Shown here one piece after another: positions 1-64,000 of a stretch of DNA of 64,000 nt. Numbering within the stretch: the stretch's first letter is position 1; the number at the start of each line of letters is the position of its first letter. The DNA is taken from NCBI RefSeq assembly GCF_010730575.1, contig NZ_AP022614.1, positions 4,588,001 to 4,652,000 of the forward strand, given 5' to 3'. The DNA comes from Mycobacterium parmense. GTDB lineage: Bacteria; Actinomycetota; Actinomycetes; Mycobacteriales; Mycobacteriaceae. The notes below the pieces were generated by a model, which saw nothing but the letters and a program-made list of their open reading frames with translations, made no database searches and was not told the origin of the DNA. A program made the position numbers and the translations under genes.

Positions 1-42
1 ACGTAAGTCTAGAGGTAAGCCCAATGTGTCCAACGTGCCACG

Positions 43-420
43 CTACACACGATTGACGTCCCGAGTCCCGTTAAATTGCGGATTCATGGGCGAATAGCTG
101 CGGTTTCGCGTCGGCAACCGCGGCTCGTCCAGGGCGGCGAAATCGGTGGCAAACAGCGGCGCGGCGTAGCTCGGGGCGGCGTGTCGGCCGGCCGGCAGGG
201 CTTCGGGCCCGCGCCGGGCCTCGCACCGGTGCAGGTATTCCACCGCCTCGGGCATGCCTTCACGGGCCAGCTCGCGAACGTCGACAGCGCGTGCGCCGTC
301 GACGAACTCGTCCACGCCGCTCGACGCGGCGTCGCGGACAAGGTCTGTTTCCAACCGGCCCAGACCGAGCGCCGCAAGCATGAGTAGCCCCGGAACGCAG
401 GCCACGAGCAACCATGACAC
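43..420 (-). CDS. Small single-pass membrane protein (Rv3675-like)
   Basis: A 125-residue protein whose length and position next to nth match the M. tuberculosis hypothetical membrane protein Rv3675. Residues 3-20 form one hydrophobic helix directly at the N-terminus. The remainder is hydrophilic, acidic in the middle and basic near the end. I see no catalytic motif or known domain. The start is GTG, divergent from nth with about 70 bp between the two start codons, so the two genes share a short promoter region. Function is unknown; it is an inner-membrane protein by inference. Confidence 0.7.
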   Translation of the reverse strand: MSWLLVACVPGLLMLAALGLGRLETDLVRDAASSGVDEFVDGARAVDVRELAREGMPEAVEYLHRCEARRGPEALPAGRHAAPSYAAPLFATDFAALDEPRLPTRNRSYSPMNPQFNGTRDVNRV

Positions 421-478
421 AAGGGAAGTAAACAGGTCCTTGCATCAACACGGGGTCTCGGCGAGATTACGAAATCAG

Positions 479-491
479 TACTCTGTCGTAG
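479..491 (+). promoter_or_regulatory. -10 box for a leaderless nth transcript
   Basis: TACTCT at 479-484 fits the mycobacterial -10 consensus TANNNT. Seven bases separate it from the GTG start at 492, so transcription would begin at or next to the start codon, and no Shine-Dalgarno sequence is present. Leaderless mRNAs are common in mycobacteria. No good -35 box is visible. Confidence 0.5.
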
Positions 492-1289
492 GTGACAGCG
501 GCGAAGTCGTCCAGGCGTTCGAAAGCGGCACCGGCCCGGCCCGTCGACGACCTCGCCCGGCGCTGGTCCGAGGAAACCCCGACCGGCCTGGTGCGACGGG
601 CGCGCCGGATGAATCGCGCGCTCGCGCAAGCCTTTCCGGACGCGCACTGTGAACTGGACTTCACCACGCCGCTCGAGCTCACGGTGGCCACCATCCTGTC
701 GGCCCAGAGCACCGACAAGCGGGTCAACCTGACGACGCCGGCGCTGTTCAAGCGGTACCGGTCGGCGCTGGACTACGCGCAAGCCGACCGCGCCGAACTG
801 GAGAACCTCATCCATCCCACGGGTTTCTTCCGCAACAAGGCCACGTCGCTCATCGGGCTCGGGCAGGCGCTCGTCGAACGGTTCGGCGGCGAGGTGCCGT
901 CGACCCTGGACGAGCTGGTGACGCTGCCCGGGGTGGGGCGCAAGACCGCCAACGTCATCCTGGGCAACGCCTTCGGCGTTCCGGGAATCACCGTCGACAC
1001 CCACTTCAAGCGGTTGGTGCAGCGCTGGCGCTGGACCACCGCCGAGGACCCGGTCAAGATCGAGCACGCGGTCGGTGCGCTGATCGAACGCCGCGAGTGG
1101 ACAATGCTGAGCCATCGCGTGATCTTCCACGGCCGGCGGGTGTGTCACGCCCGCAAGCCCGCGTGCGGGGTGTGCGTGGTCGCCAAGGACTGCCCCTCCT
1201 TCGGCCTGGGCCCCACGGATCCGCTGCTGGCCGCGCCGCTGGTCCGCGGCCCCGAAACCGAGCACCTGCTGGCCCTGGCGGGCCTGTAG
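492..1289 (+). CDS. nth: Endonuclease III (DNA glycosylase/AP lyase)
   Basis: Base-excision repair enzyme that removes oxidised pyrimidines and nicks abasic sites in the nucleoid. The helix-hairpin-helix motif [13 protein letters not shown] begins at residue 145, with the catalytic lysine at 151 and the catalytic aspartate of VDTH at 169. The 18-residue spacing equals that of E. coli Nth K120/D138. The C-terminus carries the [4Fe-4S] cysteines C218, C225, C228 and C234 in the diagnostic C-X6-C-X2-C-X5-C pattern. It has 265 residues, with a basic N-terminal extension of about 25 residues, longer than the roughly 245 of M. tuberculosis Nth, so a downstream start is possible. It is followed closely by the thioredoxin-like gene, which suggests co-transcription. 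Confidence 0.95.
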
Positions 1290-1318
1290 ACGCCGCGCGC
1301 ACAGACGACCGCCGAACG

Positions 1319-1966
1319 ATGCCGACGTTGTCCCGCAGAACGCGCTGGCAGATCGCGATCCTGGCCGTGGTGGCGGCGCTGACGGGGGCGCTGGTCGCCC
1401 AGCTGCGCGACGACGCCCAGCCTCCCGGGACTGCCCACACGATGGCCGACCGCGAACATCGCGACGCCGACACGGCGGCCGCGCTGGCCGGTCCCCGGCA
1501 AAGCGCCGACCTGCCGCCCTGCCCGGCGGGCGGCGTCGCCCCCGGCCCCCCGGCGCTGCGCGGGGTGACCGCGGACTGCGCGGCCGACGGGTCCACCGTC
1601 GACGTCGCGCGCGCGCTGGCCGGACGCCGGGTCGTCCTCAACTTCTGGGCGTACTGGTGCGCGCCGTGCATCACCGAACTTCCCGCCATGGCCGAGTACC
1701 AACGACGCGTGGGCCCGGACGTGTTGGTGGTGACCGTGCATCAGGACGAGAACGAGACCGCGGCCCTGTTGCGCCTCGCCGAGCTGGGAGTTCGGCTGCC
1801 GACGCTGCAGGACGGTCGTCGCCGGGTCGCCGCGGCGCTGCGGGTGGCAAACGTGATGCCCGCGACGGTGGTCCTGCGACCGGACGGTAGCGTTGCGCAG
1901 ACGCTACCGCGGCCATTCGCCACTGCCGACGAGATCGCGGCCGCGGTCGGAACCGACACGGGATAA
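1319..1966 (+). CDS. Membrane-anchored thioredoxin-like (TlpA-type) protein
   Basis: Extracytoplasmic thiol-disulfide protein corresponding to Rv3673c. Residues 9-27 form a membrane anchor after a basic stretch. A linker of low complexity follows, then a thioredoxin fold with the active site WCAPC (C114 and C117), and a cis-proline region near VMPATVVL. The extra CPAG and TADC cysteines in the linker could form a second disulfide. At 215 residues it is close to the family length. It lies 29 bp after nth and 29 bp before the Nudix gene, in a compact run that ends with marP, so it probably serves periplasmic redox or envelope-stress functions. The substrate is unknown. Confidence 0.88.
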   Translation: MPTLSRRTRWQIAILAVVAALTGALVAQLRDDAQPPGTAHTMADREHRDADTAAALAGPRQSADLPPCPAGGVAPGPPALRGVTADCAADGSTVDVARALAGRRVVLNFWAYWCAPCITELPAMAEYQRRVGPDVLVVTVHQDENETAALLRLAELGVRLPTLQDGRRRVAAALRVANVMPATVVLRPDGSVAQTLPRPFATADEIAAAVGTDTG

Positions 1967-1995
1967 GCCGGGCAAGTGAATTCGTGGGAGGCGCG

Positions 1996-2796
1996 GTGAG
2001 TAGTGGGGGAGCGCCCATGCACAGCGGCAAGCCCACCCACGCGCGGACGTCGGCCACGCCGGCGCCCGACGCCAGCCCGGCCTGGCTGCGCCCGCTGCTC
2101 GACAACCTCGATGCGATCCCTGACGCCTACCGGCGCCGGCTGCCGCCCGACGTGCTGGAGATGATCACCACCACCGCCGCGTCCACCAGGGGGTCCGCGC
2201 GCGAGGCCGCCGTCCTGGTGTTGTTCTCGGGCCCGGAGTCCGGACCCGCGCACGGCGGTGTGCCCGACGACGTCGACCTGTTGGTCACCGTGCGCGCGTC
2301 GACGCTGCGCCACCACGCCGGCCAGGCGGCGTTCCCGGGCGGTGCCGCCGACCCCGACGACGACGGCCCGGTGGACACCGCCCTGCGCGAGGCGCACGAG
2401 GAGACCGGAATCGACCTGTCGAGGCTGCGTCCCCTGGCCACCATGGAGCGGGCGTTCATCGCGCCGTCGGAATTCCACGTCGTGCCCGTCCTGGCGTACT
2501 CGCCGGACCCCGGGCCGGTGGCCGTCGTCAACGAGGCCGAGACGGCCATGGTCGCACGGGTTCCGTTGCGCGCGTTCATTAATCCGGCGAACAGGCTCAT
2601 GGTCTACCGCGGCGACCTCGGCCGGCGCTGGTCCGGGCCGGCGTTCTTGTTGAACGAGATGCTGGTCTGGGGATTCACCGGCCAGGTGATCTCCGCGATC
2701 CTGGACGTGGCCGGCTGGGCCCGGCCCTGGGACACCGGTGACGTGCGTGAATTGGACGCCACGATGGCGCTGGTCGGCGGCGGGACCCGCGGATGA
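1996..2796 (+). CDS. Nudix hydrolase, CoA pyrophosphatase type
   Basis: Likely hydrolyses coenzyme A or related CoA derivatives (NudL/CoAse-type Nudix enzymes), matching Rv3672c. The Nudix box runs from about residue 115 (FPGGAAD) through REAHEETG to about 140. A UPF0035-like sequence, HAGQAAFPGG, sits just before it, as in CoA-specific Nudix enzymes. I chose GTG at 1996 because GGGAG at 1986-1990 sits five bases upstream. GTG 1984 and ATG 2017 are in-frame alternatives. Its stop overlaps the marP start by four bases (ATGA), so translation is coupled to the protease gene. Confidence 0.88.
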   Translation: MSSGGAPMHSGKPTHARTSATPAPDASPAWLRPLLDNLDAIPDAYRRRLPPDVLEMITTTAASTRGSAREAAVLVLFSGPESGPAHGGVPDDVDLLVTVRASTLRHHAGQAAFPGGAADPDDDGPVDTALREAHEETGIDLSRLRPLATMERAFIAPSEFHVVPVLAYSPDPGPVAVVNEAETAMVARVPLRAFINPANRLMVYRGDLGRRWSGPAFLLNEMLVWGFTGQVISAILDVAGWARPWDTGDVRELDATMALVGGGTRG

Positions 2797-4001
2797 ACAT
2801 GAACTCGATGACCCCGTCGCAGTGGCTCGACGTCGCGGTGCTGGCCGTCGCCTTCATCGCGGCGGTCTCGGGCTGGCGTTCCGGCGCGCTAGGATCGTTG
2901 CTGTCGTTCGTGGGCGTGCTGCTGGGCGCGATCGCGGGTGTGCTGCTGGCGCCGCACCTGGTCGCGCATATCGCGGCGCCCCGCGCCAAGCTGTTCACCG
3001 CCCTGTTCTTGATCCTCGCCCTGGTGGTCGTGGGCGAGGTCGCGGGCGTGGTGCTGGGACGGGCCGTGCGCGGCGCGATTCACAGTCGCACAATCCGATT
3101 GGTCGACTCGATCATCGGCGTGGGTGTCCAGTTGGTGGTGGTGCTGACCGCGGCGTGGTTGCTGGCGACGCCGCTGACGCAGTCCAAGGACCAGCCGGAG
3201 CTGGCGTCGGCGGTTAAGGGTTCGCGGGTGCTGGCCCGCGTCAACGAGGTCGCGCCCCCCTGGCTCAAGACGGTGCCCAAGCGGCTCTCGGCGCTGCTGA
3301 ACACGTCCGGCCTGCCGGCGGTGCTCGAGCCCTTCAGCCGCACGCCGGTGGTGCCGGTCGCGTCGCCGGACCCGGCCCTGGCCAACAACCCCGTCGTGCT
3401 GGCCACGGCACCCAGCGTCGTGAAGGTGCGCAGCCTGGCCCCCAGCTGTCAGAAGGTGTTGGAGGGCAGCGGATTCGTCATCGCGCCCGACCGCGTGATG
3501 ACCAATGCGCACGTGGTGGCCGGGTCCAGCAGCGTGCAGATCTACGCGAGCGGCAATCCCCTCGACGCCACCGTCGTCTCCTACAACCCGTCGGTCGACA
3601 TCGCCATCCTGGCGGTCCCCAACCTGCCGCCGCCACCGCTGGCCTTCGCTCAGGCCGAGGCGAAGAACGGCCAGAGCGTGGTGGTCCTCGGCTATCCCGG
3701 CGGCGGCAATTTCACCGCGACGCCGGCCAGGATCCGCGAGGCCATCAAACTCAGCGGTCCGGACATCTACCGGGACCCACAACCGGTGACCCGCGACGTG
3801 TACACGATCAGGGCCAGTGTGGAGCAGGGCAATTCGGGGGGACCGCTGATCGACCTCGACGGCCACGTGCTGGGCGTGGTGTTCGGTGCGGCCGTCGACG
3901 ACCCCGACACCGGGTTCGTGCTGACGGCCGACGAGGTGGCCGGTCAGCTCTCCAAGATCGGCGACACCCAGCAGGTGGCCACCGGCACCTGTGTCAGCTG
4001 A
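2793..4001 (+). CDS. marP: Periplasmic trypsin-like serine protease MarP
   Basis: Membrane-anchored protease needed for acid and oxidative resistance in M. tuberculosis (Rv3671c), where it cleaves the peptidoglycan hydrolase RipA. Residues 1-160 contain four hydrophobic helices of the colicin V/CvpA type. The protease domain follows. Counting from ATG 2808, which gives exactly the 397-residue length of the M. tuberculosis protein, the catalytic triad is H235 (TNAHVV), D264 (SVDIAIL) and S343 (GNSGGP). The paired cysteines near SCQKV and the C-terminal TCVS match the known regulatory disulfide. ATG 2793 overlaps the upstream stop as ATGA and may be used instead. The D-to-N change in the family's usual GDSGG (GNSGG) leaves the serine intact. 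Confidence 0.95.
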   Translation: MNMNSMTPSQWLDVAVLAVAFIAAVSGWRSGALGSLLSFVGVLLGAIAGVLLAPHLVAHIAAPRAKLFTALFLILALVVVGEVAGVVLGRAVRGAIHSRTIRLVDSIIGVGVQLVVVLTAAWLLATPLTQSKDQPELASAVKGSRVLARVNEVAPPWLKTVPKRLSALLNTSGLPAVLEPFSRTPVVPVASPDPALANNPVVLATAPSVVKVRSLAPSCQKVLEGSGFVIAPDRVMTNAHVVAGSSSVQIYASGNPLDATVVSYNPSVDIAILAVPNLPPPPLAFAQAEAKNGQSVVVLGYPGGGNFTATPARIREAIKLSGPDIYRDPQPVTRDVYTIRASVEQGNSGGPLIDLDGHVLGVVFGAAVDDPDTGFVLTADEVAGQLSKIGDTQQVATGTCVS

Positions 4002-4004
4002 CGT

Positions 4005-4964
4005 TCACCGGCCTTTGTGCACGTGCTCGAAGAACCTCGTCAGGTGCCTGTTGACCTCGTCGGGCATCTCTTCGTGGCTGTAATGCCCTGCGCCGGAGAC
4101 GGATACGTAGCGGCCCTGCGGGGCGTAACGCTGCGTGCGGTCGACCGGGTCCGCCAGCACGTACGGATCGGCGTCGCCGCGCAGGTGCAGCAACGGCACG
4201 CTGAGCTGTTGCGACATCGACCCCATGAATCGCCGGCCCTCCCCGCGTAGCTGGCTGCGCACCGCCCAGCGCTGATACTCCAGTGCGCAGTGCGCCGCGC
4301 CCGGAATCTGGATGGCCCTGCGCAGGTGGCCGATTGTCTCCGAAAAGTCCTCGGAGGCAAGCCATTTGGCGCTACCGCGGCTGCGAACCAACCGCTCGAC
4401 CTCGGCCGCGTCGTCGCGGGTCAGCAGGCGTTCGGGCCAGATGGGCAATTGGTAGTTCAGCAGCGCGGGCAACAGCGCGTAGCCCTGGTCGCGCCGCGTC
4501 AACGTGGAGCGGCGCATGGCGGCCGGGTGCGGCGAGCTGATCAGCGCGATCGCGCTCACCAGCCGCGGATGCAGCACGGCCGTGGCCCAGCAGGCCATGC
4601 CGCCGTCGGCGTGGCCGACCAGGGTGGCCGAGGAGTGGCCGAGCGCGCGGATCAGCCCGGCCGTGTCACCGGCGAGCGTGAAGCCGTCATAACCCCGCGG
4701 CGGCTTGTCGCTGCCGCCGTAGCCGCGCAGGTCCACGGCGATCACTCGCGCGCCGGCCAGGCCCCGCAACTGATGCCGCCACGACCACCAGAACGACGCG
4801 AAGCCGTGCAGCAGGATCACCAGGGGCCGCGCCGTGCCGGGGGCGGTGGCATCGGGGCCGGCCGGCACGGCCTCGGCGACATGGAACCGGATGCCGTTGG
4901 CGTGCACGTCCAGGTGGCGCCACGGCCCGTCGATGCGGGTCACCGACGGATCCGGCGCCGGCAT
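4005..4964 (-). CDS. ephE: Alpha/beta hydrolase, EphE-type epoxide hydrolase
   Basis: Predicted cytoplasmic epoxide hydrolase of 319 residues, like M. tuberculosis EphE (Rv3670). It shows the oxyanion motif LLHGFASFWWSW, a nucleophilic aspartate at 120 in GHADGG (most alpha/beta hydrolases have Ser here; Asp is expected for epoxide hydrolases and dehalogenases), and a catalytic histidine near 294 in GAGHYSHEE. The start codon abuts the stop codon of the upstream holin-like gene with no gap, so they form an operon. Its natural substrate is unknown; lipid epoxides are a reasonable guess. It converges on marP with only three bases between stops. Confidence 0.85.
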   Translation of the reverse strand: MPAPDPSVTRIDGPWRHLDVHANGIRFHVAEAVPAGPDATAPGTARPLVILLHGFASFWWSWRHQLRGLAGARVIAVDLRGYGGSDKPPRGYDGFTLAGDTAGLIRALGHSSATLVGHADGGMACWATAVLHPRLVSAIALISSPHPAAMRRSTLTRRDQGYALLPALLNYQLPIWPERLLTRDDAAEVERLVRSRGSAKWLASEDFSETIGHLRRAIQIPGAAHCALEYQRWAVRSQLRGEGRRFMGSMSQQLSVPLLHLRGDADPYVLADPVDRTQRYAPQGRYVSVSGAGHYSHEEMPDEVNRHLTRFFEHVHKGR

Positions 4965-5510
4965 CTACCACCCCGACGGATCTGCGGGAGCACCGTCGGC
5001 GGGCTTCTCGTGCCTGCCGCGGTGCCCGGTGAGCTCCCCGGCGGCGCCGGAGGTCTTGTCGTGGCCGGGGGTGAGCGCCGTGCGCGTCTCCTTCACCGAC
5101 GCGATGGTCTCGCGCGGCCCCCGGATCCTGCGCACCTTGAGGAAGCCCAGCAGGGCCAGCAGCCCGCCGAACACCAGCATGATCCCGAACACGATCAGGT
5201 ACGACGCCCAGCGCCACAGCCACGTGTCGAGCAGCTCGGCGAGGAAAAAGAAGAAGAAGAACGTCGAATAGAACAGCACTACCAGCGCGGCGATGAAGAA
5301 CACGCTGCCGGTGAGGCCCTTCTTGACGTCCCGCGTGATCTCCGAGCGGGCCAGCTCGACCTCGGCCCGCACCAGCGTCGACACCTGAGCGGTCGCGTCC
5401 TTGATGAGGTCGCCGATCGACGGCTCGGCCACCCGGGCGTGCGGATCGGTCAACGGGATCGTGGTCAGGGTGCTGGGCACACCGTTCTTGCCATCGCCTC
5501 TGCTGCTCAC
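4965..5510 (-). CDS. Phage-holin-superfamily-III-like membrane protein (Rv3669-like)
   Basis: A 181-residue inner-membrane protein of the actinobacterial Act_Holin/DUF1469 type. The N-terminus is hydrophilic (about 1-40), then an amphipathic segment (LVRAEVELARSEI), then two transmembrane helices at about 67-90 and 100-128, and a charged tail. The hydrophobic core contains a run of six phenylalanines, encoded by a GAA-rich stretch on the + strand at about 5240-5265. M. tuberculosis Rv3669 is 172 residues. The role is unknown; members are often next to epoxide hydrolase and protease genes, as here. It is the first gene of a two-gene operon with ephE. Confidence 0.82.
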   Translation of the reverse strand: MSSRGDGKNGVPSTLTTIPLTDPHARVAEPSIGDLIKDATAQVSTLVRAEVELARSEITRDVKKGLTGSVFFIAALVVLFYSTFFFFFFLAELLDTWLWRWASYLIVFGIMLVFGGLLALLGFLKVRRIRGPRETIASVKETRTALTPGHDKTSGAAGELTGHRGRHEKPADGAPADPSGW

Positions 5511-5612
5511 AACGGTCCTCTCCGCTTGCGCCCCGACTCGCTCTCGTCGCGGTTCATGTTGCCATGCGCCGCGCGGGCGGACGAGGCCAGCCGAGGGGCC
5601 ACCGGGAAGCGG

Positions 5613-6284
5613 TCAGAGGTGACTGGCGGCGAAGTCGGCCCCCTGGTCCACCAGGCCGTCCTCGTAGGCGGCGGCGTGATGCGCGGCGAACTCCAGCCCG
5701 TCCGAGCAGACCGGGTCGTCGGGGACGCACAACTGGATGGTCTTGGGGGCGTACAGCGGGCCGATGACCACCGGCGGCTGGCCGAGGAAGTTCATCGCCC
5801 GGACGTTCGGCTCGCCGAAGAGGACGACGGCGGCGACGTGGTCGGCCACCTCCGGGCTCAGCGGTTTGGGCACCGTCGCCGGGTCGATCCCCGGCGGCAC
5901 GTCGGCGGAGGTGACGAAGCCCATCACGGCGGCACCCTGCGAATACCCGCTGAGCACCATCCGGGTGTTCGGACAGCTCGACGCCATGGAGACGACGTGA
6001 GCGCTCGCGTCGCGGATGCCGTCGACGCCGGTGGGCCAGTCCCGGCTGGCCGGATAGTCGACCGCGTACACCCCCAGCGAACGGTTACCCACGCGGGAGC
6101 GCAGCTTGTCGACGAAGGCCTGCCCGATGGCGCCGAGGCCGGGCGGCTCACCGGTGCCCCGGGCGTACACCACCTGTGCGTAGGGGCAGGGGGCGCCGGA
6201 CGCGGACGGGATCGGGGAGGTCAGCAGCGCGCAGGCCGCGACGAGCGCGGCCCCGAGACAGGTGAGGGAGCGTGGCACGTTCAC
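5613..6284 (-). CDS. Secreted cutinase-family serine esterase
   Basis: Exported esterase or lipase of the mycobacterial cutinase-like (CLP/CFP21) family. From GTG 6284 the protein has 223 residues. A signal peptide (basic NVPRS, hydrophobic GAALVAACALL, cleavage near SASGA) is followed by CPYAQVVYARGTGEPPG, the nucleophile S115 in GYSQGA, a catalytic aspartate in CVPDDPVCSDG and a catalytic histidine in HHAAAYEDG. Cysteines are placed for the two usual disulfides. The start is uncertain: GTG 6278 and TTG 6290 are also in frame. H37Rv has no cutinase between Rv3669 and Rv3668c, so this is an accessory gene at a conserved junction. It is divergent from the secreted protease gene downstream. Confidence 0.85.
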   Translation of the reverse strand: MNVPRSLTCLGAALVAACALLTSPIPSASGAPCPYAQVVYARGTGEPPGLGAIGQAFVDKLRSRVGNRSLGVYAVDYPASRDWPTGVDGIRDASAHVVSMASSCPNTRMVLSGYSQGAAVMGFVTSADVPPGIDPATVPKPLSPEVADHVAAVVLFGEPNVRAMNFLGQPPVVIGPLYAPKTIQLCVPDDPVCSDGLEFAAHHAAAYEDGLVDQGADFAASHL

Positions 6285-6596
6285 GCGCAACAAAGTGCCC
6301 AACGGGAATGTTTCCAATCTCGAAAAAATTCGGTGACGGCCGATGCACTCATCATTCTGAGGTCTCGGCGGCCATCCGGCCATTCGAGCGCTCGCAACAC
6401 ACCGCGCTCGGCAGCCGGATCCCGCTGCGGCGGAAGGGCCGTCGAACGGGCCTGCGAACGGGCCTGCGAAAGGGCCTGCGAAAAGGGGGAGGGGCGGCCA
6501 CCTGTGAGAGCCCGCTCGCCGCCGCGGCCAGGCGTCCCGGACGACTAGACTGGCGGGGCCGGTCGAAATGTCCGGCGGACGGACAGGAGTGGTGCA
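6285..6596. other. Divergent intergenic region, cutinase / secreted protease
   Basis: A 312-bp gap between two divergent starts. It holds a three-copy 12-bp tandem repeat (6444-6479) and an AGGAG ribosome-binding site at 6585-6589 for the + strand gene. A TAGACT box at 6545-6550 could be a -10 element for that gene. I see no further gene or RNA in it. Confidence 0.5.
6444..6479 (+). repeat. 12-bp direct repeat, three copies
   Basis: GAACGGGCCTGC occurs twice in tandem (6444-6455, 6456-6467), followed by GAAAGGGCCTGC (6468-6479) and a decaying GAAAAGGGGG. It lies between divergent genes and could vary in copy number or bind a regulator. Confidence 0.75.
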
Positions 6597-7301
6597 TTGC
6601 TGACGGCGCACCGTTGCTTTGCGGCCACCGTGGTGGCCGCGCTCGTGGCCCTGGTGGGCGCCCCGGCCCGCGCCGCTGCCGCCGATGTCCGCATCCCGAT
6701 GGGCGGGGGTGCGGGCATCGTCATCAACGGCGACACGATGTGCACCCTGACCACCATCGGCACCGACTCCTCCGGCGCGCTGATCGGCTTCACCTCCGCG
6801 CACTGCGGAGGCCCCGGCGAACAGGTGGCCGCCGAGGGCGCCGAGAACGCCGGCCCGCTGGGCACCATGGTCGCCGGCAACGACAAGCTCGACTACGCGG
6901 TGATCAGGTTCGATCCGGCCAAGGTGACGCCGGTGGCCAACTACAACGGCTTCGCGATCAACGGCATCGGGCCGGATCCGACGTTCGGTCAGATCGCCTG
7001 CAAGCAGGGCCGCACGACAGGCAATTCGTGCGGTGTCACCTGGGGACCGGGCCAGGACCCGGGCACCATCGTCATGCAGGTGTGCGGTCAGCCCGGTGAC
7101 TCGGGTGCGCCGGTCACCGTCGACGGCATGCTGGTCGGCATGATCCACGGCGCGTTCAGCGACAACCTGCCGACGTGCGTCATCAAATACATCCCGCTGC
7201 ACACGCCGGCGGTGGTGATGTCGTTCAACGCCGACCTCGCCGACATCAACGCCAAGCACCGGCCCGGCGCGGGATTCACCCCGCTGCCCCCGGCCGCCTG
7301 A
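6597..7301 (+). CDS. Secreted trypsin-like (S1) serine protease homologue (Rv3668c-like)
   Basis: Exported 234-residue protein equal in length and position to Rv3668c. Residues 1-29 form a signal peptide ending at AAAAD. The chymotrypsin-like triad is visible: H69 in FTSAHCGG, D99 in KLDYAVIRF, S169 in QPGDSGAP. Cysteine pairs around the histidine and serine loops suggest disulfides. The start is TTG at 6597, seven bases after AGGAG; no ATG or GTG in frame fits. The N-terminus lacks a typical zymogen activation site, so whether it is an active protease is not clear. It is convergent with acs. Confidence 0.85.
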   Translation: MLTAHRCFAATVVAALVALVGAPARAAAADVRIPMGGGAGIVINGDTMCTLTTIGTDSSGALIGFTSAHCGGPGEQVAAEGAENAGPLGTMVAGNDKLDYAVIRFDPAKVTPVANYNGFAINGIGPDPTFGQIACKQGRTTGNSCGVTWGPGQDPGTIVMQVCGQPGDSGAPVTVDGMLVGMIHGAFSDNLPTCVIKYIPLHTPAVVMSFNADLADINAKHRPGAGFTPLPPAA

Positions 7302-7310
7302 CGGGCGGCG

Positions 7311-9272
7311 CTACTTCGAGGTCTGGATCGCGTCGAACACGCTGGGGTCCAGCAGCGTCGACGTGTCACCGAGCTCGCGGTTCTCGGCGATGTCGCGCAG
7401 CAGCCTGCGCATGATCTTGCCGCTGCGGGTCTTGGGCAGCTCGGGCACGACATGGACCTCGCGCGGCTTGGCGATCGGCGAGATCTCCCGCGAGACCTCG
7501 ACGCGCAACTCGTCGACGATCCCGTCGTGCACCGCGAAGTCGGCGCACAACACCACGAAGGCGCAGATGGCCTGCCCGGTGGTCTCGTCGGTCACCCCGA
7601 CCACGGCGGCCTCGGCCACCGCCGTGTGGCCCACGAGCGCCGACTCCACCTCGGCGGTCGAGAGCCGGTGCCCCGACACGTTCATCACGTCGTCGATGCG
7701 GCCCACCACCCAGATGGCGCCGTCGGCGTCGTACCAGGCGCTGTCGCCCGCGAAGTACCAGCCCTGCTCGGCGAACCGCGACCAGTAGGTCTCGACGTAG
7801 CGCTCGGGGTCACCCCAGATGCCACGCAGCATCGACGGCCACGGCTGGTCGAGCACCAGGTAGCCGGTGACGTGCTCGCCCCGATTGTTGCCGTGCGGAA
7901 GCAGCTCGCCGTGGTCGTCGACGATCGTGGCGGAGATGCCGGGCAACGGCGTCATCGCCGAGCCCGGTTTGGCCGCGGCCACCCCCGGCAGTGGCGAGAT
8001 CATCGCGGCGCCCGTTTCGGTCTGCCACCAGGTGTCGACGATCGGGACGCGATCGGCGCCGATCACCTTGCGGTACCAGCGCCACGCCTCGGGGTTGATC
8101 GGCTCGCCGACCGAGCCCAGCAGCCGCAGGCTGGACAGGTCGTGCGCGTCGGGAATGTCGCGCCCCCACTTCATGAACGTGCGGATCAGCGTCGGCGCGG
8201 TGTAATAGATTGTCACACCGTACTTTTCGATGATCTCGAAATGACGGTGCTGGGTCGGGGTGTCGGGCGTGCCCTCGTAGAGGACCTCGGTGACGCCGTT
8301 GGACAGCGGACCGTAGACCCCGTAGGTGTGCCCGGTGACCCAGCCGATGTCCGCCGTGCACCAGAACACGTCCGTGTCGGCCTTGATGTCGAAGATGTAG
8401 TAGTGCGTGTAGGAGGCCTGGGTCAGGTAGCCGCCGCTGGTGTGCACGATCCCCTTGGGCTTGCCGGTGGTGCCCGAGGTGTAGAGCAGGAACAGCGGCT
8501 GTTCGGCGTCGAACGGCTCGGGGGTGTGTTCGGGCGACGCGGTGTCGACGACATCGTGCCACCACAGATCGCGATCGTCGTTCCAGGACACGTCGATTCC
8601 GGTGCGCCGCACCACCAGTACGCGCTCGACGGGGCTGGGCCCGTCCTCGCCGGCCGAGACGGCCTCGTCGGCCGCGTCCTTCAGCGGCGCCGGCTTGCCG
8701 CGGCGGTACTGCCCGTCGCTGGTGATCAGGACCTTGGCCTGGGCGTCGGCGATCCGCGCCCGCAGCGCCTTCGCGGTGAAACCGGCGAACACGACGCTGT
8801 GCATGATTCCCAGCCGCGCGCAGGCGAGCATCGCGACCACCGCCTCGGGGATCAGGGGCAGGTAGATGGCGACGCGGTCGCCCGCGACCAGGCCAAGGCC
8901 GGTCAGCGCGTTGGCCGCCTTGCACACCTCGGCCTTCAGCTCGGCGTAGGTAAGACTCCGGCTGTCCCCGGCGGGCTCCCCCTCCCAGTGGATGGCGACG
9001 CGATCCGAGAGCCCGGCCTCCACATGCCGGTCCACGCAGTTATAGGCCACATTGAGCTTGCCGTCGGCGAACCACTTGGCGAACGGCGCGTTGGACCAGT
9101 CCAGCACCTCGGTGAACGGCCTCGACCAGGACAGCCGCCGGGCCTGCTCGGCCCAGAATGCGAGCCGGTCCTCGTCGGCCGCGCGGTAGAGTTCCTCGCC
9201 GGCGTTAGCCTGCTCGCGGAACGTCGCCGACGGGGGGTACGCCGACGGGCCTTCGGTATCGGTGGCGGTCAC
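7311..9272 (-). CDS. acs: Acetyl-CoA synthetase
   Basis: Cytosolic AMP-forming ligase converting acetate, ATP and CoA to acetyl-CoA (and probably propionate too). The protein has 653 residues, against 651 in M. tuberculosis Acs. The P-loop YTSGTTGKPKG begins at residue 264, WWQTETG follows later, and the catalytic and regulatory lysine is K619 in PKTRSGKIMRR. The equivalent M. tuberculosis lysine (K617) is acetylated by the cAMP-dependent acetyltransferase, so cAMP control, perhaps involving cyclases such as the one at 35.4-37.0 kb, is plausible. An AGGAGAG ribosome-binding site precedes the GTG start. It is divergent from the DUF4232-like gene. Confidence 0.96.
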   Translation of the reverse strand: MTATDTEGPSAYPPSATFREQANAGEELYRAADEDRLAFWAEQARRLSWSRPFTEVLDWSNAPFAKWFADGKLNVAYNCVDRHVEAGLSDRVAIHWEGEPAGDSRSLTYAELKAEVCKAANALTGLGLVAGDRVAIYLPLIPEAVVAMLACARLGIMHSVVFAGFTAKALRARIADAQAKVLITSDGQYRRGKPAPLKDAADEAVSAGEDGPSPVERVLVVRRTGIDVSWNDDRDLWWHDVVDTASPEHTPEPFDAEQPLFLLYTSGTTGKPKGIVHTSGGYLTQASYTHYYIFDIKADTDVFWCTADIGWVTGHTYGVYGPLSNGVTEVLYEGTPDTPTQHRHFEIIEKYGVTIYYTAPTLIRTFMKWGRDIPDAHDLSSLRLLGSVGEPINPEAWRWYRKVIGADRVPIVDTWWQTETGAAMISPLPGVAAAKPGSAMTPLPGISATIVDDHGELLPHGNNRGEHVTGYLVLDQPWPSMLRGIWGDPERYVETYWSRFAEQGWYFAGDSAWYDADGAIWVVGRIDDVMNVSGHRLSTAEVESALVGHTAVAEAAVVGVTDETTGQAICAFVVLCADFAVHDGIVDELRVEVSREISPIAKPREVHVVPELPKTRSGKIMRRLLRDIAENRELGDTSTLLDPSVFDAIQTSK

Positions 9273-9373
9273 TGGCGTCTCTCCTAGCCTCAGCCGTTGG
9301 GGGGCCGACCGTGCAGGCGGCGGCCGATGTGAGCCTAGCCCAGCCAGGTGTCGAAATTTCAGGGCAAAAAGTC

Positions 9374-9940
9374 ATGCTGTGGCCGATAATCATCGGTGTG
9401 CCGCGACCGTACCGGCGGCGCACCCGCCGGCCAGCCATCAGCTTTGCTGCGGCCACCACCGGCTACGCCGTGAGCGCGATGTCGGCGCTACCCGCATGGG
9501 CCCTGCCGGCCGACGGCACCGACGGGCCGACACCATGCTGGTCGGACCAGATCGCGGTGAGTGCCTCGCCGGCGCAGGCCGCGATGGGCCATCGCGGGCT
9601 GACCCTGTTGTTCACGCTCGCGGGCGGCGCCGAGCCCTGTTCGCTGACCGGCTATCCCGGCGTCGACGCGCGCGCGGGTGGCCCGCCGGCGCATGCCCGG
9701 CCGACGCCGCGCGGCTACCTCGGAGGTCTGCCCGCCGGCGTCGATGTGCCACCCATCGTCACGCTGTCGCTCTCGACGAGCGCGCAGGCCGTGGTCGAGG
9801 GCACCGCCGCCACCGACGGCGGTCCGTGTCCCACCTACGCCGAGTTGCTCGTCAATCCTCCCGACACCATGGCCGTGTTCACCGTGCCGGTCGCCATCGA
9901 CGCGTGCGAGCTGGAGGTGCACCCGGTCACCGCCGGCTGA
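9374..9940 (+). CDS. Secreted DUF4232-like protein
   Basis: An exported protein of about 188 residues. An arginine-rich N-region (PYRRRTRRP) and a hydrophobic segment (AISFAAATTGYAVSAMSALPAW) form a signal peptide with possible Tat character, cleaved near AWALPAD. The mature part has the DUF4232 signature of a conserved cysteine near its start (TPCWSDQIAVS), an AMGHRG turn, PCSLTGYP, and a C-terminal cysteine pair. ATG 9374 is my choice; GTG 9399 would give a shorter signal peptide. H37Rv has no gene between acs and dppA, so it is accessory here. Function is unknown. Confidence 0.72.
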   Translation: MLWPIIIGVPRPYRRRTRRPAISFAAATTGYAVSAMSALPAWALPADGTDGPTPCWSDQIAVSASPAQAAMGHRGLTLLFTLAGGAEPCSLTGYPGVDARAGGPPAHARPTPRGYLGGLPAGVDVPPIVTLSLSTSAQAVVEGTAATDGGPCPTYAELLVNPPDTMAVFTVPVAIDACELEVHPVTAG

Positions 9941-9986
9941 GGTGTCGCCACCGCGGGCGCGCCGGCAGGACCTAGGGTCGAATGTC

Positions 9987-11624
9987 ATGCATCGGAAGCG
10001 GGGGCCGGCGGCCCTGCCGGCCTTGATGGCCGCCGGACTGCTGGCCGTCGCGTCGCTGGCCGGCTGCGGGGGTGGTGTCCTGAGCCCCGATCTCGTCGTC
10101 GTCAACGCCGCCGAACCGCCCAACCCGCTGATCCCGACCGGCGTCAACGACAGCAACGGCGGGCGCATCCTCGACCGGCTCTTCGCCGGGCTGATGTCCT
10201 ACGACGCCGCCGGCCACCCGTCGGCGGAGGTCGCCCAGTCGATCGAGACCACCGACAACGTTCACTACCGCATCACCCTGAAACCCGGCTGGAAGTTCAC
10301 CGACGGCTCACCCGTGACGTCCCATTCGTTCGTCGACGCGTGGAACTACGGCGCCCTGGGTGCCAATGCCCAACTGCAGCAGAGCTTCTTTCGCCCCATC
10401 GAAGGCTTCGACGAGGTCGCCGGCCTCACCGCCGGCGGAAAGCCCGCGGCGACGACGATGTCGGGGCTGCGGGTGGTCAGCGACCGGGAGTTCACCGTCG
10501 CACTCAAGGCGCCGACCGTCGACTTCGTCCTGCGCCTGGCGTTCAGTCCGTTCTACCCCTTGCCGGACAAGGCATTTCAAGACATGGAGGCCTTCGGCCG
10601 CAACCCGATCGGTGACGGCCCGTACCAACTCGCCGCAGGCCCCGACGGGCCGGCCTGGGAACACAACGTGCGGATCGACCTGCGACCCAACCCCGACTAT
10701 CACGGCAACCGCAAGCCACGCAACAAGGGCCTGCGGTTCGAGTTCTACGCCAGCCTGGACACCGCCTATGCCGATCTGCTCTCGGGCAATCTCGACGTCC
10801 TGGACACGATTCCACCCAGCGCGCTGACGATCTACAAACGTGACCTCGGCGCCAGGAGCGCCAGCGGTCCCGCCGCGATCAACCAGACCCTGGACACCCC
10901 GCTGCGGCTGGCCCATTTCGGCGGCGAGGAGGGCCGGCTGCGCCGGCTGGCGCTGTCGGCCGCGATCAACCGCCCGCAGATCTGCCGGCAGATGTTCGCC
11001 GATACCCGCAGTCCCGCAAGAGATTTCACCGCACGGTCACTGCCGGGATTCGACCCGGACATTCCGGGCAGCGACGCGCTCAACTTCGACCCGGACCGGG
11101 CCCGGCGACTGTGGGCGCAGGCCGACGCCATCTCGGCGTGGAGCGGCCGCTACGCCATCGCCTACAACGCCGACGCCGGCCACCGCGAATGGGTCGACGC
11201 CGTGGCCAACAGCATCAAGAACGTCCTGGGCGTCGAGGCGGCGGGCGCTCCCCAGCCCACCTTCGCCGGCTTCCGCACCCAGATCACCGACCACACCATC
11301 GCGACCGCTTTTCGGGCCGGCTGGCAGGGCGACTACCCGTCGTTGACCGAATTCCTGGCGCCGCTGTTCGCCACCGGCGCCGGGTCCAACGACGTCGGCT
11401 ACTCCAACCCGCAGTTCGACGCGGCGCTGGCCGCGGCCGAAGCCGCGCCCACCCTGCGGCGGGCCGGCGAGCTGGCCAACGACGCGCAGCGAATCCTGTT
11501 GCACGACATGCCCGTCGTCGCGCTGTGGGACTACATCAGCGTGGCCGGCTGGTCGCCGCAGGTCAGCGAGGTCACCGTCACCTGGAACGGCCTGCCCGAC
11601 TACGAGAACATCGTGAAGGCCTGA
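9987..11624 (+). CDS. dppA: Periplasmic peptide-binding lipoprotein DppA
   Basis: Substrate-binding component of a peptide ABC importer, 545 residues (about 541 in M. tuberculosis Rv3666c). The signal peptide ends in the lipobox LAGC with the lipidated cysteine C27. An SBP_bac_5 fold follows, with the family signature region around GGRILDRLFAGLMSYD and TLKPGWKFTDGSPVTSHSFVDAW. In M. tuberculosis the DppABCD system has been linked to heme and peptide uptake, and this protein would bind ligand outside the membrane. It starts at ATG 9987, after a possible -10 box TAGGGT at 9973-9978, so the transcript may be nearly leaderless. dppB follows three bases after its stop. Confidence 0.93.
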   Translation: MHRKRGPAALPALMAAGLLAVASLAGCGGGVLSPDLVVVNAAEPPNPLIPTGVNDSNGGRILDRLFAGLMSYDAAGHPSAEVAQSIETTDNVHYRITLKPGWKFTDGSPVTSHSFVDAWNYGALGANAQLQQSFFRPIEGFDEVAGLTAGGKPAATTMSGLRVVSDREFTVALKAPTVDFVLRLAFSPFYPLPDKAFQDMEAFGRNPIGDGPYQLAAGPDGPAWEHNVRIDLRPNPDYHGNRKPRNKGLRFEFYASLDTAYADLLSGNLDVLDTIPPSALTIYKRDLGARSASGPAAINQTLDTPLRLAHFGGEEGRLRRLALSAAINRPQICRQMFADTRSPARDFTARSLPGFDPDIPGSDALNFDPDRARRLWAQADAISAWSGRYAIAYNADAGHREWVDAVANSIKNVLGVEAAGAPQPTFAGFRTQITDHTIATAFRAGWQGDYPSLTEFLAPLFATGAGSNDVGYSNPQFDAALAAAEAAPTLRRAGELANDAQRILLHDMPVVALWDYISVAGWSPQVSEVTVTWNGLPDYENIVKA

Positions 11625-11627
11625 CCG

Positions 11628-12554
11628 ATGGGCTGGTATGTCGCGCGCCGGATCGCCGCCATGGTCCCCGTCTTCCTCGGCGCGACCCTGCTGATCTACG
11701 GGATGGTCTTCCTATTGCCTGGTGACCCGCTGGTCGCAATCGCCGGCGACCGCCCGTTGACGCCCGCCGTGGCCGCGCAACTGCGCACCCGCTACCACCT
11801 CGACGATCCGTTCCTCGTCCAGTACCTGCGCTATCTGGGCGGTGTCCTGCACGGCGACCTGGGCCGCGCGTATTCCGGGTTGCCGGTCAGCGACGTTCTG
11901 GCACACGCCTTTCCGGTGACCTTCAGGCTGGCCCTGGTTGCCCTCGTCGTCGAGGCGGTGTTCGGGATCGGGTTCGGGGTGGTCGCCGGCCTGCGCCAAG
12001 GCGGGTGGCTGGACTCCGCGGTGCTGATCACCGGGCTGGTCATCATCGCGGTCCCGATCTTCGTGCTGGGCTTCCTGGCCCAGTTCGTGTTCGGCGTGCG
12101 GCTGGGCCTCGCACCCGTGACGGTGGGGGAGAGGTCGACCTTCGGGCGGCTGCTGCTGCCCGGGATCGTCCTGGGCTCGGCGTCTTTCGCGTACGTGGTG
12201 AGGTTGACCCGGTCCGCGGTGGCCGCCAACGCCCACGCCGACTACGTTCGCACCGCCACCGCCAAGGGCCTGTCCCGGCGGCGGGTGGTGCTCGTGCACA
12301 TCCTGCGCAACTCGATGATCCCGGTGGTGACCTTCCTCGGCGCGGACCTCGGCGCGCTGATGGGCGGAGCCGTCGTGACCGAAGGCATCTTCAACATCCA
12401 CGGCGTGGGCGGTGTGCTGTACCAGGCCGTCACGAGGCAGGAGGCGCCCACGGTGGTGTCGATCGTGACGGTGCTGGTGCTGATATATCTGGTCACCAAC
12501 CTGATGGTCGATCTGTTGTATGCGGCGCTGGACCCGCGGATCCGGTATGGCTGA
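11628..12554 (+). CDS. dppB: Peptide ABC transporter permease DppB
   Basis: Inner-membrane permease of 308 residues with about six transmembrane helices. It begins with the DppB-type N-terminus YVARRIAAMVPVFLGATLLIYG and carries the proline-rich loop FLLPGDPLV. The EAA loop that docks on the ATPase is visible as ATAKGLSRRRVVLVHILRNS. It is the second gene of dppABCD, overlapping dppC by eight bases, and partners DppC to form the channel. Confidence 0.93.
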   Translation: MGWYVARRIAAMVPVFLGATLLIYGMVFLLPGDPLVAIAGDRPLTPAVAAQLRTRYHLDDPFLVQYLRYLGGVLHGDLGRAYSGLPVSDVLAHAFPVTFRLALVALVVEAVFGIGFGVVAGLRQGGWLDSAVLITGLVIIAVPIFVLGFLAQFVFGVRLGLAPVTVGERSTFGRLLLPGIVLGSASFAYVVRLTRSAVAANAHADYVRTATAKGLSRRRVVLVHILRNSMIPVVTFLGADLGALMGGAVVTEGIFNIHGVGGVLYQAVTRQEAPTVVSIVTVLVLIYLVTNLMVDLLYAALDPRIRYG

Positions 12555-13422
12555 ACCCTCGGCGAGGCACAGCGGATTCTGGCGCGACACGTGGCGGGGG
12601 CTGCGGCGGCGCCCGAAATTCGTCGTCGCCGCCGCGCTGATCGTGCTCGTCCTCGCCGTCGCCACGTTTCCGTCGCTGTTCACCGCGGCCGACCCCGGCT
12701 ACGCCGACCCGGGCCAGAGCATGCTTGCGCCGTCGGGCGCCCACTGGTTCGGCACCGACCTGCAGGGCCACGACATCTACGCGCGAACGATCTACGGGGC
12801 ACGGGCCTCGGTCACGGTGGGGCTGGGGGCCGCGGCGATCGTGTTCGTCGTCGGCGGAGCGCTGGGCGCGCTGGCCGGCTTCTACGGCGGCTGGGCCGAC
12901 GCGGCGGTCTCCCGTGTCACCGACGTGTTCTTCGGGCTGCCGCTGCTGCTCGCCGCGATCGTCCTCATGCAGGTGATGCACCACCGCACGGTCTGGACGG
13001 TGATCGCCGTCCTCGCCGCGTTCGGCTGGCCGCAGGTGGCCAGGATCGCCCGCGGTGCCGTCCTCGAGGTGCGGGCCGCCGACTACGTGCTGGCCGCGAA
13101 AGCGTTGGGCATGAGCAGGATTCAGATCCTGCTGCGGCACGTGCTGCCCAACGCGCTGGGGCCGGTCATCGCGGTGGCCACCATCGCCCTGGGGCTGTTC
13201 GTGGTCAGCGAGGCGACGCTGTCCTACCTGGGTGTCGGGCTACCCACAACGGTCGTGTCCTGGGGCGGTGACATCAACACGGCTCAGACGCGCCTGCGGG
13301 CGGGGTCGCCGATCCTGTTCTATCCCGCCGGGGCGCTGGCGGTCACGGTGCTGGCCTTCATGATGATGGGCGACGCCCTGCGCGATGCCCTGGACCCCGC
13401 GTCACGGGCCTGGCGGGCATGA
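12547..13422 (+). CDS. dppC: Peptide ABC transporter permease DppC
   Basis: Second permease of the importer, 291 residues, with the OppC_N-type first helix (KFVVAAALIVLVLAVATF) followed by the BPD transporter domain. It includes WFGTDLQGHDIYARTIYGAR, a hallmark of DppC/OppC proteins, and an EAA loop LGMSRIQILLRHVLPN. I chose ATG 12547, inside the end of dppB, because the protein from there starts just before the first helix. The annotated M. tuberculosis protein is shorter (about 266 residues). Its stop overlaps dppD as ATGA. Confidence 0.93.
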   Translation: MAEPSARHSGFWRDTWRGLRRRPKFVVAAALIVLVLAVATFPSLFTAADPGYADPGQSMLAPSGAHWFGTDLQGHDIYARTIYGARASVTVGLGAAAIVFVVGGALGALAGFYGGWADAAVSRVTDVFFGLPLLLAAIVLMQVMHHRTVWTVIAVLAAFGWPQVARIARGAVLEVRAADYVLAAKALGMSRIQILLRHVLPNALGPVIAVATIALGLFVVSEATLSYLGVGLPTTVVSWGGDINTAQTRLRAGSPILFYPAGALAVTVLAFMMMGDALRDALDPASRAWRA

Positions 13423-15023
13423 GCGACCCGCCGCCGCTGTTGTCGGTCGAAGGGCTGCAGGTCGCGTTCGGCGGCCGGCCCGCCGTGCGGGGGGCGGCGC
13501 TGACCGTCGCGCCCGCTCAGACCGTGGCGGTCGTGGGGGAGTCCGGGTCGGGCAAGTCCACCACCGCGGCCGCCATCCTCGGCCTGCTGCCCCCCGGCGG
13601 CCGAATCACCGGGGGGCGCATCGTTTTCGACGGCCTCGACCTCACCCGGGCCGACCGGCGGACGTTGCGGTCGATCAGGGGCCGCGCCATCGGCTACGTG
13701 CCGCAGGACCCGATGACCAACCTCAATCCGGTGTGGAAGGTGGGCTTCCAGGTCCGGGAGGCGTTGCGCGTCAACACCGGTGGGCGCGCGGCGCGGCGGC
13801 GGGCGGTCGAACTGCTCGCCGAGGCCGGTATGCCCGAGGCGGCCAGGCAGGCGGGGCGCTACCCGCACGAGCTCTCCGGGGGCATGTGCCAGCGCGCGCT
13901 GATCGCCATCGGGCTGGCGGGCCGGCCGCGGCTGCTGATCGCCGACGAGCCGACCTCGGCCCTGGACGTCACCGTGCAGCGGCAGGTGCTCGACCATCTG
14001 CAGCGGCTCACCGCGGAGTCGGGCACCGCGCTGCTGCTGATCACCCACGACCTGGCCCTGGCCGCCGAGCGCGCCGAGTCGGTGTTCGTCATGCACCGCG
14101 GTGTGGTGGTGGAATCCGGTGCGGCAGCGATGATCCTGCACAACCCGCGGCACGAGTACACCCGCAGGCTGGTGGCTGCGGCGCCGTCCCTGCACGTGCA
14201 CGGCCCGGCCCGAACGCGTCCGGACACCGCCGACATCCTGGTCGCCTCGGAGTTGACCAAGGTGTACCGCGAGCCCGGCGGCCCGCCGTGGCGCCGCAAG
14301 GAGTTCCGCGCCGTCGACGCGGTGTCCTTCCGGCTGCGCCGGTCCAGCACGCTGGCCGTCGCCGGCGAGTCGGGCTCGGGCAAGTCGACACTGGCGCGCA
14401 TGGCGCTCGGGTTGCTGCAACCGACCTCGGGCACGGTGCTGTTCGACGGATCGGCGGTCGGTAAGCGCAGCCGGCGCGACGAGCTGGCGTTTCGCCGCCG
14501 GGTGCAGCCGGTCTTTCAAAACCCTTACGGCAGCCTCGATCCCAGGTATTCGGTGTTCCGCGCCGTCGAGGAGCCGTTGCGGGTCCACCGGGTGGGAAAC
14601 CGCAGGGAGCGGGAGCGGGCCGTACGCGAGCTCGTCGATCAGGTGGCGCTGCCGTCGTCGATGCTGGGCCGGCTGCCGGGCGAACTGTCGGGCGGCCAGC
14701 GGCAGCGGGTCGCGATCGCGCGGGCCCTGGCACTGCGGCCGGACGTCCTGGTCTGCGACGAGCCGGTCTCGGCGCTCGACGTCCTGGTGCAGGCGCAGAT
14801 CCTGGACCTGTTGGCCGACCTGCAGGCCGAGCTGGGCCTGGCCTACCTGTTCATCAGCCACGACCTGTCGGTGATCCGGCAGATCGCCGACGACGTCCTG
14901 GTCATGCGGGCCGGCCGGGTGGTCGAGGAGGGGCCCGCGGCGCAGGTGTTCGGCCGGCCCGCGCAGGAGTACACCCGGCGCCTGCTGGAGGCCATCCCGC
15001 GGGCGCCCGGACGCCGGGGATAG
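13419..15023 (+). CDS. dppD: Peptide ABC transporter ATPase DppD (fused double ATPase)
   Basis: Cytoplasmic ATP hydrolase that energises DppBC. Two complete ABC domains are fused, equivalent to separate DppD and DppF elsewhere. Domain 1: Walker A GESGSGKST at 40-48, signature LSGGMCQRA, Walker B LLIADEPTSALD. Domain 2: Walker A GESGSGKST from residue 316, signature LSGGQRQRV, Walker B VLVCDEPVSALD. The C-termini of both halves carry the oligopeptide-type extension (YTRRLVAAAPSL, YTRRLLEAIPRAPG). In domain 1 the usual LSGGQ is LSGGM, which is tolerated in this family. It has 534 residues. Confidence 0.95.
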   Translation: MSDPPPLLSVEGLQVAFGGRPAVRGAALTVAPAQTVAVVGESGSGKSTTAAAILGLLPPGGRITGGRIVFDGLDLTRADRRTLRSIRGRAIGYVPQDPMTNLNPVWKVGFQVREALRVNTGGRAARRRAVELLAEAGMPEAARQAGRYPHELSGGMCQRALIAIGLAGRPRLLIADEPTSALDVTVQRQVLDHLQRLTAESGTALLLITHDLALAAERAESVFVMHRGVVVESGAAAMILHNPRHEYTRRLVAAAPSLHVHGPARTRPDTADILVASELTKVYREPGGPPWRRKEFRAVDAVSFRLRRSSTLAVAGESGSGKSTLARMALGLLQPTSGTVLFDGSAVGKRSRRDELAFRRRVQPVFQNPYGSLDPRYSVFRAVEEPLRVHRVGNRRERERAVRELVDQVALPSSMLGRLPGELSGGQRQRVAIARALALRPDVLVCDEPVSALDVLVQAQILDLLADLQAELGLAYLFISHDLSVIRQIADDVLVMRAGRVVEEGPAAQVFGRPAQEYTRRLLEAIPRAPGRRG

Positions 15024-15034
15024 GTTGGCAACCT

Positions 15035-15793
15035 GTGACCGCCGACCCGCTCGCCCCGCTGATGGAGCTTCCCGGCGTCGCCGAGGCCAGCGACCGCGCC
15101 CGCGACGCGCTGGGCCGCGCCCACCGGCACCGGGCGAACCTGCGGGGCTGGCCGGTGACCGCCGCGGAGGCGTCGCTGCGGGCGGCCCGGGCGTCGTCGG
15201 TGCTGGACGGCGGTCCCGTCAGACTCGACGACCTGGCGGACGGCGCCGGGGTCAGCGACCCCGTGTTCGGCGGGGCGCTGCGGGTGGCCCAGGCGCTCGA
15301 GGGCGGAGAGGGGCCCGTCGTGGGCATCTGGCGCCGCGCGCCGTTGCAGGCGCTGGCCCGCCTGCACATGCTTGCGGCGGCCGACCAGGTCGACGCCGAT
15401 CGGTTGGGCCGCCCACGCGCGGACGCCGGGGTGGGGCCGCGCCTGGAGATGCTTGCGGGCCTGGTGACCGGGGGCACGCGGGCGCCGGCACCGGTGGTCG
15501 CGGCGGTCGCGCACGGCGAGTTGCTGGCGCTGCGGCCCTTCGGCAGCGCGGACGGCGTCGTGGCCCGCGCCGTGTCGCGGTTGGTGACGATCGCCAGCGC
15601 GCTGGACCCGCACGGGCTCGGTGTGCCGGAGGTCAGTTGGATGCGGCAGCCGTCGAAATACCGCGACGCCGTCGAGGGGTTCGCCGGTGGCACTCCGGGG
15701 GGCGTCGGGGCGTGGCTGGTGTTGTGCTGCCGGGCCCTGCAGGCGGGCGCGCAGGAGGCTCTGTCGATCGCCGATTCGATGCCCGGCCGGTAG
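15035..15793 (+). CDS. Degenerate Fic-like protein (Rv3662c-like)
   Basis: A 252-residue cytoplasmic protein, mostly helical, equivalent to the hypothetical Rv3662c (256 residues). Two short matches suggest a decayed Fic fold. Residues 54-60 read SSVLDGG, like the inhibitory SSxIEGN motif of class II Fic proteins. Residues 167-178 read RPFGSADGVVAR, aligning with the Fic catalytic loop HPFxxGNGRxxR but lacking the catalytic histidine and the GNGR core. If right, it cannot AMPylate in the usual way and may be a binding or regulatory protein. It lies 11 bp after dppD, but a TAGGTT box eight bases before the GTG start could give it its own promoter. The Fic relation is my inference. Confidence 0.6.
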   Translation: MTADPLAPLMELPGVAEASDRARDALGRAHRHRANLRGWPVTAAEASLRAARASSVLDGGPVRLDDLADGAGVSDPVFGGALRVAQALEGGEGPVVGIWRRAPLQALARLHMLAAADQVDADRLGRPRADAGVGPRLEMLAGLVTGGTRAPAPVVAAVAHGELLALRPFGSADGVVARAVSRLVTIASALDPHGLGVPEVSWMRQPSKYRDAVEGFAGGTPGGVGAWLVLCCRALQAGAQEALSIADSMPGR

Positions 15794-15829
15794 CCGGCTG
15801 TGAGTGCAGGGCGGCCCGCGGGTAAGCGA

Positions 15830-15869
15830 AGCGGGCGACGTCCCGAACGAATTCGGTCCGCCGCCCGCT
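15830..15869 (-). terminator. Hairpin at the 3' end of the Ms1-like RNA
   Basis: AGCGGGCG (15830-15837) is perfectly complementary to CGCCCGCT (15862-15869), with an inner palindrome CGAATTCG in the loop. No strong T tract follows on the minus strand, as is common for mycobacterial terminators. Confidence 0.5.
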
Positions 15870-16125
15870 AGCACGGAACCCGGTTACCAAGCGTGCATCT
15901 CTGGGTTGCGTGGGTTGGCCTCGGCGATCTTGCGAAACTTTCGGTTGCAACCCCACCCAAAGGGCCGTCGGCACCGTCAAATTTTCGCAATTACGCAGGC
16001 CCGCAACACTTCTGCCATTATCGCGGCTGTGACTCGGCGTGGGTGCCGGGCACCGTGCTGGGCGCCCGGTTCGGGAGGACGAACCTTCTCTTCCGGACCG
16101 ACCTAGGCCTTACCGGGCTTCCGTG
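15830..16125 (-). ncRNA. Ms1/MTS2823-like small RNA (RNA polymerase-binding)
   Basis: Ms1 (MTS2823, ncRv13661) is an abundant stationary-phase RNA of about 300 nt that binds core RNA polymerase in mycobacteria. In M. tuberculosis it lies just downstream of Rv3661, between it and Rv3662c, and the same slot is filled here. On the minus strand, a -35 TTGCTG (16160-16155), a 17-bp spacer and a -10 TACAAA (16137-16132) predict a start near 16125. The 5' segment CACGGAAGCCCGGT pairs with a 3' segment complementary to CACGGAACCCGGT (15872-15884 on the + strand), closing a long rod as in 6S-like RNAs. A GC-rich hairpin at 15830-15869 would end it. Predicted length is about 296 nt. No convincing ORF is present. 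Confidence 0.7.
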
Positions 16126-16178
16126 GTTACCTTTGTACTACTGGAGTTCTGGCACAGCAAGGCCCAATTGCGAAGCGG

Positions 16179-17036
16179 CTAGAACGCGAACCGGCGCAGC
16201 AGCGAGTAGGTGACCGCCCCGGCCGCCAGGGCGCTGATTCCGACGGCGGCGGTCGTCGCGATCGCGGCGCCCGAGGGGGCCGGGATCCGGTCGCGCAACG
16301 ACACCGGCCGGGAGAAGGTCAGCACGGGCCAGCTTCGCTCGACGGCCTCGCGGCGCAGGCTGCGGTCGGGGTTGACGACGCTGGGGTGGCCGACGGACTC
16401 GAGCATCGGCAGGTCGGTGATCGAGTCGGAGTAGGCGTAGCAGTGCTCCAGCGGGTAGCCCTCACGGGCGGCCAATTCGCGGATCGCCTGGACCTTGCCC
16501 TCGCCGTAGCAGTAGAACGCGATCTCGCCGGTGTACCGGCCGTCCTCGACCACCATCCGGGTCGCCATCGCGTGGGTGGCGCCCAGCGCGCGGGCAATGG
16601 GCGCGACGATCTCTTCGCCGGACGCGGACACCACCACCACATCGCGGCCGCACAGTTTGTGCGCGGCGATCAGGTCGGCGGCCTCGGCGAACACCAGCGG
16701 GGTCACGATGTCGTGCAGCGTCTCGCCGACGATCGACTTGACCTGTTCGACGTCCCAACCGGTGCACATGTTGGTCATGTGGGCGCGCATCCGGTCCATC
16801 TGGTCATGATCGGCCCCGGAGAGCAGGTAGATGAACTGGGCGTAGCTGGACTTGAGAACGGCGCGGCGGTTGAGCAGTCCCTGGTTGAAGAATGGTTTGC
16901 TGAAGGCCAGCGTGCTGGACTTGGCGATGATCGTCTTGTCCAGGTCGAAGAAGGCGGCGGTGCGAGCGCTGGGAGCGGCGTTCGCCGCTGATTCCGCCGA
17001 GCTGTGCTGCTGCGCGGCCGGGTCGAAGACGGTCAC
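16179..17036 (-). CDS. HAD-superfamily SerB-like phosphatase with C-terminal membrane anchor (Rv3661-like)
   Basis: Subfamily IB haloacid-dehalogenase hydrolase of 285 residues from GTG 17036. Motif I is FFDLDKT with the nucleophile D31 and acid D33, motif II is VVVSASGEE, and motif III is SDSITDLPML. A C-terminal helix (AAIATTAAVGISALAAGAVTYSLL) followed by RRFAF suggests membrane attachment by the tail. Phosphoserine phosphatases share the fold, but the substrate is unknown; CicA- and phospholipid-type HADs are alternatives. Its gene is bracketed by two small RNAs, the Ms1-like RNA downstream and 6C upstream on the opposite strand, as in M. tuberculosis. Upstream GTG or ATG codons would only extend a poorly conserved N-terminus. 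Confidence 0.85.
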   Translation of the reverse strand: MTVFDPAAQQHSSAESAANAAPSARTAAFFDLDKTIIAKSSTLAFSKPFFNQGLLNRRAVLKSSYAQFIYLLSGADHDQMDRMRAHMTNMCTGWDVEQVKSIVGETLHDIVTPLVFAEAADLIAAHKLCGRDVVVVSASGEEIVAPIARALGATHAMATRMVVEDGRYTGEIAFYCYGEGKVQAIRELAAREGYPLEHCYAYSDSITDLPMLESVGHPSVVNPDRSLRREAVERSWPVLTFSRPVSLRDRIPAPSGAAIATTAAVGISALAAGAVTYSLLRRFAF

Positions 17037-17200
17037 CGACCCAGCATAGGTGCGGACTCGCGAAGTGCTGCGACTTCGCACCGAAACACGGGCTCAAGCG
17101 GGGTGCGCAGGGCTTCGCGGCGATGTTTTTGCGGCTCAACGTCTTTTTTCGGTCGAACAGCTATTGCGTTAGTCCGCACTGTCATGTGTATAGTAAGCAT

Positions 17201-17300
17201 TACTCGGCCTGAGCCGAGGGTGTATCAGCCCGACCCCCCGGGGCTGATGCACGACGACCCTCGCCTCCTCCCCCCCTGGCGGGGGTCGTCCCTTTTCCAG
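17201..17300 (+). ncRNA. 6C small RNA (B11-like)
   Basis: Actinobacterial 6C RNA (B11 in M. tuberculosis, between Rv3660c and Rv3661, the same location and orientation as here). Two hairpins have C-rich loops. Stem 1 is TCAGCCC (17225-17231) with GGGCTGA (17241-17247), loop GACCCCCCG. Stem 2 is ACGACCC (17254-17260) with GGGTCGT (17283-17289) and an inner CGCC/GGCG stem enclosing a run of seven C. A 5' hairpin CTCGGC-CTGA-GCCGAG (17203-17218) precedes them and CCCTTTT follows as a weak terminator. The promoter is TATAGT at 17189-17194 with a possible -35 TTGCGT at 17164-17169 (19-bp spacer). 6C is known to target mRNAs such as panD and dnaB through the C loops. Confidence 0.88.
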
Positions 17301-17475
17301 GGTAATTTTCGGTCGCGGCGCAGGGCCCGATCCGCGTGCCCGTGGGTTGCGGGGATCGCGGTTGCGGTGCGCTGGGCGCATGCCGCGCGCGGCCATTATG
17401 CACAGTCCCGTCTCTATCCACAGATCGCGCCTTTGGGACTGGTGTCCCAACGTCTCGCTCACGCACGGTGGATGC

Positions 17476-18577
17476 ATGACTGGCATCTCCCGAACCCCGG
17501 CGGCCGCATCCGCGGGCGTGCTCGCGGTGCTGAGCGAGACGGAATTGCGGGACGAGTTGGACCGGGTGGCGGCGGCCGTCGGGGTACGGGTGGTGCATGC
17601 CGGCGGGCGGTCCCCGGTCAGCCGCAAGACCTGGTCGGCGGCAGCGGCCGTGGTGCTCGACGAGGCCGCCGCGGCGAACTTCGGGCGCGCGGGGATGCCG
17701 CGGCGTGCCCACGTGACGGTGTTGACCGCTGCCGAGCCCCTGACCGCGACGTGGTCGGCCGCGGTCGCGGCCGGCGCCGGGCAGGGTTCTGCGGCTGCCC
17801 GGGCAGGAGCGCGAACTGATCTGCGAACTCGCCGACGCGGGTGAATCGTCGCGCGACGGCCGGTCGCGCGGGCACGCCCTGGCCGTCGTCGGGGGCTGCG
17901 GCGGGGCCGGCGCCTCGGTGCTCGCCGTCGCGCTCGCGCAGGCCGCCGCCGCCGCGCTGCTGGTGGACCTCGACCCATGGGGCGGCGGCCTCGATCTGCT
18001 GGTGGGCGGCGAGAACACGCCGGGCTTGCGCTGGCCGGACCTGGCGCTGCAGGGAGGCCGGCTGACCTGGTCGGCCGTGCGCGAGGCACTCCCGCGGCAC
18101 CGGGGTGTCAGCCTGCTTTCGGGCACGCGGCGCGGCTGGGAGCCGGACGCGGGACCGGTGCACGCCGTCGTCGACGCCGGCAAGCGCGGGGGCGTCACCG
18201 TGGTCTGCGACCTCCCCCGGCGGCTGACCGACGCCGCGCAGGCCGCAGTGGACTCCGCCGACCTGGTCGTCGTCGTCTGTCGCGCGGACGTGCGCGCATG
18301 CGCCGCGACGGGGGCCTTGGCACCGCTGCTGGCCGCGGTCAACCCCAACCTGGGTTTGGTGGTGCGTGGCCCGTCGCCCGGCGGGTTGCGGGCGGCGGAG
18401 ATCGCCGACGTCACCGGGCTGCCGTTGCTGGCCTCGATCCGAGCCCAGCCGCAACTCGCCGAGCAGGCCGAACGCGGCGGCCTGCGGTTGGGCGGGCGCT
18501 CCGCGCTGACGGTCGCGGCGCGCCGGGTGCTGGCCGTGCTGCCCGGTGTGGGCTCGTCGATCGGCAGGGCGGCGTGA
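17476..18577 (+). pseudogene. ssd: ssd-like septum-site regulator, interrupted by a +1 frameshift
   Basis: Counterpart of Rv3660c (Ssd), a MinD/ParA-like protein that inhibits septation and heads the tad locus. The N-terminal part is read from ATG 17476 in one frame and ends out of register at a TGA at 17842-17844. The rest continues in the next frame to 18577. Removing one G from the GGG at 17784-17786 restores a continuous protein of about 366 residues whose junction reads GAGQVLRLPGQERELICEL, matching the M. tuberculosis protein across the break. The P-loop is deviant (GGCGGAGAS, no lysine), as in Ssd, followed by LLVDLDPWGGGLDLL. Either a real disruption or a sequencing error in a G run. 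The stop overlaps the ATPase gene as GTGA. Confidence 0.85.
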
Positions 18578-19749
18578 GCGGCTCGCTGATCGAGCGGGTG
18601 CGCGAGCGGTTGGCGGCCGACGCGGCGCCGCCGGGGTCAGCCCTGCGCCCCAGCGTCGTGGCGGCCGCCATCCGGGCCGAGTCGGGCGGGATGCTGGGTG
18701 ACACCGAGGTGCTGGCCAACCTGCGAGTGCTGCAGACCGAGCTGACCGGCGCCGGCATCCTCGAGCCGTTGCTGTGCGCCGACGGCACCACGGATGTGCT
18801 GGTGACCGCGCCCGACGCGGTGTGGGTCGACGATGGAAACGGGTTGCGGCGCAGCAACATCCGGTTCCCCGATGAGGCGGCGGTGCGCCGGCTGGCGCAG
18901 CGGCTGGCGCTGGCCGCGGGCCGGCGCCTCGACGACGCGCAGCCCTGGGTGGACGGCCAGCTGACCGGCATCGGCGCCGGGGCGTTCGCGGTCCGCCTGC
19001 ACGCGGTGTTGCCGCCGGTGGCGGCCGCGGGCACCTGCCTGTCGCTGCGGGTGTTGCGTCCGGCCAGCCAGGATCTGGCGGCCCTGACCGCGGCGGGCGC
19101 CGTGCCTCCGGACGCCGCCGTGCTGGTCGCCGACATCATCGCCGCGCGGCTGGCGTTCTTGGTGTGCGGCGGGACCGGGGCGGGCAAGACGACCCTGCTG
19201 GCGGCGATGCTGGGCGCGGTCGCGCCCACGGAGCGGATCGTCTGCGTCGAGGATGCCGCCGAGCTCGCGCCGCGGCACCCGCACCTGGTCAAGCTGGTCG
19301 CGCGGTGCGCCAACGTCGAGGGCGCCGGCGAGGTGCCGCTGCGCGAACTCGTCCGGCAGGCGTTGCGGATGCGGCCCGACCGCATCGTGGTCGGCGAGGT
19401 CCGCGGCGCCGAAGTGGTCGACCTGCTGGCGGCGCTGAACACCGGCCACGACGGCGGGGCCGGCACCGTGCACGCCAACAGTCCGGGCGAGGTGCCCGCG
19501 CGCCTGGAGGCGCTCGGAGCGCTCGGCGGCCTGGACCGGGCGGCGCTGCACAGCCAGCTCGCCGCCGCGGTTCAGGTGCTGTTGCACGTCACCCGCGACC
19601 GCTCCGGGCGGCGCCGGCTCGGTGAGATCGCCGTGCTGCGCGAGACGCAGGGGCGGGTGCGCGCGGTCACCGCGTGGCACGCGGACCGCGGGTCGACCGA
19701 CGACGCCGCGTATCTGCACCGGCTGCTGACCAGCCGGCTGTCCGCATGA
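18574..19749 (+). CDS. tadA: Flp pilus assembly ATPase (TadA/CpaF type)
   Basis: Secretion ATPase for Flp/Tad pilus assembly at the cytoplasmic membrane, 391 residues (Rv3659c in M. tuberculosis, about 352). The N-domain ends with VDGQLTGIGAGAFAVRLHAVLPPVA. Walker A is GGTGAGKTT with K205, the Asp/Glu box is VCVEDAAEL, Walker B is RIVVGEVRGAE, and the His box is GTVHANSPGE. It starts at GTG 18574 overlapping ssd and ends with ATGA overlap into the TadB-like gene, so ssd, tadA, tadB and tadC are translationally coupled. Confidence 0.92.
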   Translation: MSGSLIERVRERLAADAAPPGSALRPSVVAAAIRAESGGMLGDTEVLANLRVLQTELTGAGILEPLLCADGTTDVLVTAPDAVWVDDGNGLRRSNIRFPDEAAVRRLAQRLALAAGRRLDDAQPWVDGQLTGIGAGAFAVRLHAVLPPVAAAGTCLSLRVLRPASQDLAALTAAGAVPPDAAVLVADIIAARLAFLVCGGTGAGKTTLLAAMLGAVAPTERIVCVEDAAELAPRHPHLVKLVARCANVEGAGEVPLRELVRQALRMRPDRIVVGEVRGAEVVDLLAALNTGHDGGAGTVHANSPGEVPARLEALGALGGLDRAALHSQLAAAVQVLLHVTRDRSGRRRLGEIAVLRETQGRVRAVTAWHADRGSTDDAAYLHRLLTSRLSA

Positions 19750-20549
19750 GCGGCCTTTCGGTCGCCGCGGCGCTGTCGGCGATCGCGCTGCTCGTCCTTC
19801 CCCCGTCACCGCGGCGCCGGCTGGCCGCGGATTCGCCGGTCCGCCGGCGCATCCCCGCGCCGGGGCCGGGCGGGGTCGCTCTGGCCGCGACGTGCGCCGT
19901 CGGCCTGGCCGCACTGCTGTTGCCGCTCACGACCGTGCTGGCCGCCGCCGCGATCGGGGCGACCACGGGCCTGCGCTACCGCCGCCGCCTCCGCGCGCGG
20001 CGCGCGACGCGCGAGGGCCACACGCTGGGGACCGCACTGGATGTGCTGGTCGGCGAACTGCGGGTCGGTTCGCATCCGGTGCGGGCCTTTCGGGTGGCCG
20101 CCGGCGAGACGGCCGGCGCGGTGGCCGAGTCGTTGGGCGCCGTCGCGGCGAGGGCCGGACTGGGAGCCGACGTCGCTGCCGGGCTGCGCGCCGCGGCACG
20201 CTCGTCGGCCCTGCCCGCGCAGTGGGGCCGACTCGCGGTGTGCTGGCAGCTGGCCGGTGACCACGGGCTGGCGATCGCCACGCTGATGCGCGCGGCGCAA
20301 CGCGATATCGCGGCGCGACAACGGTTCTCGGGGTCGGTGTCGTCCAGCATGGCCGGGGCACGCGCCACCGCCACGATCCTGGCCGGCCTGCCGGTGCTCG
20401 GGGTGCTGCTGGGTGAGCTGATCGGCGCACGGCCGCTGCGGTTCCTGCTCGGTGGGCATGCGGGCGGGTGGTTGTTGGTCGTCGGGTCGACGCTGGCCTG
20501 CGCCGGTCTGCTGTGGTCGGACCGCATCACCGACCGGATTGCGTCATGA
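19746..20549 (+). CDS. TadB-like Flp pilus platform protein (Rv3658c-like)
   Basis: Inner-membrane protein of 267 residues (266 in M. tuberculosis) of the T2SS F-domain/TadB type. There are hydrophobic helices near the N-terminus and at 46-75, a central cytoplasmic helical bundle (LGTALDVLVGELRVGSHPVRAF, then LAVCWQLAGDHGLAIATLM), and two C-terminal transmembrane segments (TATILAGLPVLGVLLG, GGWLLVVGSTLACAGLLW). It should form the membrane platform that couples TadA to pilin polymerisation. It overlaps the preceding and following genes by ATGA. Confidence 0.88.
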   Translation: MSGLSVAAALSAIALLVLPPSPRRRLAADSPVRRRIPAPGPGGVALAATCAVGLAALLLPLTTVLAAAAIGATTGLRYRRRLRARRATREGHTLGTALDVLVGELRVGSHPVRAFRVAAGETAGAVAESLGAVAARAGLGADVAAGLRAAARSSALPAQWGRLAVCWQLAGDHGLAIATLMRAAQRDIAARQRFSGSVSSSMAGARATATILAGLPVLGVLLGELIGARPLRFLLGGHAGGWLLVVGSTLACAGLLWSDRITDRIAS

Positions 20550-21142
20550 CGATCGCGGCCGTGCTGCTCGCGCTGGCGCTGTGGGCCGGCCCCGGCCCGG
20601 CGCAGGTGCGGTCGCGCGCCGGGGCGCCCCCCGGCGGCCGTCGCCGGGAGCCGCGGGACGGGCCCGCCCACGGCCCCGATCCGCTGGCGGTCGCATCCAG
20701 TCTCGACGTGCTGGCGGTGTGCCTGGGCGCCGGCATGGCGGTGCCCGTCGCCGCGGCGGCCGCCGCCGAGTCCGCACCGCCGGCGCTGGCGCGGATATTG
20801 CGCCGCGCCGGCGCCCTGCTGGCCCTGGGGGCCGATCCCGCCGTGGCGTGGTCGGTTCCGGCTGGACTGCCGGGCGGCGCGGTCGACGCTCAGATCGACG
20901 CGGTGCTGCGGCTCGCGCGCCGCTCGGCCTCCTCGGGCGCGGCGCTGGCCGATGCCGTCGCCGAATTGGCCGACCAGTGCCGCCACGACGCCGCGCACGC
21001 GGCGACCGCCGCCGCCGAGCGGGCCGGGGTGCTGATCGCCGGACCGCTCGGGCTGTGCTTTTTGCCGGCGTTCGTGTGCCTGGGCATCGCGCCGGTGGTC
21101 GCGGGTCTGGCCGGCGACGTCTTGCAGTCGGGCCTGCTATGA
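20546..21142 (+). CDS. TadC-like Flp pilus platform protein (Rv3657c-like)
   Basis: A 198-residue membrane protein with a T2SS F-like domain, paired with the TadB-like protein. The N-terminal helix is MTIAAVLLALALWAG. The central part contains DPLAVASSLDVLAVCLGAGMAVPVAAAAAAES and SGAALADAVAELADQCR, typical of the F-domain. A C-terminal hydrophobic segment (LCFLPAFVCLGIAPVVAGL) anchors it. Start ATG 20546 overlaps the TadB-like stop as ATGA. A 36-bp gap follows before the pilin gene. Confidence 0.86.
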   Translation: MTIAAVLLALALWAGPGPAQVRSRAGAPPGGRRREPRDGPAHGPDPLAVASSLDVLAVCLGAGMAVPVAAAAAAESAPPALARILRRAGALLALGADPAVAWSVPAGLPGGAVDAQIDAVLRLARRSASSGAALADAVAELADQCRHDAAHAATAAAERAGVLIAGPLGLCFLPAFVCLGIAPVVAGLAGDVLQSGLL

Positions 21143-21178
21143 GCCGCGGGCGCAAAGCACACGAGAGGGGATGTATTG

Positions 21179-21379
21179 ATGATCAACATGTTTCGCGCTT
21201 TCCTGGCACGCCTGACGGTCCTGGTGACCGACGAGTCGGGCATGTCGACCGTCGAGTACGCGATCGGCACTATCGCCGCGGCCGCCTTCGCCGCGATCCT
21301 GTACACCGTGGTCACCGGCGATTCCATCGTCTCGGCGCTGACCAACATCATCGCGCGCGCGCTGAACACGAAGGTCTAG
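21179..21379 (+). CDS. Flp-type pilin (Rv3656c-like)
   Basis: Prepilin of 66 residues, the structural subunit of the Flp pilus. The cleavage site is after G21, giving a mature N-terminus MSTVEYAIGTIAAAAFA with the obligatory glutamate at +5 (E26) and tyrosine at +6, followed by the hydrophobic assembly helix. A DUF4244-like layout is typical of actinobacterial Flp pilins. GAGAGGGG at 21163-21170 sits eight bases before ATG 21179; TTG 21176 is also in frame. The strong ribosome-binding site, unlike the overlapping genes before it, fits higher expression of the structural subunit. A prepilin peptidase gene is not in this window. Confidence 0.9.
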   Translation: MINMFRAFLARLTVLVTDESGMSTVEYAIGTIAAAAFAAILYTVVTGDSIVSALTNIIARALNTKV

Positions 21380-21385
21380 CGGGCT

Positions 21386-21705
21386 GTGCGGGCGCCGGAA
21401 CCGTCGAGGCCGCGCTGGCCGTCGCCGCGCTGGTGGTGGTGCTGGCGCTGTGCCTGGCCGGCCTCACGGCGGTGTCGATGCAGGTCCGCTGCGTCGACGC
21501 GGCCCGCGAGGCCGCACGGTTGGCGGCGCGCGGTGATCAGCGCTCGGCACTCGAGGCCGCCCACCGACTCGCGCCGGGCGGGGCGCGGGTCGATGTGCGC
21601 CGCGACGGCGATTTCCTGGTCGCCACGGTGGTCGCCCACTCGAAGCTTCTGCCCACCTTGGCCATTGGGGCAAAGGCGGTATCGGCCGCGGAGCCGCTGC
21701 GATGA
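21386..21705 (+). pseudogene. TadE-like minor pilin (Rv3655c-like), start separated by a probable one-base deletion
   Basis: Minor pilin of the tad locus. The recognisable frame reads GAGTVEAALAVAALVVVLALCLAGLTAVSMQVRC, a class III prepilin helix with TVEAAL, then a periplasmic domain ending in SAAEPLR. In this frame there is no ATG, GTG or TTG between the pilin stop and the helix. GTG at 21386, six bases after the pilin stop, is one frame off. One extra G in the GGG at 21390-21392 would join it to give VRGAGTVEAAL, a natural TadE start. So the gene is either frameshifted at its sixth base, misread, or uses a non-standard start. In M. tuberculosis this protein and the next were reported to be secreted and to affect macrophage apoptosis. 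Confidence 0.7.
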
Positions 21706-21721
21706 CCGGGGCGCGGCCACC

Positions 21722-22033
21722 GTGCTCGCGGCGGGGATGGTCATCGTGCTGCTGTGGGTCACCGGCGCGGGCGCCTACCTCGGCTCGGTGGTGGTCGCGC
21801 GGCACCGCGCGCAGGCGGCGGCCGACCTGGCCGCGTTGGCCGCCGCGACGCGCCTGCCTGCCGGGGAGGCGGCGGCCTGCGCCCGTGCGACGACGGTGGC
21901 CCGTGAGATGGGCGTCGACGGCGACCGGTGCGAGGTGGACGGTCTCGACGTGGTCGTCACGGTCCGGGTTGGCGTCCCGTTCGCCGGCGTCGCGCGGGCC
22001 GCCGCGCGGGCAGGTCCGGTCGACACGTTGTGA
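21722..22033 (+). CDS. Second TadE-like protein (Rv3654c family)
   Basis: A protein of about 103 residues of the Rv3654c family, which is defined by its place between tad genes and a DECH helicase. One N-terminal helix (GMVIVLLWVTGAGAYLGSVVV) is followed by RHRAQAAADLAALAAATRLPAG, a short repeat-like Ala-rich helix typical of pilus-assembly TadE/TadG N-termini, and a small domain with two cysteines (AAACARATT, DRCEVDG). I chose GTG 21722; ATG 21737 matches the M. tuberculosis annotation. The reading frame upstream (DDRGAATVL) also looks coding, and one added G near 21707-21710 would connect it to an ATG that overlaps the TadE stop. Its stop directly abuts the stop of the convergent sensor gene. 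Confidence 0.72.
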   Translation: MLAAGMVIVLLWVTGAGAYLGSVVVARHRAQAAADLAALAAATRLPAGEAAACARATTVAREMGVDGDRCEVDGLDVVVTVRVGVPFAGVARAAARAGPVDTL

Positions 22034-23065
22034 TCACGTCGCCGAGTCGGGCAGTCCCGCCCCGGCGAGTTCCTCGGTGGTGGGCAGGCGCAGCGAGACC
22101 AACCCCGCGAAGGTCTCGGGTTCCAGTTCGATCCGGTTGACCGTGACGTGCACGGGCACCCAATCGGCGTCGTGGCCGGGCATCCGCAGCACGCGACTGG
22201 TCGCGCCGTCGGCGAATTCCTTTGTCATCGACGTCATCAGCCGCTCGTCGTCGGGGTGGACCTTCGGCTTGCCGGTCTCGATGGTGCCCTTCCAGTCGTA
22301 GAAGGTGCAGGGCTCGTCGAGCCACTTCAGCAGCGTCCAGTTGTTGAGGTCCACGAGGGCGCGGTGCACTCCGGCCTGCGCGAGGCCGCTGAGGATGCGT
22401 TGCGCCAGGTCGTCGGTCGACACCCCCGGGCCTTTGAGCTCGCAGCGCCAGTTGATGGCCCGCGCGACCAGGTGGTCGCGGCCGTCGGGCCCGGACTCGA
22501 TCTTGGTGCGCGCAACGAACCCGATCCGGATCGGCGACCCTTGCCAGTCGGTGAGATCCCAAGTGCTGCAGAGGGTTTGGTCTGGCTTCGCTTTGACCGC
22601 CATGGCGAGCACCTTCGTCTCGTTCGGGTTAAGCTCGCGGGAGGGAAGGTCCTCGGCGAAAGCCCGGCCCAAGGTGACCTCGACCTCGGGATTCTTGCCG
22701 CTGTTGGTCAGCGACTCCCGGGTGTCGGTGGCCACGCCGAGGGTCAGATCCCACTTCAGCGGGCCGGGGGTCGGCCGCTCGGGGGGTTCGGCGTCGGCAG
22801 GGCCGGTCCAGACGTGCACGCCGTGGATGTAACCGTCGGACATCACGACCGGTTCGGTGCGGATCACGCGGTCACGCTTCGGGGTGATGCTGGTCAGGCT
22901 CTGGCCGGTCTGCAACGACTCGGCGATCGCCGTGCGGACCGCCGAGAGGTAGGGACTGCGGCGCAGAAACGAGGTGATCGGGACGAGATTCTTGAGTTGC
23001 CGCCCCTGGGCCACCACGGCGGGGTCACCCCCCAGCGTCTCCACGAGCAACCAGTCGTGGGCCAT
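22034..23065 (-). CDS. Rv3651-like triple sensor-domain (GAF/PAS) protein
   Basis: A 343-residue cytoplasmic protein matching Rv3651 in length and position. The M. tuberculosis protein was shown by crystallography to have an N-terminal GAF-like and two PAS-like domains without an effector domain. Visible landmarks are MAHDWLLVETLGGDPAVVA at the start, YIHGVHVWTGPADAEPPER near residue 80, RIGFVARTKIESG in the middle and LVDLNNWTLLKWLDEP toward the C-terminus. There is no kinase, cyclase or DNA-binding module, so it probably senses a ligand and signals by protein contact. A TAAAAT box lies eight bases upstream of the ATG, suggesting a leaderless transcript. Confidence 0.85.
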   Translation of the reverse strand: MAHDWLLVETLGGDPAVVAQGRQLKNLVPITSFLRRSPYLSAVRTAIAESLQTGQSLTSITPKRDRVIRTEPVVMSDGYIHGVHVWTGPADAEPPERPTPGPLKWDLTLGVATDTRESLTNSGKNPEVEVTLGRAFAEDLPSRELNPNETKVLAMAVKAKPDQTLCSTWDLTDWQGSPIRIGFVARTKIESGPDGRDHLVARAINWRCELKGPGVSTDDLAQRILSGLAQAGVHRALVDLNNWTLLKWLDEPCTFYDWKGTIETGKPKVHPDDERLMTSMTKEFADGATSRVLRMPGHDADWVPVHVTVNRIELEPETFAGLVSLRLPTTEELAGAGLPDSAT

Positions 23066-23079
23066 GCCGGTAGATTTTA
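23066..23079 (-). promoter_or_regulatory. -10 box of the Rv3651-like gene
   Basis: TAAAAT at 23079-23074 on the minus strand, eight bases before the ATG at 23065. No Shine-Dalgarno sequence lies between them, so the mRNA is probably leaderless. Confidence 0.45.
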
Positions 23080-23286
23080 CGGGCGCGCGCGGCGCTTCTC
23101 GTCGACGCCTACGTTGCGGCCGGGCCGGACGCGCCCGCCGGCCGGATGCCGACGGGGTCTTCTCAGCGCCGCCGGCCTTTGCGCCGCGATCCGGCGTCGC
23201 CGACCGCTGCGGGACGGTTTGGCACCTTATCGCCGCAAAGCTGTTGTTCCGCGACAGGATTGGCGCGGGAATCGATCGCGGGCCGG

Positions 23287-25824
23287 CTAGATCAGCCCAT
23301 CGGCACCGTTTGCGCCCAAGAGCAAGCCGGGTGTGCCGCCGGTTCCCGGGGCGCCGATGACGAGACCGACCCCGCCGTTGCCCCCGCCGCCGCCATTGCC
23401 GATCACCACGCTGGAGCCGCCGTTTCCGCCGGGACCGCCGTCCGTCTGACTGCCGCCGCCCTCGCCGCCGGAACCCCCATTGCCGACCAGGAAGGCGTTG
23501 CCGCCGGTCCCGCCCGCGCCGCCGGTGGCACCGACCCCGGCGGCCCCGCCGGTCCCGCCGTCACCGAGCAGTGGCGCTGTGCCGCCGGTTCCCCCGGTCC
23601 CGCCGGTTGCGGTGGCGCTGAACCCGCCGGCGCCGCCGGAGCCACCGTCGGAGAACAGCAGCCCCGCCTGGCCGCCGTGCCCGCCGCCACCGCCGCCGAC
23701 CTGGCCGAAGCCGCCGTCACCGCCCATGCCGCCGCTGCCGAACAGTATCCCGGCGTTGCCCCCGGCCCCGCCGGTTCCGCCGGTGCCGGCCGCCCCGCTG
23801 GCACCGCCGAACCCGCCGTCGCCGCCCGCCCCGCCGAAGCCGCCCAGCAGGCCCGCGCTGCCGCCGGCTCCGCCCGCGCCCCCGACGCCGGCGTCGCCGA
23901 CGCCACCGGCACCGCCGTGCCCGCCGCCGGCGCCGAAGAACCCGCTGAGCAGGCCCCCGGCCCCGCCGGTCCCGCCTGCCCCGCCGGAGCCGCCGGCGTC
24001 GTCGAACAGCGCGATCCCGCCGGCACCCCCGACGCCGCCCCCGCCGATCAGCCCGCCGGCGCCGCCGACCCCGCCGGCACCCGCCGTGCTGGCGTCGCTG
24101 AATCCGCCGGCCCCGCCGACCCCGCCGTCGCCGGAGAACAAGCCGCCCATCCCACCGGCCCCACCGGCGCCGCCGCCGGCGGTCAACGAGCTCGCGCCGG
24201 CCCCGCCGGCGCCGCCGACTCCCAGCAGCCCCGCGGCCCCGCCGGCGCCGCCGGCCTGGCCCGACCCGCCGGCACCTGAGCCGCCGGCGCCGCCGTCACC
24301 GATCAACCAGCCGCCCGGCGTTCCGTTCTGGCCGCTTCCCGGGGCCGCGTTGACGCCGTTGCCGATCAGCGGGCGGCCGGTGAGCGCCTCGGCGGGCAGA
24401 TTGACCGCGTTGAACACCGGCTGCAGTGGGGAGGCGACACCGTCGACGCCAGGTGTGCCCGTGGCCGGGCCGCTGCCACCTTCGCCGGCGATGCCGGGTG
24501 TGCCGATCAGCGCGGCGCCGCCGCCGTTACCCCCGGCGCCGCCGGCGGTGAAGCCCTCGCCGCCGGCGCCGCCCGCGCCACCCACGCCCACCAGCAGGTT
24601 TGCGCTGCCGCCGGTTCCGCCGGCCCCGCCGGTCGTGAGACCGATTCCGCCGGCACCACCCGTCCCGCCACCACCGAACAGGCCACCGTTGCCGCCGGCG
24701 CCACCCGCCCCGCCGGTGACTCCGGAGACGCCGCCGGCGCCGCCCGTGCCGCCGCTGGAGAACATCAGACCCGCCTGGCCGCCGTTGCCGCCGGCTCCGC
24801 CGACGCCCGTTCCGCTGTGCCCGCCGGTCCCGCCCGCGCCACCGGCGCCGAAGACCAGGCCGGCGTTGCCGCCCGTGCCGCCGGCCCCGCCGGCCGGGCC
24901 GCCGCTGTATCCGCCGGCGCCCCCACTGCCGCCGGGACCGGCGAGCAGGCCGGCGTTGCCGCCGGCGCCGCCGGTGCCCCCGACGCCGCCGCCGCTGAGC
25001 CCGCCCGCGCCGCCGTCGCCGCCACCCGCACCGACCAGCCCGCTAAACAATCCGCCCGTCCCGCCGGCGCCGCCGGTCCCGCCGACCGAACCGGCGGCGG
25101 TGCTGGGATCGGCGCCACCGGCGCCGCCCGCCCCGCCTGCCCCGAACAGGCCGCCGGCCCCCCCGGCGCCACCCGTCCCGGCCGTCCCGAAGAAGTTGTA
25201 ACCGCCGGTGCCGCCGACGCCGCCGTTGCCCCACAGCAGCCCGCCGGTCCCGCCGGCGCCACCGGCCCCGCCGCCGGACCCGCCGCTCCCCCCGGCGCCG
25301 CCGGTGCCGATCAGCCCGGCGGCTCCGCCGTTGCCGCCGTTCTGGCCCGCCGCGCCCGCGCTGCCGGTGCCGCCGTTGCCCAGCAGCCAACCGCCGGGCG
25401 CGCCGTTCTGGCCCGAGCCGGGAGCCGCGTTGGCGCCGTTGCCGATCAGCGGGCGCCCGGTGAGGGCCAGGCTGGGCGCGTTGATCAGGCCGAGCAGGTC
25501 CTGTCCGATGGACTGGGCCGGATTGGCGCTCAACGCGCTGAGGTTGGCGGCCTCGGCGCTGGTGTAGGAGCCCGTGCTCGAGGTCAGCGCCTGCAGGAAC
25601 TGGTCGTGGAACTCCGCCGCCCGCGCGCTGAGCGCCTGGAAACCCTGACCGTGGGCGGAGAACAGCGCGGCGATGGCCGTCGACACCTCGTCCTCGGCCG
25701 CGGCCGCCATCCCCGTCGTCTGGGGCGCGGCGGCCGCGTTGGCCGCGCTGATGGCCTCGCGGATGCGGGCTAGATTGCTGGAAGCCACCCCGAGTGCCTC
25801 CGGCACCGCCATCACAAACGACAT
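23287..25824 (-). CDS. PE_PGRS protein 1
   Basis: Cell-surface or secreted glycine-rich protein of 845 residues. Residues 1 to about 95 are the PE domain ([21 protein letters not shown], then [20 protein letters not shown]) that directs export through ESX-5. A linker with the conserved [14 protein letters not shown] follows, then a long PGRS region of GGAGG and GGNGG units. The linker-type sequence recurs once in the middle, 1080 bp away ([14 protein letters not shown] at about 24360), so the gene looks like a duplicated linker-plus-PGRS. ATG 25824 follows GGGAGG. It pairs with the next PE_PGRS gene upstream. Proline-rich ORFs on the opposite strand are composition shadows. Confidence 0.9.
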
Positions 25825-25871
25825 CTCCGGCCTCCCAGACGGCACAAACGACGATTCAATCCTGGTCAACA

Positions 25872-25886
25872 TATACGTACTTTTGG
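25872..25886 (-). promoter_or_regulatory. Conserved 15-bp element upstream of PE_PGRS 1
   Basis: TATACGTACTTTTGG (+ strand) is 48 bp before the PE_PGRS 1 start. The identical 15-mer lies 49 bp before the start of PE_PGRS 2. The surrounding DNA differs, so the element and its spacing are conserved. It may hold the promoter core or a regulator site. Confidence 0.55.
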
Positions 25887-26093
25887 GATTGAGCAGACGC
25901 TTTATTTAAACCGAAAGTATTGTCGGTCACGGTGGCTGTGGCAAGGTCTGCCATGTTGTGCCCGCGGACGCCCGACGAGGTCGGAAATCACGTCGAGACT
26001 CGACGCGGTGCTGCGCCGCTGGGCGATCATGGCTGCGGCGAGTTCGGCACAACGCCGGATCCCCGCAGGTCGGAAGACCGAACCTGAACTCGG

Positions 26094-28634
26094 TCACGCC
26101 AACGAGCCGTTGATCCCCTGTTCGCCCAACAGCAGACCGGACGCGCCACCGACACCGGCGGCATCGGTCGTCGTCGCTCCAAGCCCCTGGTTTCCGCCGT
26201 CGCCGCCGTCGCCGATCGCCGCGCTCCCGCCGCCGCCTCCGCCCGCACCCGCGGCGGCCGGGCTGCTGCCGCCCTCGCCGCCGGCTCCGCCGTCGCCGAG
26301 CAAGAAGGTGTTCCCGCCGCTCCCACCGGCCCCTCCGGAGGCGGTACCGGCACCACCGGCGCCGCCGGCACCGCCGGTCCCGCCGTCGCCAACAAGGAAG
26401 GCGTTACCGCCGGTTCCACCGGCGCCGCCCGCGGCGACAATGCTGAATCCGCCGCTGCCGCCGGCGCCGCCGTCGGAGAAGAGCGCGCCCGCGGTGCCGC
26501 CGGTCCCGCCGGCACCGCCATCCCCGGTCACGCCGGCTCCGCCGATCCCGCCCTGTCCGCCGCCGCCGACCAGCACACCTGCACTGCCCCCGCTTCCTCC
26601 GGCGCCGCCGACCACGCCGACGGCGCCATCCCCGCCCGCACCGCCGGGCCCGGCAAGTGGGCCGGCGCTGCCGCCGGCGCCGCCGGCGCCGCCAATGCCG
26701 TCGTCGCTCACTCCGCCGAGGCCACCATGCCCCCCGCCGGCGCCGATCAGCCCGCCGAGCACCCCGCCGGTCCCGCCTGCCCCGCCTGCGCCCCCGGCAC
26801 CGCCGATATCGGTCGACAGGGCGACCCCGCCGGCTCCGCCGCCCCCGCCACTTCCGAGCAGCCCGCCGGCCCCGCCGGCTCCGCCGGCCCCCGCGGTGCC
26901 GGCGGATATGGCGATTCCGCCGTCCCCGCCAACCCCGCCGACGCCGGATATCAGCCCGCCCGCACCGCCGGCTCCGCCGGCTCCGCCAGGCCCGCCCGAG
27001 CTTGCGCCGGCCCCGCCGGCCCCACCGGCGCCGCCCGCGCCCAGGAGCCCCGCGGCGCCGCCGGAGCCGCCGCCCTGACCCGTCATCCCCGTGCCTGAGC
27101 CGCCCGCGCCCCCGTCACCGAGCAACCACCCGCCGGCGGTGCCGTTTTGACCGGATCCCGGGGCCGCGCTGACCCCGTCGCCGATCAGTGGCCGCCCGGT
27201 GGCAGCCTCGACGGGCCCGTTGATGGCGTCGAATGCCGGCTGCAACGGCGAGCCCGCGCCGCCGAGGCCGGCGCTGCCGATGGCGGGGCCGAACCCGCCC
27301 TCGCCGGCGGTGCCGGGGGTGCCGATCAGCGCGGTGGCGCCCGCGTTGCCGCCGGCGCCACCGGCGGTGAAGCCCTCGCCGCCGGCGCCGCCGGCCCCAC
27401 CGACACCCACGAGTAGGTCGGCGCTGCCGCCGGCCCCACCGGCTCCGCCGGTGCCGGCACTGACTCCGCCGGCCCCGCCGGCTCCGCCCACCCCGAATAG
27501 CCCGCCTGCACCGCCGGTCCCGCCGGCCCCGCCGGTCAACCCGGCCACTCCGCCGCCCCCGCCGGCCCCGCCACTGGACAACAGCAGCCCGGCGTTGCCG
27601 CCCGCGCCGCCCACTCCGCCCGTGCCGGTGCCGCTGTGTCCGCCGGTCCCGCCGCCTCCGCCAGGGCCGAACACCAGGCCGGCGTTGCCGCCGGCCCCGC
27701 CGGCCCCGCCGATCGCGGCGGCGCTGTATCCGCCCGTCCCGCCGGCGCCACCCGAACCGGCGAGCAGGCCGGCGTTGCCGCCGGCACCACCGGCACCGCC
27801 GGCACCCGTGCCGCTGATTCCGCCGGCTCCGCCGTCCCCGCCACCCGCGTCGAAGAGCCCGCCGAGTAGGCCGCCGGTTCCACCGGCTCCTCCGGCCCCG
27901 CCGCCCCCGACGTTGGGCGCCGCCCCGCCTGCTCCACCCGCCCCGCCGGCTCCGAACAACCCGCCGGTGCCACCGGTGCCACCGGCCCCGCCGGCGCCGG
28001 CGAGGTCGTATCCGCCCGCGCCTCCGCTTCCGCCGCTGCCCCACAGCAGTCCGCCGGCCCCGCCCGTTCCGCCGGCGCCGCCGCCTGCACCGCCGGCGCC
28101 ACCGACACCGCCGGTGCCGATCAGGCCCGCGACCCCGCCGTTGCCGCCGTTCTGGCCCGCCGCACCGGATCCGCCCGCGCCGCCGTTGCCGATCAGCCAG
28201 CCGCCGGCCGCGCCGCTTTGCCCGGTACCCGCGGCCCCGTTGGCGCCGTTGCCGATCAGCGGGCGCCCGGTTAGCGCCAGGCTGGGCGCGTTGATCAAGG
28301 TGGTCAGGTCCTGACCCATCGTCTGCGCCGGATTGGCGGCAAACGCCGCGACATTGGCGGTCTCCGCGTCGACATAGGACCCCGCACCCGCGCTCAGTGT
28401 CTGCACGAACTGGTCGTGAAACGCCGCCGCCTGCGCGCTGAGCGCGTGAAAGCTGCTGCCGTGTGCCGAGAACAGTGCCGCGATGGCCGTCGACACCTCG
28501 TCCTCGGCCGCGGCCATCATCCCCGTGGTCCGGGCGGCCGCGGCCGCGTTGGCCGCGGTGATCGCCTCGCCGATGCTGGCCAGATCGCCGGACGCCACCC
28601 CCAGGCCCTCCGGCACCGCCATCACAAACGACAC
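26094..28634 (-). CDS. PE_PGRS protein 2
   Basis: A tandem paralogue of PE_PGRS 1, 846 residues, against 845. The PE domain ([42 protein letters not shown]) starts at GTG 28634 after GGGGAGG. The linker [14 protein letters not shown] and a second copy [14 protein letters not shown] in the middle (about 27185, roughly 1070 bp apart) repeat the two-module layout of its neighbour. Region ends differ: this protein closes with [14 protein letters not shown]. Function is unknown; PE_PGRS proteins are often calcium-binding or host-interacting. The two genes most likely arose by duplication that included the upstream 15-bp element. Confidence 0.9.
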
Positions 28635-28682
28635 TCCGGCCTCCCCTGCACGGCGCACACTACGGTTCAGACGAAGCCAAGG

Positions 28683-28697
28683 TATACGTACTTTTGG
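28683..28697 (-). promoter_or_regulatory. Conserved 15-bp element upstream of PE_PGRS 2
   Basis: Exact copy of TATACGTACTTTTGG, 49 bp upstream of the GTG start. It matches the element in front of PE_PGRS 1 in sequence and distance. Confidence 0.55.
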
Positions 28698-28811
28698 CAC
28701 CCGGCGACCGCAGAAAACCAACTACCAGTATCGAATTGGTGTACAGTTAACGGATTGGCGTGTGCCGCTGGTGAATGTCGCCGAGCTGGAATTCGAAAGA
28801 TCGCGCTATGT

Positions 28812-31145
28812 TCAGGCCGCTTCCGCCCCCAACTCCGCGAGCACCAGCCGCAGCACCAGCACGGCCCCCGCCTTGTCCAGCGGGTCGTTGCCGTTGCCGC
28901 ACTTGGGCGACTGCACGCACGACGGGCAGCCCCGTGGGCACTCGCACGCCGCGATGGCGTCCGCGGTTGCGCCCAGCCAGGTGCGGGCGCGCCGGAAGCC
29001 CCGCTCGGCGAAGCCCGCCCCACCCGGGTAGCCGTCGTAGACGAACACGCTGGGAAGGCCGGCGGCATCCGGCCCGATGGCGGTGGACATGCCGCCGATG
29101 TCGCCGCGGTCGCAGCTGGCCACCAGCGGCAGCAGCCCGATCGCGGCGTGCTCGGCGGCATGCAACGAGCCGGGGATGCGCGGGGCGTCGATTCCCTTCT
29201 GCAGCAACGCTTCCGGGGTGATCGTGTACATGACGGCGGTGGTGGCCAGCGTGCGTTCGGGCATCTCCAGCTCGATGAAGTCGATCACCTCGCCGTTGAG
29301 CCGGCGGCGCAGATACCCGACCATGCGGTGGGTGACCCGGACGGGGACCAGACCCAGGGTGACGGGCCCGAACTCGTGACGTTCGCCCGCACCGGTGACG
29401 GCGATGTCGGTGAGTTCCCTGGCGAACGTGGCATAGCCGGGATCCTCGGCGTGGACGAACGCGATCCCGTCCTCGAGGTCCAGGGAGTCGACGACGTAGC
29501 TCTCACCCTGATGCAGGTACACCGCGCCGGGGTGCACCGAGGCCGGGGCCCGGTCGGCGCCGACGCTGCCCAGCAACCGGCCGGTATCGGCCTCCACGAT
29601 GACGATCTGCGTGCCGGCCGAGCCCCGAATGTCCACGGCCGCGTGCGGTTGGAGCCCCGCGGCCGGGAAGTACCGGCCGTTGCGTACCCGCAGCAGGCCA
29701 TCCTCGACCAGGCCCCGGGCCACCTCGGTGGCCCCGAAAGCGGAGATCTCGGCCGCGTCGAGCGGCATTTCACAAGCAGCACAGAGCAATTGGGGGCCCA
29801 GCAGGTAGGGGTTGGCGGGGTCGATCACGACCCGCTCGACGGGTTTGCCCAGCAGCGCGGCGGGATTGTGCACCAGGTAGGTGTCCAGCGGATCGTCGCG
29901 GGCGATCAGCACCACCAGCGCGCCCTGCCCGCGCCGGCCCGAGCGCCCGGCCTGCTGCCAGAACGAGGCCACCGTGCCAGGGAAACCGGCGAGCACCACC
30001 GCGTCCAGCCCGGCGATGTCGACGCCCAACTCCAGTGCGTTGGTGGTGGCCAGGCCGCGTAACCGGCCCTCGGCGAGGGCGCGCTGAAGCGCGGCGCGGT
30101 CCTCGGGCAGGTAGCCGGCCCGATACGACGCGACCCGTGGTGACAATTCGGGGGCGATCTCGTCGAGCCGGGCCTGCGCGCCCAGCGCGGTCAACTCCGC
30201 GGCGCGGCGCGACCGTACGAACGTCAGCGTCTGCGCCCCCTCGGCGACCAGGTCGGCCATCACCCGCGCCGCCTCCGCCCCGGCCGAGCTGCGCACCGGT
30301 GCGCCGTTCTCACCGATCAGGTCGGTGCGCAGGGCGGGCTCCCACAACGCCACCGTTCGGGATCCCTGCGGGGAGCCGTCGTCGGTGACCTCCTCGACCG
30401 GGCGGCCGATCAGCTCGGCGGCCGTCGCCCCCGGTGCATCCGTTGTCGCGCTGGCGAAAACGAACGTCGGGGTGGCGGAGTAGCGCGCGCACAGGCGCAA
30501 CAGGCGCCGCAGCACCATCGCCACATTGGAACCGAAAACGCCTCGGTAGTAGTGACATTCGTCGACAACGACAAACCGCAGCCCCCGCAGCAGCGCGGCC
30601 CAGCGGGCGTGGTTGCGCAGGATCGACAAATGGATCATGTCGGGGTTGGAGAACAGCCACCGAGACCGCTCGCGCGCGAAACGCCTTACTTCGCTTGCGC
30701 TGTCGCCGTCGTAGGCGGTGGGCGCGACCCCGAAACCAGGATCGCGCAGCCGCGGGACGGCCGCGGTGAGCGCGGTCGCCGCGCGCAGCTGGTCGTGCCC
30801 CAGTGCCTTCGTGGGCGACAGATAAAGCACCCGCGCCCGCGGGTCGGTCGCCAGCGCATTGAGGACGGGAAGCTGGTAGGCCAGCGACTTGCCCGACGCG
30901 GTGCCGGTGCTGAGGACCACGTGGCGCCCGGCGTGGGCCAGGTCCGCGGCCGCGGATTGGTGCGACCAGGGCGCGGCGATGCCGCGGTCGGTGAACGCGC
31001 GGACGACGTCGGGCTCGGCCCACGCCGGCCAGCCGGCCGGCCGGCCGCCGCGCGCCGGCAGTTCCGCGACATGGCGCAGCGGGTGCTCGTCTGCCGCCGT
31101 GCCGGCGAGTGCGACGGCCAGCAGGTCGCTGCCGAAGGTCGCCAT
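28812..31145 (-). CDS. DECH-box superfamily II helicase with DUF1998 domain (Rv3649-like)
   Basis: DNA-dependent ATPase/helicase of 777 residues (771 in M. tuberculosis). N-terminal RecA domain: Q-like PWSHQ, Walker A STGTASGKS near residue 80, LYLSPTKALGHDQ, DECH in VVVDECHYYRG, SATTDAPG. Second RecA domain: TLTFVRSRR, TTNALELGVDIAGLDAV, QQAGRSGRRGQG. C-terminal DUF1998 (MrfA-like) region with a four-cysteine metal site in CECPRGCPSCVQSPKCG. Relatives are B. subtilis MrfA (mitomycin repair) and M. smegmatis SftH, so a role in DNA-damage repair is likely. It is divergent from cspA. Some mycobacterial families link it by position to the tad locus, but here two PE_PGRS genes and a sensor gene intervene. 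Confidence 0.92.
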   Translation of the reverse strand: MATFGSDLLAVALAGTAADEHPLRHVAELPARGGRPAGWPAWAEPDVVRAFTDRGIAAPWSHQSAAADLAHAGRHVVLSTGTASGKSLAYQLPVLNALATDPRARVLYLSPTKALGHDQLRAATALTAAVPRLRDPGFGVAPTAYDGDSASEVRRFARERSRWLFSNPDMIHLSILRNHARWAALLRGLRFVVVDECHYYRGVFGSNVAMVLRRLLRLCARYSATPTFVFASATTDAPGATAAELIGRPVEEVTDDGSPQGSRTVALWEPALRTDLIGENGAPVRSSAGAEAARVMADLVAEGAQTLTFVRSRRAAELTALGAQARLDEIAPELSPRVASYRAGYLPEDRAALQRALAEGRLRGLATTNALELGVDIAGLDAVVLAGFPGTVASFWQQAGRSGRRGQGALVVLIARDDPLDTYLVHNPAALLGKPVERVVIDPANPYLLGPQLLCAACEMPLDAAEISAFGATEVARGLVEDGLLRVRNGRYFPAAGLQPHAAVDIRGSAGTQIVIVEADTGRLLGSVGADRAPASVHPGAVYLHQGESYVVDSLDLEDGIAFVHAEDPGYATFARELTDIAVTGAGERHEFGPVTLGLVPVRVTHRMVGYLRRRLNGEVIDFIELEMPERTLATTAVMYTITPEALLQKGIDAPRIPGSLHAAEHAAIGLLPLVASCDRGDIGGMSTAIGPDAAGLPSVFVYDGYPGGAGFAERGFRRARTWLGATADAIAACECPRGCPSCVQSPKCGNGNDPLDKAGAVLVLRLVLAELGAEAA

Positions 31146-31393
31146 GAGAAGTCCTTTCGGAATCCATCCGACGTAGAAGTCTGTCGTCGACGCGACGAAC
31201 GTGGTTGGATGATTGCGGTCGCAGCTTCTGTGTTCGTGTCAAACTTTCGCAGGATCGACGTTGCGGCCGCGGTTCCTGCGAGGTTAATCGGTCGGGTGAA
31301 GTTCCGGCGACTGAGCGAGGTATGGCGGTCGTACCAGGCCCGGGGCATCGAAAGGCGATGCCCAGCACCCAGAAGAAAAGGAAAGATCGAGAG

Positions 31394-31597
31394 ATGCCAC
31401 AGGGAACTGTGAAGTGGTTCAACGCGGAGAAGGGCTTCGGGTTCATCGCTCCCGAAGACGGATCCGCGGATGTTTTTGTCCACTACACGGAGATCCAGGG
31501 TTCGGGCTTCCGCACCCTCGAAGAGAACCAGAAGGTCGAGTTCGAAATCGGCCACAGCCCGAAGGGGCCCCAGGCCACCGGAGTCCGCTCTCTGTAA
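31394..31597 (+). CDS. cspA: Cold-shock protein A
   Basis: Cytoplasmic single-stranded nucleic-acid chaperone of 67 residues with the RNA-binding motifs RNP1 KGFGFI and RNP2 VFVHY, starting [17 protein letters not shown]. An AAGGAAAG ribosome-binding site lies about nine bases before ATG 31394. The 248-bp leader region upstream, shared with the divergent helicase gene, is A/T-richer near the start (AGAAGAAAAGGAAAG) and may allow a long 5' UTR as in other cold-shock genes. A strong intrinsic terminator follows. Confidence 0.97.
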
Positions 31598-31621
31598 AGA
31601 GGCGAACAGACTCTCCACGAC

Positions 31622-31672
31622 ACCCCCCAGCGCAGCCCGGTTCGACGGGCGCCGCCGGGGGGTTTTCGTTTT
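31622..31672 (+). terminator. Rho-independent terminator of cspA
   Basis: Outer stem ACCCCCC (31622-31628) with GGGGGGT (31657-31663), inner stem GCCC (31635-31638) with GGGC (31647-31650) around GGTTCGAC, then TTTTCGTTTT. A canonical hairpin plus T tract starting 25 bp after the cspA stop; such strong T tails are rare in mycobacteria. Confidence 0.85.
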
Positions 31673-31713
31673 GCCGCGCCGCTCGCCTGGGCGCGCGCGC
31701 GGACGACCTGGCC

Positions 31714-31726
31714 TACTGTCGGTGGC
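31714..31726 (+). promoter_or_regulatory. -10 box for a leaderless Rv3647c-like transcript
   Basis: TACTGT at 31714-31719, seven bases before GTG 31727, with no ribosome-binding site. It follows the cspA terminator, so the next gene must have its own promoter. Confidence 0.55.
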
Positions 31727-32317
31727 GTGAGCCAGCTGTCGTTCTTCACCGCGGAGTCGGTGCCGCCGGCGGTCACCGATCTTTCCGGGGTGCTGGCGGC
31801 TTCGGGCCAGATCGTGCTGGTCGGCGCGCCGGCCCCGTGCGGCGCCCGGCTCTCGGTGGTGGTCGACCGGCTCTGGCGCGCCTCGGCGCTGGCCGAGATG
31901 ATCAGGGAGGCCGGCCTGGCCGCCGAGATCGGGCGCACCGACGAGGACACCCCGCTGGTGCGGACCGACGTGAATCCGGCGTTGACGGGCCTGGCCGGCG
32001 AATGGACCCGAGGCGCGGTCAAGACGGTGCCTCCGCGCTGGCTGCCCGGTCCGCGCGAGCTGCGGGCGTGGACGCTGGCGGCCGGTCATCCCGAAGGGGA
32101 GCACTATCTGCTCGGCCTGGATCCGCACGCGCCCGACACCCATTCCCCGCTGGCGTCGGCGCTGATGCGGGTCGGGATCGCGCCGACCCTCATCGGCACC
32201 CGCGGGGGCCGGCCCGCGCTGCGGATCAGCGGCCGCCGGAGGTTGTCGCGCCTGGTAGAGAACGTGGGGGAACCACCCGAGGGAGTCGACGAGTTATCCC
32301 TGTGGCCGCGGGTATAA
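31727..32317 (+). CDS. Conserved actinobacterial protein (Rv3647c-like)
   Basis: A 196-residue cytoplasmic protein of unknown function (192 in M. tuberculosis). It begins MSQLSFFTAESVPPAVTDLSGVLAASGQ and has conserved blocks WRASALAEMIREAGL, GAVKTVPPRWLPGPRELRAW and RISGRRRLSRLVENVGEPP. It contains no transmembrane helix or signal peptide. Its stable position between cspA and topA in mycobacteria suggests a housekeeping role. I recognise no catalytic motif. Confidence 0.85.
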   Translation: MSQLSFFTAESVPPAVTDLSGVLAASGQIVLVGAPAPCGARLSVVVDRLWRASALAEMIREAGLAAEIGRTDEDTPLVRTDVNPALTGLAGEWTRGAVKTVPPRWLPGPRELRAWTLAAGHPEGEHYLLGLDPHAPDTHSPLASALMRVGIAPTLIGTRGGRPALRISGRRRLSRLVENVGEPPEGVDELSLWPRV

Positions 32318-32512
32318 CGGCTCCAGACGACCTGCCGTTGGGGCGGCCGGTTTGCGCAGTTCCGCCTCCGGGTGCGAAATTGTCAGGTGCCCCAAAGGTT
32401 CGAAGGAACGTCGACGTACCTGATTCTCCCGGAATTTCGTCGCTGACCTGTCATTCTTCTGGCGGGGCGGTTCCGCAGGGGGCCGGGTGAAAGAGATGGA
32501 GCGTAAGCGCAG

Positions 32513-35347
<2,835 letters not shown>

Positions 35348-35360
35348 CCGCGAGGATCTC

Positions 35361-36989
35361 CTAGTAGCCGGGGCCGATCGCCTCGCTGGGCATGTCGCTC
35401 GGACGCGCCCGGCTGGGCGCCGAATTGCTGACCCCGGCCAGTTTCAGCGGCCTCGCCAGCTGGGTGGGCGCCGCCCGCCCGCGCAGCTCGACGACCTCGC
35501 CGACATCCCAGCACAGCGCCTCGGCGTCCAGGGCGCCGCTGACGGCGATCGCCGACGCCAGCACGTGGCCGCTCTCGAGTTTGGCCAGTTCGGTCAGCCG
35601 GGCGGCCTCGTTGACCGGGTCGCCGATCACGGTGTACTCGAACCGGGCCTGCGCGCCGATATGCCCGGCGATGGCCCTGCCCGACGACACCCCGATGCCG
35701 AACTCCGCGGAACCGATCACCGGGAGCAGCTCGTCGTGCAGCTCACGGGCCGCGGCCAGCGCACCGCCTGAGGAGTCGGGGTGCTCGATCGGCGCGCCGA
35801 AGATGGCCAGCGCGGCGTCGCCCTGGAACTTGTTGACGAAGCCGCCGTGCTTGCCGACGGTGTCCACCACCACCCGGAAGAATTCGTTGAGCAGGTGGAC
35901 GACCTCGGCGGGCGGCCGCGTGGCGGCAAGCTTGGTGGACCCCACCAGGTCGACGAACAGCACCGCCACGTCGCGCTCCTGCCCGCCCAGCTCGGTGCCG
36001 CGCTCGAGGGCGCGGCGGGCCACGTCCTCGCCGACGTAGCGGCCGAACAGGTCGCGCAGCCGCTGCCGCTCGGACAGGTCACGCACCATGTCGTTGAAGC
36101 CGGCCTGCAGCAGCCCCAGCTCGCTGGCGTCGTAGATCTGCATGTGCGCGTTGTAGTTACCGCGCTGCACCTCCGACAGGGCCCAGCGCAGCTGGCGCAG
36201 CGGGTCGGCGATCGACATGGCCACCAGCAGCGTGCTGACGAAACCGATGCCCAGCGCCGCCACCGCCAGCAGCAGGATGGGGGTGAACAGCTTTTCGGGG
36301 GTGGCGTGCAGCAGTGACGCCTTGTCGGCCACCACCGCCAGCACGATCGCCAGCACCGGCACGGCGGTGGACAGCATCCAGGTCAGCATCTGGCGCAGGA
36401 TCACGCCGGGTGCCTGGACGTTCTCGGGCACGCCGCTGCGCAGGGCGGCCACCGCCACCGGCCGGAGCACGCGCTCGGACTGCAGGTAGCCGATGATCGC
36501 GGTGGCGGCCGCGCCCAGGCCGGTGGCGACGGCCACGACGGGCGCGGCGAACCTGGCCACCGACCAGCTCGCGATGATGAACACCACGCCACCAATGGCC
36601 CAGGCCACCATGCTGGTGAGGGTCCGGTAGAAGGGCATCCGCAGCGCGCGGCTGCGGGCCAGCTCGGTGGCGGCCGGGTCGGCGTCGGCCAGCAGGATGT
36701 CGCGCCGCTGCCAGCGGAAGACCGGCATCAGCAGCTTGAGGCTGACGGCCCAGCCGGCCAGGACCAGGACCACCAACGACAATCCGAAGATCGCCAGGTT
36801 CAGCGCAGGCAGGTCCTGAAGCTGGATGCGGTCCTCGGGGGGCAGGGCGTAGCGCAGGAAACCGAGCACGAACAGCGCGCCGATGATGTCGGCCTGCAGC
36901 ATGCTCAGCGAGAACAGCGGCCACGGGGTGCGCACCACCCAGCGGACGAATGCGCTGATCCGCCCGGGAAGTGATGCCGTTGTTGCCAC
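35361..36989 (-). CDS. Membrane class III adenylyl cyclase with HAMP domain (Rv3645-like)
   Basis: cAMP-producing enzyme of 542 residues (549 in M. tuberculosis Rv3645, the dominant cyclase linked to fatty-acid stress and drug tolerance). Six hydrophobic helices lie in residues 15-265, then HAMP (ADPLRQLRWALSEVQRGNYNAHMQ), a linker RQRLRDLFGRYVGEDVARRAL, and the cyclase homology domain with metal site VAVLFVDLVGSTK, FQGDAALAIFGAP, and the Asn/Arg transition-state pair in VIGDPVNEAARL. It probably couples membrane lipid status to cAMP, which in mycobacteria feeds CRP and the protein acetyltransferase acting on Acs. Confidence 0.95.
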   Translation of the reverse strand: MATTASLPGRISAFVRWVVRTPWPLFSLSMLQADIIGALFVLGFLRYALPPEDRIQLQDLPALNLAIFGLSLVVLVLAGWAVSLKLLMPVFRWQRRDILLADADPAATELARSRALRMPFYRTLTSMVAWAIGGVVFIIASWSVARFAAPVVAVATGLGAAATAIIGYLQSERVLRPVAVAALRSGVPENVQAPGVILRQMLTWMLSTAVPVLAIVLAVVADKASLLHATPEKLFTPILLLAVAALGIGFVSTLLVAMSIADPLRQLRWALSEVQRGNYNAHMQIYDASELGLLQAGFNDMVRDLSERQRLRDLFGRYVGEDVARRALERGTELGGQERDVAVLFVDLVGSTKLAATRPPAEVVHLLNEFFRVVVDTVGKHGGFVNKFQGDAALAIFGAPIEHPDSSGGALAAARELHDELLPVIGSAEFGIGVSSGRAIAGHIGAQARFEYTVIGDPVNEAARLTELAKLESGHVLASAIAVSGALDAEALCWDVGEVVELRGRAAPTQLARPLKLAGVSNSAPSRARPSDMPSEAIGPGY

Positions 36990-37001
36990 GATCCCACCGT
37001 A
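36990..37001 (-). promoter_or_regulatory. -10 box of the adenylyl cyclase gene
   Basis: TACGGT at 37001-36996 on the minus strand, six bases before GTG 36989, with no ribosome-binding site: a leaderless arrangement. Confidence 0.5.
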
Positions 37002-37144
37002 TCGGTCACCACAGACTTGTCGGCAATTCAGAAGTATCTCGGCAAGTCGCCGAAAAAGGCCGAAATGGGCCGATTTGTAACGAAACTGTCGCGGCGAGGT
37101 GGCCGATCGGTATCGGTCGGTAATCGTTACTAGTGTTGCCGGTG

Positions 37145-38362
37145 ATGTCCGGAGTATTTACGCGGCTGGTAGGCCAGGAGGCCGTCACCGCCGAGTTGCT
37201 GGCCGCCGCCAGAGCCGCCCGCGGTGACGTGGTTCACAGCGGCGGCGGAGCCGGGACTATGACACATGCGTGGCTGATCACCGGCCCGCCGGGTTCCGGG
37301 CGCTCTGTGGCCGCGTTGTGCTTCGCGGCCGCGCTGCAGTGCACGTCTTCCGTCGAAGACGGCGGCCCGGGGTGCGGCCGGTGCCGGGCGTGCACGACGA
37401 CCCTGGCGGGCACCCACGCCGACGTGCGCCGGGTGATCCCCGAGGGCCTGTCCATCGGCGTCGACGAGATGCGCGCGATCGTGCAGATCGCCTCGCGCCG
37501 GCCCAGCACCGGTCACCGGCAGATCGTGGTCGTCGAAGACGCCGACCGGCTGACCGAAGGCGCGGCCAACGCGCTGCTCAAGGTCGTCGAGGAACCGCCG
37601 CCGTCGACGGTTTTCCTGCTGTGCGCCCCGTCGGTGGACCCCGAGGACATCGCCGTCACGCTGCGGTCGCGGTGCCGGCACGTCGCGCTGGTGACGCCGT
37701 CGACCGAGGCGATCGCGGGCGTGCTGGTCGACAGCGACGGCCTGCCCCCCGACACGGCGACCTGGGCGGCGTCGGTCAGCGGCGGCCACGTGGGGCGGGC
37801 GCGCCGGCTGGCCACCGACCCCGAGGCCCGGGAGCGGCGCGAGCGGGCGCTGGCGCTGGTGCGCGACGCGGCCACCCCGTCGCGGGCCTACGCCGCCGCC
37901 GAGGAGTTGGTGGCCGCGGCCGAGGCCGAGGCGGTGGTGCTGACCGCCGACCGGGCCGAGGCCGAGACCGAGGAGTTGCGCACGGCGCTGGGGGCTGGGG
38001 GCACCGGCAAGGGCACGGCGGGCGCGATGCGTGGCGCCGCGGGCGCGATGAAAGATCTGGAGCGGCGCCAGAAGTCGCGTCATACCCGGGCCTCGCGTGA
38101 TGCGCTGGACCGCGCGCTGATCGACCTGGCCACCTACTTCCGTGACGCGCTGCTGTTGTCGGCGCACGCCGGCGGGATACGGGCCAACCATCCCGACATG
38201 ACCGAGCGCATCGCGTCGCTGGCCGCCCACGCCACGCCCGAGCGGCTGTTGCGGTGCATCGAGGCCGTCCTGGACTGCCGCGAGGCGCTGGCGGTCAACG
38301 TCAAGCCCAAGTTCGCCGTCGACGCGATGGTCGCCACCATCGGTGGCGAACTGCGCGATTGA
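37145..38362 (+). CDS. DNA polymerase III delta' subunit (clamp loader; Rv3644c-like)
   Basis: A 405-residue AAA+ protein of the clamp loader (401 in M. tuberculosis, often annotated DNA polymerase or HolB). The Walker A position reads GPPGSGRS with arginine (R53) instead of lysine, as expected for the non-hydrolysing delta' subunit. A zinc-binding set of cysteines lies in CGRCRACTTTLAG. Sensor/arginine-finger motif SRC appears as LRSRCRHVALV. The C-terminal helical domain follows a lysine/glycine linker. ATG 37145 gives the M. tuberculosis-like N-terminus MSGVFTRLVGQEAV; GTG 37133 is an upstream alternative. It is followed by tRNA-Thr. Confidence 0.92.
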   Translation: MSGVFTRLVGQEAVTAELLAAARAARGDVVHSGGGAGTMTHAWLITGPPGSGRSVAALCFAAALQCTSSVEDGGPGCGRCRACTTTLAGTHADVRRVIPEGLSIGVDEMRAIVQIASRRPSTGHRQIVVVEDADRLTEGAANALLKVVEEPPPSTVFLLCAPSVDPEDIAVTLRSRCRHVALVTPSTEAIAGVLVDSDGLPPDTATWAASVSGGHVGRARRLATDPEARERRERALALVRDAATPSRAYAAAEELVAAAEAEAVVLTADRAEAETEELRTALGAGGTGKGTAGAMRGAAGAMKDLERRQKSRHTRASRDALDRALIDLATYFRDALLLSAHAGGIRANHPDMTERIASLAAHATPERLLRCIEAVLDCREALAVNVKPKFAVDAMVATIGGELRD

Positions 38363-38373
38363 TTCGATGCGAC

Positions 38374-38403
38374 TTGGGACGGCCGGCCCGGCTGCCGTAG
38401 ACT
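38374..38403 (+). promoter_or_regulatory. Promoter of tRNA-Thr
   Basis: -35 TTGGGA at 38374-38379, 18-bp spacer, -10 TAGACT at 38398-38403, about 23 bp before the mature tRNA 5' end. Fits a primary sigma factor promoter. Confidence 0.6.
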
Positions 38404-38426
38404 CGTGCCGCCCGGCGAGAGGGTGT

Positions 38427-38502
38427 GCCGCCTTAGCTCAGTCGGTAGAGCGATTCACTCGTAATGAATAGGTCGGGGGTTCGATTCCCCCAGGCGGCTC
38501 CA
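38427..38502 (+). tRNA. tRNA-Thr (anticodon CGT)
   Basis: Full cloverleaf. Acceptor GCCGCCT pairs with AGGCGGC, D arm GCTC/GAGC, anticodon stem ATTCA/TGAAT with loop CTCGTAA (anticodon CGT at 38460-38462, reading ACG), T arm GGGGG-TTCGATT-CCCCC, discriminator T and an encoded CCA at 38500-38502. A PE_PGRS gene follows about 70 bp later, in a slot where M. tuberculosis carries other genes, so the tRNA borders a variable segment. Confidence 0.98.
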
Positions 38503-38570
38503 CCAACCAGCGGGTATGGTCCCGAATGAATCTGTCTTTGCGGCAGGCGGGGTTCATCAGGGGGTGGCCG

Positions 38571-40061
38571 ATGTCGTTCGTGATCGCGGTCCCCGAGGCG
38601 CTGGCGGTAGCGGCCTCGGATGTCGAAGGTATCGGTTGGAGCCTGAGCGCGGCCAACGCGGCCGCCTCGGGCCCGACGACCGGGCTCCCGGCCGCGGGCG
38701 CCGACGAGGTGTCGGCGGCCGTCGCGTCGGTCTTCTCCCGGCAGGGTCAGGAATTCCAGGCGCTGACCTCCCGCGCGGCGGCCTTCCACGCGCAATTCGT
38801 GCAGAACCTGAACGCGATCGGCGCCGCGTACGCCGGCGTCGAGGCCGCCAACGCGTCTCCGCTGCAGGAACTGCTCGACGCGATCAACGCGCCGACCATG
38901 ACGCTGCTGGGGCGCCCGCTGATCGGCAACGGCGCCAACGGCGCAACCGTCGGGGGCGTGGGCCAGAGCGGCGCGCCGGGCGGCCTGCTGTTCGGCAACG
39001 GCGGGGCGGGCGGCAACAGCACCGCAGCCGGGGTCGCCGGCGGAAACGGCGGGGCGGCCGGACTGTTCGGCACGGGTGGCGCCGGCGGTGCCGGCGGCGC
39101 CGCCACCGGGCCCGGCGGCATCGGGGGAGCCGGGGGCGCCGGCGGCCCGGGCGGATTCTTCGGTGCCGGCGGTGTCGGTGGCACGGGCGGCTACGGCCTG
39201 GCGCAAGGCGGCCCGGGTGGCGCCGGCGGCGCGGGCGGGCTCTTCGGTTTCGGCGGCCCGGACGTCGTCTCCGGCGGCGCGGGCGGCACCGGGGGCGCCT
39301 CCGGGGGGATCGGCGGTGCCGGCGGCGCGGGCGGCAACGGCGGGCTCGTCTTCGGCTCCGCGGGAACCGGCGGCACGGGCGGCGAGGGCGGCGCCCTCGG
39401 CGGCACGGGTGGCGCCGGCGGCTCGGCCGGGGCGTGGGGAGATGGCGGCGCCGGAGGCACCGGTGGCGTCGGCGCGTCCGGTGCGGGCGGCGCGGGCGGT
39501 GCGGGCGGCAACGGCGGAAGCTTCGAGGGGCTCGGCGGCAACGGCGGGACGGGCGGGACGGGCGTCGCGGGCAACGGCGGCGCCGGCGGCGTGGGCGGTG
39601 ACTCCGTCGGGATCTCGGGTAACGGCGGGCTCGGCGGTGCCGGTGGAACGAGCGTCACGGCCCACGGCGGCAACGGCGGGGCCGGCGGCAACGCCGATCC
39701 CTTCATGGGCGCCGGCGGGGGCGGCGGTGTCGGAGGCACCGGCCTGACCGTCGGCGGCAACGGCGGGCGGGCGGCGCCGGGAGCGCCTTCAACGGCTCCG
39801 GCGGCGCGGGCGGTACGGGCGGCTTCGGCCAGACCGGCGGCAACGGCGGCGTCGGAGGCAACGCGGGCGCGATCGGTAACGGCGGCGTGGGCGGCGCCGG
39901 CGGCATCGGTTTGGTGACCGGAGGAAACGGCGGCAATGGCGGCAACGCGTCGGTGATCGGCAACGGCGGCAGCGGCGGGGCCGCCGGAGCCGGCCCCACG
40001 GCGGGCCTACCCGGCGCCGGGGGCGCCGGCGGCCTGTTCGGCGCGCCGGGCGGCACCGGGT

Positions 40062-40069
<8 letters not shown>
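38571..40069 (+). pseudogene. PE_PGRS protein 3, frameshifted near its 3' end
   Basis: PE domain from ATG 38571 ([43 protein letters not shown]), linker [16 protein letters not shown] and a PGRS region. After residue about 398 the frame loses the glycine pattern and ends in an Ala/Arg-rich tail at 39917. In another frame the PGRS pattern resumes at once ([21 protein letters not shown]) and ends at 40069 with GLFGAPGGTGST, a normal PGRS-like end. One added G at the GGG of 39765-39767 joins the two, giving a protein of about 499 residues. This is either a recent loss-of-frame mutation, a phase-variable G run or a sequencing error. The 3' end overlaps the convergent membrane protein gene by eight bases. 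Confidence 0.85.
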
Positions 40070-42795
<2,726 letters not shown>

Positions 42796-42806
42796 GGACC
42801 GACGAC

Positions 42807-43175
42807 TTACTCGAATTTCATTGTGCCCGAGCTTATTTCGGCCTCGGGCGGTTGCGCGCCCTCGAGCGCGACCGCCCGCGCCAGGCGCGCGTAGCGCAAC
42901 TCCAGGTCCTTGAACCGCAGGTAGGTGCTCAGCGTGGTGAAGCAGAACGCCATGATCAGCGCGTAGAGCATCAGGTCGGTGCCGCGGCCGATCCCGAACC
43001 AGTGCGCGACCACCGTGGTGTCGTGTGGCCGCAGCACGGCGTAGATGCCGCCGAGCACGAACACGACATATCCGACCTTGACCCAGGCCCGCGACCGCGC
43101 GTTGCGGCGCGACCGCAGCAGGTAGACCAGCAGCGTGATGATCGAGGCGATCAGCAGCACCTGGATCCAGTTCAT
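42807..43175 (-). CDS. DUF2304 membrane protein (Rv3632-like)
   Basis: A 122-residue protein with three predicted helices (VLLIASIITLLVYLL, VGYVVFVLGGIYAVL, MLYALIMAFCFTTLSTY) and a charged C-terminus (FKDLELRYARLARAVAL). In M. tuberculosis Rv3632 lies with ppgS and has been reported to boost PpgS activity, probably by holding the enzyme at the membrane. The start ATG 43175 overlaps the ppgS stop by four bases, so translation is coupled and equimolar expression is likely. Confidence 0.85.
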   Translation of the reverse strand: MNWIQVLLIASIITLLVYLLRSRRNARSRAWVKVGYVVFVLGGIYAVLRPHDTTVVAHWFGIGRGTDLMLYALIMAFCFTTLSTYLRFKDLELRYARLARAVALEGAQPPEAEISSGTMKFE

Positions 43176-43879
43176 CGGGAAGTCCTCCCTCGCAGTAACC
43201 CGTCGAAGATGATGTTCACGCCGTTGAGCAGCGGCTGCCCCTTGGACTTGGAGTACTCGGTGTAGAGCACGTCGACGGGTTGTTCGGCCACCCGCCAATG
43301 GTTTTCGTCGACCAGCATGATGAATTCGTTGGCGTGGCTCATGCCGCTCATCGTGATGTTCAGCCCGTCGGCGACCTTCTTGTTGAACACCCGCAAGCCG
43401 TTGTTGGTGTCGGTCAGCCCGAGCCGGCGGCCGCGCCGGCTCAGCCGCGCGGCGGTCTGCAGCACGATTTGCTTGACGAACGGGGGCCGGCTGCCCTCGG
43501 GTGCCCCGAAGCGGGTCCCGATGACGACGTCGACGTCACCCGCGGCGAGCCGGTCGATCATCGCGGCGACGTCCTTGACGCGGTGCTGGCCGTCGGCGTC
43601 GAACGTTGCGAACACCTGCGCGCCGGGTTGCTTGCGCGCGTACTCGACGCCGGTCTGGATCGCCGCGCCCTGCCCCAGGTTGACCGGGTGGCGCACCAGG
43701 TGCGCGCCCGCCCGCCTGGCGATCTCCCCGGTGCCGTCGGTGCTGCCGTCGTCCACGCACACGACGTTGTCGAAGACCGCGCGCACATCGGCGATCACCT
43801 CGCCGATGACGGCGGCTTCGTTGAAGGCGGGGATGACGATCCAGACGTCGTGCATACCGGTGTTCGTTTTCGGAGCCAT
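43172..43879 (-). CDS. ppgS: Polyprenyl-phospho-N-acetylgalactosaminyl synthase
   Basis: GT2-family glycosyltransferase of 235 residues that in M. tuberculosis (Rv3631) transfers GalNAc from UDP-GalNAc to decaprenyl phosphate. The product feeds the galactosamine substituent on arabinogalactan. Nucleotide-binding DDGSTDGT starts at D43, the DxD-type metal motif is D94-A-D96 in FDADGQHR, and GTRFGAPEG and DTNNGLRVF are family landmarks. It lacks membrane helices and probably acts at the inner face with the DUF2304 protein. ATG 43879 gives an N-terminus like M. tuberculosis; ATG 43891 and 43855 are alternatives. Confidence 0.92.
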   Translation of the reverse strand: MAPKTNTGMHDVWIVIPAFNEAAVIGEVIADVRAVFDNVVCVDDGSTDGTGEIARRAGAHLVRHPVNLGQGAAIQTGVEYARKQPGAQVFATFDADGQHRVKDVAAMIDRLAAGDVDVVIGTRFGAPEGSRPPFVKQIVLQTAARLSRRGRRLGLTDTNNGLRVFNKKVADGLNITMSGMSHANEFIMLVDENHWRVAEQPVDVLYTEYSKSKGQPLLNGVNIIFDGLLRGRTSR

Positions 43880-43903
43880 TTGTGCCCACAAGGTTAGCCA
43901 GGA

Positions 43904-45154
43904 TCAGCCGGTTAGGCGCCCGGCGCGCGCCAGCGCGACCAGATGGACGCCGATCCCGACCAGCGGGCCCAGCAGCAGCCCCACCACGGTGCGGGTCTGC
44001 AGCGGCAGCGGCAACAGCAGCAGCAGTCCCGACGCCGCCGTCGCCCCCACCCAGCCCAGCGAGTAGGCGCGATGCAGAGCGGCCGCGACCGCGGCCGCAC
44101 CCGTCAGCGTCAGCATGGCGATGGCCACCGCGGCCGCCGTCAGCCACGCCAGCAGCGGGCCGCTCGCGTGGTACTGCGGCCCGAAGCCGACCCGCAGCAG
44201 CCACGGGCCCACCACGCCCGCCGCCAGCACGCCGACCGCGCCGACGCCCCCGATGACGGCCGCCGGGGCCGACAGGGCGCGGACCCGGTCGCTGCGCTCG
44301 TCGACGAAGTGGGCGATCAGGTTGCCCTGCATCGCCGTCAACGGCACCAGCAGCGGCGCCCGGGTCAGCGTCACGGCCAGGATTATCACGCCGCCCTGCG
44401 GCCCGAGCTGGGCGCTGGTCAGCTTCAGCAGCACGGGGAACCCCATCACCAGGATCGCGCTGGCGCCGGCGGCGGTGATCGAATGCGCCGCGCCGCGCAG
44501 GAAGTTCGCCGTGCCGACGAAGGTCTGCCGACGCGCGATGGCGCGCGCCGCGGGCGAGGCCACCAGCATGAGCAGCCACGAGGCGGCGCCGGCCACGGTG
44601 GCCCACAGAAAGCCGACCAGGCCCCAGCCGAGCACGACGGTGGCCGCGGCGACGGCCACCCGCAACACTGCGTCGGTGACCATCAACGCCCCGTAGCGCG
44701 TCCAGTGGTTGGTGCCCGCCAGCATGCCCAGCAGCGTGGCGTGCAGGCAGAACCCGGCCAGCCCGGCGCTGAGCAGCCCGACCGAAAGCCACCGGGCCGA
44801 GACGAACACCCACCCGCCCCACAGCGGCGAGCTGCCGGCGATCGCCACGGCCGCTGCGACGCCGACCAGCGCGGCGACCCGCATGGGGCGTGTCCGCTCC
44901 GCGGGCGGTGGGCCGGCGTACTGCGTGGCGCGGACCTCGCGGGTGGTCTCCTGCAGCAGTCCGTTGGCGGCCCCGGTCACCAGGCCGAACGCGCCCCAGA
45001 ACACCCCGAAGACCGAGAAGCCACCGGGCGCGAGGTCGCGGGCCGCCAGATAGATCACCGCGTAGCCGCACACCGCCGTCACCGCGGTCGCCGTGCCGAC
45101 GCGGGCCACGCTGCCGCGGGCGACCGGCCCCCTCGAGGCTCCGACTTCAGTCAT
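43904..45154 (-). CDS. Polytopic membrane protein, flippase-like (Rv3630-like)
   Basis: A 416-residue membrane protein with about twelve hydrophobic segments and an MATE/Wzx-like layout (431 in M. tuberculosis). Examples are VTAVCGYAVIYLAARDL, LLSAGLAGFCLHATLLGML and a long central loop FVDERSDRVRALS. It sits 24 bp upstream of ppgS in the same direction. By context it may move decaprenyl-phosphate-GalNAc across the membrane, which M. tuberculosis work has not settled. The flippase role is inference from topology and neighbours. Confidence 0.78.
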   Translation of the reverse strand: MTEVGASRGPVARGSVARVGTATAVTAVCGYAVIYLAARDLAPGGFSVFGVFWGAFGLVTGAANGLLQETTREVRATQYAGPPPAERTRPMRVAALVGVAAAVAIAGSSPLWGGWVFVSARWLSVGLLSAGLAGFCLHATLLGMLAGTNHWTRYGALMVTDAVLRVAVAAATVVLGWGLVGFLWATVAGAASWLLMLVASPAARAIARRQTFVGTANFLRGAAHSITAAGASAILVMGFPVLLKLTSAQLGPQGGVIILAVTLTRAPLLVPLTAMQGNLIAHFVDERSDRVRALSAPAAVIGGVGAVGVLAAGVVGPWLLRVGFGPQYHASGPLLAWLTAAAVAIAMLTLTGAAAVAAALHRAYSLGWVGATAASGLLLLLPLPLQTRTVVGLLLGPLVGIGVHLVALARAGRLTG

Positions 45155-45261
45155 CTGCGCAGACCAGTCATAGCCACAATCTGAAAATAGTAAGTGGCCG
45201 GTGCGGTAAATCCCCGGAGCCGCGGGCGTTCGCTAAGGTGGGCGGCTGTCGGGAAGGAGCC

Positions 45262-46350
45262 ATGGCCGCGTTCCGCACCTTCGGGATTTCGCTGGTGGTC
45301 ACCGTGGCGGCCCTGGCCGCCGGGTATGCCCACGGCGGGCTCAAGGACCTGTTTCTGCTGCTGGTGCTCGCCATTCTCGAGGTGTCGCTGTCGTTCGACA
45401 ACGCCATCATCAACGCCGCGATTCTCAAGCAGATGAGCCCGTTCTGGCGGCAGATGTTCTTGACCGTCGGGATTTTGATCGCGGTGTTCGGCATGCGGCT
45501 GGTGTTCCCGCTGCTGCTGGTGTGGGCGACCGCGGGCCTCGATCCCGTGCGCGCGATGGACTTGGCGCTGCACCCGCCGCCGCACGGCGGGCTGGTCTTC
45601 CCCGACGGGTCGCCGAGTTACGAGAAGCTGGTCGCCGCGGCCCACCCGCAGATCGCGGCGTTCGGCGGGACGTTCCTGCTGATGTTGTTCCTGGACTTCG
45701 TGTTTCACGATCGAGACATCAAGTGGCTCAAGTGGATCGAGGTGCCCTTCGCCCGCATCGGGCGCCTCGGCCAGGTGCCGGTGGCGGTTGCGTGCGTCAC
45801 CCTGGTGCTGGCCGGCGCGTGCCTGACGCGCTCCGGTGACGAGCGCGCGACCGTGCTCACCGCGGGCCTGCTCGGACTGGTCTCCTACCTGGTGGTCAAC
45901 GGCCTGAGCCGGGCCTTTCGCCCGCCCGACCTCGAGGCGGCCCAGGCCGGCCGGACCGGGGTGACGGGCAGGGCCGGCCTGGGGCTGTTCGTCTACCTCG
46001 AGGTCCTCGACGCCGCCTTCTCGTTCGACGGGGTCACCGGCGCCTTTGCCATCACGTCCGATCCCATCGTGATCGCGCTGGGTCTGGGCCTGGTGGGTTC
46101 GATGTTCGTCCGGTCGATCACGATCTTCCTGGTGCAACAGGAGGCGCTGGACCGCTACGTCTACCTCGAGCACGGCGCGCACTGGGCGATCGGGGTGCTG
46201 TCGGTGATCATGCTGGGATCGATCGACCCGAGATTCCAGGTGCCCGAGGCGGTCACCGCGTCGGTGGGCGTGGTCTTCATCGGCGCCGCGCTGGGCTGGA
46301 GCGTGTTGCGCAACCGGCGCCACGCCCGCGCACAGGGCGCCCGAACCTAG
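45262..46350 (+). CDS. TerC/DUF475-like integral membrane protein (Rv3629c-like)
   Basis: A 362-residue membrane protein (365 in M. tuberculosis) with about nine helices. It has the TerC-type acidic intramembrane motifs EVSLSFDNAIINAAIL near residue 45 and the mirrored EVLDAAFSFDGVTGAFAI near 250, suggesting an internal duplication and metal ion transport, often manganese in this superfamily. A strong GGAAGGAG ribosome-binding site at 45252-45259 precedes ATG 45262. A TAAGGT box near 45234 may be its -10 element. It is divergent from the flippase-like gene. Confidence 0.86.
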   Translation: MAAFRTFGISLVVTVAALAAGYAHGGLKDLFLLLVLAILEVSLSFDNAIINAAILKQMSPFWRQMFLTVGILIAVFGMRLVFPLLLVWATAGLDPVRAMDLALHPPPHGGLVFPDGSPSYEKLVAAAHPQIAAFGGTFLLMLFLDFVFHDRDIKWLKWIEVPFARIGRLGQVPVAVACVTLVLAGACLTRSGDERATVLTAGLLGLVSYLVVNGLSRAFRPPDLEAAQAGRTGVTGRAGLGLFVYLEVLDAAFSFDGVTGAFAITSDPIVIALGLGLVGSMFVRSITIFLVQQEALDRYVYLEHGAHWAIGVLSVIMLGSIDPRFQVPEAVTASVGVVFIGAALGWSVLRNRRHARAQGART

Positions 46351-47039
46351 GCCTCGATCTGGCCCGCGATGCGCCGTTCGATGGCCGCCCGCGCCCGGGG
46401 CGGCAGCACGATCAGTCCGTCGATTTCCCGGCCAGCGCGCGTGTAGGCGTTCTGCCGCTCGTCGCGCGTCGCCGCCTCGTCGGTGGCCAGGTCGAGCAGG
46501 TGCCGGGCGCGTGCCAGGCGCTGCTGGTCATCCGCGGAGAAGTCGCTGCGACGGCGGCGGACCGCCTCGGCCTCGGCGATCTCGAACGCGGAGACGTACT
46601 CGTGGACCGCGTCGCGGTACTCGAGTTGCGCGTCGCGGTCGCCGACGAGGTCGTCGGGCCGTTCCGGGCGCAGCAGGTCAGCGCGTCGCATCGCGCGGTG
46701 GAACGCGATGGTCAGCGGCTCGCGCATGTCGGTCATCATCGGGAAGTCCAGCAGCTTCGCGACGTCGACCTCGTAGTCCAACCATCGGGCGTCGGTCGCG
46801 GCGTGGGTCTGCGCGGTCTTTACGAGTTCCCTGCGGACGCCTTCGGCGTCGGCGTTCGCCCGGCCGGAGGCCTGCGCCACGGCGATCTTGGCCTGCTGCT
46901 TGAGCCGGTAGCGCTCCATGCGACGCTCGGCCCGGCGCTCGTTCGCGGCGGCGATCGCCCGGACCGTCCCGCCGATGGCACCGCCCAGCGGGAAGATCAG
47001 CCACCAGAAGCTGGCGGCGAAATGCAGCGCCGGGGTCAC
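46347..47039 (-). CDS. Uncharacterised coiled-coil membrane protein
   Basis: A 230-residue protein I do not recognise; H37Rv has no gene here between Rv3629c and ppa. One N-terminal helix (ALHFAASFWWLIFPLGGAIGG) is followed by a long charged helix (NERRAERRMERYRLKQQAKIA), an acidic middle section (WLDYEVDVAKLLDFPMMTDMREPL) and a heptad-like C-terminal helix (ARARHLLDLATDEAATRDERQNAY). It ends on the convergent side of the TerC-like gene with a four-base overlap. The GTG start has no strong ribosome-binding site, and a perfect hairpin lies just upstream, between it and ppa. Function unknown. Confidence 0.7.
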   Translation of the reverse strand: MTPALHFAASFWWLIFPLGGAIGGTVRAIAAANERRAERRMERYRLKQQAKIAVAQASGRANADAEGVRRELVKTAQTHAATDARWLDYEVDVAKLLDFPMMTDMREPLTIAFHRAMRRADLLRPERPDDLVGDRDAQLEYRDAVHEYVSAFEIAEAEAVRRRRSDFSADDQQRLARARHLLDLATDEAATRDERQNAYTRAGREIDGLIVLPPRARAAIERRIAGQIEA

Positions 47040-47068
47040 ATCGCCAGGATGCCACCGCGAATCGTCGC

Positions 47069-47095
47069 GCGGGTTACGCCAAAGGCGTAACCCGC
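47069..47095 (-). terminator. Perfect hairpin downstream of ppa
   Basis: GCGGGTTACGCC (47069-47080) and GGCGTAACCCGC (47084-47095) form a perfect 12-bp stem with a three-base loop. It lies 33 bp past the ppa stop and 30 bp before the next minus-strand start. On the minus strand no T tract follows; on the + strand CTTTT follows. A U-less terminator or mRNA-processing hairpin is likely. Confidence 0.6.
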
Positions 47096-47127
47096 TACGG
47101 CTTTTCCGGAGGGCTGGTGTCCGGAGG

Positions 47128-47616
47128 CTAGTGTCCGGAGGTCTTGAACCGCTCGATCGAGCGCTGGATCTCGGCCTCGGCGTCGGCGCGGCCGACCCAG
47201 TCCGCGGCCTTGACGAATTTGCCCGGCTCGAGGTCCTTGTAGTGCACGAAGAAGTGCTTGATGACGTCGAGCTCGAACTCCGGGACGTCGCCGATGTCCT
47301 GGACGTGCTCCCAGCGGTGGTCGCCGGCCGGCACGCACAGGACCTTGTCGTCGCCGCCCTTCTCGTCGGTCATCCGGAACATGCCCACGGGGCGGGCCTC
47401 GACGATGACGCCCGGGAACACCGACTGCGGCAGCAGCACCATCGCGTCCAGTGGGTCGCCGTCCTCGCCGAGGGTGTCCTCGATGAAGCCGTAATCGGTC
47501 GGGTAGCCCATCGCGGTGTACAGGTAGCGGTCCAGCCGCACCCGGCCCGTCTTGTGATCGATCTCGTATTTGTTCCGCTGACCCTTCAGGATCTCGATGG
47601 TCACATCGAATTCCAC
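47128..47616 (-). CDS. ppa: Inorganic pyrophosphatase
   Basis: Cytosolic enzyme that hydrolyses pyrophosphate, 162 residues, the same length as M. tuberculosis Ppa (Rv3628). The family I signature [11 protein letters not shown] is present, with metal ligands in [20 protein letters not shown] and the substrate site [15 protein letters not shown] and [18 protein letters not shown] 47616 follows AGGAAAGGAG. The gene is divergent from dacB, with 107 bp between the starts. Confidence 0.97.
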
Positions 47617-47723
47617 CGCGTCGGCTCCTTTCCTGGTTAGGAAGACCAAGTTTCCTCTGTTACACCCTAGTCGAGCATATGACCGCCGATTCGGCACAAT
47701 GGCCCCAGACAGTCAGGAGGGTG

Positions 47724-49106
47724 ATGGGTCGTACTCGCTGGCGGAAGTCCACCCAGGTGCTCGTCGGGCTGGCCGTGCTGGCGTTCGTCGCGGCCGTCGT
47801 GGCGGCGGCGACGTTCTTCACCACCGGTGGGCACGGCGGCGGCGCGCGGGCTCCCATACCGCCTCCGCACGCGCCGCCGGTGAAGCCGGGGATGGTCCCG
47901 GTCAGCGACAGCGCCGAGACGCCCAGCCCCGGCGGGGTGGCCGCCGCGCTGGCGGGCGTGGCCGCCGATCCCAACCTCGGCCGGCTCGGGGGCCGGATCA
48001 CCGACGCCCTCACCGGCAAGGAGGTGTGGCAGGTCGCCGACGACGTGCCGCTCGTGCCGGCCTCGACCAACAAGGTCCTCACCTCGGCCGCGGCGCTGCT
48101 GACGCTGGACCGGCAGGCCCGGATCAGCACCAGGGTGGTCGCCGGCAGCCAGAACGCGCAGGGGCCGGTGGTCCTGGTGGGCGCCGGGGACCCGACGCTC
48201 TCGGCCGCGCCGCCGGATGCGCCGACCTGGTACAAGAACGCGCCGCGCGTCAGCGACCTCGTCGAGCAGATCAAGCGCAGCGGCATGACGCCCACGGCCG
48301 TGCAGGTGGACACCTCGGCGTTCACCGGTCCGACGATGGCGCAGGGCTGGGACCCGGCCGATGTCGACAACGGCGACATCGCGCCGATCGAGGCGGCGAT
48401 GATCGACGCCGGGCGCATCCAGCCGAGCACGGTCAACTCGCGGCGCACCAGAACCCCGGCCCTGGACGCCGGGCGGGAGCTGGCCAAGGCGCTGGGCCTC
48501 GATCCCGGGGCGGTGACGATCGCGACGGCGCCGGCCGGCGCGCGGCAGCTGGCCGTCGTGCAGTCGGCGCCGCTGGTCCAGCGGCTGTCCCAGATGATGA
48601 ACGCCTCGGACAACGTGATGGCCGAGTGCATCGCCCGTGAGGTGGCCGCGGCCATCAACCGGCCCCGCAGCTTCTCGGGCGCCGCCGACGCGGTGACCAA
48701 CCGGCTGAGCACCGCGCACGTCGACACCACCGGCGCCGCGCTGATGGACTCCAGCGGCTTGTCCGTCGACGACCGGTTGACCGCGAAGACCCTCGACGGC
48801 GTCGTGCAGGCTGCCGCGGGGCCGGACCAGCCGTCCCTTCGTGCGCTGCTGGACCTGCTCCCGATCGCCGCCGGCAGCGGGACGCTGGCCGACCGCTTCG
48901 TCGACTCGGCCACCAACCAGGGCCCGGCCGGCTGGCTGCGCGCCAAAACCGGCTCGCTGACCGCCATCAACGCGCTGGCCGGTGTGCTCACCGACCGCAG
49001 CGGGCGGGTGCTCACGTTCGCGTTCCTGTCCAACGCCGCGGGCCCCAACGGCCGCAACGCGATGGACGCCCTGGCGGCGCGCCTGTGGTCCTGCGGGTGC
49101 GCATGA
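47724..49106 (+). CDS. dacB: D-alanyl-D-alanine carboxypeptidase, PBP4/DacB type
   Basis: Periplasmic class C penicillin-binding protein that trims or cleaves peptidoglycan stem peptides, 460 residues (461 in M. tuberculosis Rv3627c). A membrane anchor (VLVGLAVLAFVAAVVAAATFF) and a proline-rich linker precede the catalytic domain. The active site is S114-T-N-K117 (SxxK), S295-D-N297 (SxN) and K408-T-G (KTG). The start ATG 47724 is three bases after AGGAGG; GTG 47721 is also possible, and ATG 47679 would extend the N-terminus by 15 residues. The stop overlaps the zincin gene by ATGA. Confidence 0.94.
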   Translation: MGRTRWRKSTQVLVGLAVLAFVAAVVAAATFFTTGGHGGGARAPIPPPHAPPVKPGMVPVSDSAETPSPGGVAAALAGVAADPNLGRLGGRITDALTGKEVWQVADDVPLVPASTNKVLTSAAALLTLDRQARISTRVVAGSQNAQGPVVLVGAGDPTLSAAPPDAPTWYKNAPRVSDLVEQIKRSGMTPTAVQVDTSAFTGPTMAQGWDPADVDNGDIAPIEAAMIDAGRIQPSTVNSRRTRTPALDAGRELAKALGLDPGAVTIATAPAGARQLAVVQSAPLVQRLSQMMNASDNVMAECIAREVAAAINRPRSFSGAADAVTNRLSTAHVDTTGAALMDSSGLSVDDRLTAKTLDGVVQAAAGPDQPSLRALLDLLPIAAGSGTLADRFVDSATNQGPAGWLRAKTGSLTAINALAGVLTDRSGRVLTFAFLSNAAGPNGRNAMDALAARLWSCGCA

Positions 49107-50164
49107 GCCCGCCGTCCGACCTGACCCTGGGCACCGCCGTCGACTGGCGCTTCGCGGCCACCGTCGGCCAGCGGCTGGCCCGGCCGGGCCCGCCGTCCAG
49201 CGACTACACCCGCCGCCAGGCGATCGACGAGCTGGCGAGCGCGGCCGCCCGGGCCGAGCCGCCGGTGCGTGACATCACCGGCCTGGTCACCAGCGGCGCC
49301 GTGCCGGCGGCGCGCATCGTCGACCGCTCCGCGTGGATCGGTGCGGCGGCCGAATCGATGCGGGTGATGATGGACGGCTCCGAGAAGCCGCGCGGGTTCC
49401 TCACCGGCCGCGTCACCGGCGCCCAGACGGGCGCCGTGCTGGCGTTCGTGTCGTCGGGCATCCTCGGCCAGTACGACCCGTTCGCCACCAACAACGGCTC
49501 CCGAGAGGGCTGCCTGCTGCTGGTGTATCCGAACGTGATCGCCGTCGAGCGCCAGCTGCGGGTCGAGCCCACCGATTTCCGGTTGTGGGTCTGCCTGCAC
49601 GAGGTGACCCACCGCGTCCAGTTCACCGCCAACCCGTGGTTGTCCGAGTACATGTCGCAGGCGCTGGGGCTGCTGACGCGTGACCCCGGCGAAGACCTGG
49701 GGCAGCTGATCGCCCGGCTAGCCGAATTCGTCCGCAGCCGGCGCGACCCGGCGTCCGGATCCGACGGCAATTCACCGGGAATCCTCGGCCTGGTCCGGGC
49801 CGTGCAGTCCGAGCCCCAGCGCATCGCCCTGGACCAGCTGCTGGTGCTCGGCACGCTCCTCGAGGGCCATGCCGACCACGTGATGGACGCCGTGGGGCCC
49901 ATGGTGGTGCCGTCCGTGGCGACCATCCGCCGCCGGTTCGACGAGCGACGCAATCGCAGACAACCTCCCCTGCAGCGCCTGCTGCGCGCCCTGCTGGGGC
50001 TCGACGCCAAGCTCAGCCAGTACACCCGCGGCAAGGCGTTCGTCGACCACGTGGTGGGCCGGGTGGGCATGGAGAAGTTCAACGCCGTCTGGTCGGGGCC
50101 CGAGACGCTGCCGCTGCCCGCCGAGATCGAAGAACCGCAGCGATGGATCGACCGGGTGCTGTAG
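49103..50164 (+). CDS. Zincin-like metallopeptidase family protein (Rv3626c-like)
   Basis: A 353-residue protein of the actinobacterial zinicin_2/DUF2342 family (350 in M. tuberculosis). The HExxH zinc motif is H166-E-V-T-H170 in CLHEVTHRVQF, with a later glutamate in LEGHADHVMDAVGP that could be the third ligand. There is no signal peptide, so it is probably cytoplasmic. Families of this type have been linked by phylogenetic profile to coenzyme F420-containing organisms, but no activity is established. It is coupled to dacB (ATGA) and overlaps tilS by 22 bases. Confidence 0.85.
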   Translation: MSPPSDLTLGTAVDWRFAATVGQRLARPGPPSSDYTRRQAIDELASAAARAEPPVRDITGLVTSGAVPAARIVDRSAWIGAAAESMRVMMDGSEKPRGFLTGRVTGAQTGAVLAFVSSGILGQYDPFATNNGSREGCLLLVYPNVIAVERQLRVEPTDFRLWVCLHEVTHRVQFTANPWLSEYMSQALGLLTRDPGEDLGQLIARLAEFVRSRRDPASGSDGNSPGILGLVRAVQSEPQRIALDQLLVLGTLLEGHADHVMDAVGPMVVPSVATIRRRFDERRNRRQPPLQRLLRALLGLDAKLSQYTRGKAFVDHVVGRVGMEKFNAVWSGPETLPLPAEIEEPQRWIDRVL

Positions 50165-51105
50165 CGCAGCTGCGCGCGGCCGTCGAGACGTTCGCCCGAA
50201 CCCACCTCGCCGCCGGTGAGCGCTGGTGCGTGGCGCTGTCGGGCGGCGCGGACTCGCTGGCGCTGACCGCGGTGGCGGCCCGGCTGCGGCCCACGACGGC
50301 GCTGATCGTCGACCACGGGCTGCAACCCGGCTCGGCCGAGATTGCCGACACCGCCCGTGGTCAGGCGATAACTTTGGGATGCTTTGCGGCACAAGTACTT
50401 TCCGTCCAGGTAGGCGCCGGCGGCGGGCCGGAGGCGGCGGCCCGCGCCGCGCGTTACGCCGCGCTGGACGCCCACCGCGACGGCCCGGTGCTGCTGGCGC
50501 ACACGCTCGACGACCAGGCCGAAACGGTGCTGCTGGGGTTGGGCCGGGGCTCCGGGGGGCGCTCGATGGCCGGGATGCGTCCATACGATCCGCCGTGGTG
50601 CCGGCCGCTGCTGGGCGTGCGGCGCGCCGCGACCCATGCCGCGTGCCGCGAGCTCGGCCTGACCGCTTGGCAGGACCCGCACAACCGCGACCGGCGCTTC
50701 ACCCGGTCGCGGCTGCGGCTGGAGGTGCTGCCGCTGCTCGAGGACGTCCTGGGCGGCGGGGTGGCCGAGGCGCTGGCCCGCACCGCGACGGCGCTGCGTG
50801 AGGACACCGAGCTCATCGACACGCTCGCCGAACAGGCCCTGCAGGACGTGCGCGAGGGCGCGCAATTGCGGGTCGGCGCCCTGGCCGCGCTGCCGGACCC
50901 GGTGCGGCGGCGAGTGATCCGCGGCTGGCTGCTGGCCGGGGGTGCGACGGGGCTGACGGACAAGCAGATCCGCGGCGTGGACGCGCTGGTCACGGCCTGG
51001 CGCGGGCAGGGCGGGGTGGCGGTGGGGTCGGCCTTGCGCAGCGAGAGGTTGATCGCGGGACGGCGCGACGGCGCCCTGCTCCTGTGGCGTGAACCCGTCC
51101 GGTAG
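50143..51105 (+). CDS. tilS: tRNA(Ile)-lysidine synthase
   Basis: Cytosolic ATP-dependent enzyme that converts the CAU anticodon of tRNA-Ile2 to lysidine-AU, required to read AUA. The PP-loop SGGADS is at residues 33-38, with the conserved VDHGLQPGSAE and HTLDDQAETVLLGLGRGSG blocks and DPHNRDRRFTRSRLR near the middle. It has 320 residues (323 in M. tuberculosis Rv3625c, formerly mesJ). ATG 50143 lies inside the end of the zincin gene, so it is translationally coupled. hpt follows, as in many bacteria. Confidence 0.94.
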   Translation: MDRPGAVAQLRAAVETFARTHLAAGERWCVALSGGADSLALTAVAARLRPTTALIVDHGLQPGSAEIADTARGQAITLGCFAAQVLSVQVGAGGGPEAAARAARYAALDAHRDGPVLLAHTLDDQAETVLLGLGRGSGGRSMAGMRPYDPPWCRPLLGVRRAATHAACRELGLTAWQDPHNRDRRFTRSRLRLEVLPLLEDVLGGGVAEALARTATALREDTELIDTLAEQALQDVREGAQLRVGALAALPDPVRRRVIRGWLLAGGATGLTDKQIRGVDALVTAWRGQGGVAVGSALRSERLIAGRRDGALLLWREPVR

Positions 51106-51162
51106 CCCGCAACACCGGGCCTGCCGTTGGTTATCGGCCCGCAGCCGTGGCACGCTGTGGGC

Positions 51163-51768
51163 GTGGCCCAGATCTCCTCGGCGATCACCCCCGCCCAGCC
51201 CGTGGAGCTTTATCCGGGGGACATCGAGTCAGTGCTGCTCACAGCGGAGCAGATTCAGGCCCGCATCGCCGAACTCGGCGACCACATCGGCAACGACTAT
51301 CGCGACGCCGCCGGCGAGACGGGCCAGGACCTGCTGCTGATCACGGTGCTCAAGGGCGCTGTGATGTTCGTCACCGACCTGGCCCGCGCGATCCCAGTGC
51401 CGACCCAGTTCGAGTTCATGGCCGTCAGCTCCTACGGGTCCTCGACGTCGTCGTCCGGCGTGGTGCGGATTCTCAAAGACCTGGACCGCGACATCAACGG
51501 GCGCGACGTGCTGATCGTCGAGGACGTCGTCGACTCGGGCCTGACGCTGTCCTGGCTGCTGCGCAACCTGAGCAGCCGCCATCCGCGCTCGCTGCGCGTC
51601 TGCACGCTGCTGCGCAAGCCCGACGCCCGGGGCGCCAACGTCGACATCTCCTACGTGGGGTTCGACATCCCCAACGACTTCGTCGTCGGCTACGGCCTGG
51701 ATTACGACGAGCGCTACCGCGATCTGCCCTACATCGGCACCCTGCACCCCAGGGTCTACCAGCAGTAG
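51163..51768 (+). CDS. hpt: Hypoxanthine-guanine phosphoribosyltransferase
   Basis: Purine-salvage enzyme of 201 residues using PRPP to make IMP or GMP. The PRPP loop reads [13 protein letters not shown] with E120-D121 and D124; [18 protein letters not shown] and the C-terminal purine-binding [18 protein letters not shown] are typical. I chose GTG 51163 because it reproduces the M. tuberculosis Hpt (Rv3624c) start and length; TTG 51127 and GTG 51157 are upstream alternatives. It forms a transcription unit with tilS and converges on lpqG with a nine-base gap. Confidence 0.96.
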
Positions 51769-51777
51769 CTCGGCGAC

Positions 51778-52503
51778 TCAGTCCAACTCCCATACGGCGG
51801 TGACCGAGAAGCTCACGGTCTGCTGGCCGGGCTCGAGCGGGACGGCGCTCGGCATGGCCCTGGGCGCCGGCAGCACGGGCGCCGCATTGGCGGGCGCCTC
51901 GGAGATGGCGAGGATCTTGCCCAGCCGCAGCCCGGACAGCTGCGCGTACTGGTCGGCCCGGCCCTTGGCGTCGTCGAACGCCCGCGCCCGGGCGTCCTTC
52001 ACCAGCTGCGAGTCGTCGGCGATCGAGTAGCTGACCGAGCTGATGCGGGTGGCGTCGCCGCCGGTGCCGACGATCAGGGCCAGCAGCCGCGACGCCGCCT
52101 CGGGCGGGTGGATCTTCACCTCGATGGAGTTGGCGGCCCGGTAACCGGTGATGGCCGGCGTTTCGTTCGGCCCGGGATTGCCGTACTGCGGCTGCAGCGT
52201 GACCTCGGTGGTTCGGATGTCCTTGCGGTCGACGCCCGCGCCGAGGAGCGCGTTGATGACGGCCTGCTGGCGGTCGTTGGTCCGGTTCATCGCGGTCGTG
52301 ACGTCCGGCGCGGTGAACTCGACGGCCACGTCGGCGGTCAGCGTGTCCGGGACGCCCTGCACCTGCCCCGAACCCACCACGGTCACCTGTCGCGGACTCG
52401 CGGTGTCCTCCTCGGATCCACAGCCGGCCACCGTCGCGACGGCCAAACCCGCGGCGGCCCAGGCGATCGTCCTGCGGTAGGCCGGCACACTGAGTTTCGG
52501 CAT
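51778..52503 (-). CDS. lpqG: SIMPL-domain lipoprotein LpqG
   Basis: Exported lipoprotein of 241 residues (240 in M. tuberculosis LpqG). The signal peptide ends in VAGC with lipidated C28. A SIMPL/DUF541 domain follows: VTVVGSGQVQGVPDTLTADVAVEF, then ITGYRAANSIEVKI and ISSVSYSIADDSQLVKDARARAFDDAKGRADQYAQLSGL. Related proteins bind periplasmic partners or protect against stress; its own function is unknown. It starts at ATG 52503; the repeat array begins about 40 bp upstream, so its promoter is either between the two or inside the array. Confidence 0.9.
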   Translation of the reverse strand: MPKLSVPAYRRTIAWAAAGLAVATVAGCGSEEDTASPRQVTVVGSGQVQGVPDTLTADVAVEFTAPDVTTAMNRTNDRQQAVINALLGAGVDRKDIRTTEVTLQPQYGNPGPNETPAITGYRAANSIEVKIHPPEAASRLLALIVGTGGDATRISSVSYSIADDSQLVKDARARAFDDAKGRADQYAQLSGLRLGKILAISEAPANAAPVLPAPRAMPSAVPLEPGQQTVSFSVTAVWELD

Positions 52504-52540
52504 GGGTGGAACCCTCTCAGAAGGGCGGGTCGTCGGGCAA

Positions 52541-53090
52541 GGGGCGGCCGGGGAGCACACGCGACGCCCTGGGTGCACACGCGACGGCCGGGGAGCGCAC
52601 TCATCGCCCAGGGTGCACATTCAGCGCCCTGGCAGCACACTCACCGGCCGGGTTGCACACTCAACGCCCACGCAGCACATGCGCCGGCCGGGGCTTCGGT
52701 TGTGCGCTCACGGTTTTGAGTGTGCGTGTAGGGCGGTGTTCGTCGGCGTGTCGCCGCCCTGGGTGCACACTCAACGCCCACGCTGCACACTCAACGCCCT
52801 GGCAGCACACTCAACCCCCACGCAGCACACTCAACGCCCACGCTGCACACTCAACGCCCTGGCAGCACACTCAACGCCCACGCAGCACACGCGCCGGCCG
52901 GGGCTTCGGTTGTGCGCTCACGGTTTTGAGTGTGCGTGTAGGGCGGTGTTCGGCGGCGTGTCGCCGCCCTGGGTGCACACGCGACGCCCTGGGTGCACAC
53001 GCGACGCCCTGGGTGCACACTCGACGCCCACGCTGCACACTCAACGCCCACGCTGCACACCCGACGCCCACGCTGCACACTCAACGCGGT
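52541..53090. repeat. 20-bp tandem repeats in a 210-bp higher-order array
   Basis: A core GCACACTCAACGCC recurs every 20 bp. Core starts fall at 52555 to 52675 (7 units), 52765 to 52885 (7 units) and 52975 to 53075 (6 units). The blocks are separated by two 70-bp inserts, making a 210-bp super-period. The consensus unit is CGCTGCACACTCAACGCCCA, with variants GGGTGCACACGCGACGCCCT and GGCAGCACAC. Each insert carries the core in inverted form (TTGAGTGTGC at 52716-52725 and 52926-52935). The 100-bp segments 52671-52770 and 52881-52980 differ at only two positions. The array fills nearly all of the 721-bp gap between lpqG and the dehydrogenase gene. No protein or RNA gene is evident in it. Confidence 0.95.
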
Positions 53091-53224
53091 CCGACGGCAG
53101 TCGCTCGAATCTGCGCGGCGCCAACGGCCGTAATTGCCTGTGGGGCTAGCGCGTTGGTGCTGTGCGCCGGTCGGCGCGAATAGGGCTCACGGCCGACCAG
53201 CCCATGCGGCCGCTGCACCCGCGC

Positions 53225-54238
53225 CTAGGGCGTGACGAGAATCTTGCAGTGCCGCTCGGGGTCGGCGAGGTCGTCAAAGGCCTCGCCGACCCCGTCCAGT
53301 CCCACCTCCCCGGTGATCACCGGGGTGACGTCGATCTGCCCCTCGGCCAGGGCGCGCAGCGAGTCGGTGAACTCGTCGGGCGTGTAGGCCAGCACGAACT
53401 GGACGTTGATCTCCTTGGCAATCGCGAAGAACGGGTGCACGGTGTCGGGTTGCATGCACACCCCGGCGACCACCAGGCGGGTGCCCGGCCGGGCCCGCAG
53501 CAGCACGTCGTCGATGATCCCCGGGACGCCGACCGCCTCGAACACCACTGCGGGTTTGACGGTGTCGAACGGCGAGCCCTGCGCCGCGTCCAGCGTCTGA
53601 TGGGCGCCCATCGCGGTAGCCAACTCCCGACGTTTCGGCGAGAAATCCGATGCCACAATCGTTTCCACACCGCGGGCCCGCAACGCCGCGACGATCGCGA
53701 TGCCGATGGGGCCGCAGCCCAGCACCAGCGCCGTCTCGCCCGTCGCGATGTTCGACTTGTTGACGGCGTGCAACCCGACGGCTATCGGTTCGGTAAGGGC
53801 CGCGTGCCTGAGGTCGAGCCCGTTGGGAATCGGCAGCAGCAGCGGCGCCGACAGCAGCATCCGCTCGGCGTAGCCGCCGATGGTGTGGTTGCTGTACACG
53901 ATCGGCTCGACCCCCTTGGCGGACAACAGCACCGGCAGCGAGGTGACCAGGGTCCCCGGCGGGTGGGTCTCGGTGTCCGGCCCGGCCTCGAGCACCTCGG
54001 CGCTGAATTCGTGGCCCATGAAGACGTCGTGCTCCAGGTCGACGCGCATGGCGCCCGCGCCGCCGGCCACCCGGTCGCTCATTTCCAGCACCTGGGCGCC
54101 GTGTGCGGCGAAATGCAGGTCCGAACCGCAGATTCCACACGCCCGCACGGCGACCAGCACCTGCCCGGCCTCGGGTACCGGCTCGGGCACGTCGTCCCGA
54201 TACACCATGCGGCCGTCCCGCAGGACCGCGGCGCGCAT
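53225..54238 (-). CDS. Zinc-type medium-chain alcohol dehydrogenase
   Basis: NAD(P)-dependent dehydrogenase of 337 residues from ATG 54238. The catalytic-zinc cysteine and the histidine/glutamate pair are in RACGICGSDLHF and FMGHEFSAEV. The Rossmann motif is VLGCGPIGIAIV. The four-cysteine structural zinc lobe of classical alcohol dehydrogenases is absent (no cysteines between GHEF and LPVLLSA), as in several bacterial MDR enzymes. It is last in an operon with ephA and the luciferase-like monooxygenase; its start shares one base with the monooxygenase stop. The function may be oxidation of diols or alcohols made from the same substrate. H37Rv has no dehydrogenase at this spot. Confidence 0.88.
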   Translation of the reverse strand: MRAAVLRDGRMVYRDDVPEPVPEAGQVLVAVRACGICGSDLHFAAHGAQVLEMSDRVAGGAGAMRVDLEHDVFMGHEFSAEVLEAGPDTETHPPGTLVTSLPVLLSAKGVEPIVYSNHTIGGYAERMLLSAPLLLPIPNGLDLRHAALTEPIAVGLHAVNKSNIATGETALVLGCGPIGIAIVAALRARGVETIVASDFSPKRRELATAMGAHQTLDAAQGSPFDTVKPAVVFEAVGVPGIIDDVLLRARPGTRLVVAGVCMQPDTVHPFFAIAKEINVQFVLAYTPDEFTDSLRALAEGQIDVTPVITGEVGLDGVGEAFDDLADPERHCKILVTP

Positions 54239-55428
54239 CAGCGACCCCCCTCGGTTTCGGCCACATGCTCGGTGATGGCTTTGACGACGGCCTCCCCGGC
54301 GCGACCGATCAGCTGGTCCCGCCTGCCCTTCGCCCACTCGTGCGACGAGCGCGAGGCCTGCAGCTGGCCCTTGAAATGCGGAATCACCTTGCGCGCCATC
54401 AGGTCGTAGCAGCGGTAGGTCGCCTCGGGGGACGCCCAGTCGTGGCCCAGCATCAGCAGCGTGCCAAATCCGCCCGAACGCTCCAGCAGGTCCTCGATGT
54501 GGGCGATCGCCTCGTCAGGCGTGCCGATGCAGCAATTTCCTTTGGCCGCGTAGTCTTCGACGAAATCGTGCGGTGTCTGGGCGGCGCCGTCGACGGCGTT
54601 GGACAGCGGGACGAATCCGGCCGCACCGAAGTAATTGGCGAAATCCTGCAGCCCGTAGGTGCAGTCGTCGATCGCGCGCTCGCGGGTGTCCGCGACGTGC
54701 ATGATGCTCAGTACCCGCCAGTTCGCCCGGTCCGGCTCGTCGCGACCGGCTTTGGCGGCCTGTTCGCGCACTACGTCCCACGTGGTCTCCAGCGCGGCAT
54801 ACCCGCCGGGCACCGACATGGACAGCGACAGCAGCGACGTACCCAGGGCACCCGCGAGCCGCGGGCCGGACGGGGAAATCATTGCCGCGGTGGAGATCTC
54901 GGGATACGGCCAGGTGTAGGGGCGGATGTGCAACTGCGCGTCGCGCAGCGTGAACCAGTCGGAGTGGCGGTCGATGCGCTCGGACGGCGCGGCGCGCAGC
55001 AGAGCGAGGATGGCCTCCAGGGATTCCTGCATCATCCGCCGCTGCTCGACCGGGTCGATGCCCATCATGTAGGCGTCCGACGGCAGCGCGCCGGGGCCCG
55101 TGCCGAACATCACGCGGCCGCGGGTCAGGTGGTCGAGCAGCACCCAGCGATCGGCCACCATCAGCGGGTGGTGATACGGCAGCGAGACCACCCCGGTGCC
55201 CAGTCGAATGTGCTTGGTTCGCTCCGCGGCCGCCGCGATGAACACCTCGGGGCAGGCGATCAGCTCGTAACCGCCGGAGTGATGTTCACCGAACCAGGCT
55301 TCGTCGAACCCCAGGCGATCCAGTGCGACGACACGTTCCATGTCGTATTCCAGCGCCACAGTGGGGGATTGGCCGGTCGGGTGAAACGGGGTGATGAAGA
55401 CGCCGAAGCGCAGGGGTGCGACCGTCAC
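54238..55428 (-). CDS. Luciferase-like monooxygenase (Rv3618-like)
   Basis: A TIM-barrel flavin-dependent oxidoreductase of 396 residues, matching the predicted monooxygenase Rv3618 (395) next to ephA. Landmarks are RFGVFITPFHPTGQSP at the start, LDRLGFDEAWFGEHHSGGYE, the loop IRLGTGVVSLPYHHPLMVADRW and VMFGTGPGALPSDAYMMG. The barrel could use FMN with a partner reductase, or F420. GTG 55428 overlaps the ephA stop by four bases (GTGA), so the pair is translationally coupled and may form and open an epoxide in sequence. Confidence 0.86.
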   Translation of the reverse strand: MTVAPLRFGVFITPFHPTGQSPTVALEYDMERVVALDRLGFDEAWFGEHHSGGYELIACPEVFIAAAAERTKHIRLGTGVVSLPYHHPLMVADRWVLLDHLTRGRVMFGTGPGALPSDAYMMGIDPVEQRRMMQESLEAILALLRAAPSERIDRHSDWFTLRDAQLHIRPYTWPYPEISTAAMISPSGPRLAGALGTSLLSLSMSVPGGYAALETTWDVVREQAAKAGRDEPDRANWRVLSIMHVADTRERAIDDCTYGLQDFANYFGAAGFVPLSNAVDGAAQTPHDFVEDYAAKGNCCIGTPDEAIAHIEDLLERSGGFGTLLMLGHDWASPEATYRCYDLMARKVIPHFKGQLQASRSSHEWAKGRRDQLIGRAGEAVVKAITEHVAETEGGR

Positions 55429-56402
55429 CAGGTGACCCCTTTCAGGAATCCGAGCAGTTCCGCGTTCACCTCGTCGGGCCGTTCCTGCTGCAGCCAATGT
55501 CCGGCGCCGTCGATCATCACCTCGCGGTAGGGCCCGGAGATCACCTCCGAAACACGGTCGCGACTGGTGAAGGACAGGACCGGGTCGCCCGTCCCCGCCA
55601 TGAAGAGGCAGGGCACACCGATTGTGGCGCCGTCGAGTTCGGCGGTGGTCTCCCAGTTGCGGTCGAAATTGCGGTACCAGTTCAGGCCCCCGGTGAAACC
55701 GGTGCGGGAGAACTCGCTGACGTAGTGGTCGATTTCCTCCTGGCTGATCCAATCGGGCAGCCCGTCGGGTTCGGGAAGGCGATCGATGAAACCCTGCGGA
55801 CCGGGGGCCGCCATCTTCAGCATCGCTTCCGGGCCGCCGGAACCCGTCAAGCCGCCCATCATCCGGCGCATGGTTCGGGCCGGGTCGCCGTTGAGCTCGG
55901 CGTCGGCGACACCCGGCTCCTGGAAATACAGGATGTAGAAGAAATTCTCGCCGAAGAGCTTGCGCCACGCCTTCGTCGGCGCGACATGCGAGCGGGGTAG
56001 CGCCGGCACGCTCAGCGCGGCGACGGCCGCGACCCGGTCGGGATGCAGCAGCGGCGCGTGCCACGCCACCGGCGCGCCCCAGTCGTGTCCGACCCACGCG
56101 GCCCGTTCGGCGCCGACGTCGTCGAGCAGGCCGACCAGGTCGGCGGTCAGTTCGTGAATGTCGTAGGCCTCGACCGCTTCGGGCCGCGACGAGCCGCCGT
56201 AGCCGCGCTGATCGGGCGCCAGCACGTGGTAGCCCGCCTCGGCCAGGGCCGGTATCTGGTGTCGCCACGAGTACGCGAGTTCGGGGAAGCCGTGAGCCAG
56301 GATGACGACGGGCGCGCCGCGGTCGCCCGCCTCGATCACCCGGAGTTGCACACCGTTGGTATCCACGAGCCGCTCGGTCGTCGTGGGATCGGGAGAGGGC
56401 AT
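55425..56402 (-). CDS. ephA: Epoxide hydrolase EphA
   Basis: Cytosolic alpha/beta-hydrolase epoxide hydrolase of 325 residues (322 in M. tuberculosis Rv3617). Oxyanion motif AHGFPELAYSWRHQ, nucleophile D107 in GHDWGAP, acid in the GTGDPVLSF region and base histidine in DGAGHWLQQ. YFQEPG carries a lid tyrosine. It should add water to epoxides by an alkyl-enzyme ester. It heads the operon ephA - monooxygenase - dehydrogenase and is divergent from the VOC gene. In M. tuberculosis espACD lies between ephA and ftsH; that cluster is missing here. Confidence 0.92.
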   Translation of the reverse strand: MPSPDPTTTERLVDTNGVQLRVIEAGDRGAPVVILAHGFPELAYSWRHQIPALAEAGYHVLAPDQRGYGGSSRPEAVEAYDIHELTADLVGLLDDVGAERAAWVGHDWGAPVAWHAPLLHPDRVAAVAALSVPALPRSHVAPTKAWRKLFGENFFYILYFQEPGVADAELNGDPARTMRRMMGGLTGSGGPEAMLKMAAPGPQGFIDRLPEPDGLPDWISQEEIDHYVSEFSRTGFTGGLNWYRNFDRNWETTAELDGATIGVPCLFMAGTGDPVLSFTSRDRVSEVISGPYREVMIDGAGHWLQQERPDEVNAELLGFLKGVTW

Positions 56403-56506
56403 GTCTCACCAAATCACAACGGCTTCTGGCTGAGAAGGGGTTTGCCGGGTGCGACGCCTTGTAGGGTCGCCGTGTCGGGTGTGACCGCAGAGGGGTGGAC
56501 GGATCG

Positions 56507-56920
56507 GTGAGGCTGGACCACATCGTGGTGTGGACGAGGGACCCGCGGGTCTCGATGGACTTCTATTCGCGCGTGGTCGGCCTGGCGCCGGTCCGATTTG
56601 ACGAATTCGAGGCCGGCGAGGCGCCCTTCCCGAGCGTGCGGGTGTGTGGTGACTCGATCATCGACCTGATCCCGGTGGACAACGCCGCCGGCACCGAGTC
56701 GATGACGCGGGTGAAGGGCAGCGCCGGCCACCCCGTCAACCATCTCTGCCTGGCGCTGTCCAAAGACGAGTACGACGCGCTGGACCGGCGCCTGCAATCC
56801 GAAGGCGTGGACACCAGCTCGCGACTACACCACTCGTTCGGGGCCCGGGGCTGGTCGCCGCAGACGTTCTACTTCGCCGACCCCGACGGCAACGTCCTCG
56901 AAGCCCGCTACTACGAGTAG
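56507..56920 (+). CDS. Glyoxalase/VOC superfamily protein
   Basis: A small metal-binding vicinal-oxygen-chelate fold protein of 137 residues. It has beta-alpha-beta-beta-beta modules with VRLDHIVVWTRDPRVSMDFYSRVVGL at the start, HLCLALS and TFYFADPDGNVLEARYYE at the C-terminus. The histidine of LDH, a second in NHLCL and the final glutamate in VLEAR are the expected metal ligands. I chose GTG 56507 because AGAGGGG at 56489-56495 precedes it by 11 bases; GTG 56495 is an alternative. It is divergent from ephA. Substrate unknown; it may be a glyoxalase, dioxygenase or thiol transferase. Confidence 0.8.
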   Translation: MRLDHIVVWTRDPRVSMDFYSRVVGLAPVRFDEFEAGEAPFPSVRVCGDSIIDLIPVDNAAGTESMTRVKGSAGHPVNHLCLALSKDEYDALDRRLQSEGVDTSSRLHHSFGARGWSPQTFYFADPDGNVLEARYYE

Positions 56921-56975
56921 CCGCCCCGACGCCCGCGGGCCGCGGGGTGGGAACCGTGGGTCGTTGTAGAGGAGG

Positions 56976-57141
56976 ATGGCGGCAACCCGCTGCGCCCCGG
57001 CGCTGCCGGGGCTGGCGATTGCCGCGACAGCGATGGCGGCAACCCGCTGCGCCCCGGCGCTGCCGGGGCTGGCGATTGCCGCGACAGCGATGGCGGCAAC
57101 CCGCTGCGCCCCGGCGCTGCCGGGGCTGGCGATTGCCGCGA
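56976..57141 (+). repeat. 57-bp tandem repeat (VNTR), three copies, upstream of ftsH
   Basis: Copies begin at 56976, 57033 and 57090. The first two are identical and the third diverges after 51 bases. Each folds into a nested hairpin: outer stem GCGGCAA with TTGCCGC and inner stem CCCCGGC with GCCGGGG around GCT. As 57 is a multiple of 3, the units keep an open frame that repeats MAATRCAPALPGLAIAATA. It ends about 69 bp before ftsH, so it lies in the promoter or leader region of that essential gene. The form resembles MIRU-VNTR loci. Confidence 0.95.
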
Positions 57142-57209
57142 GCGGTAACCTGGACTTTTCGAGCTGCGTGTACATCGGGGAAGGACCTGGCCGCGAAGGC
57201 CGATGATTG

Positions 57210-59591
<2,382 letters not shown>

Positions 59592-59606
59592 CGAACGGAG
59601 AATCCG

Positions 59607-60209
59607 ATGGCGTTACCGGACATCGTGGATCCGGAGACCCGGGTCTTCGACCAACCCCGGGCCGAGGCTGCCGTCCGTGAGTTGCTGTACGCGATCGGCG
59701 AAGACCCGGACCGGCACGGCCTGAAGGAGACCCCGGCCCGCGTCGCTCGCGCCTACCGGGAGATCTTCGCCGGGCTCTACACCGACCCCGCCGCCGTGCT
59801 GAACACCATGTTCGACGAGGAGCACGACGAACTGGTGCTGGTCAAGGAAATCCCGTTGTACTCCACCTGCGAGCACCACCTGGTGTCGTTCCACGGCGTC
59901 GCCCACGTCGGATACATCCCCGGCAGCGACGGCAGGGTGACGGGCCTGTCGAAGATCGCCCGGCTGGTCGACCTGTACGCCAAGCGGCCGCAGGTGCAGG
60001 AGCGGTTGACGAGCCAGATCGCCGACGCGCTGGTGAGCAAGCTCGACCCGCGCGGGGTGATCGTGGTGATCGAGGCCGAGCATCTGTGCATGGCGATGCG
60101 CGGCGTCCGCAAGCCCGGCGCCGTCACCACGACGTCGGCGGTGCGCGGCCAGTTCAAGACGAGTGCCGCCTCTCGAGCCGAAGCGCTCGACCTGATACTG
60201 CGCAAGTGA
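59607..60209 (+). CDS. folE: GTP cyclohydrolase I
   Basis: First enzyme of tetrahydrofolate synthesis, GTP to dihydroneopterin triphosphate and formate, 200 residues (202 in M. tuberculosis). Zinc ligands are in [12 protein letters not shown] and [10 protein letters not shown], and the substrate motif [23 protein letters not shown] is complete. It begins the folE-folP-folB-folK operon 15 bp after ftsH. Its stop overlaps folP (GTGA). Confidence 0.97.
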
Positions 60210-61060
60210 GCCCGGCGCCCGTGCAGGTGATGGGAGTCCTGAACGTCACTGACGATTCGTTCTCCGACGGCGGGCGCTACCTCGATGCCGATGACGCCGT
60301 CGCGCACGGCCTGGCACTGGTTGCCGAGGGGGCGGCCATCGTCGACGTGGGCGGGGAGTCGACGCGGCCCGGCGCGGTGCGCATCGACGCCCGCACGGAG
60401 ACTTCCCGGGTGGTTCCCGTCGTCAAAGAGCTTGCGGCGCAAGGCGTCACCGTCAGCATCGACACCATGCACGCGGACGTCGCGGCGGCGGCGCTGCAGA
60501 ACGGTGCGCAGATCGTCAACGACGTCTCCGGCGGCAGAGCTGATCCCGCCATGGCTCCGCTGCTGGCCGATGCCGGTGTGCCCTGGGTGCTGATGCACTG
60601 GCGATCGGTGTCGCCGGACCGTCCGCACGCGCCGCCGCCCTACCGCGACGTGGTCGCCGAGGTGCGCGCCGAGTTGCTGGCCGGCGTCGAAGACGCGGTG
60701 GCCGCCGGCGTCGACCCGGCCAAGCTGCTGATCGACCCGGGGCTGGGCTTCGCCAAGACGGGTCAGGACAATTGGGCGCTGCTGCGGGCGCTGCCGCAGT
60801 TGGTCGCCACCGGTGTCCCGGTCCTCCTCGGTGCGTCGCGCAAACGGTTCCTCGGTAGGTTGTTGGCCGGGCCCGACGGGTCGCCGCGACCGCCCGACGG
60901 CCGTGAGACGGCGACCGCCGTGGTGTCCGCGCTGGCGGCCCTGCACGGGGCCTGGGGTGTGCGCGTGCACGACGTGCGCGCCACGGTCGATGCCCTCAAG
61001 GTCGTCGGGGCTTGGACCGACACGCTGACTCACACGGAACCGGCTGGAGACGATGGCTGA
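60206..61060 (+). CDS. folP: Dihydropteroate synthase
   Basis: Condenses p-aminobenzoate with hydroxymethyldihydropterin pyrophosphate, the sulfonamide and PAS target, 284 residues (280 in M. tuberculosis FolP1). Pterin-binding signatures are [16 protein letters not shown] and [12 protein letters not shown], then [14 protein letters not shown] and [24 protein letters not shown] and the final [12 protein letters not shown] complete the barrel. GTG 60206 overlaps folE, and the end overlaps folB by eight bases. Confidence 0.97.
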
Positions 61061-61454
61061 TCGAATCGAATTGCGCGGGCTGACCGTTCGCGGGCGGCAC
61101 GGGGTTTTCGACCACGAGCGCGCCAACGGACAGGACTTCGTCGTCGACGTCACCGTGTGGATCGATCTGGCCGATGCCGCGGCCAGCGACGACCTGACCG
61201 ACACCTACGACTACGGCGCGCTGGCGAAGCTGGCCGCGGACGTCGTGGCCGGCGAGCCGTGCAACCTGATCGAAGCGGTCGGCGGCCGGATCGCCGACCG
61301 GGTGATGGACGACCAGCGGGTGCACGCCGTCGAGGTGGTGGTGCACAAGCCGCAGGCCCCCATCGAGCAGCGGTTCGCCGACGTCGCGGTGGTGGTGCGG
61401 CGGTCGCGGCGCGGCGGTCGCGGCTCGGTTGTCCCGGCGGGTAGGGCCCTGTGA
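61053..61454 (+). CDS. folB: Dihydroneopterin aldolase
   Basis: Cleaves dihydroneopterin to hydroxymethyldihydropterin and glycolaldehyde, 133 residues, exactly the M. tuberculosis length. The N-terminal [30 protein letters not shown] carries the catalytic glutamate/lysine surroundings, and [14 protein letters not shown] and [14 protein letters not shown] follow. The C-terminus [19 protein letters not shown] has the catalytic lysine. It overlaps folP and folK. Confidence 0.96.
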
Positions 61455-62008
61455 GCCGCGTCGTGCTGTCGATCGGGTCCAACCTGGGCGACCGGCTGGC
61501 GCGGTTGCAGTCGGTCGTCGACGGGCTCGGTGATTGCGTGGTCGCGGTGTCGCCGGTGTACGAGACCGACCCCTGGGGCCGGGTGGATCAGGCGCCGTTC
61601 CTCAACGCGGTGCTGATCGCCGACGACCCCGACTGCGACGGCCAGGGCTGGTTGCGGCGGGCACAGCAGTTCGAACAGGCGGCGGGGCGGGTGCGCGGCG
61701 AGCGGTGGGGCCCGCGCAGCCTCGACGTCGACGTCATCGCCTGCTATCAGGGCGAGGGGGCCGAGGTGATCTCCCGGGAGAACAACCTGACGCTCCCGCA
61801 TCCGCTGGCCCACCTGCGCGCCTTCGTGATGGTGCCGTGGCTGGACATCGAACCGGAGGCGAAGCTGACGGTCGCGGGGGGCCCGCAGCCCGTCGCGCGA
61901 CTGCTGGCCGAGCTGGAGCCGGCCGACCGGGAAGGGGTGCGGCCCAGCGGGCTGGCACTCGCGCCGTCGGGCGCTCCCGAAGGGGTCGATCGGGAATCGG
62001 GCAGCTGA
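61451..62008 (+). CDS. folK: Hydroxymethyldihydropterin pyrophosphokinase
   Basis: Transfers pyrophosphate from ATP to hydroxymethyldihydropterin, 185 residues (188 in M. tuberculosis). [31 protein letters not shown] and the PPPK signature [12 protein letters not shown] are all present. GTG 61451 overlaps folB (GTGA). The C-terminal 25 residues are low-complexity. The next gene starts within its stop codon (TGATG). Confidence 0.96.
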
Positions 62009-62487
62009 TGGGGCCCACCAGGAAACGCGACCTGACGGCCGCGGTCGTGGGCGCCGCGGTGATCGGCTATCTCCTGGTGAACGGCCTGTACCGGTGGTTC
62101 CCGCCGATCACCGTGTGGACCGGGCTCTCGCTGCTGGCCGTGGCCGTCGGCGAGGCGCTGTGGGCCCGTTACGTCCGGGCCAAGATCAACGACGGCGAGA
62201 TCGGCTTCGGCCGGGGGTGGCTGCACCCGCTCGCGGTGGCGCGCAGCCTGGTGGTCGCCAAGGCGTCGGCCTGGGTGGGCGCCCTGGTCCTGGGCTGGTG
62301 GGTCGGGGTGCTGGTGTATTTCATGCCGAGGCGGTCATGGCTGCGCGCCGCCGCCGAGGACACCGCCGGCACGGTGGTCGCGGCCGGCAGCGCCCTGGCG
62401 CTGGTCCTCGCCGCGATGTGGTTGCAGCACGCCTGCAAGTCGCCGCCGCAGGACCCGGCCGAGCGCGGTGAGGGTGCCGAAACCTGA
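62008..62487 (+). CDS. DUF3180 membrane protein (Rv3605c-like)
   Basis: A 159-residue membrane protein with four helices (AAVVGAAVIGYLLVNGLY; ITVWTGLSLLAVAVGEALW; WVGALVLGWWVGVLVYFM; AGSALALVLAAMWLQ). It is nearly always the last gene of the actinobacterial fol operon (158 residues in M. tuberculosis). The conserved loop INDGEIGFGRGWLHPLAVARSLVVAKASA lies between helices 2 and 3. Function unknown. Start ATG shares one base with the folK stop. Confidence 0.9.
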   Translation: MGPTRKRDLTAAVVGAAVIGYLLVNGLYRWFPPITVWTGLSLLAVAVGEALWARYVRAKINDGEIGFGRGWLHPLAVARSLVVAKASAWVGALVLGWWVGVLVYFMPRRSWLRAAAEDTAGTVVAAGSALALVLAAMWLQHACKSPPQDPAERGEGAET

Positions 62488-62610
62488 TTCCCCCGATTGC
62501 GATGCGGACCGCGAAACGGCCCGACGAGTGTAGGCCGGGCAGGTGACTCGCGCATTAACCCAGGTGAGAATCGCCGGAGTAGCGCAACATGCGGAACGAG
62601 CTCGCGCAGG

Positions 62611-62622
62611 TACAGTCAGGCC
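62611..62622 (+). promoter_or_regulatory. -10 box for a leaderless transcript of the last gene
   Basis: TACAGT at 62611-62616, six bases before ATG 62623, with no ribosome-binding site: leaderless. It separates this gene from the fol operon. Confidence 0.6.
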
Positions 62623-63978
62623 ATGACCGTTCTGTCCCGCGGCGCCCGGGTCCGGCGCGGCGGCCGCAGGCCGGGGTGGGTGCTCTTGACGGTGTTGCTG
62701 GTCCTGGCGATAGGCGCCAGTTCCGCACTCGTTTTCACCAACCGGGTGGAGCTTCTCAAGCTCGCTGTGATCCTGGCGCTGTGGGCCGCGGTGTGCGGCG
62801 CCTTCGTGTCGGTGCTCTACCGCCGCCAAAGTGACGCGGACCAGTCGCGCGCGCGTGACCTCAAGCTGGTCTACGACCTGCAGCTGGACCGCGAAATAGC
62901 GGCGCGTCGCGAGTACGAGCTGACCGTGGAATCCCAGCTGCGCCGCGAGCTGGCCTCCGAGCTGCGGGCCCAGGCCGCCGACGACCTGGCGACGCTGCGC
63001 GCGGAGCTCAACGCGCTGCGCACCAGCCTGGAGATCCTGTTCGACACCGACCTCGCGCAGCGCCCGGCCCTCGAGACGCCCGAGACCGAGGCGCCACGCG
63101 AGCGCGCCTACAGCGAGTGGGACCGCAACGGCGAGCGCCACCGTGACACGCCCGTTGATTGGGTGTCCAGCGATCGGGTGACGGCGGTCCCGCGCGACCG
63201 GGCCGACGAGACCGCGATCATCGACGTGCCCGAGGAGCCGTTGCTGCCGCCCCGGCAGCCGCGGCGCGAGCGCGGCCCGTACCGGTACGAGGGTCCGCCG
63301 GAACCCGCGCAGCCGGTCGCGCAGGAGCCGGCCTACGCCGCTGCCCCGCGCGAGCCGGAGCCGCATCACCCCCCTCGTCAGCCCCCGCCCCCCAGGTCGG
63401 AGCCCCAGCCGTCGTGGCCGGCCCAGGCGCAGGAGTGGCAGCCGGCGGCCGCGGACGGCCAGTGGTTGCCGCCCGGCGCGGCGGGCAGCAACCGGGTCGC
63501 TCCGGAACCCGCCCCGGCCGCCGATGCCGCGCAGAGCGGCCGGCGAGCCCGCCACTACGGCCCGGACGAACCCCCGGAGGGCCCGCCGGCGGCGGAGCCG
63601 ATGCCCCGGCGACCATACGAGGAGGCCGGCCGCCGGTCCCGGTCGCGGCATTCGGCGGACTACCGCGACTACGGCGTCCGCAACTTCTCGGCGGCTGACG
63701 AGGCGGCGGGACCAACGCCCCAGGCCCCCGCCCCCGCGACCCCGCCGCCGCCGCCCCCGCCGCCGGTCCCGACGCCGCCGGCCGAGACCCCGCCGCCGCA
63801 GATGGCTGCACCCCCGACGCCCGAGCAGGCGGCCCGGCACCGCGGCGCGGACGCCGGCGACGAGTTGAACGGCTCGCCGGACGGCCCGCCGAGTGGTGGC
63901 CAGTCGGTGGCCGACCTGCTGGCCCGCTTCCAGGTCCAGCCGTCCGAAGGCGGCCGGCGCCGCCGCCGTGACGGCTGA
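62623..63978 (+). CDS. Membrane protein with proline-rich tail (Rv3604c-like)
   Basis: A 451-residue protein (397 in M. tuberculosis) with a basic N-terminus (RGARVRRGGRRPG), two helices (WVLLTVLLVLAIGASSALVF and VELLKLAVILALWAAVCGAFVSVLY), a coiled coil at about 75-140 (RARDLKLVYDLQLDREIAARREYELTVESQLRRELASEL), and a long disordered part rich in Pro, Glu and Arg. The tail ends SVADLLARFQVQPSEGGRRRRRDG, a conserved end. The longer, more proline-rich tail is the main difference from M. tuberculosis. By topology it is an envelope or divisome-associated scaffold; that is inference. Confidence 0.88.
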   Translation: MTVLSRGARVRRGGRRPGWVLLTVLLVLAIGASSALVFTNRVELLKLAVILALWAAVCGAFVSVLYRRQSDADQSRARDLKLVYDLQLDREIAARREYELTVESQLRRELASELRAQAADDLATLRAELNALRTSLEILFDTDLAQRPALETPETEAPRERAYSEWDRNGERHRDTPVDWVSSDRVTAVPRDRADETAIIDVPEEPLLPPRQPRRERGPYRYEGPPEPAQPVAQEPAYAAAPREPEPHHPPRQPPPPRSEPQPSWPAQAQEWQPAAADGQWLPPGAAGSNRVAPEPAPAADAAQSGRRARHYGPDEPPEGPPAAEPMPRRPYEEAGRRSRSRHSADYRDYGVRNFSAADEAAGPTPQAPAPATPPPPPPPPVPTPPAETPPPQMAAPPTPEQAARHRGADAGDELNGSPDGPPSGGQSVADLLARFQVQPSEGGRRRRRDG

Positions 63979-64000
63979 GCCGAAACCTCCGTCACATTGG

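What the first reader, a model, noticed from the sequence alone, without database searches (positions are those of the whole stretch)
52541..53090. Higher-order repeat array of 20-bp units upstream of lpqG
Twenty units at exact 20-bp spacing are grouped 7 + 7 + 6 by two near-identical 70-bp inserts, giving a 210-bp super-period. The inserts hold the core GCACACTCAA in inverted orientation beside a degraded direct copy, so each can fold. The exact phasing over about 540 bp, the two-mismatch match between the inserts and the lack of unique spacers show repeated block duplication rather than a CRISPR. 20 bp is close to two helical turns, so one face would display all cores, which suits cooperative binding of a regulator or nucleoid protein. 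I do not recognise the family.
Basis: seen in the sequence. Interest (0 to 1): 0.78.

Follow-up and report, generated by a model that had tools for sequence, protein, structure and literature searches.

The report
Hairpin-arm array of a nuclease-linked repeat
The odd array is a run of copied half-hairpins from a family of DNA hairpins scattered through mycobacterial genomes, and in many genomes matching hairpins sit on both sides of a gene for a predicted DNA-cutting protein, which suggests an undescribed kind of selfish DNA element.

Summary
The array is real: 20 units at 20-bp spacing in blocks of 7, 7 and 6, split by two 70-bp inserts matching at 69 of 70 bases. Each insert holds most of a 55-nt stem-loop; the 20-bp unit is that stem's arm. 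The genome has 18 such hairpins at 12 loci at the scores used; 105 of 148 genus genomes have matches. Arms covary, and 64 of 104 classified elements lie between convergent genes. The array's closest relative in the genome lies beside a DUF559 gene next to pknG. DUF559 genes have matching repeats in both flanks in 28 of 48 rows (16 of the 28 not picked by me), against 4 of 134 control genes, two of them DUF559 copies; outside the genus 11 of 20 against 1 of 13. The protein is predicted to join an AbiEi-type half to a Vsr/homing-endonuclease half. I read the array as tandem copies of the site of a nuclease-linked selfish element that works like REP/RAYT with another enzyme. Hairpin dispersal is visible; mobilisation by the nuclease is inferred, and two hairpin-rich genomes lack a cognate gene. 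No listed paper describes it.

The parts
52555..52694 (-). array block 1: seven 20-bp half-site units (read on the - strand: GAGTGTGC-like half-site, six variable bases, GGCG-like, two bases)
52695..52764 (-). 70-bp insert 1, holding most of hairpin 1 and its inverted half-site(s)
52718..52772 (-). hairpin element 1 (55 nt: 14-nt arm + GGCGG, 17-nt loop starting CGACACGCCG, CCGCC + 14-nt arm); model R1 score 76.6 bits
52765..52904 (-). array block 2: seven 20-bp units
52905..52974 (-). 70-bp insert 2 (69 of 70 identical to insert 1 in the register compared)
52928..52982 (-). hairpin element 2; model R1 score 70.2 bits
52975..53088 (-). array block 3: six units, the last incomplete
51778..52503 (-).
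53225..54241 (-). zinc-dependent alcohol dehydrogenase-like gene; its 3' end lies about 140 bp from the array

Best explanation
The array is a tandem amplification of the arm of a dispersed palindromic element. The element is a 55-nt stem-loop with a 19-bp stem; each 20-bp unit is one arm (GAGTGTGC n6 GGCG) plus two bases. These hairpins belong to a nuclease-linked selfish system seen in several actinomycete families: a gene of about 290 codons encoding an AbiEi-type half joined to a Vsr/homing-endonuclease half, often flanked on both sides by matched palindromes and mostly placed between convergent genes. Proposed mechanism (inferred): the AbiEi half binds the arm as a half-site, the nuclease half cuts in or near the hairpin, and repair copies the hairpin, or the hairpin-gene-hairpin unit, into the break. 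Hairpins persist where they do no harm, at gene 3' ends. Recombination between the two hairpins leaves a solo hairpin. Repeated cutting or replication slippage in the palindrome adds 20-bp arms in register, giving arrays such as this one, which is related to the array beside the nuclease gene at 3.62 Mb. Shown: the array, the dispersed family, arm covariation, 3'-end placement, the matched flanking repeats, the solo and empty sites, near-identical dispersed copies in one genome. Predicted: the domain folds. Inferred: binding, cutting, mobilisation and the cause of the arrays.
Confidence: 0.6

Rival explanations
1. The hairpins are bidirectional transcription terminators at convergent 3' ends. 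DUF559 genes merely carry terminators on both sides, and the arrays are neutral slippage products.
For: Strong 3'-end placement with no clear orientation bias in co-directional gaps (16 against 22); stable stem of hairpin 1; the same place kept in several species.
Against: Does not explain why the two flanking palindromes match each other yet differ between DUF559 clades, the near-identical dispersed copies in G129, or the shared loop. No T-run follows the window hairpins.
Confidence: 0.22
2. The palindromes and 20-bp arrays are operators: the AbiEi-type protein binds them to regulate itself and nearby genes, and no mobility is involved.
For: AbiEi and Rv2827c bind 23-bp inverted repeats in their own promoters (PMC7319586 passages); in the aligned units one palindrome lies upstream of the DUF559 start.
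Against: Hairpins sit at 3' ends and rarely between divergent genes (2 of 104); the second copy overlaps or follows the stop codon.
Confidence: 0.12
3. It is a neutral VNTR amplified by slippage and gene conversion, with chance proximity to DUF559 genes.
For: Phased units, block duplication and like sequence within each arm array.
Against: Flanking pairs in 28 of 48 DUF559 rows against 4 of 134 controls and 11 of 20 against 1 of 13 outside the genus.
Confidence: 0.06

Closest known systems
REP/RAYT (REPtron, BIME) systems (PMC2817692 abstract; PMC3733652 passages)
   Same: Extragenic palindromes at gene 3' ends; a dedicated enzyme gene flanked by two copies; tandem composites; repeat families that follow enzyme clades; more copies where the gene is present.
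   Different: No Y1_Tnp (PF01797) in this genome; a Vsr-like nuclease with an AbiEi-type half instead; no GTAG/CGTC end tag in the consensus; longer hairpins; at most 33 matches per genome in 148.
Vsr-like homing endonucleases such as I-Bth0305I
   Same: Nuclease-half fold; fixed-site occupancy with filled, solo and empty alleles.
   Different: A matched palindrome on both sides of the gene; AbiEi-type half; no intron or intein host was seen at the loci read.
AbiE type IV toxin-antitoxin antitoxin AbiEi / Rv2827c
   Same: Fold of residues 1-173 and PADLOC AbiEi models; AbiEi sites are 23-bp inverted repeats.
   Different: Fused nuclease; neighbours at the main site are acetate kinase and PknG, not a toxin gene.
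Myt-1, a stem-loop repeat family of M. tuberculosis (PMC2267715, passages)
   Same: Short (72 bp), structured, about 75 copies.
   Different: Its sequences lie in a supplement that could not be read; identity with this family is untested.

Membership tests
REP/RAYT | HUH tyrosine (Y1) transposase associated with the repeats | tested here: not met
   PF01797: 0 of 1 (own genome only); control rang in 5 of 14 genomes
REP/RAYT | GTAG or CGTC tag at one end of the palindrome | tested here: not met
   Not in the consensus of the 17-row alignment
REP/RAYT | enzyme gene flanked by two copies of the palindrome | tested here: met
   For a different enzyme: 28 of 48 rows, 14 of 17 places
REP/RAYT | usually more than 100 copies per genome | tested here: not met
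   18 here; at most 33 matches per genome in 148, some hairpins matched on both strands
homing endonuclease | homing-type nuclease fold | tested here: met
homing endonuclease | filled and empty alleles of a fixed site | tested here: met
   Acetate kinase-pknG: 40 of 70 filled; tight junctions 2 solo hairpin, 2 none
homing endonuclease | insertion interrupts the recognition site | tested here: inconclusive
   A whole palindrome lies on both sides in many units; the cut site is unknown
homing endonuclease | cleavage and homing | not testable with these tools
   Needs biochemistry
CRISPR array | unique spacers between repeats | tested here: not met
   Units abut in 20-bp steps; no CRISPR family over its gathering score in the 16 loci scanned
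AbiE toxin-antitoxin system | adjacent nucleotidyltransferase toxin gene | tested here: inconclusive
   Neighbours at the main site are acetate kinase and PknG; neighbours at other sites were not family-scanned
Myt-1 repeat family | sequence identity with Myt-1 | not testable with these tools
   Sequences lie in an unread supplement
intrinsic terminator | hairpin at a 3' end followed by a T-run | tested here: not met
   3'-end position met; no T-run beside the window hairpins as read. Termination itself is not testable here

The most novel reading that the evidence does not exclude
A family of selfish elements spread through actinomycetes in which an AbiEi-type half fused to a homing-type Vsr nuclease propagates, or once propagated, its own palindromic site, giving solo hairpins and phased half-site arrays: a counterpart of REP/RAYT with an unrelated enzyme.
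Probability: 0.45. Interest if true: 0.9.

Novelty: new variant of a known kind. Interest (0 to 1): 0.76.

Why it matters
Thousands of 'DUF559 domain' proteins are unexplained: 6877 and 4727 proteins (overlapping sets, each from a capped candidate list) scored in two searches. If they act on the palindromes beside them, a large unnamed protein family gains a substrate, many actinobacterial intergenic repeats gain a cause, and REP-like dispersal would have evolved with a second type of enzyme. The claim can be tested with one purified protein and a few oligonucleotides.

Tried and rejected
CRISPR: no spacers. RAYT/Y1 transposase: none in this genome. Rfam: in the 16 loci scanned only two tRNAs passed a gathering score. 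A lpqG-specific role: no hairpin match at the other 29 lpqG loci scanned. Strand-specific RNA function: no clear orientation bias in co-directional gaps (16 against 22). Loop type against the protein tree at the pknG site was only weakly clustered (5 and 6 of 500 shuffles as low, 17 rows, one very long branch) and is not used. Sequence search against the PDB gave TAL-repeat and other matches to residues about 114-174 that I take as composition effects. The model match at 3553250 (37.7 bits) was not examined, and one of the two matches near 160 kb was left out of the context count, which used 17 elements of this genome.

Selection, told plainly: the 17 rows of the first covariation test were picked by core string and by having both arms visible, so repeats the test on all 30 exact-core rows. 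Of the 50 DUF559 loci, 30 were chosen by the tool and 20 by me, nine of these because a hairpin was known nearby; two had no usable start, and L222 and L233 are the same gene (so 27 of 47 distinct genes). The 20 loci outside the genus were picked by open-frame size from the listed matches. Of 145 genomes with pknG, 70 were read at that site: the 30 best matches and 40 picked by me. In one search one contig-end genome was left out, and genomes without a listed match were taken as zero.

Literature: ten searches; several hold many more papers than the rows listed. Among the rows listed none links DUF559 to flanking hairpins, and the eight papers that hold one of six repeat strings have unrelated titles. 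Seen: listings for all; passages of PMC2267715, PMC7319586 and PMC3733652; abstract and outline of PMC2817692.

Full report
Observation. The array is as described: 20 units at exactly 20 bp in blocks of 7, 7 and 6 (half-sites 52555-52675, 52765-52885, 52975-53075), separated by two 70-bp inserts identical at 69 of 70 bases in the register compared. Twelve half-sites share one phase, against a maximum of 3 in 1000 shuffles. It lies between an alcohol-dehydrogenase-like gene and a SIMPL-domain gene, both on the - strand.

It is not a local curiosity. The exact core GCACACTCAA occurs 36 times in the 5,952,912-bp genome, and a DNA search finds related stretches at about a dozen places. Read side by side most show one anatomy: units in one orientation, a core GGCGGCGACACGCCG...CCGCC, then units in the opposite orientation. 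The core and its two innermost arms align without gaps as a 55-nt stem-loop: 14-nt arm, GGCGG, 17-nt loop beginning CGACACGCCG, CCGCC, 14-nt arm. The 20-bp unit is the arm plus GGCG plus two bases.

Structure. In 17 rows, picked by the core and by visible arms, 11 of 19 pairs show two-sided changes and the covariation score is 0.238, against 0.099 in shuffles and at most 0.116 in slid versions. Because that choice favours pairing, I repeated the count on all 30 distinct rows with the exact core in the genus loci, chance matches included: 64.0% of arm pairs form, against a mean of 54.0% and a maximum of 61.4% when right arms are exchanged between rows, and 57 cells change on both sides against a maximum of 52 (500 shuffles). 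In other species arms such as GAGTGTGA, GATTCTGC, GACACTTA and GAGACATA face largely complementary arms. Window hairpin 1 folds as ssDNA with z -4.5, hairpin 2 with z -2.8 and another best fold.

Distribution. Model R1 finds 18 hairpins at 12 loci here and matches in 105 of 148 genus genomes, up to 33 matches per genome, some hairpins being matched on both strands. Across the order 46 of 298 genomes match: 22 of the own genus, 3 of other genera of the family and 21 elsewhere, the last with E-values of 1e-7 or weaker.

Placement. With a codon-usage gene caller, 64 elements lie between convergent genes, 38 between co-directional and 2 between divergent genes; 2 lay inside a called gene and 4 could not be placed, of 110. 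Background gaps of at least 30 bp are 20 convergent, 71 co-directional and 30 divergent of 121 (p 8e-25 and 8e-11). Many elements are orthologous between species, so these p-values overstate independence; in this genome 8 of 12 loci are convergent (p 1.5e-4). Co-directional elements tend to lie nearer the 3' end and show no clear strand preference (16 against 22), which argues against a strand-specific RNA function.

The linked gene. In two genomes hairpins bracket a gene with DUF559/MTES_1575 nuclease domains. PF04480 matches 85 places in 21 of 22 genomes. Of 48 DUF559 rows with a usable frame, 28 have matching repeats in their two flanks at score >=30, against 4 of 134 control genes, two of which are themselves DUF559 copies. 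Twenty-eight of the 48 rows were chosen by the tool (16 pass) and 20 by me, nine of them because a hairpin was known nearby; L222 and L233 are one gene. By place, grouped by hand from neighbours, 14 of 17 contain at least one passing row. A stricter test on called genes gave 8 of 32 against 3 of 99. The repeats are palindromes whose sequence changes from clade to clade: GAGTGTGC, GAGACATAA, GCGAAAGTGCAAC, GCCGAGATTGCCG, GCGATTTCGGCGCGG and others; one copy usually lies within about 160 bp upstream of the start and the other within 30 bp of the stop codon. Outside the genus 11 of 20 small DUF559/MTES_1575 genes, picked by size, have such pairs against 1 of 13 controls, with unrelated palindromes and sometimes half-site arrays (L469, L483, L484). 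On the protein tree the CGACACGCCG loop is clustered (6 changes against 13.4 shuffled, 0 of 500), but each clade with several rows sits at one chromosomal place, so common descent explains much of this.

Filled, solo and empty sites. Between acetate kinase and pknG (family models), 40 of the 70 genomes read have the gene. Of the 30 without it, four are tight junctions: two hold one solo hairpin (L422, L487) and two hold none (L522, L523). L403 holds a hairpin and a remnant of the gene; eight have acetate kinase 0.5-1.2 kb away without a DUF559 match, one of them (L524) with a hairpin; in 17 no acetate kinase lies in the stretch read, which includes a contig end (L418). At another place the gene lies in opposite orientations in two species (L245, L246). 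In G129 near-identical hairpins sit at five loci, one 13 bp from a tRNA-Arg gene, and similarity ends close to the hairpin ends except between L183 and L186.

Link to the window. The nearest relative of the window array among the elements of this genome is the array beside the DUF559 gene at 3.62 Mb: 296 identical positions over a 362-bp alignment spanning two cores and their tails. The two-core layout is shared by both; which is the donor is unknown.

Correlation and counter-evidence. Genomes with the gene at the pknG site have a median of 9 hairpin matches (40 genomes) against 2 (29 genomes), p 5e-5, not corrected for kinship. Against a simple causal link: G141 has 17 matches but no PF04480 hit; G129 has 22 but a DUF559 gene with other arms; only 13 of 110 hairpins lie near such a gene; one hairpin pair brackets an unrelated gene (L161); the DUF559 gene of this genome at 3.62 Mb has R1 hairpins on one side only.

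Verdict. The array is best read as tandemly copied half-sites of a dispersed palindrome that belongs to an AbiEi-Vsr nuclease system; it works like REP/RAYT but fails its membership tests (no Y1 transposase, no GTAG/CGTC tag, lower copy number). Dispersal of hairpins is visible in the sequences; binding, cutting, mobilisation and the origin of the 20-bp arrays are inferred. None of the papers listed by the ten searches describes this association.

Noticed in passing
window 56975-57145: Three tandem 57-bp copies (100%, 100%, 95%) upstream of a long + strand gene at 57207 (ftsH by recall of its sequence); a possible VNTR.
   Followed up: no
L469, L483, L484 (other actinomycete genera): Half-site arrays (about 21-bp CGTTGACCGTGC units; repeated GTGATCATGCA units) beside small DUF559/MTES_1575 genes, recalling the window array.
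   Followed up: partly
L135, L182, L183, L185, L186 (G129): Near-identical hairpins with GAACGTGC-like arms at five loci, although the single PF04480 gene of that genome has different flanking arms.
   Followed up: partly
L133, L195, L196 (G088): Near-identical hairpins inside larger repeats: two copies share the left flank and two share the right flank.
   Followed up: no
L399-L428 (acetate kinase-pknG site): Hairpins with similar arms but at least two loop types (CGACACGCCG and GGGAAAATCGCCC) beside orthologous DUF559 genes.
   Followed up: partly
L161 (G140:C70): A pair of hairpins brackets a PIG-L-like gene (name recalled) rather than a nuclease gene.
   Followed up: no
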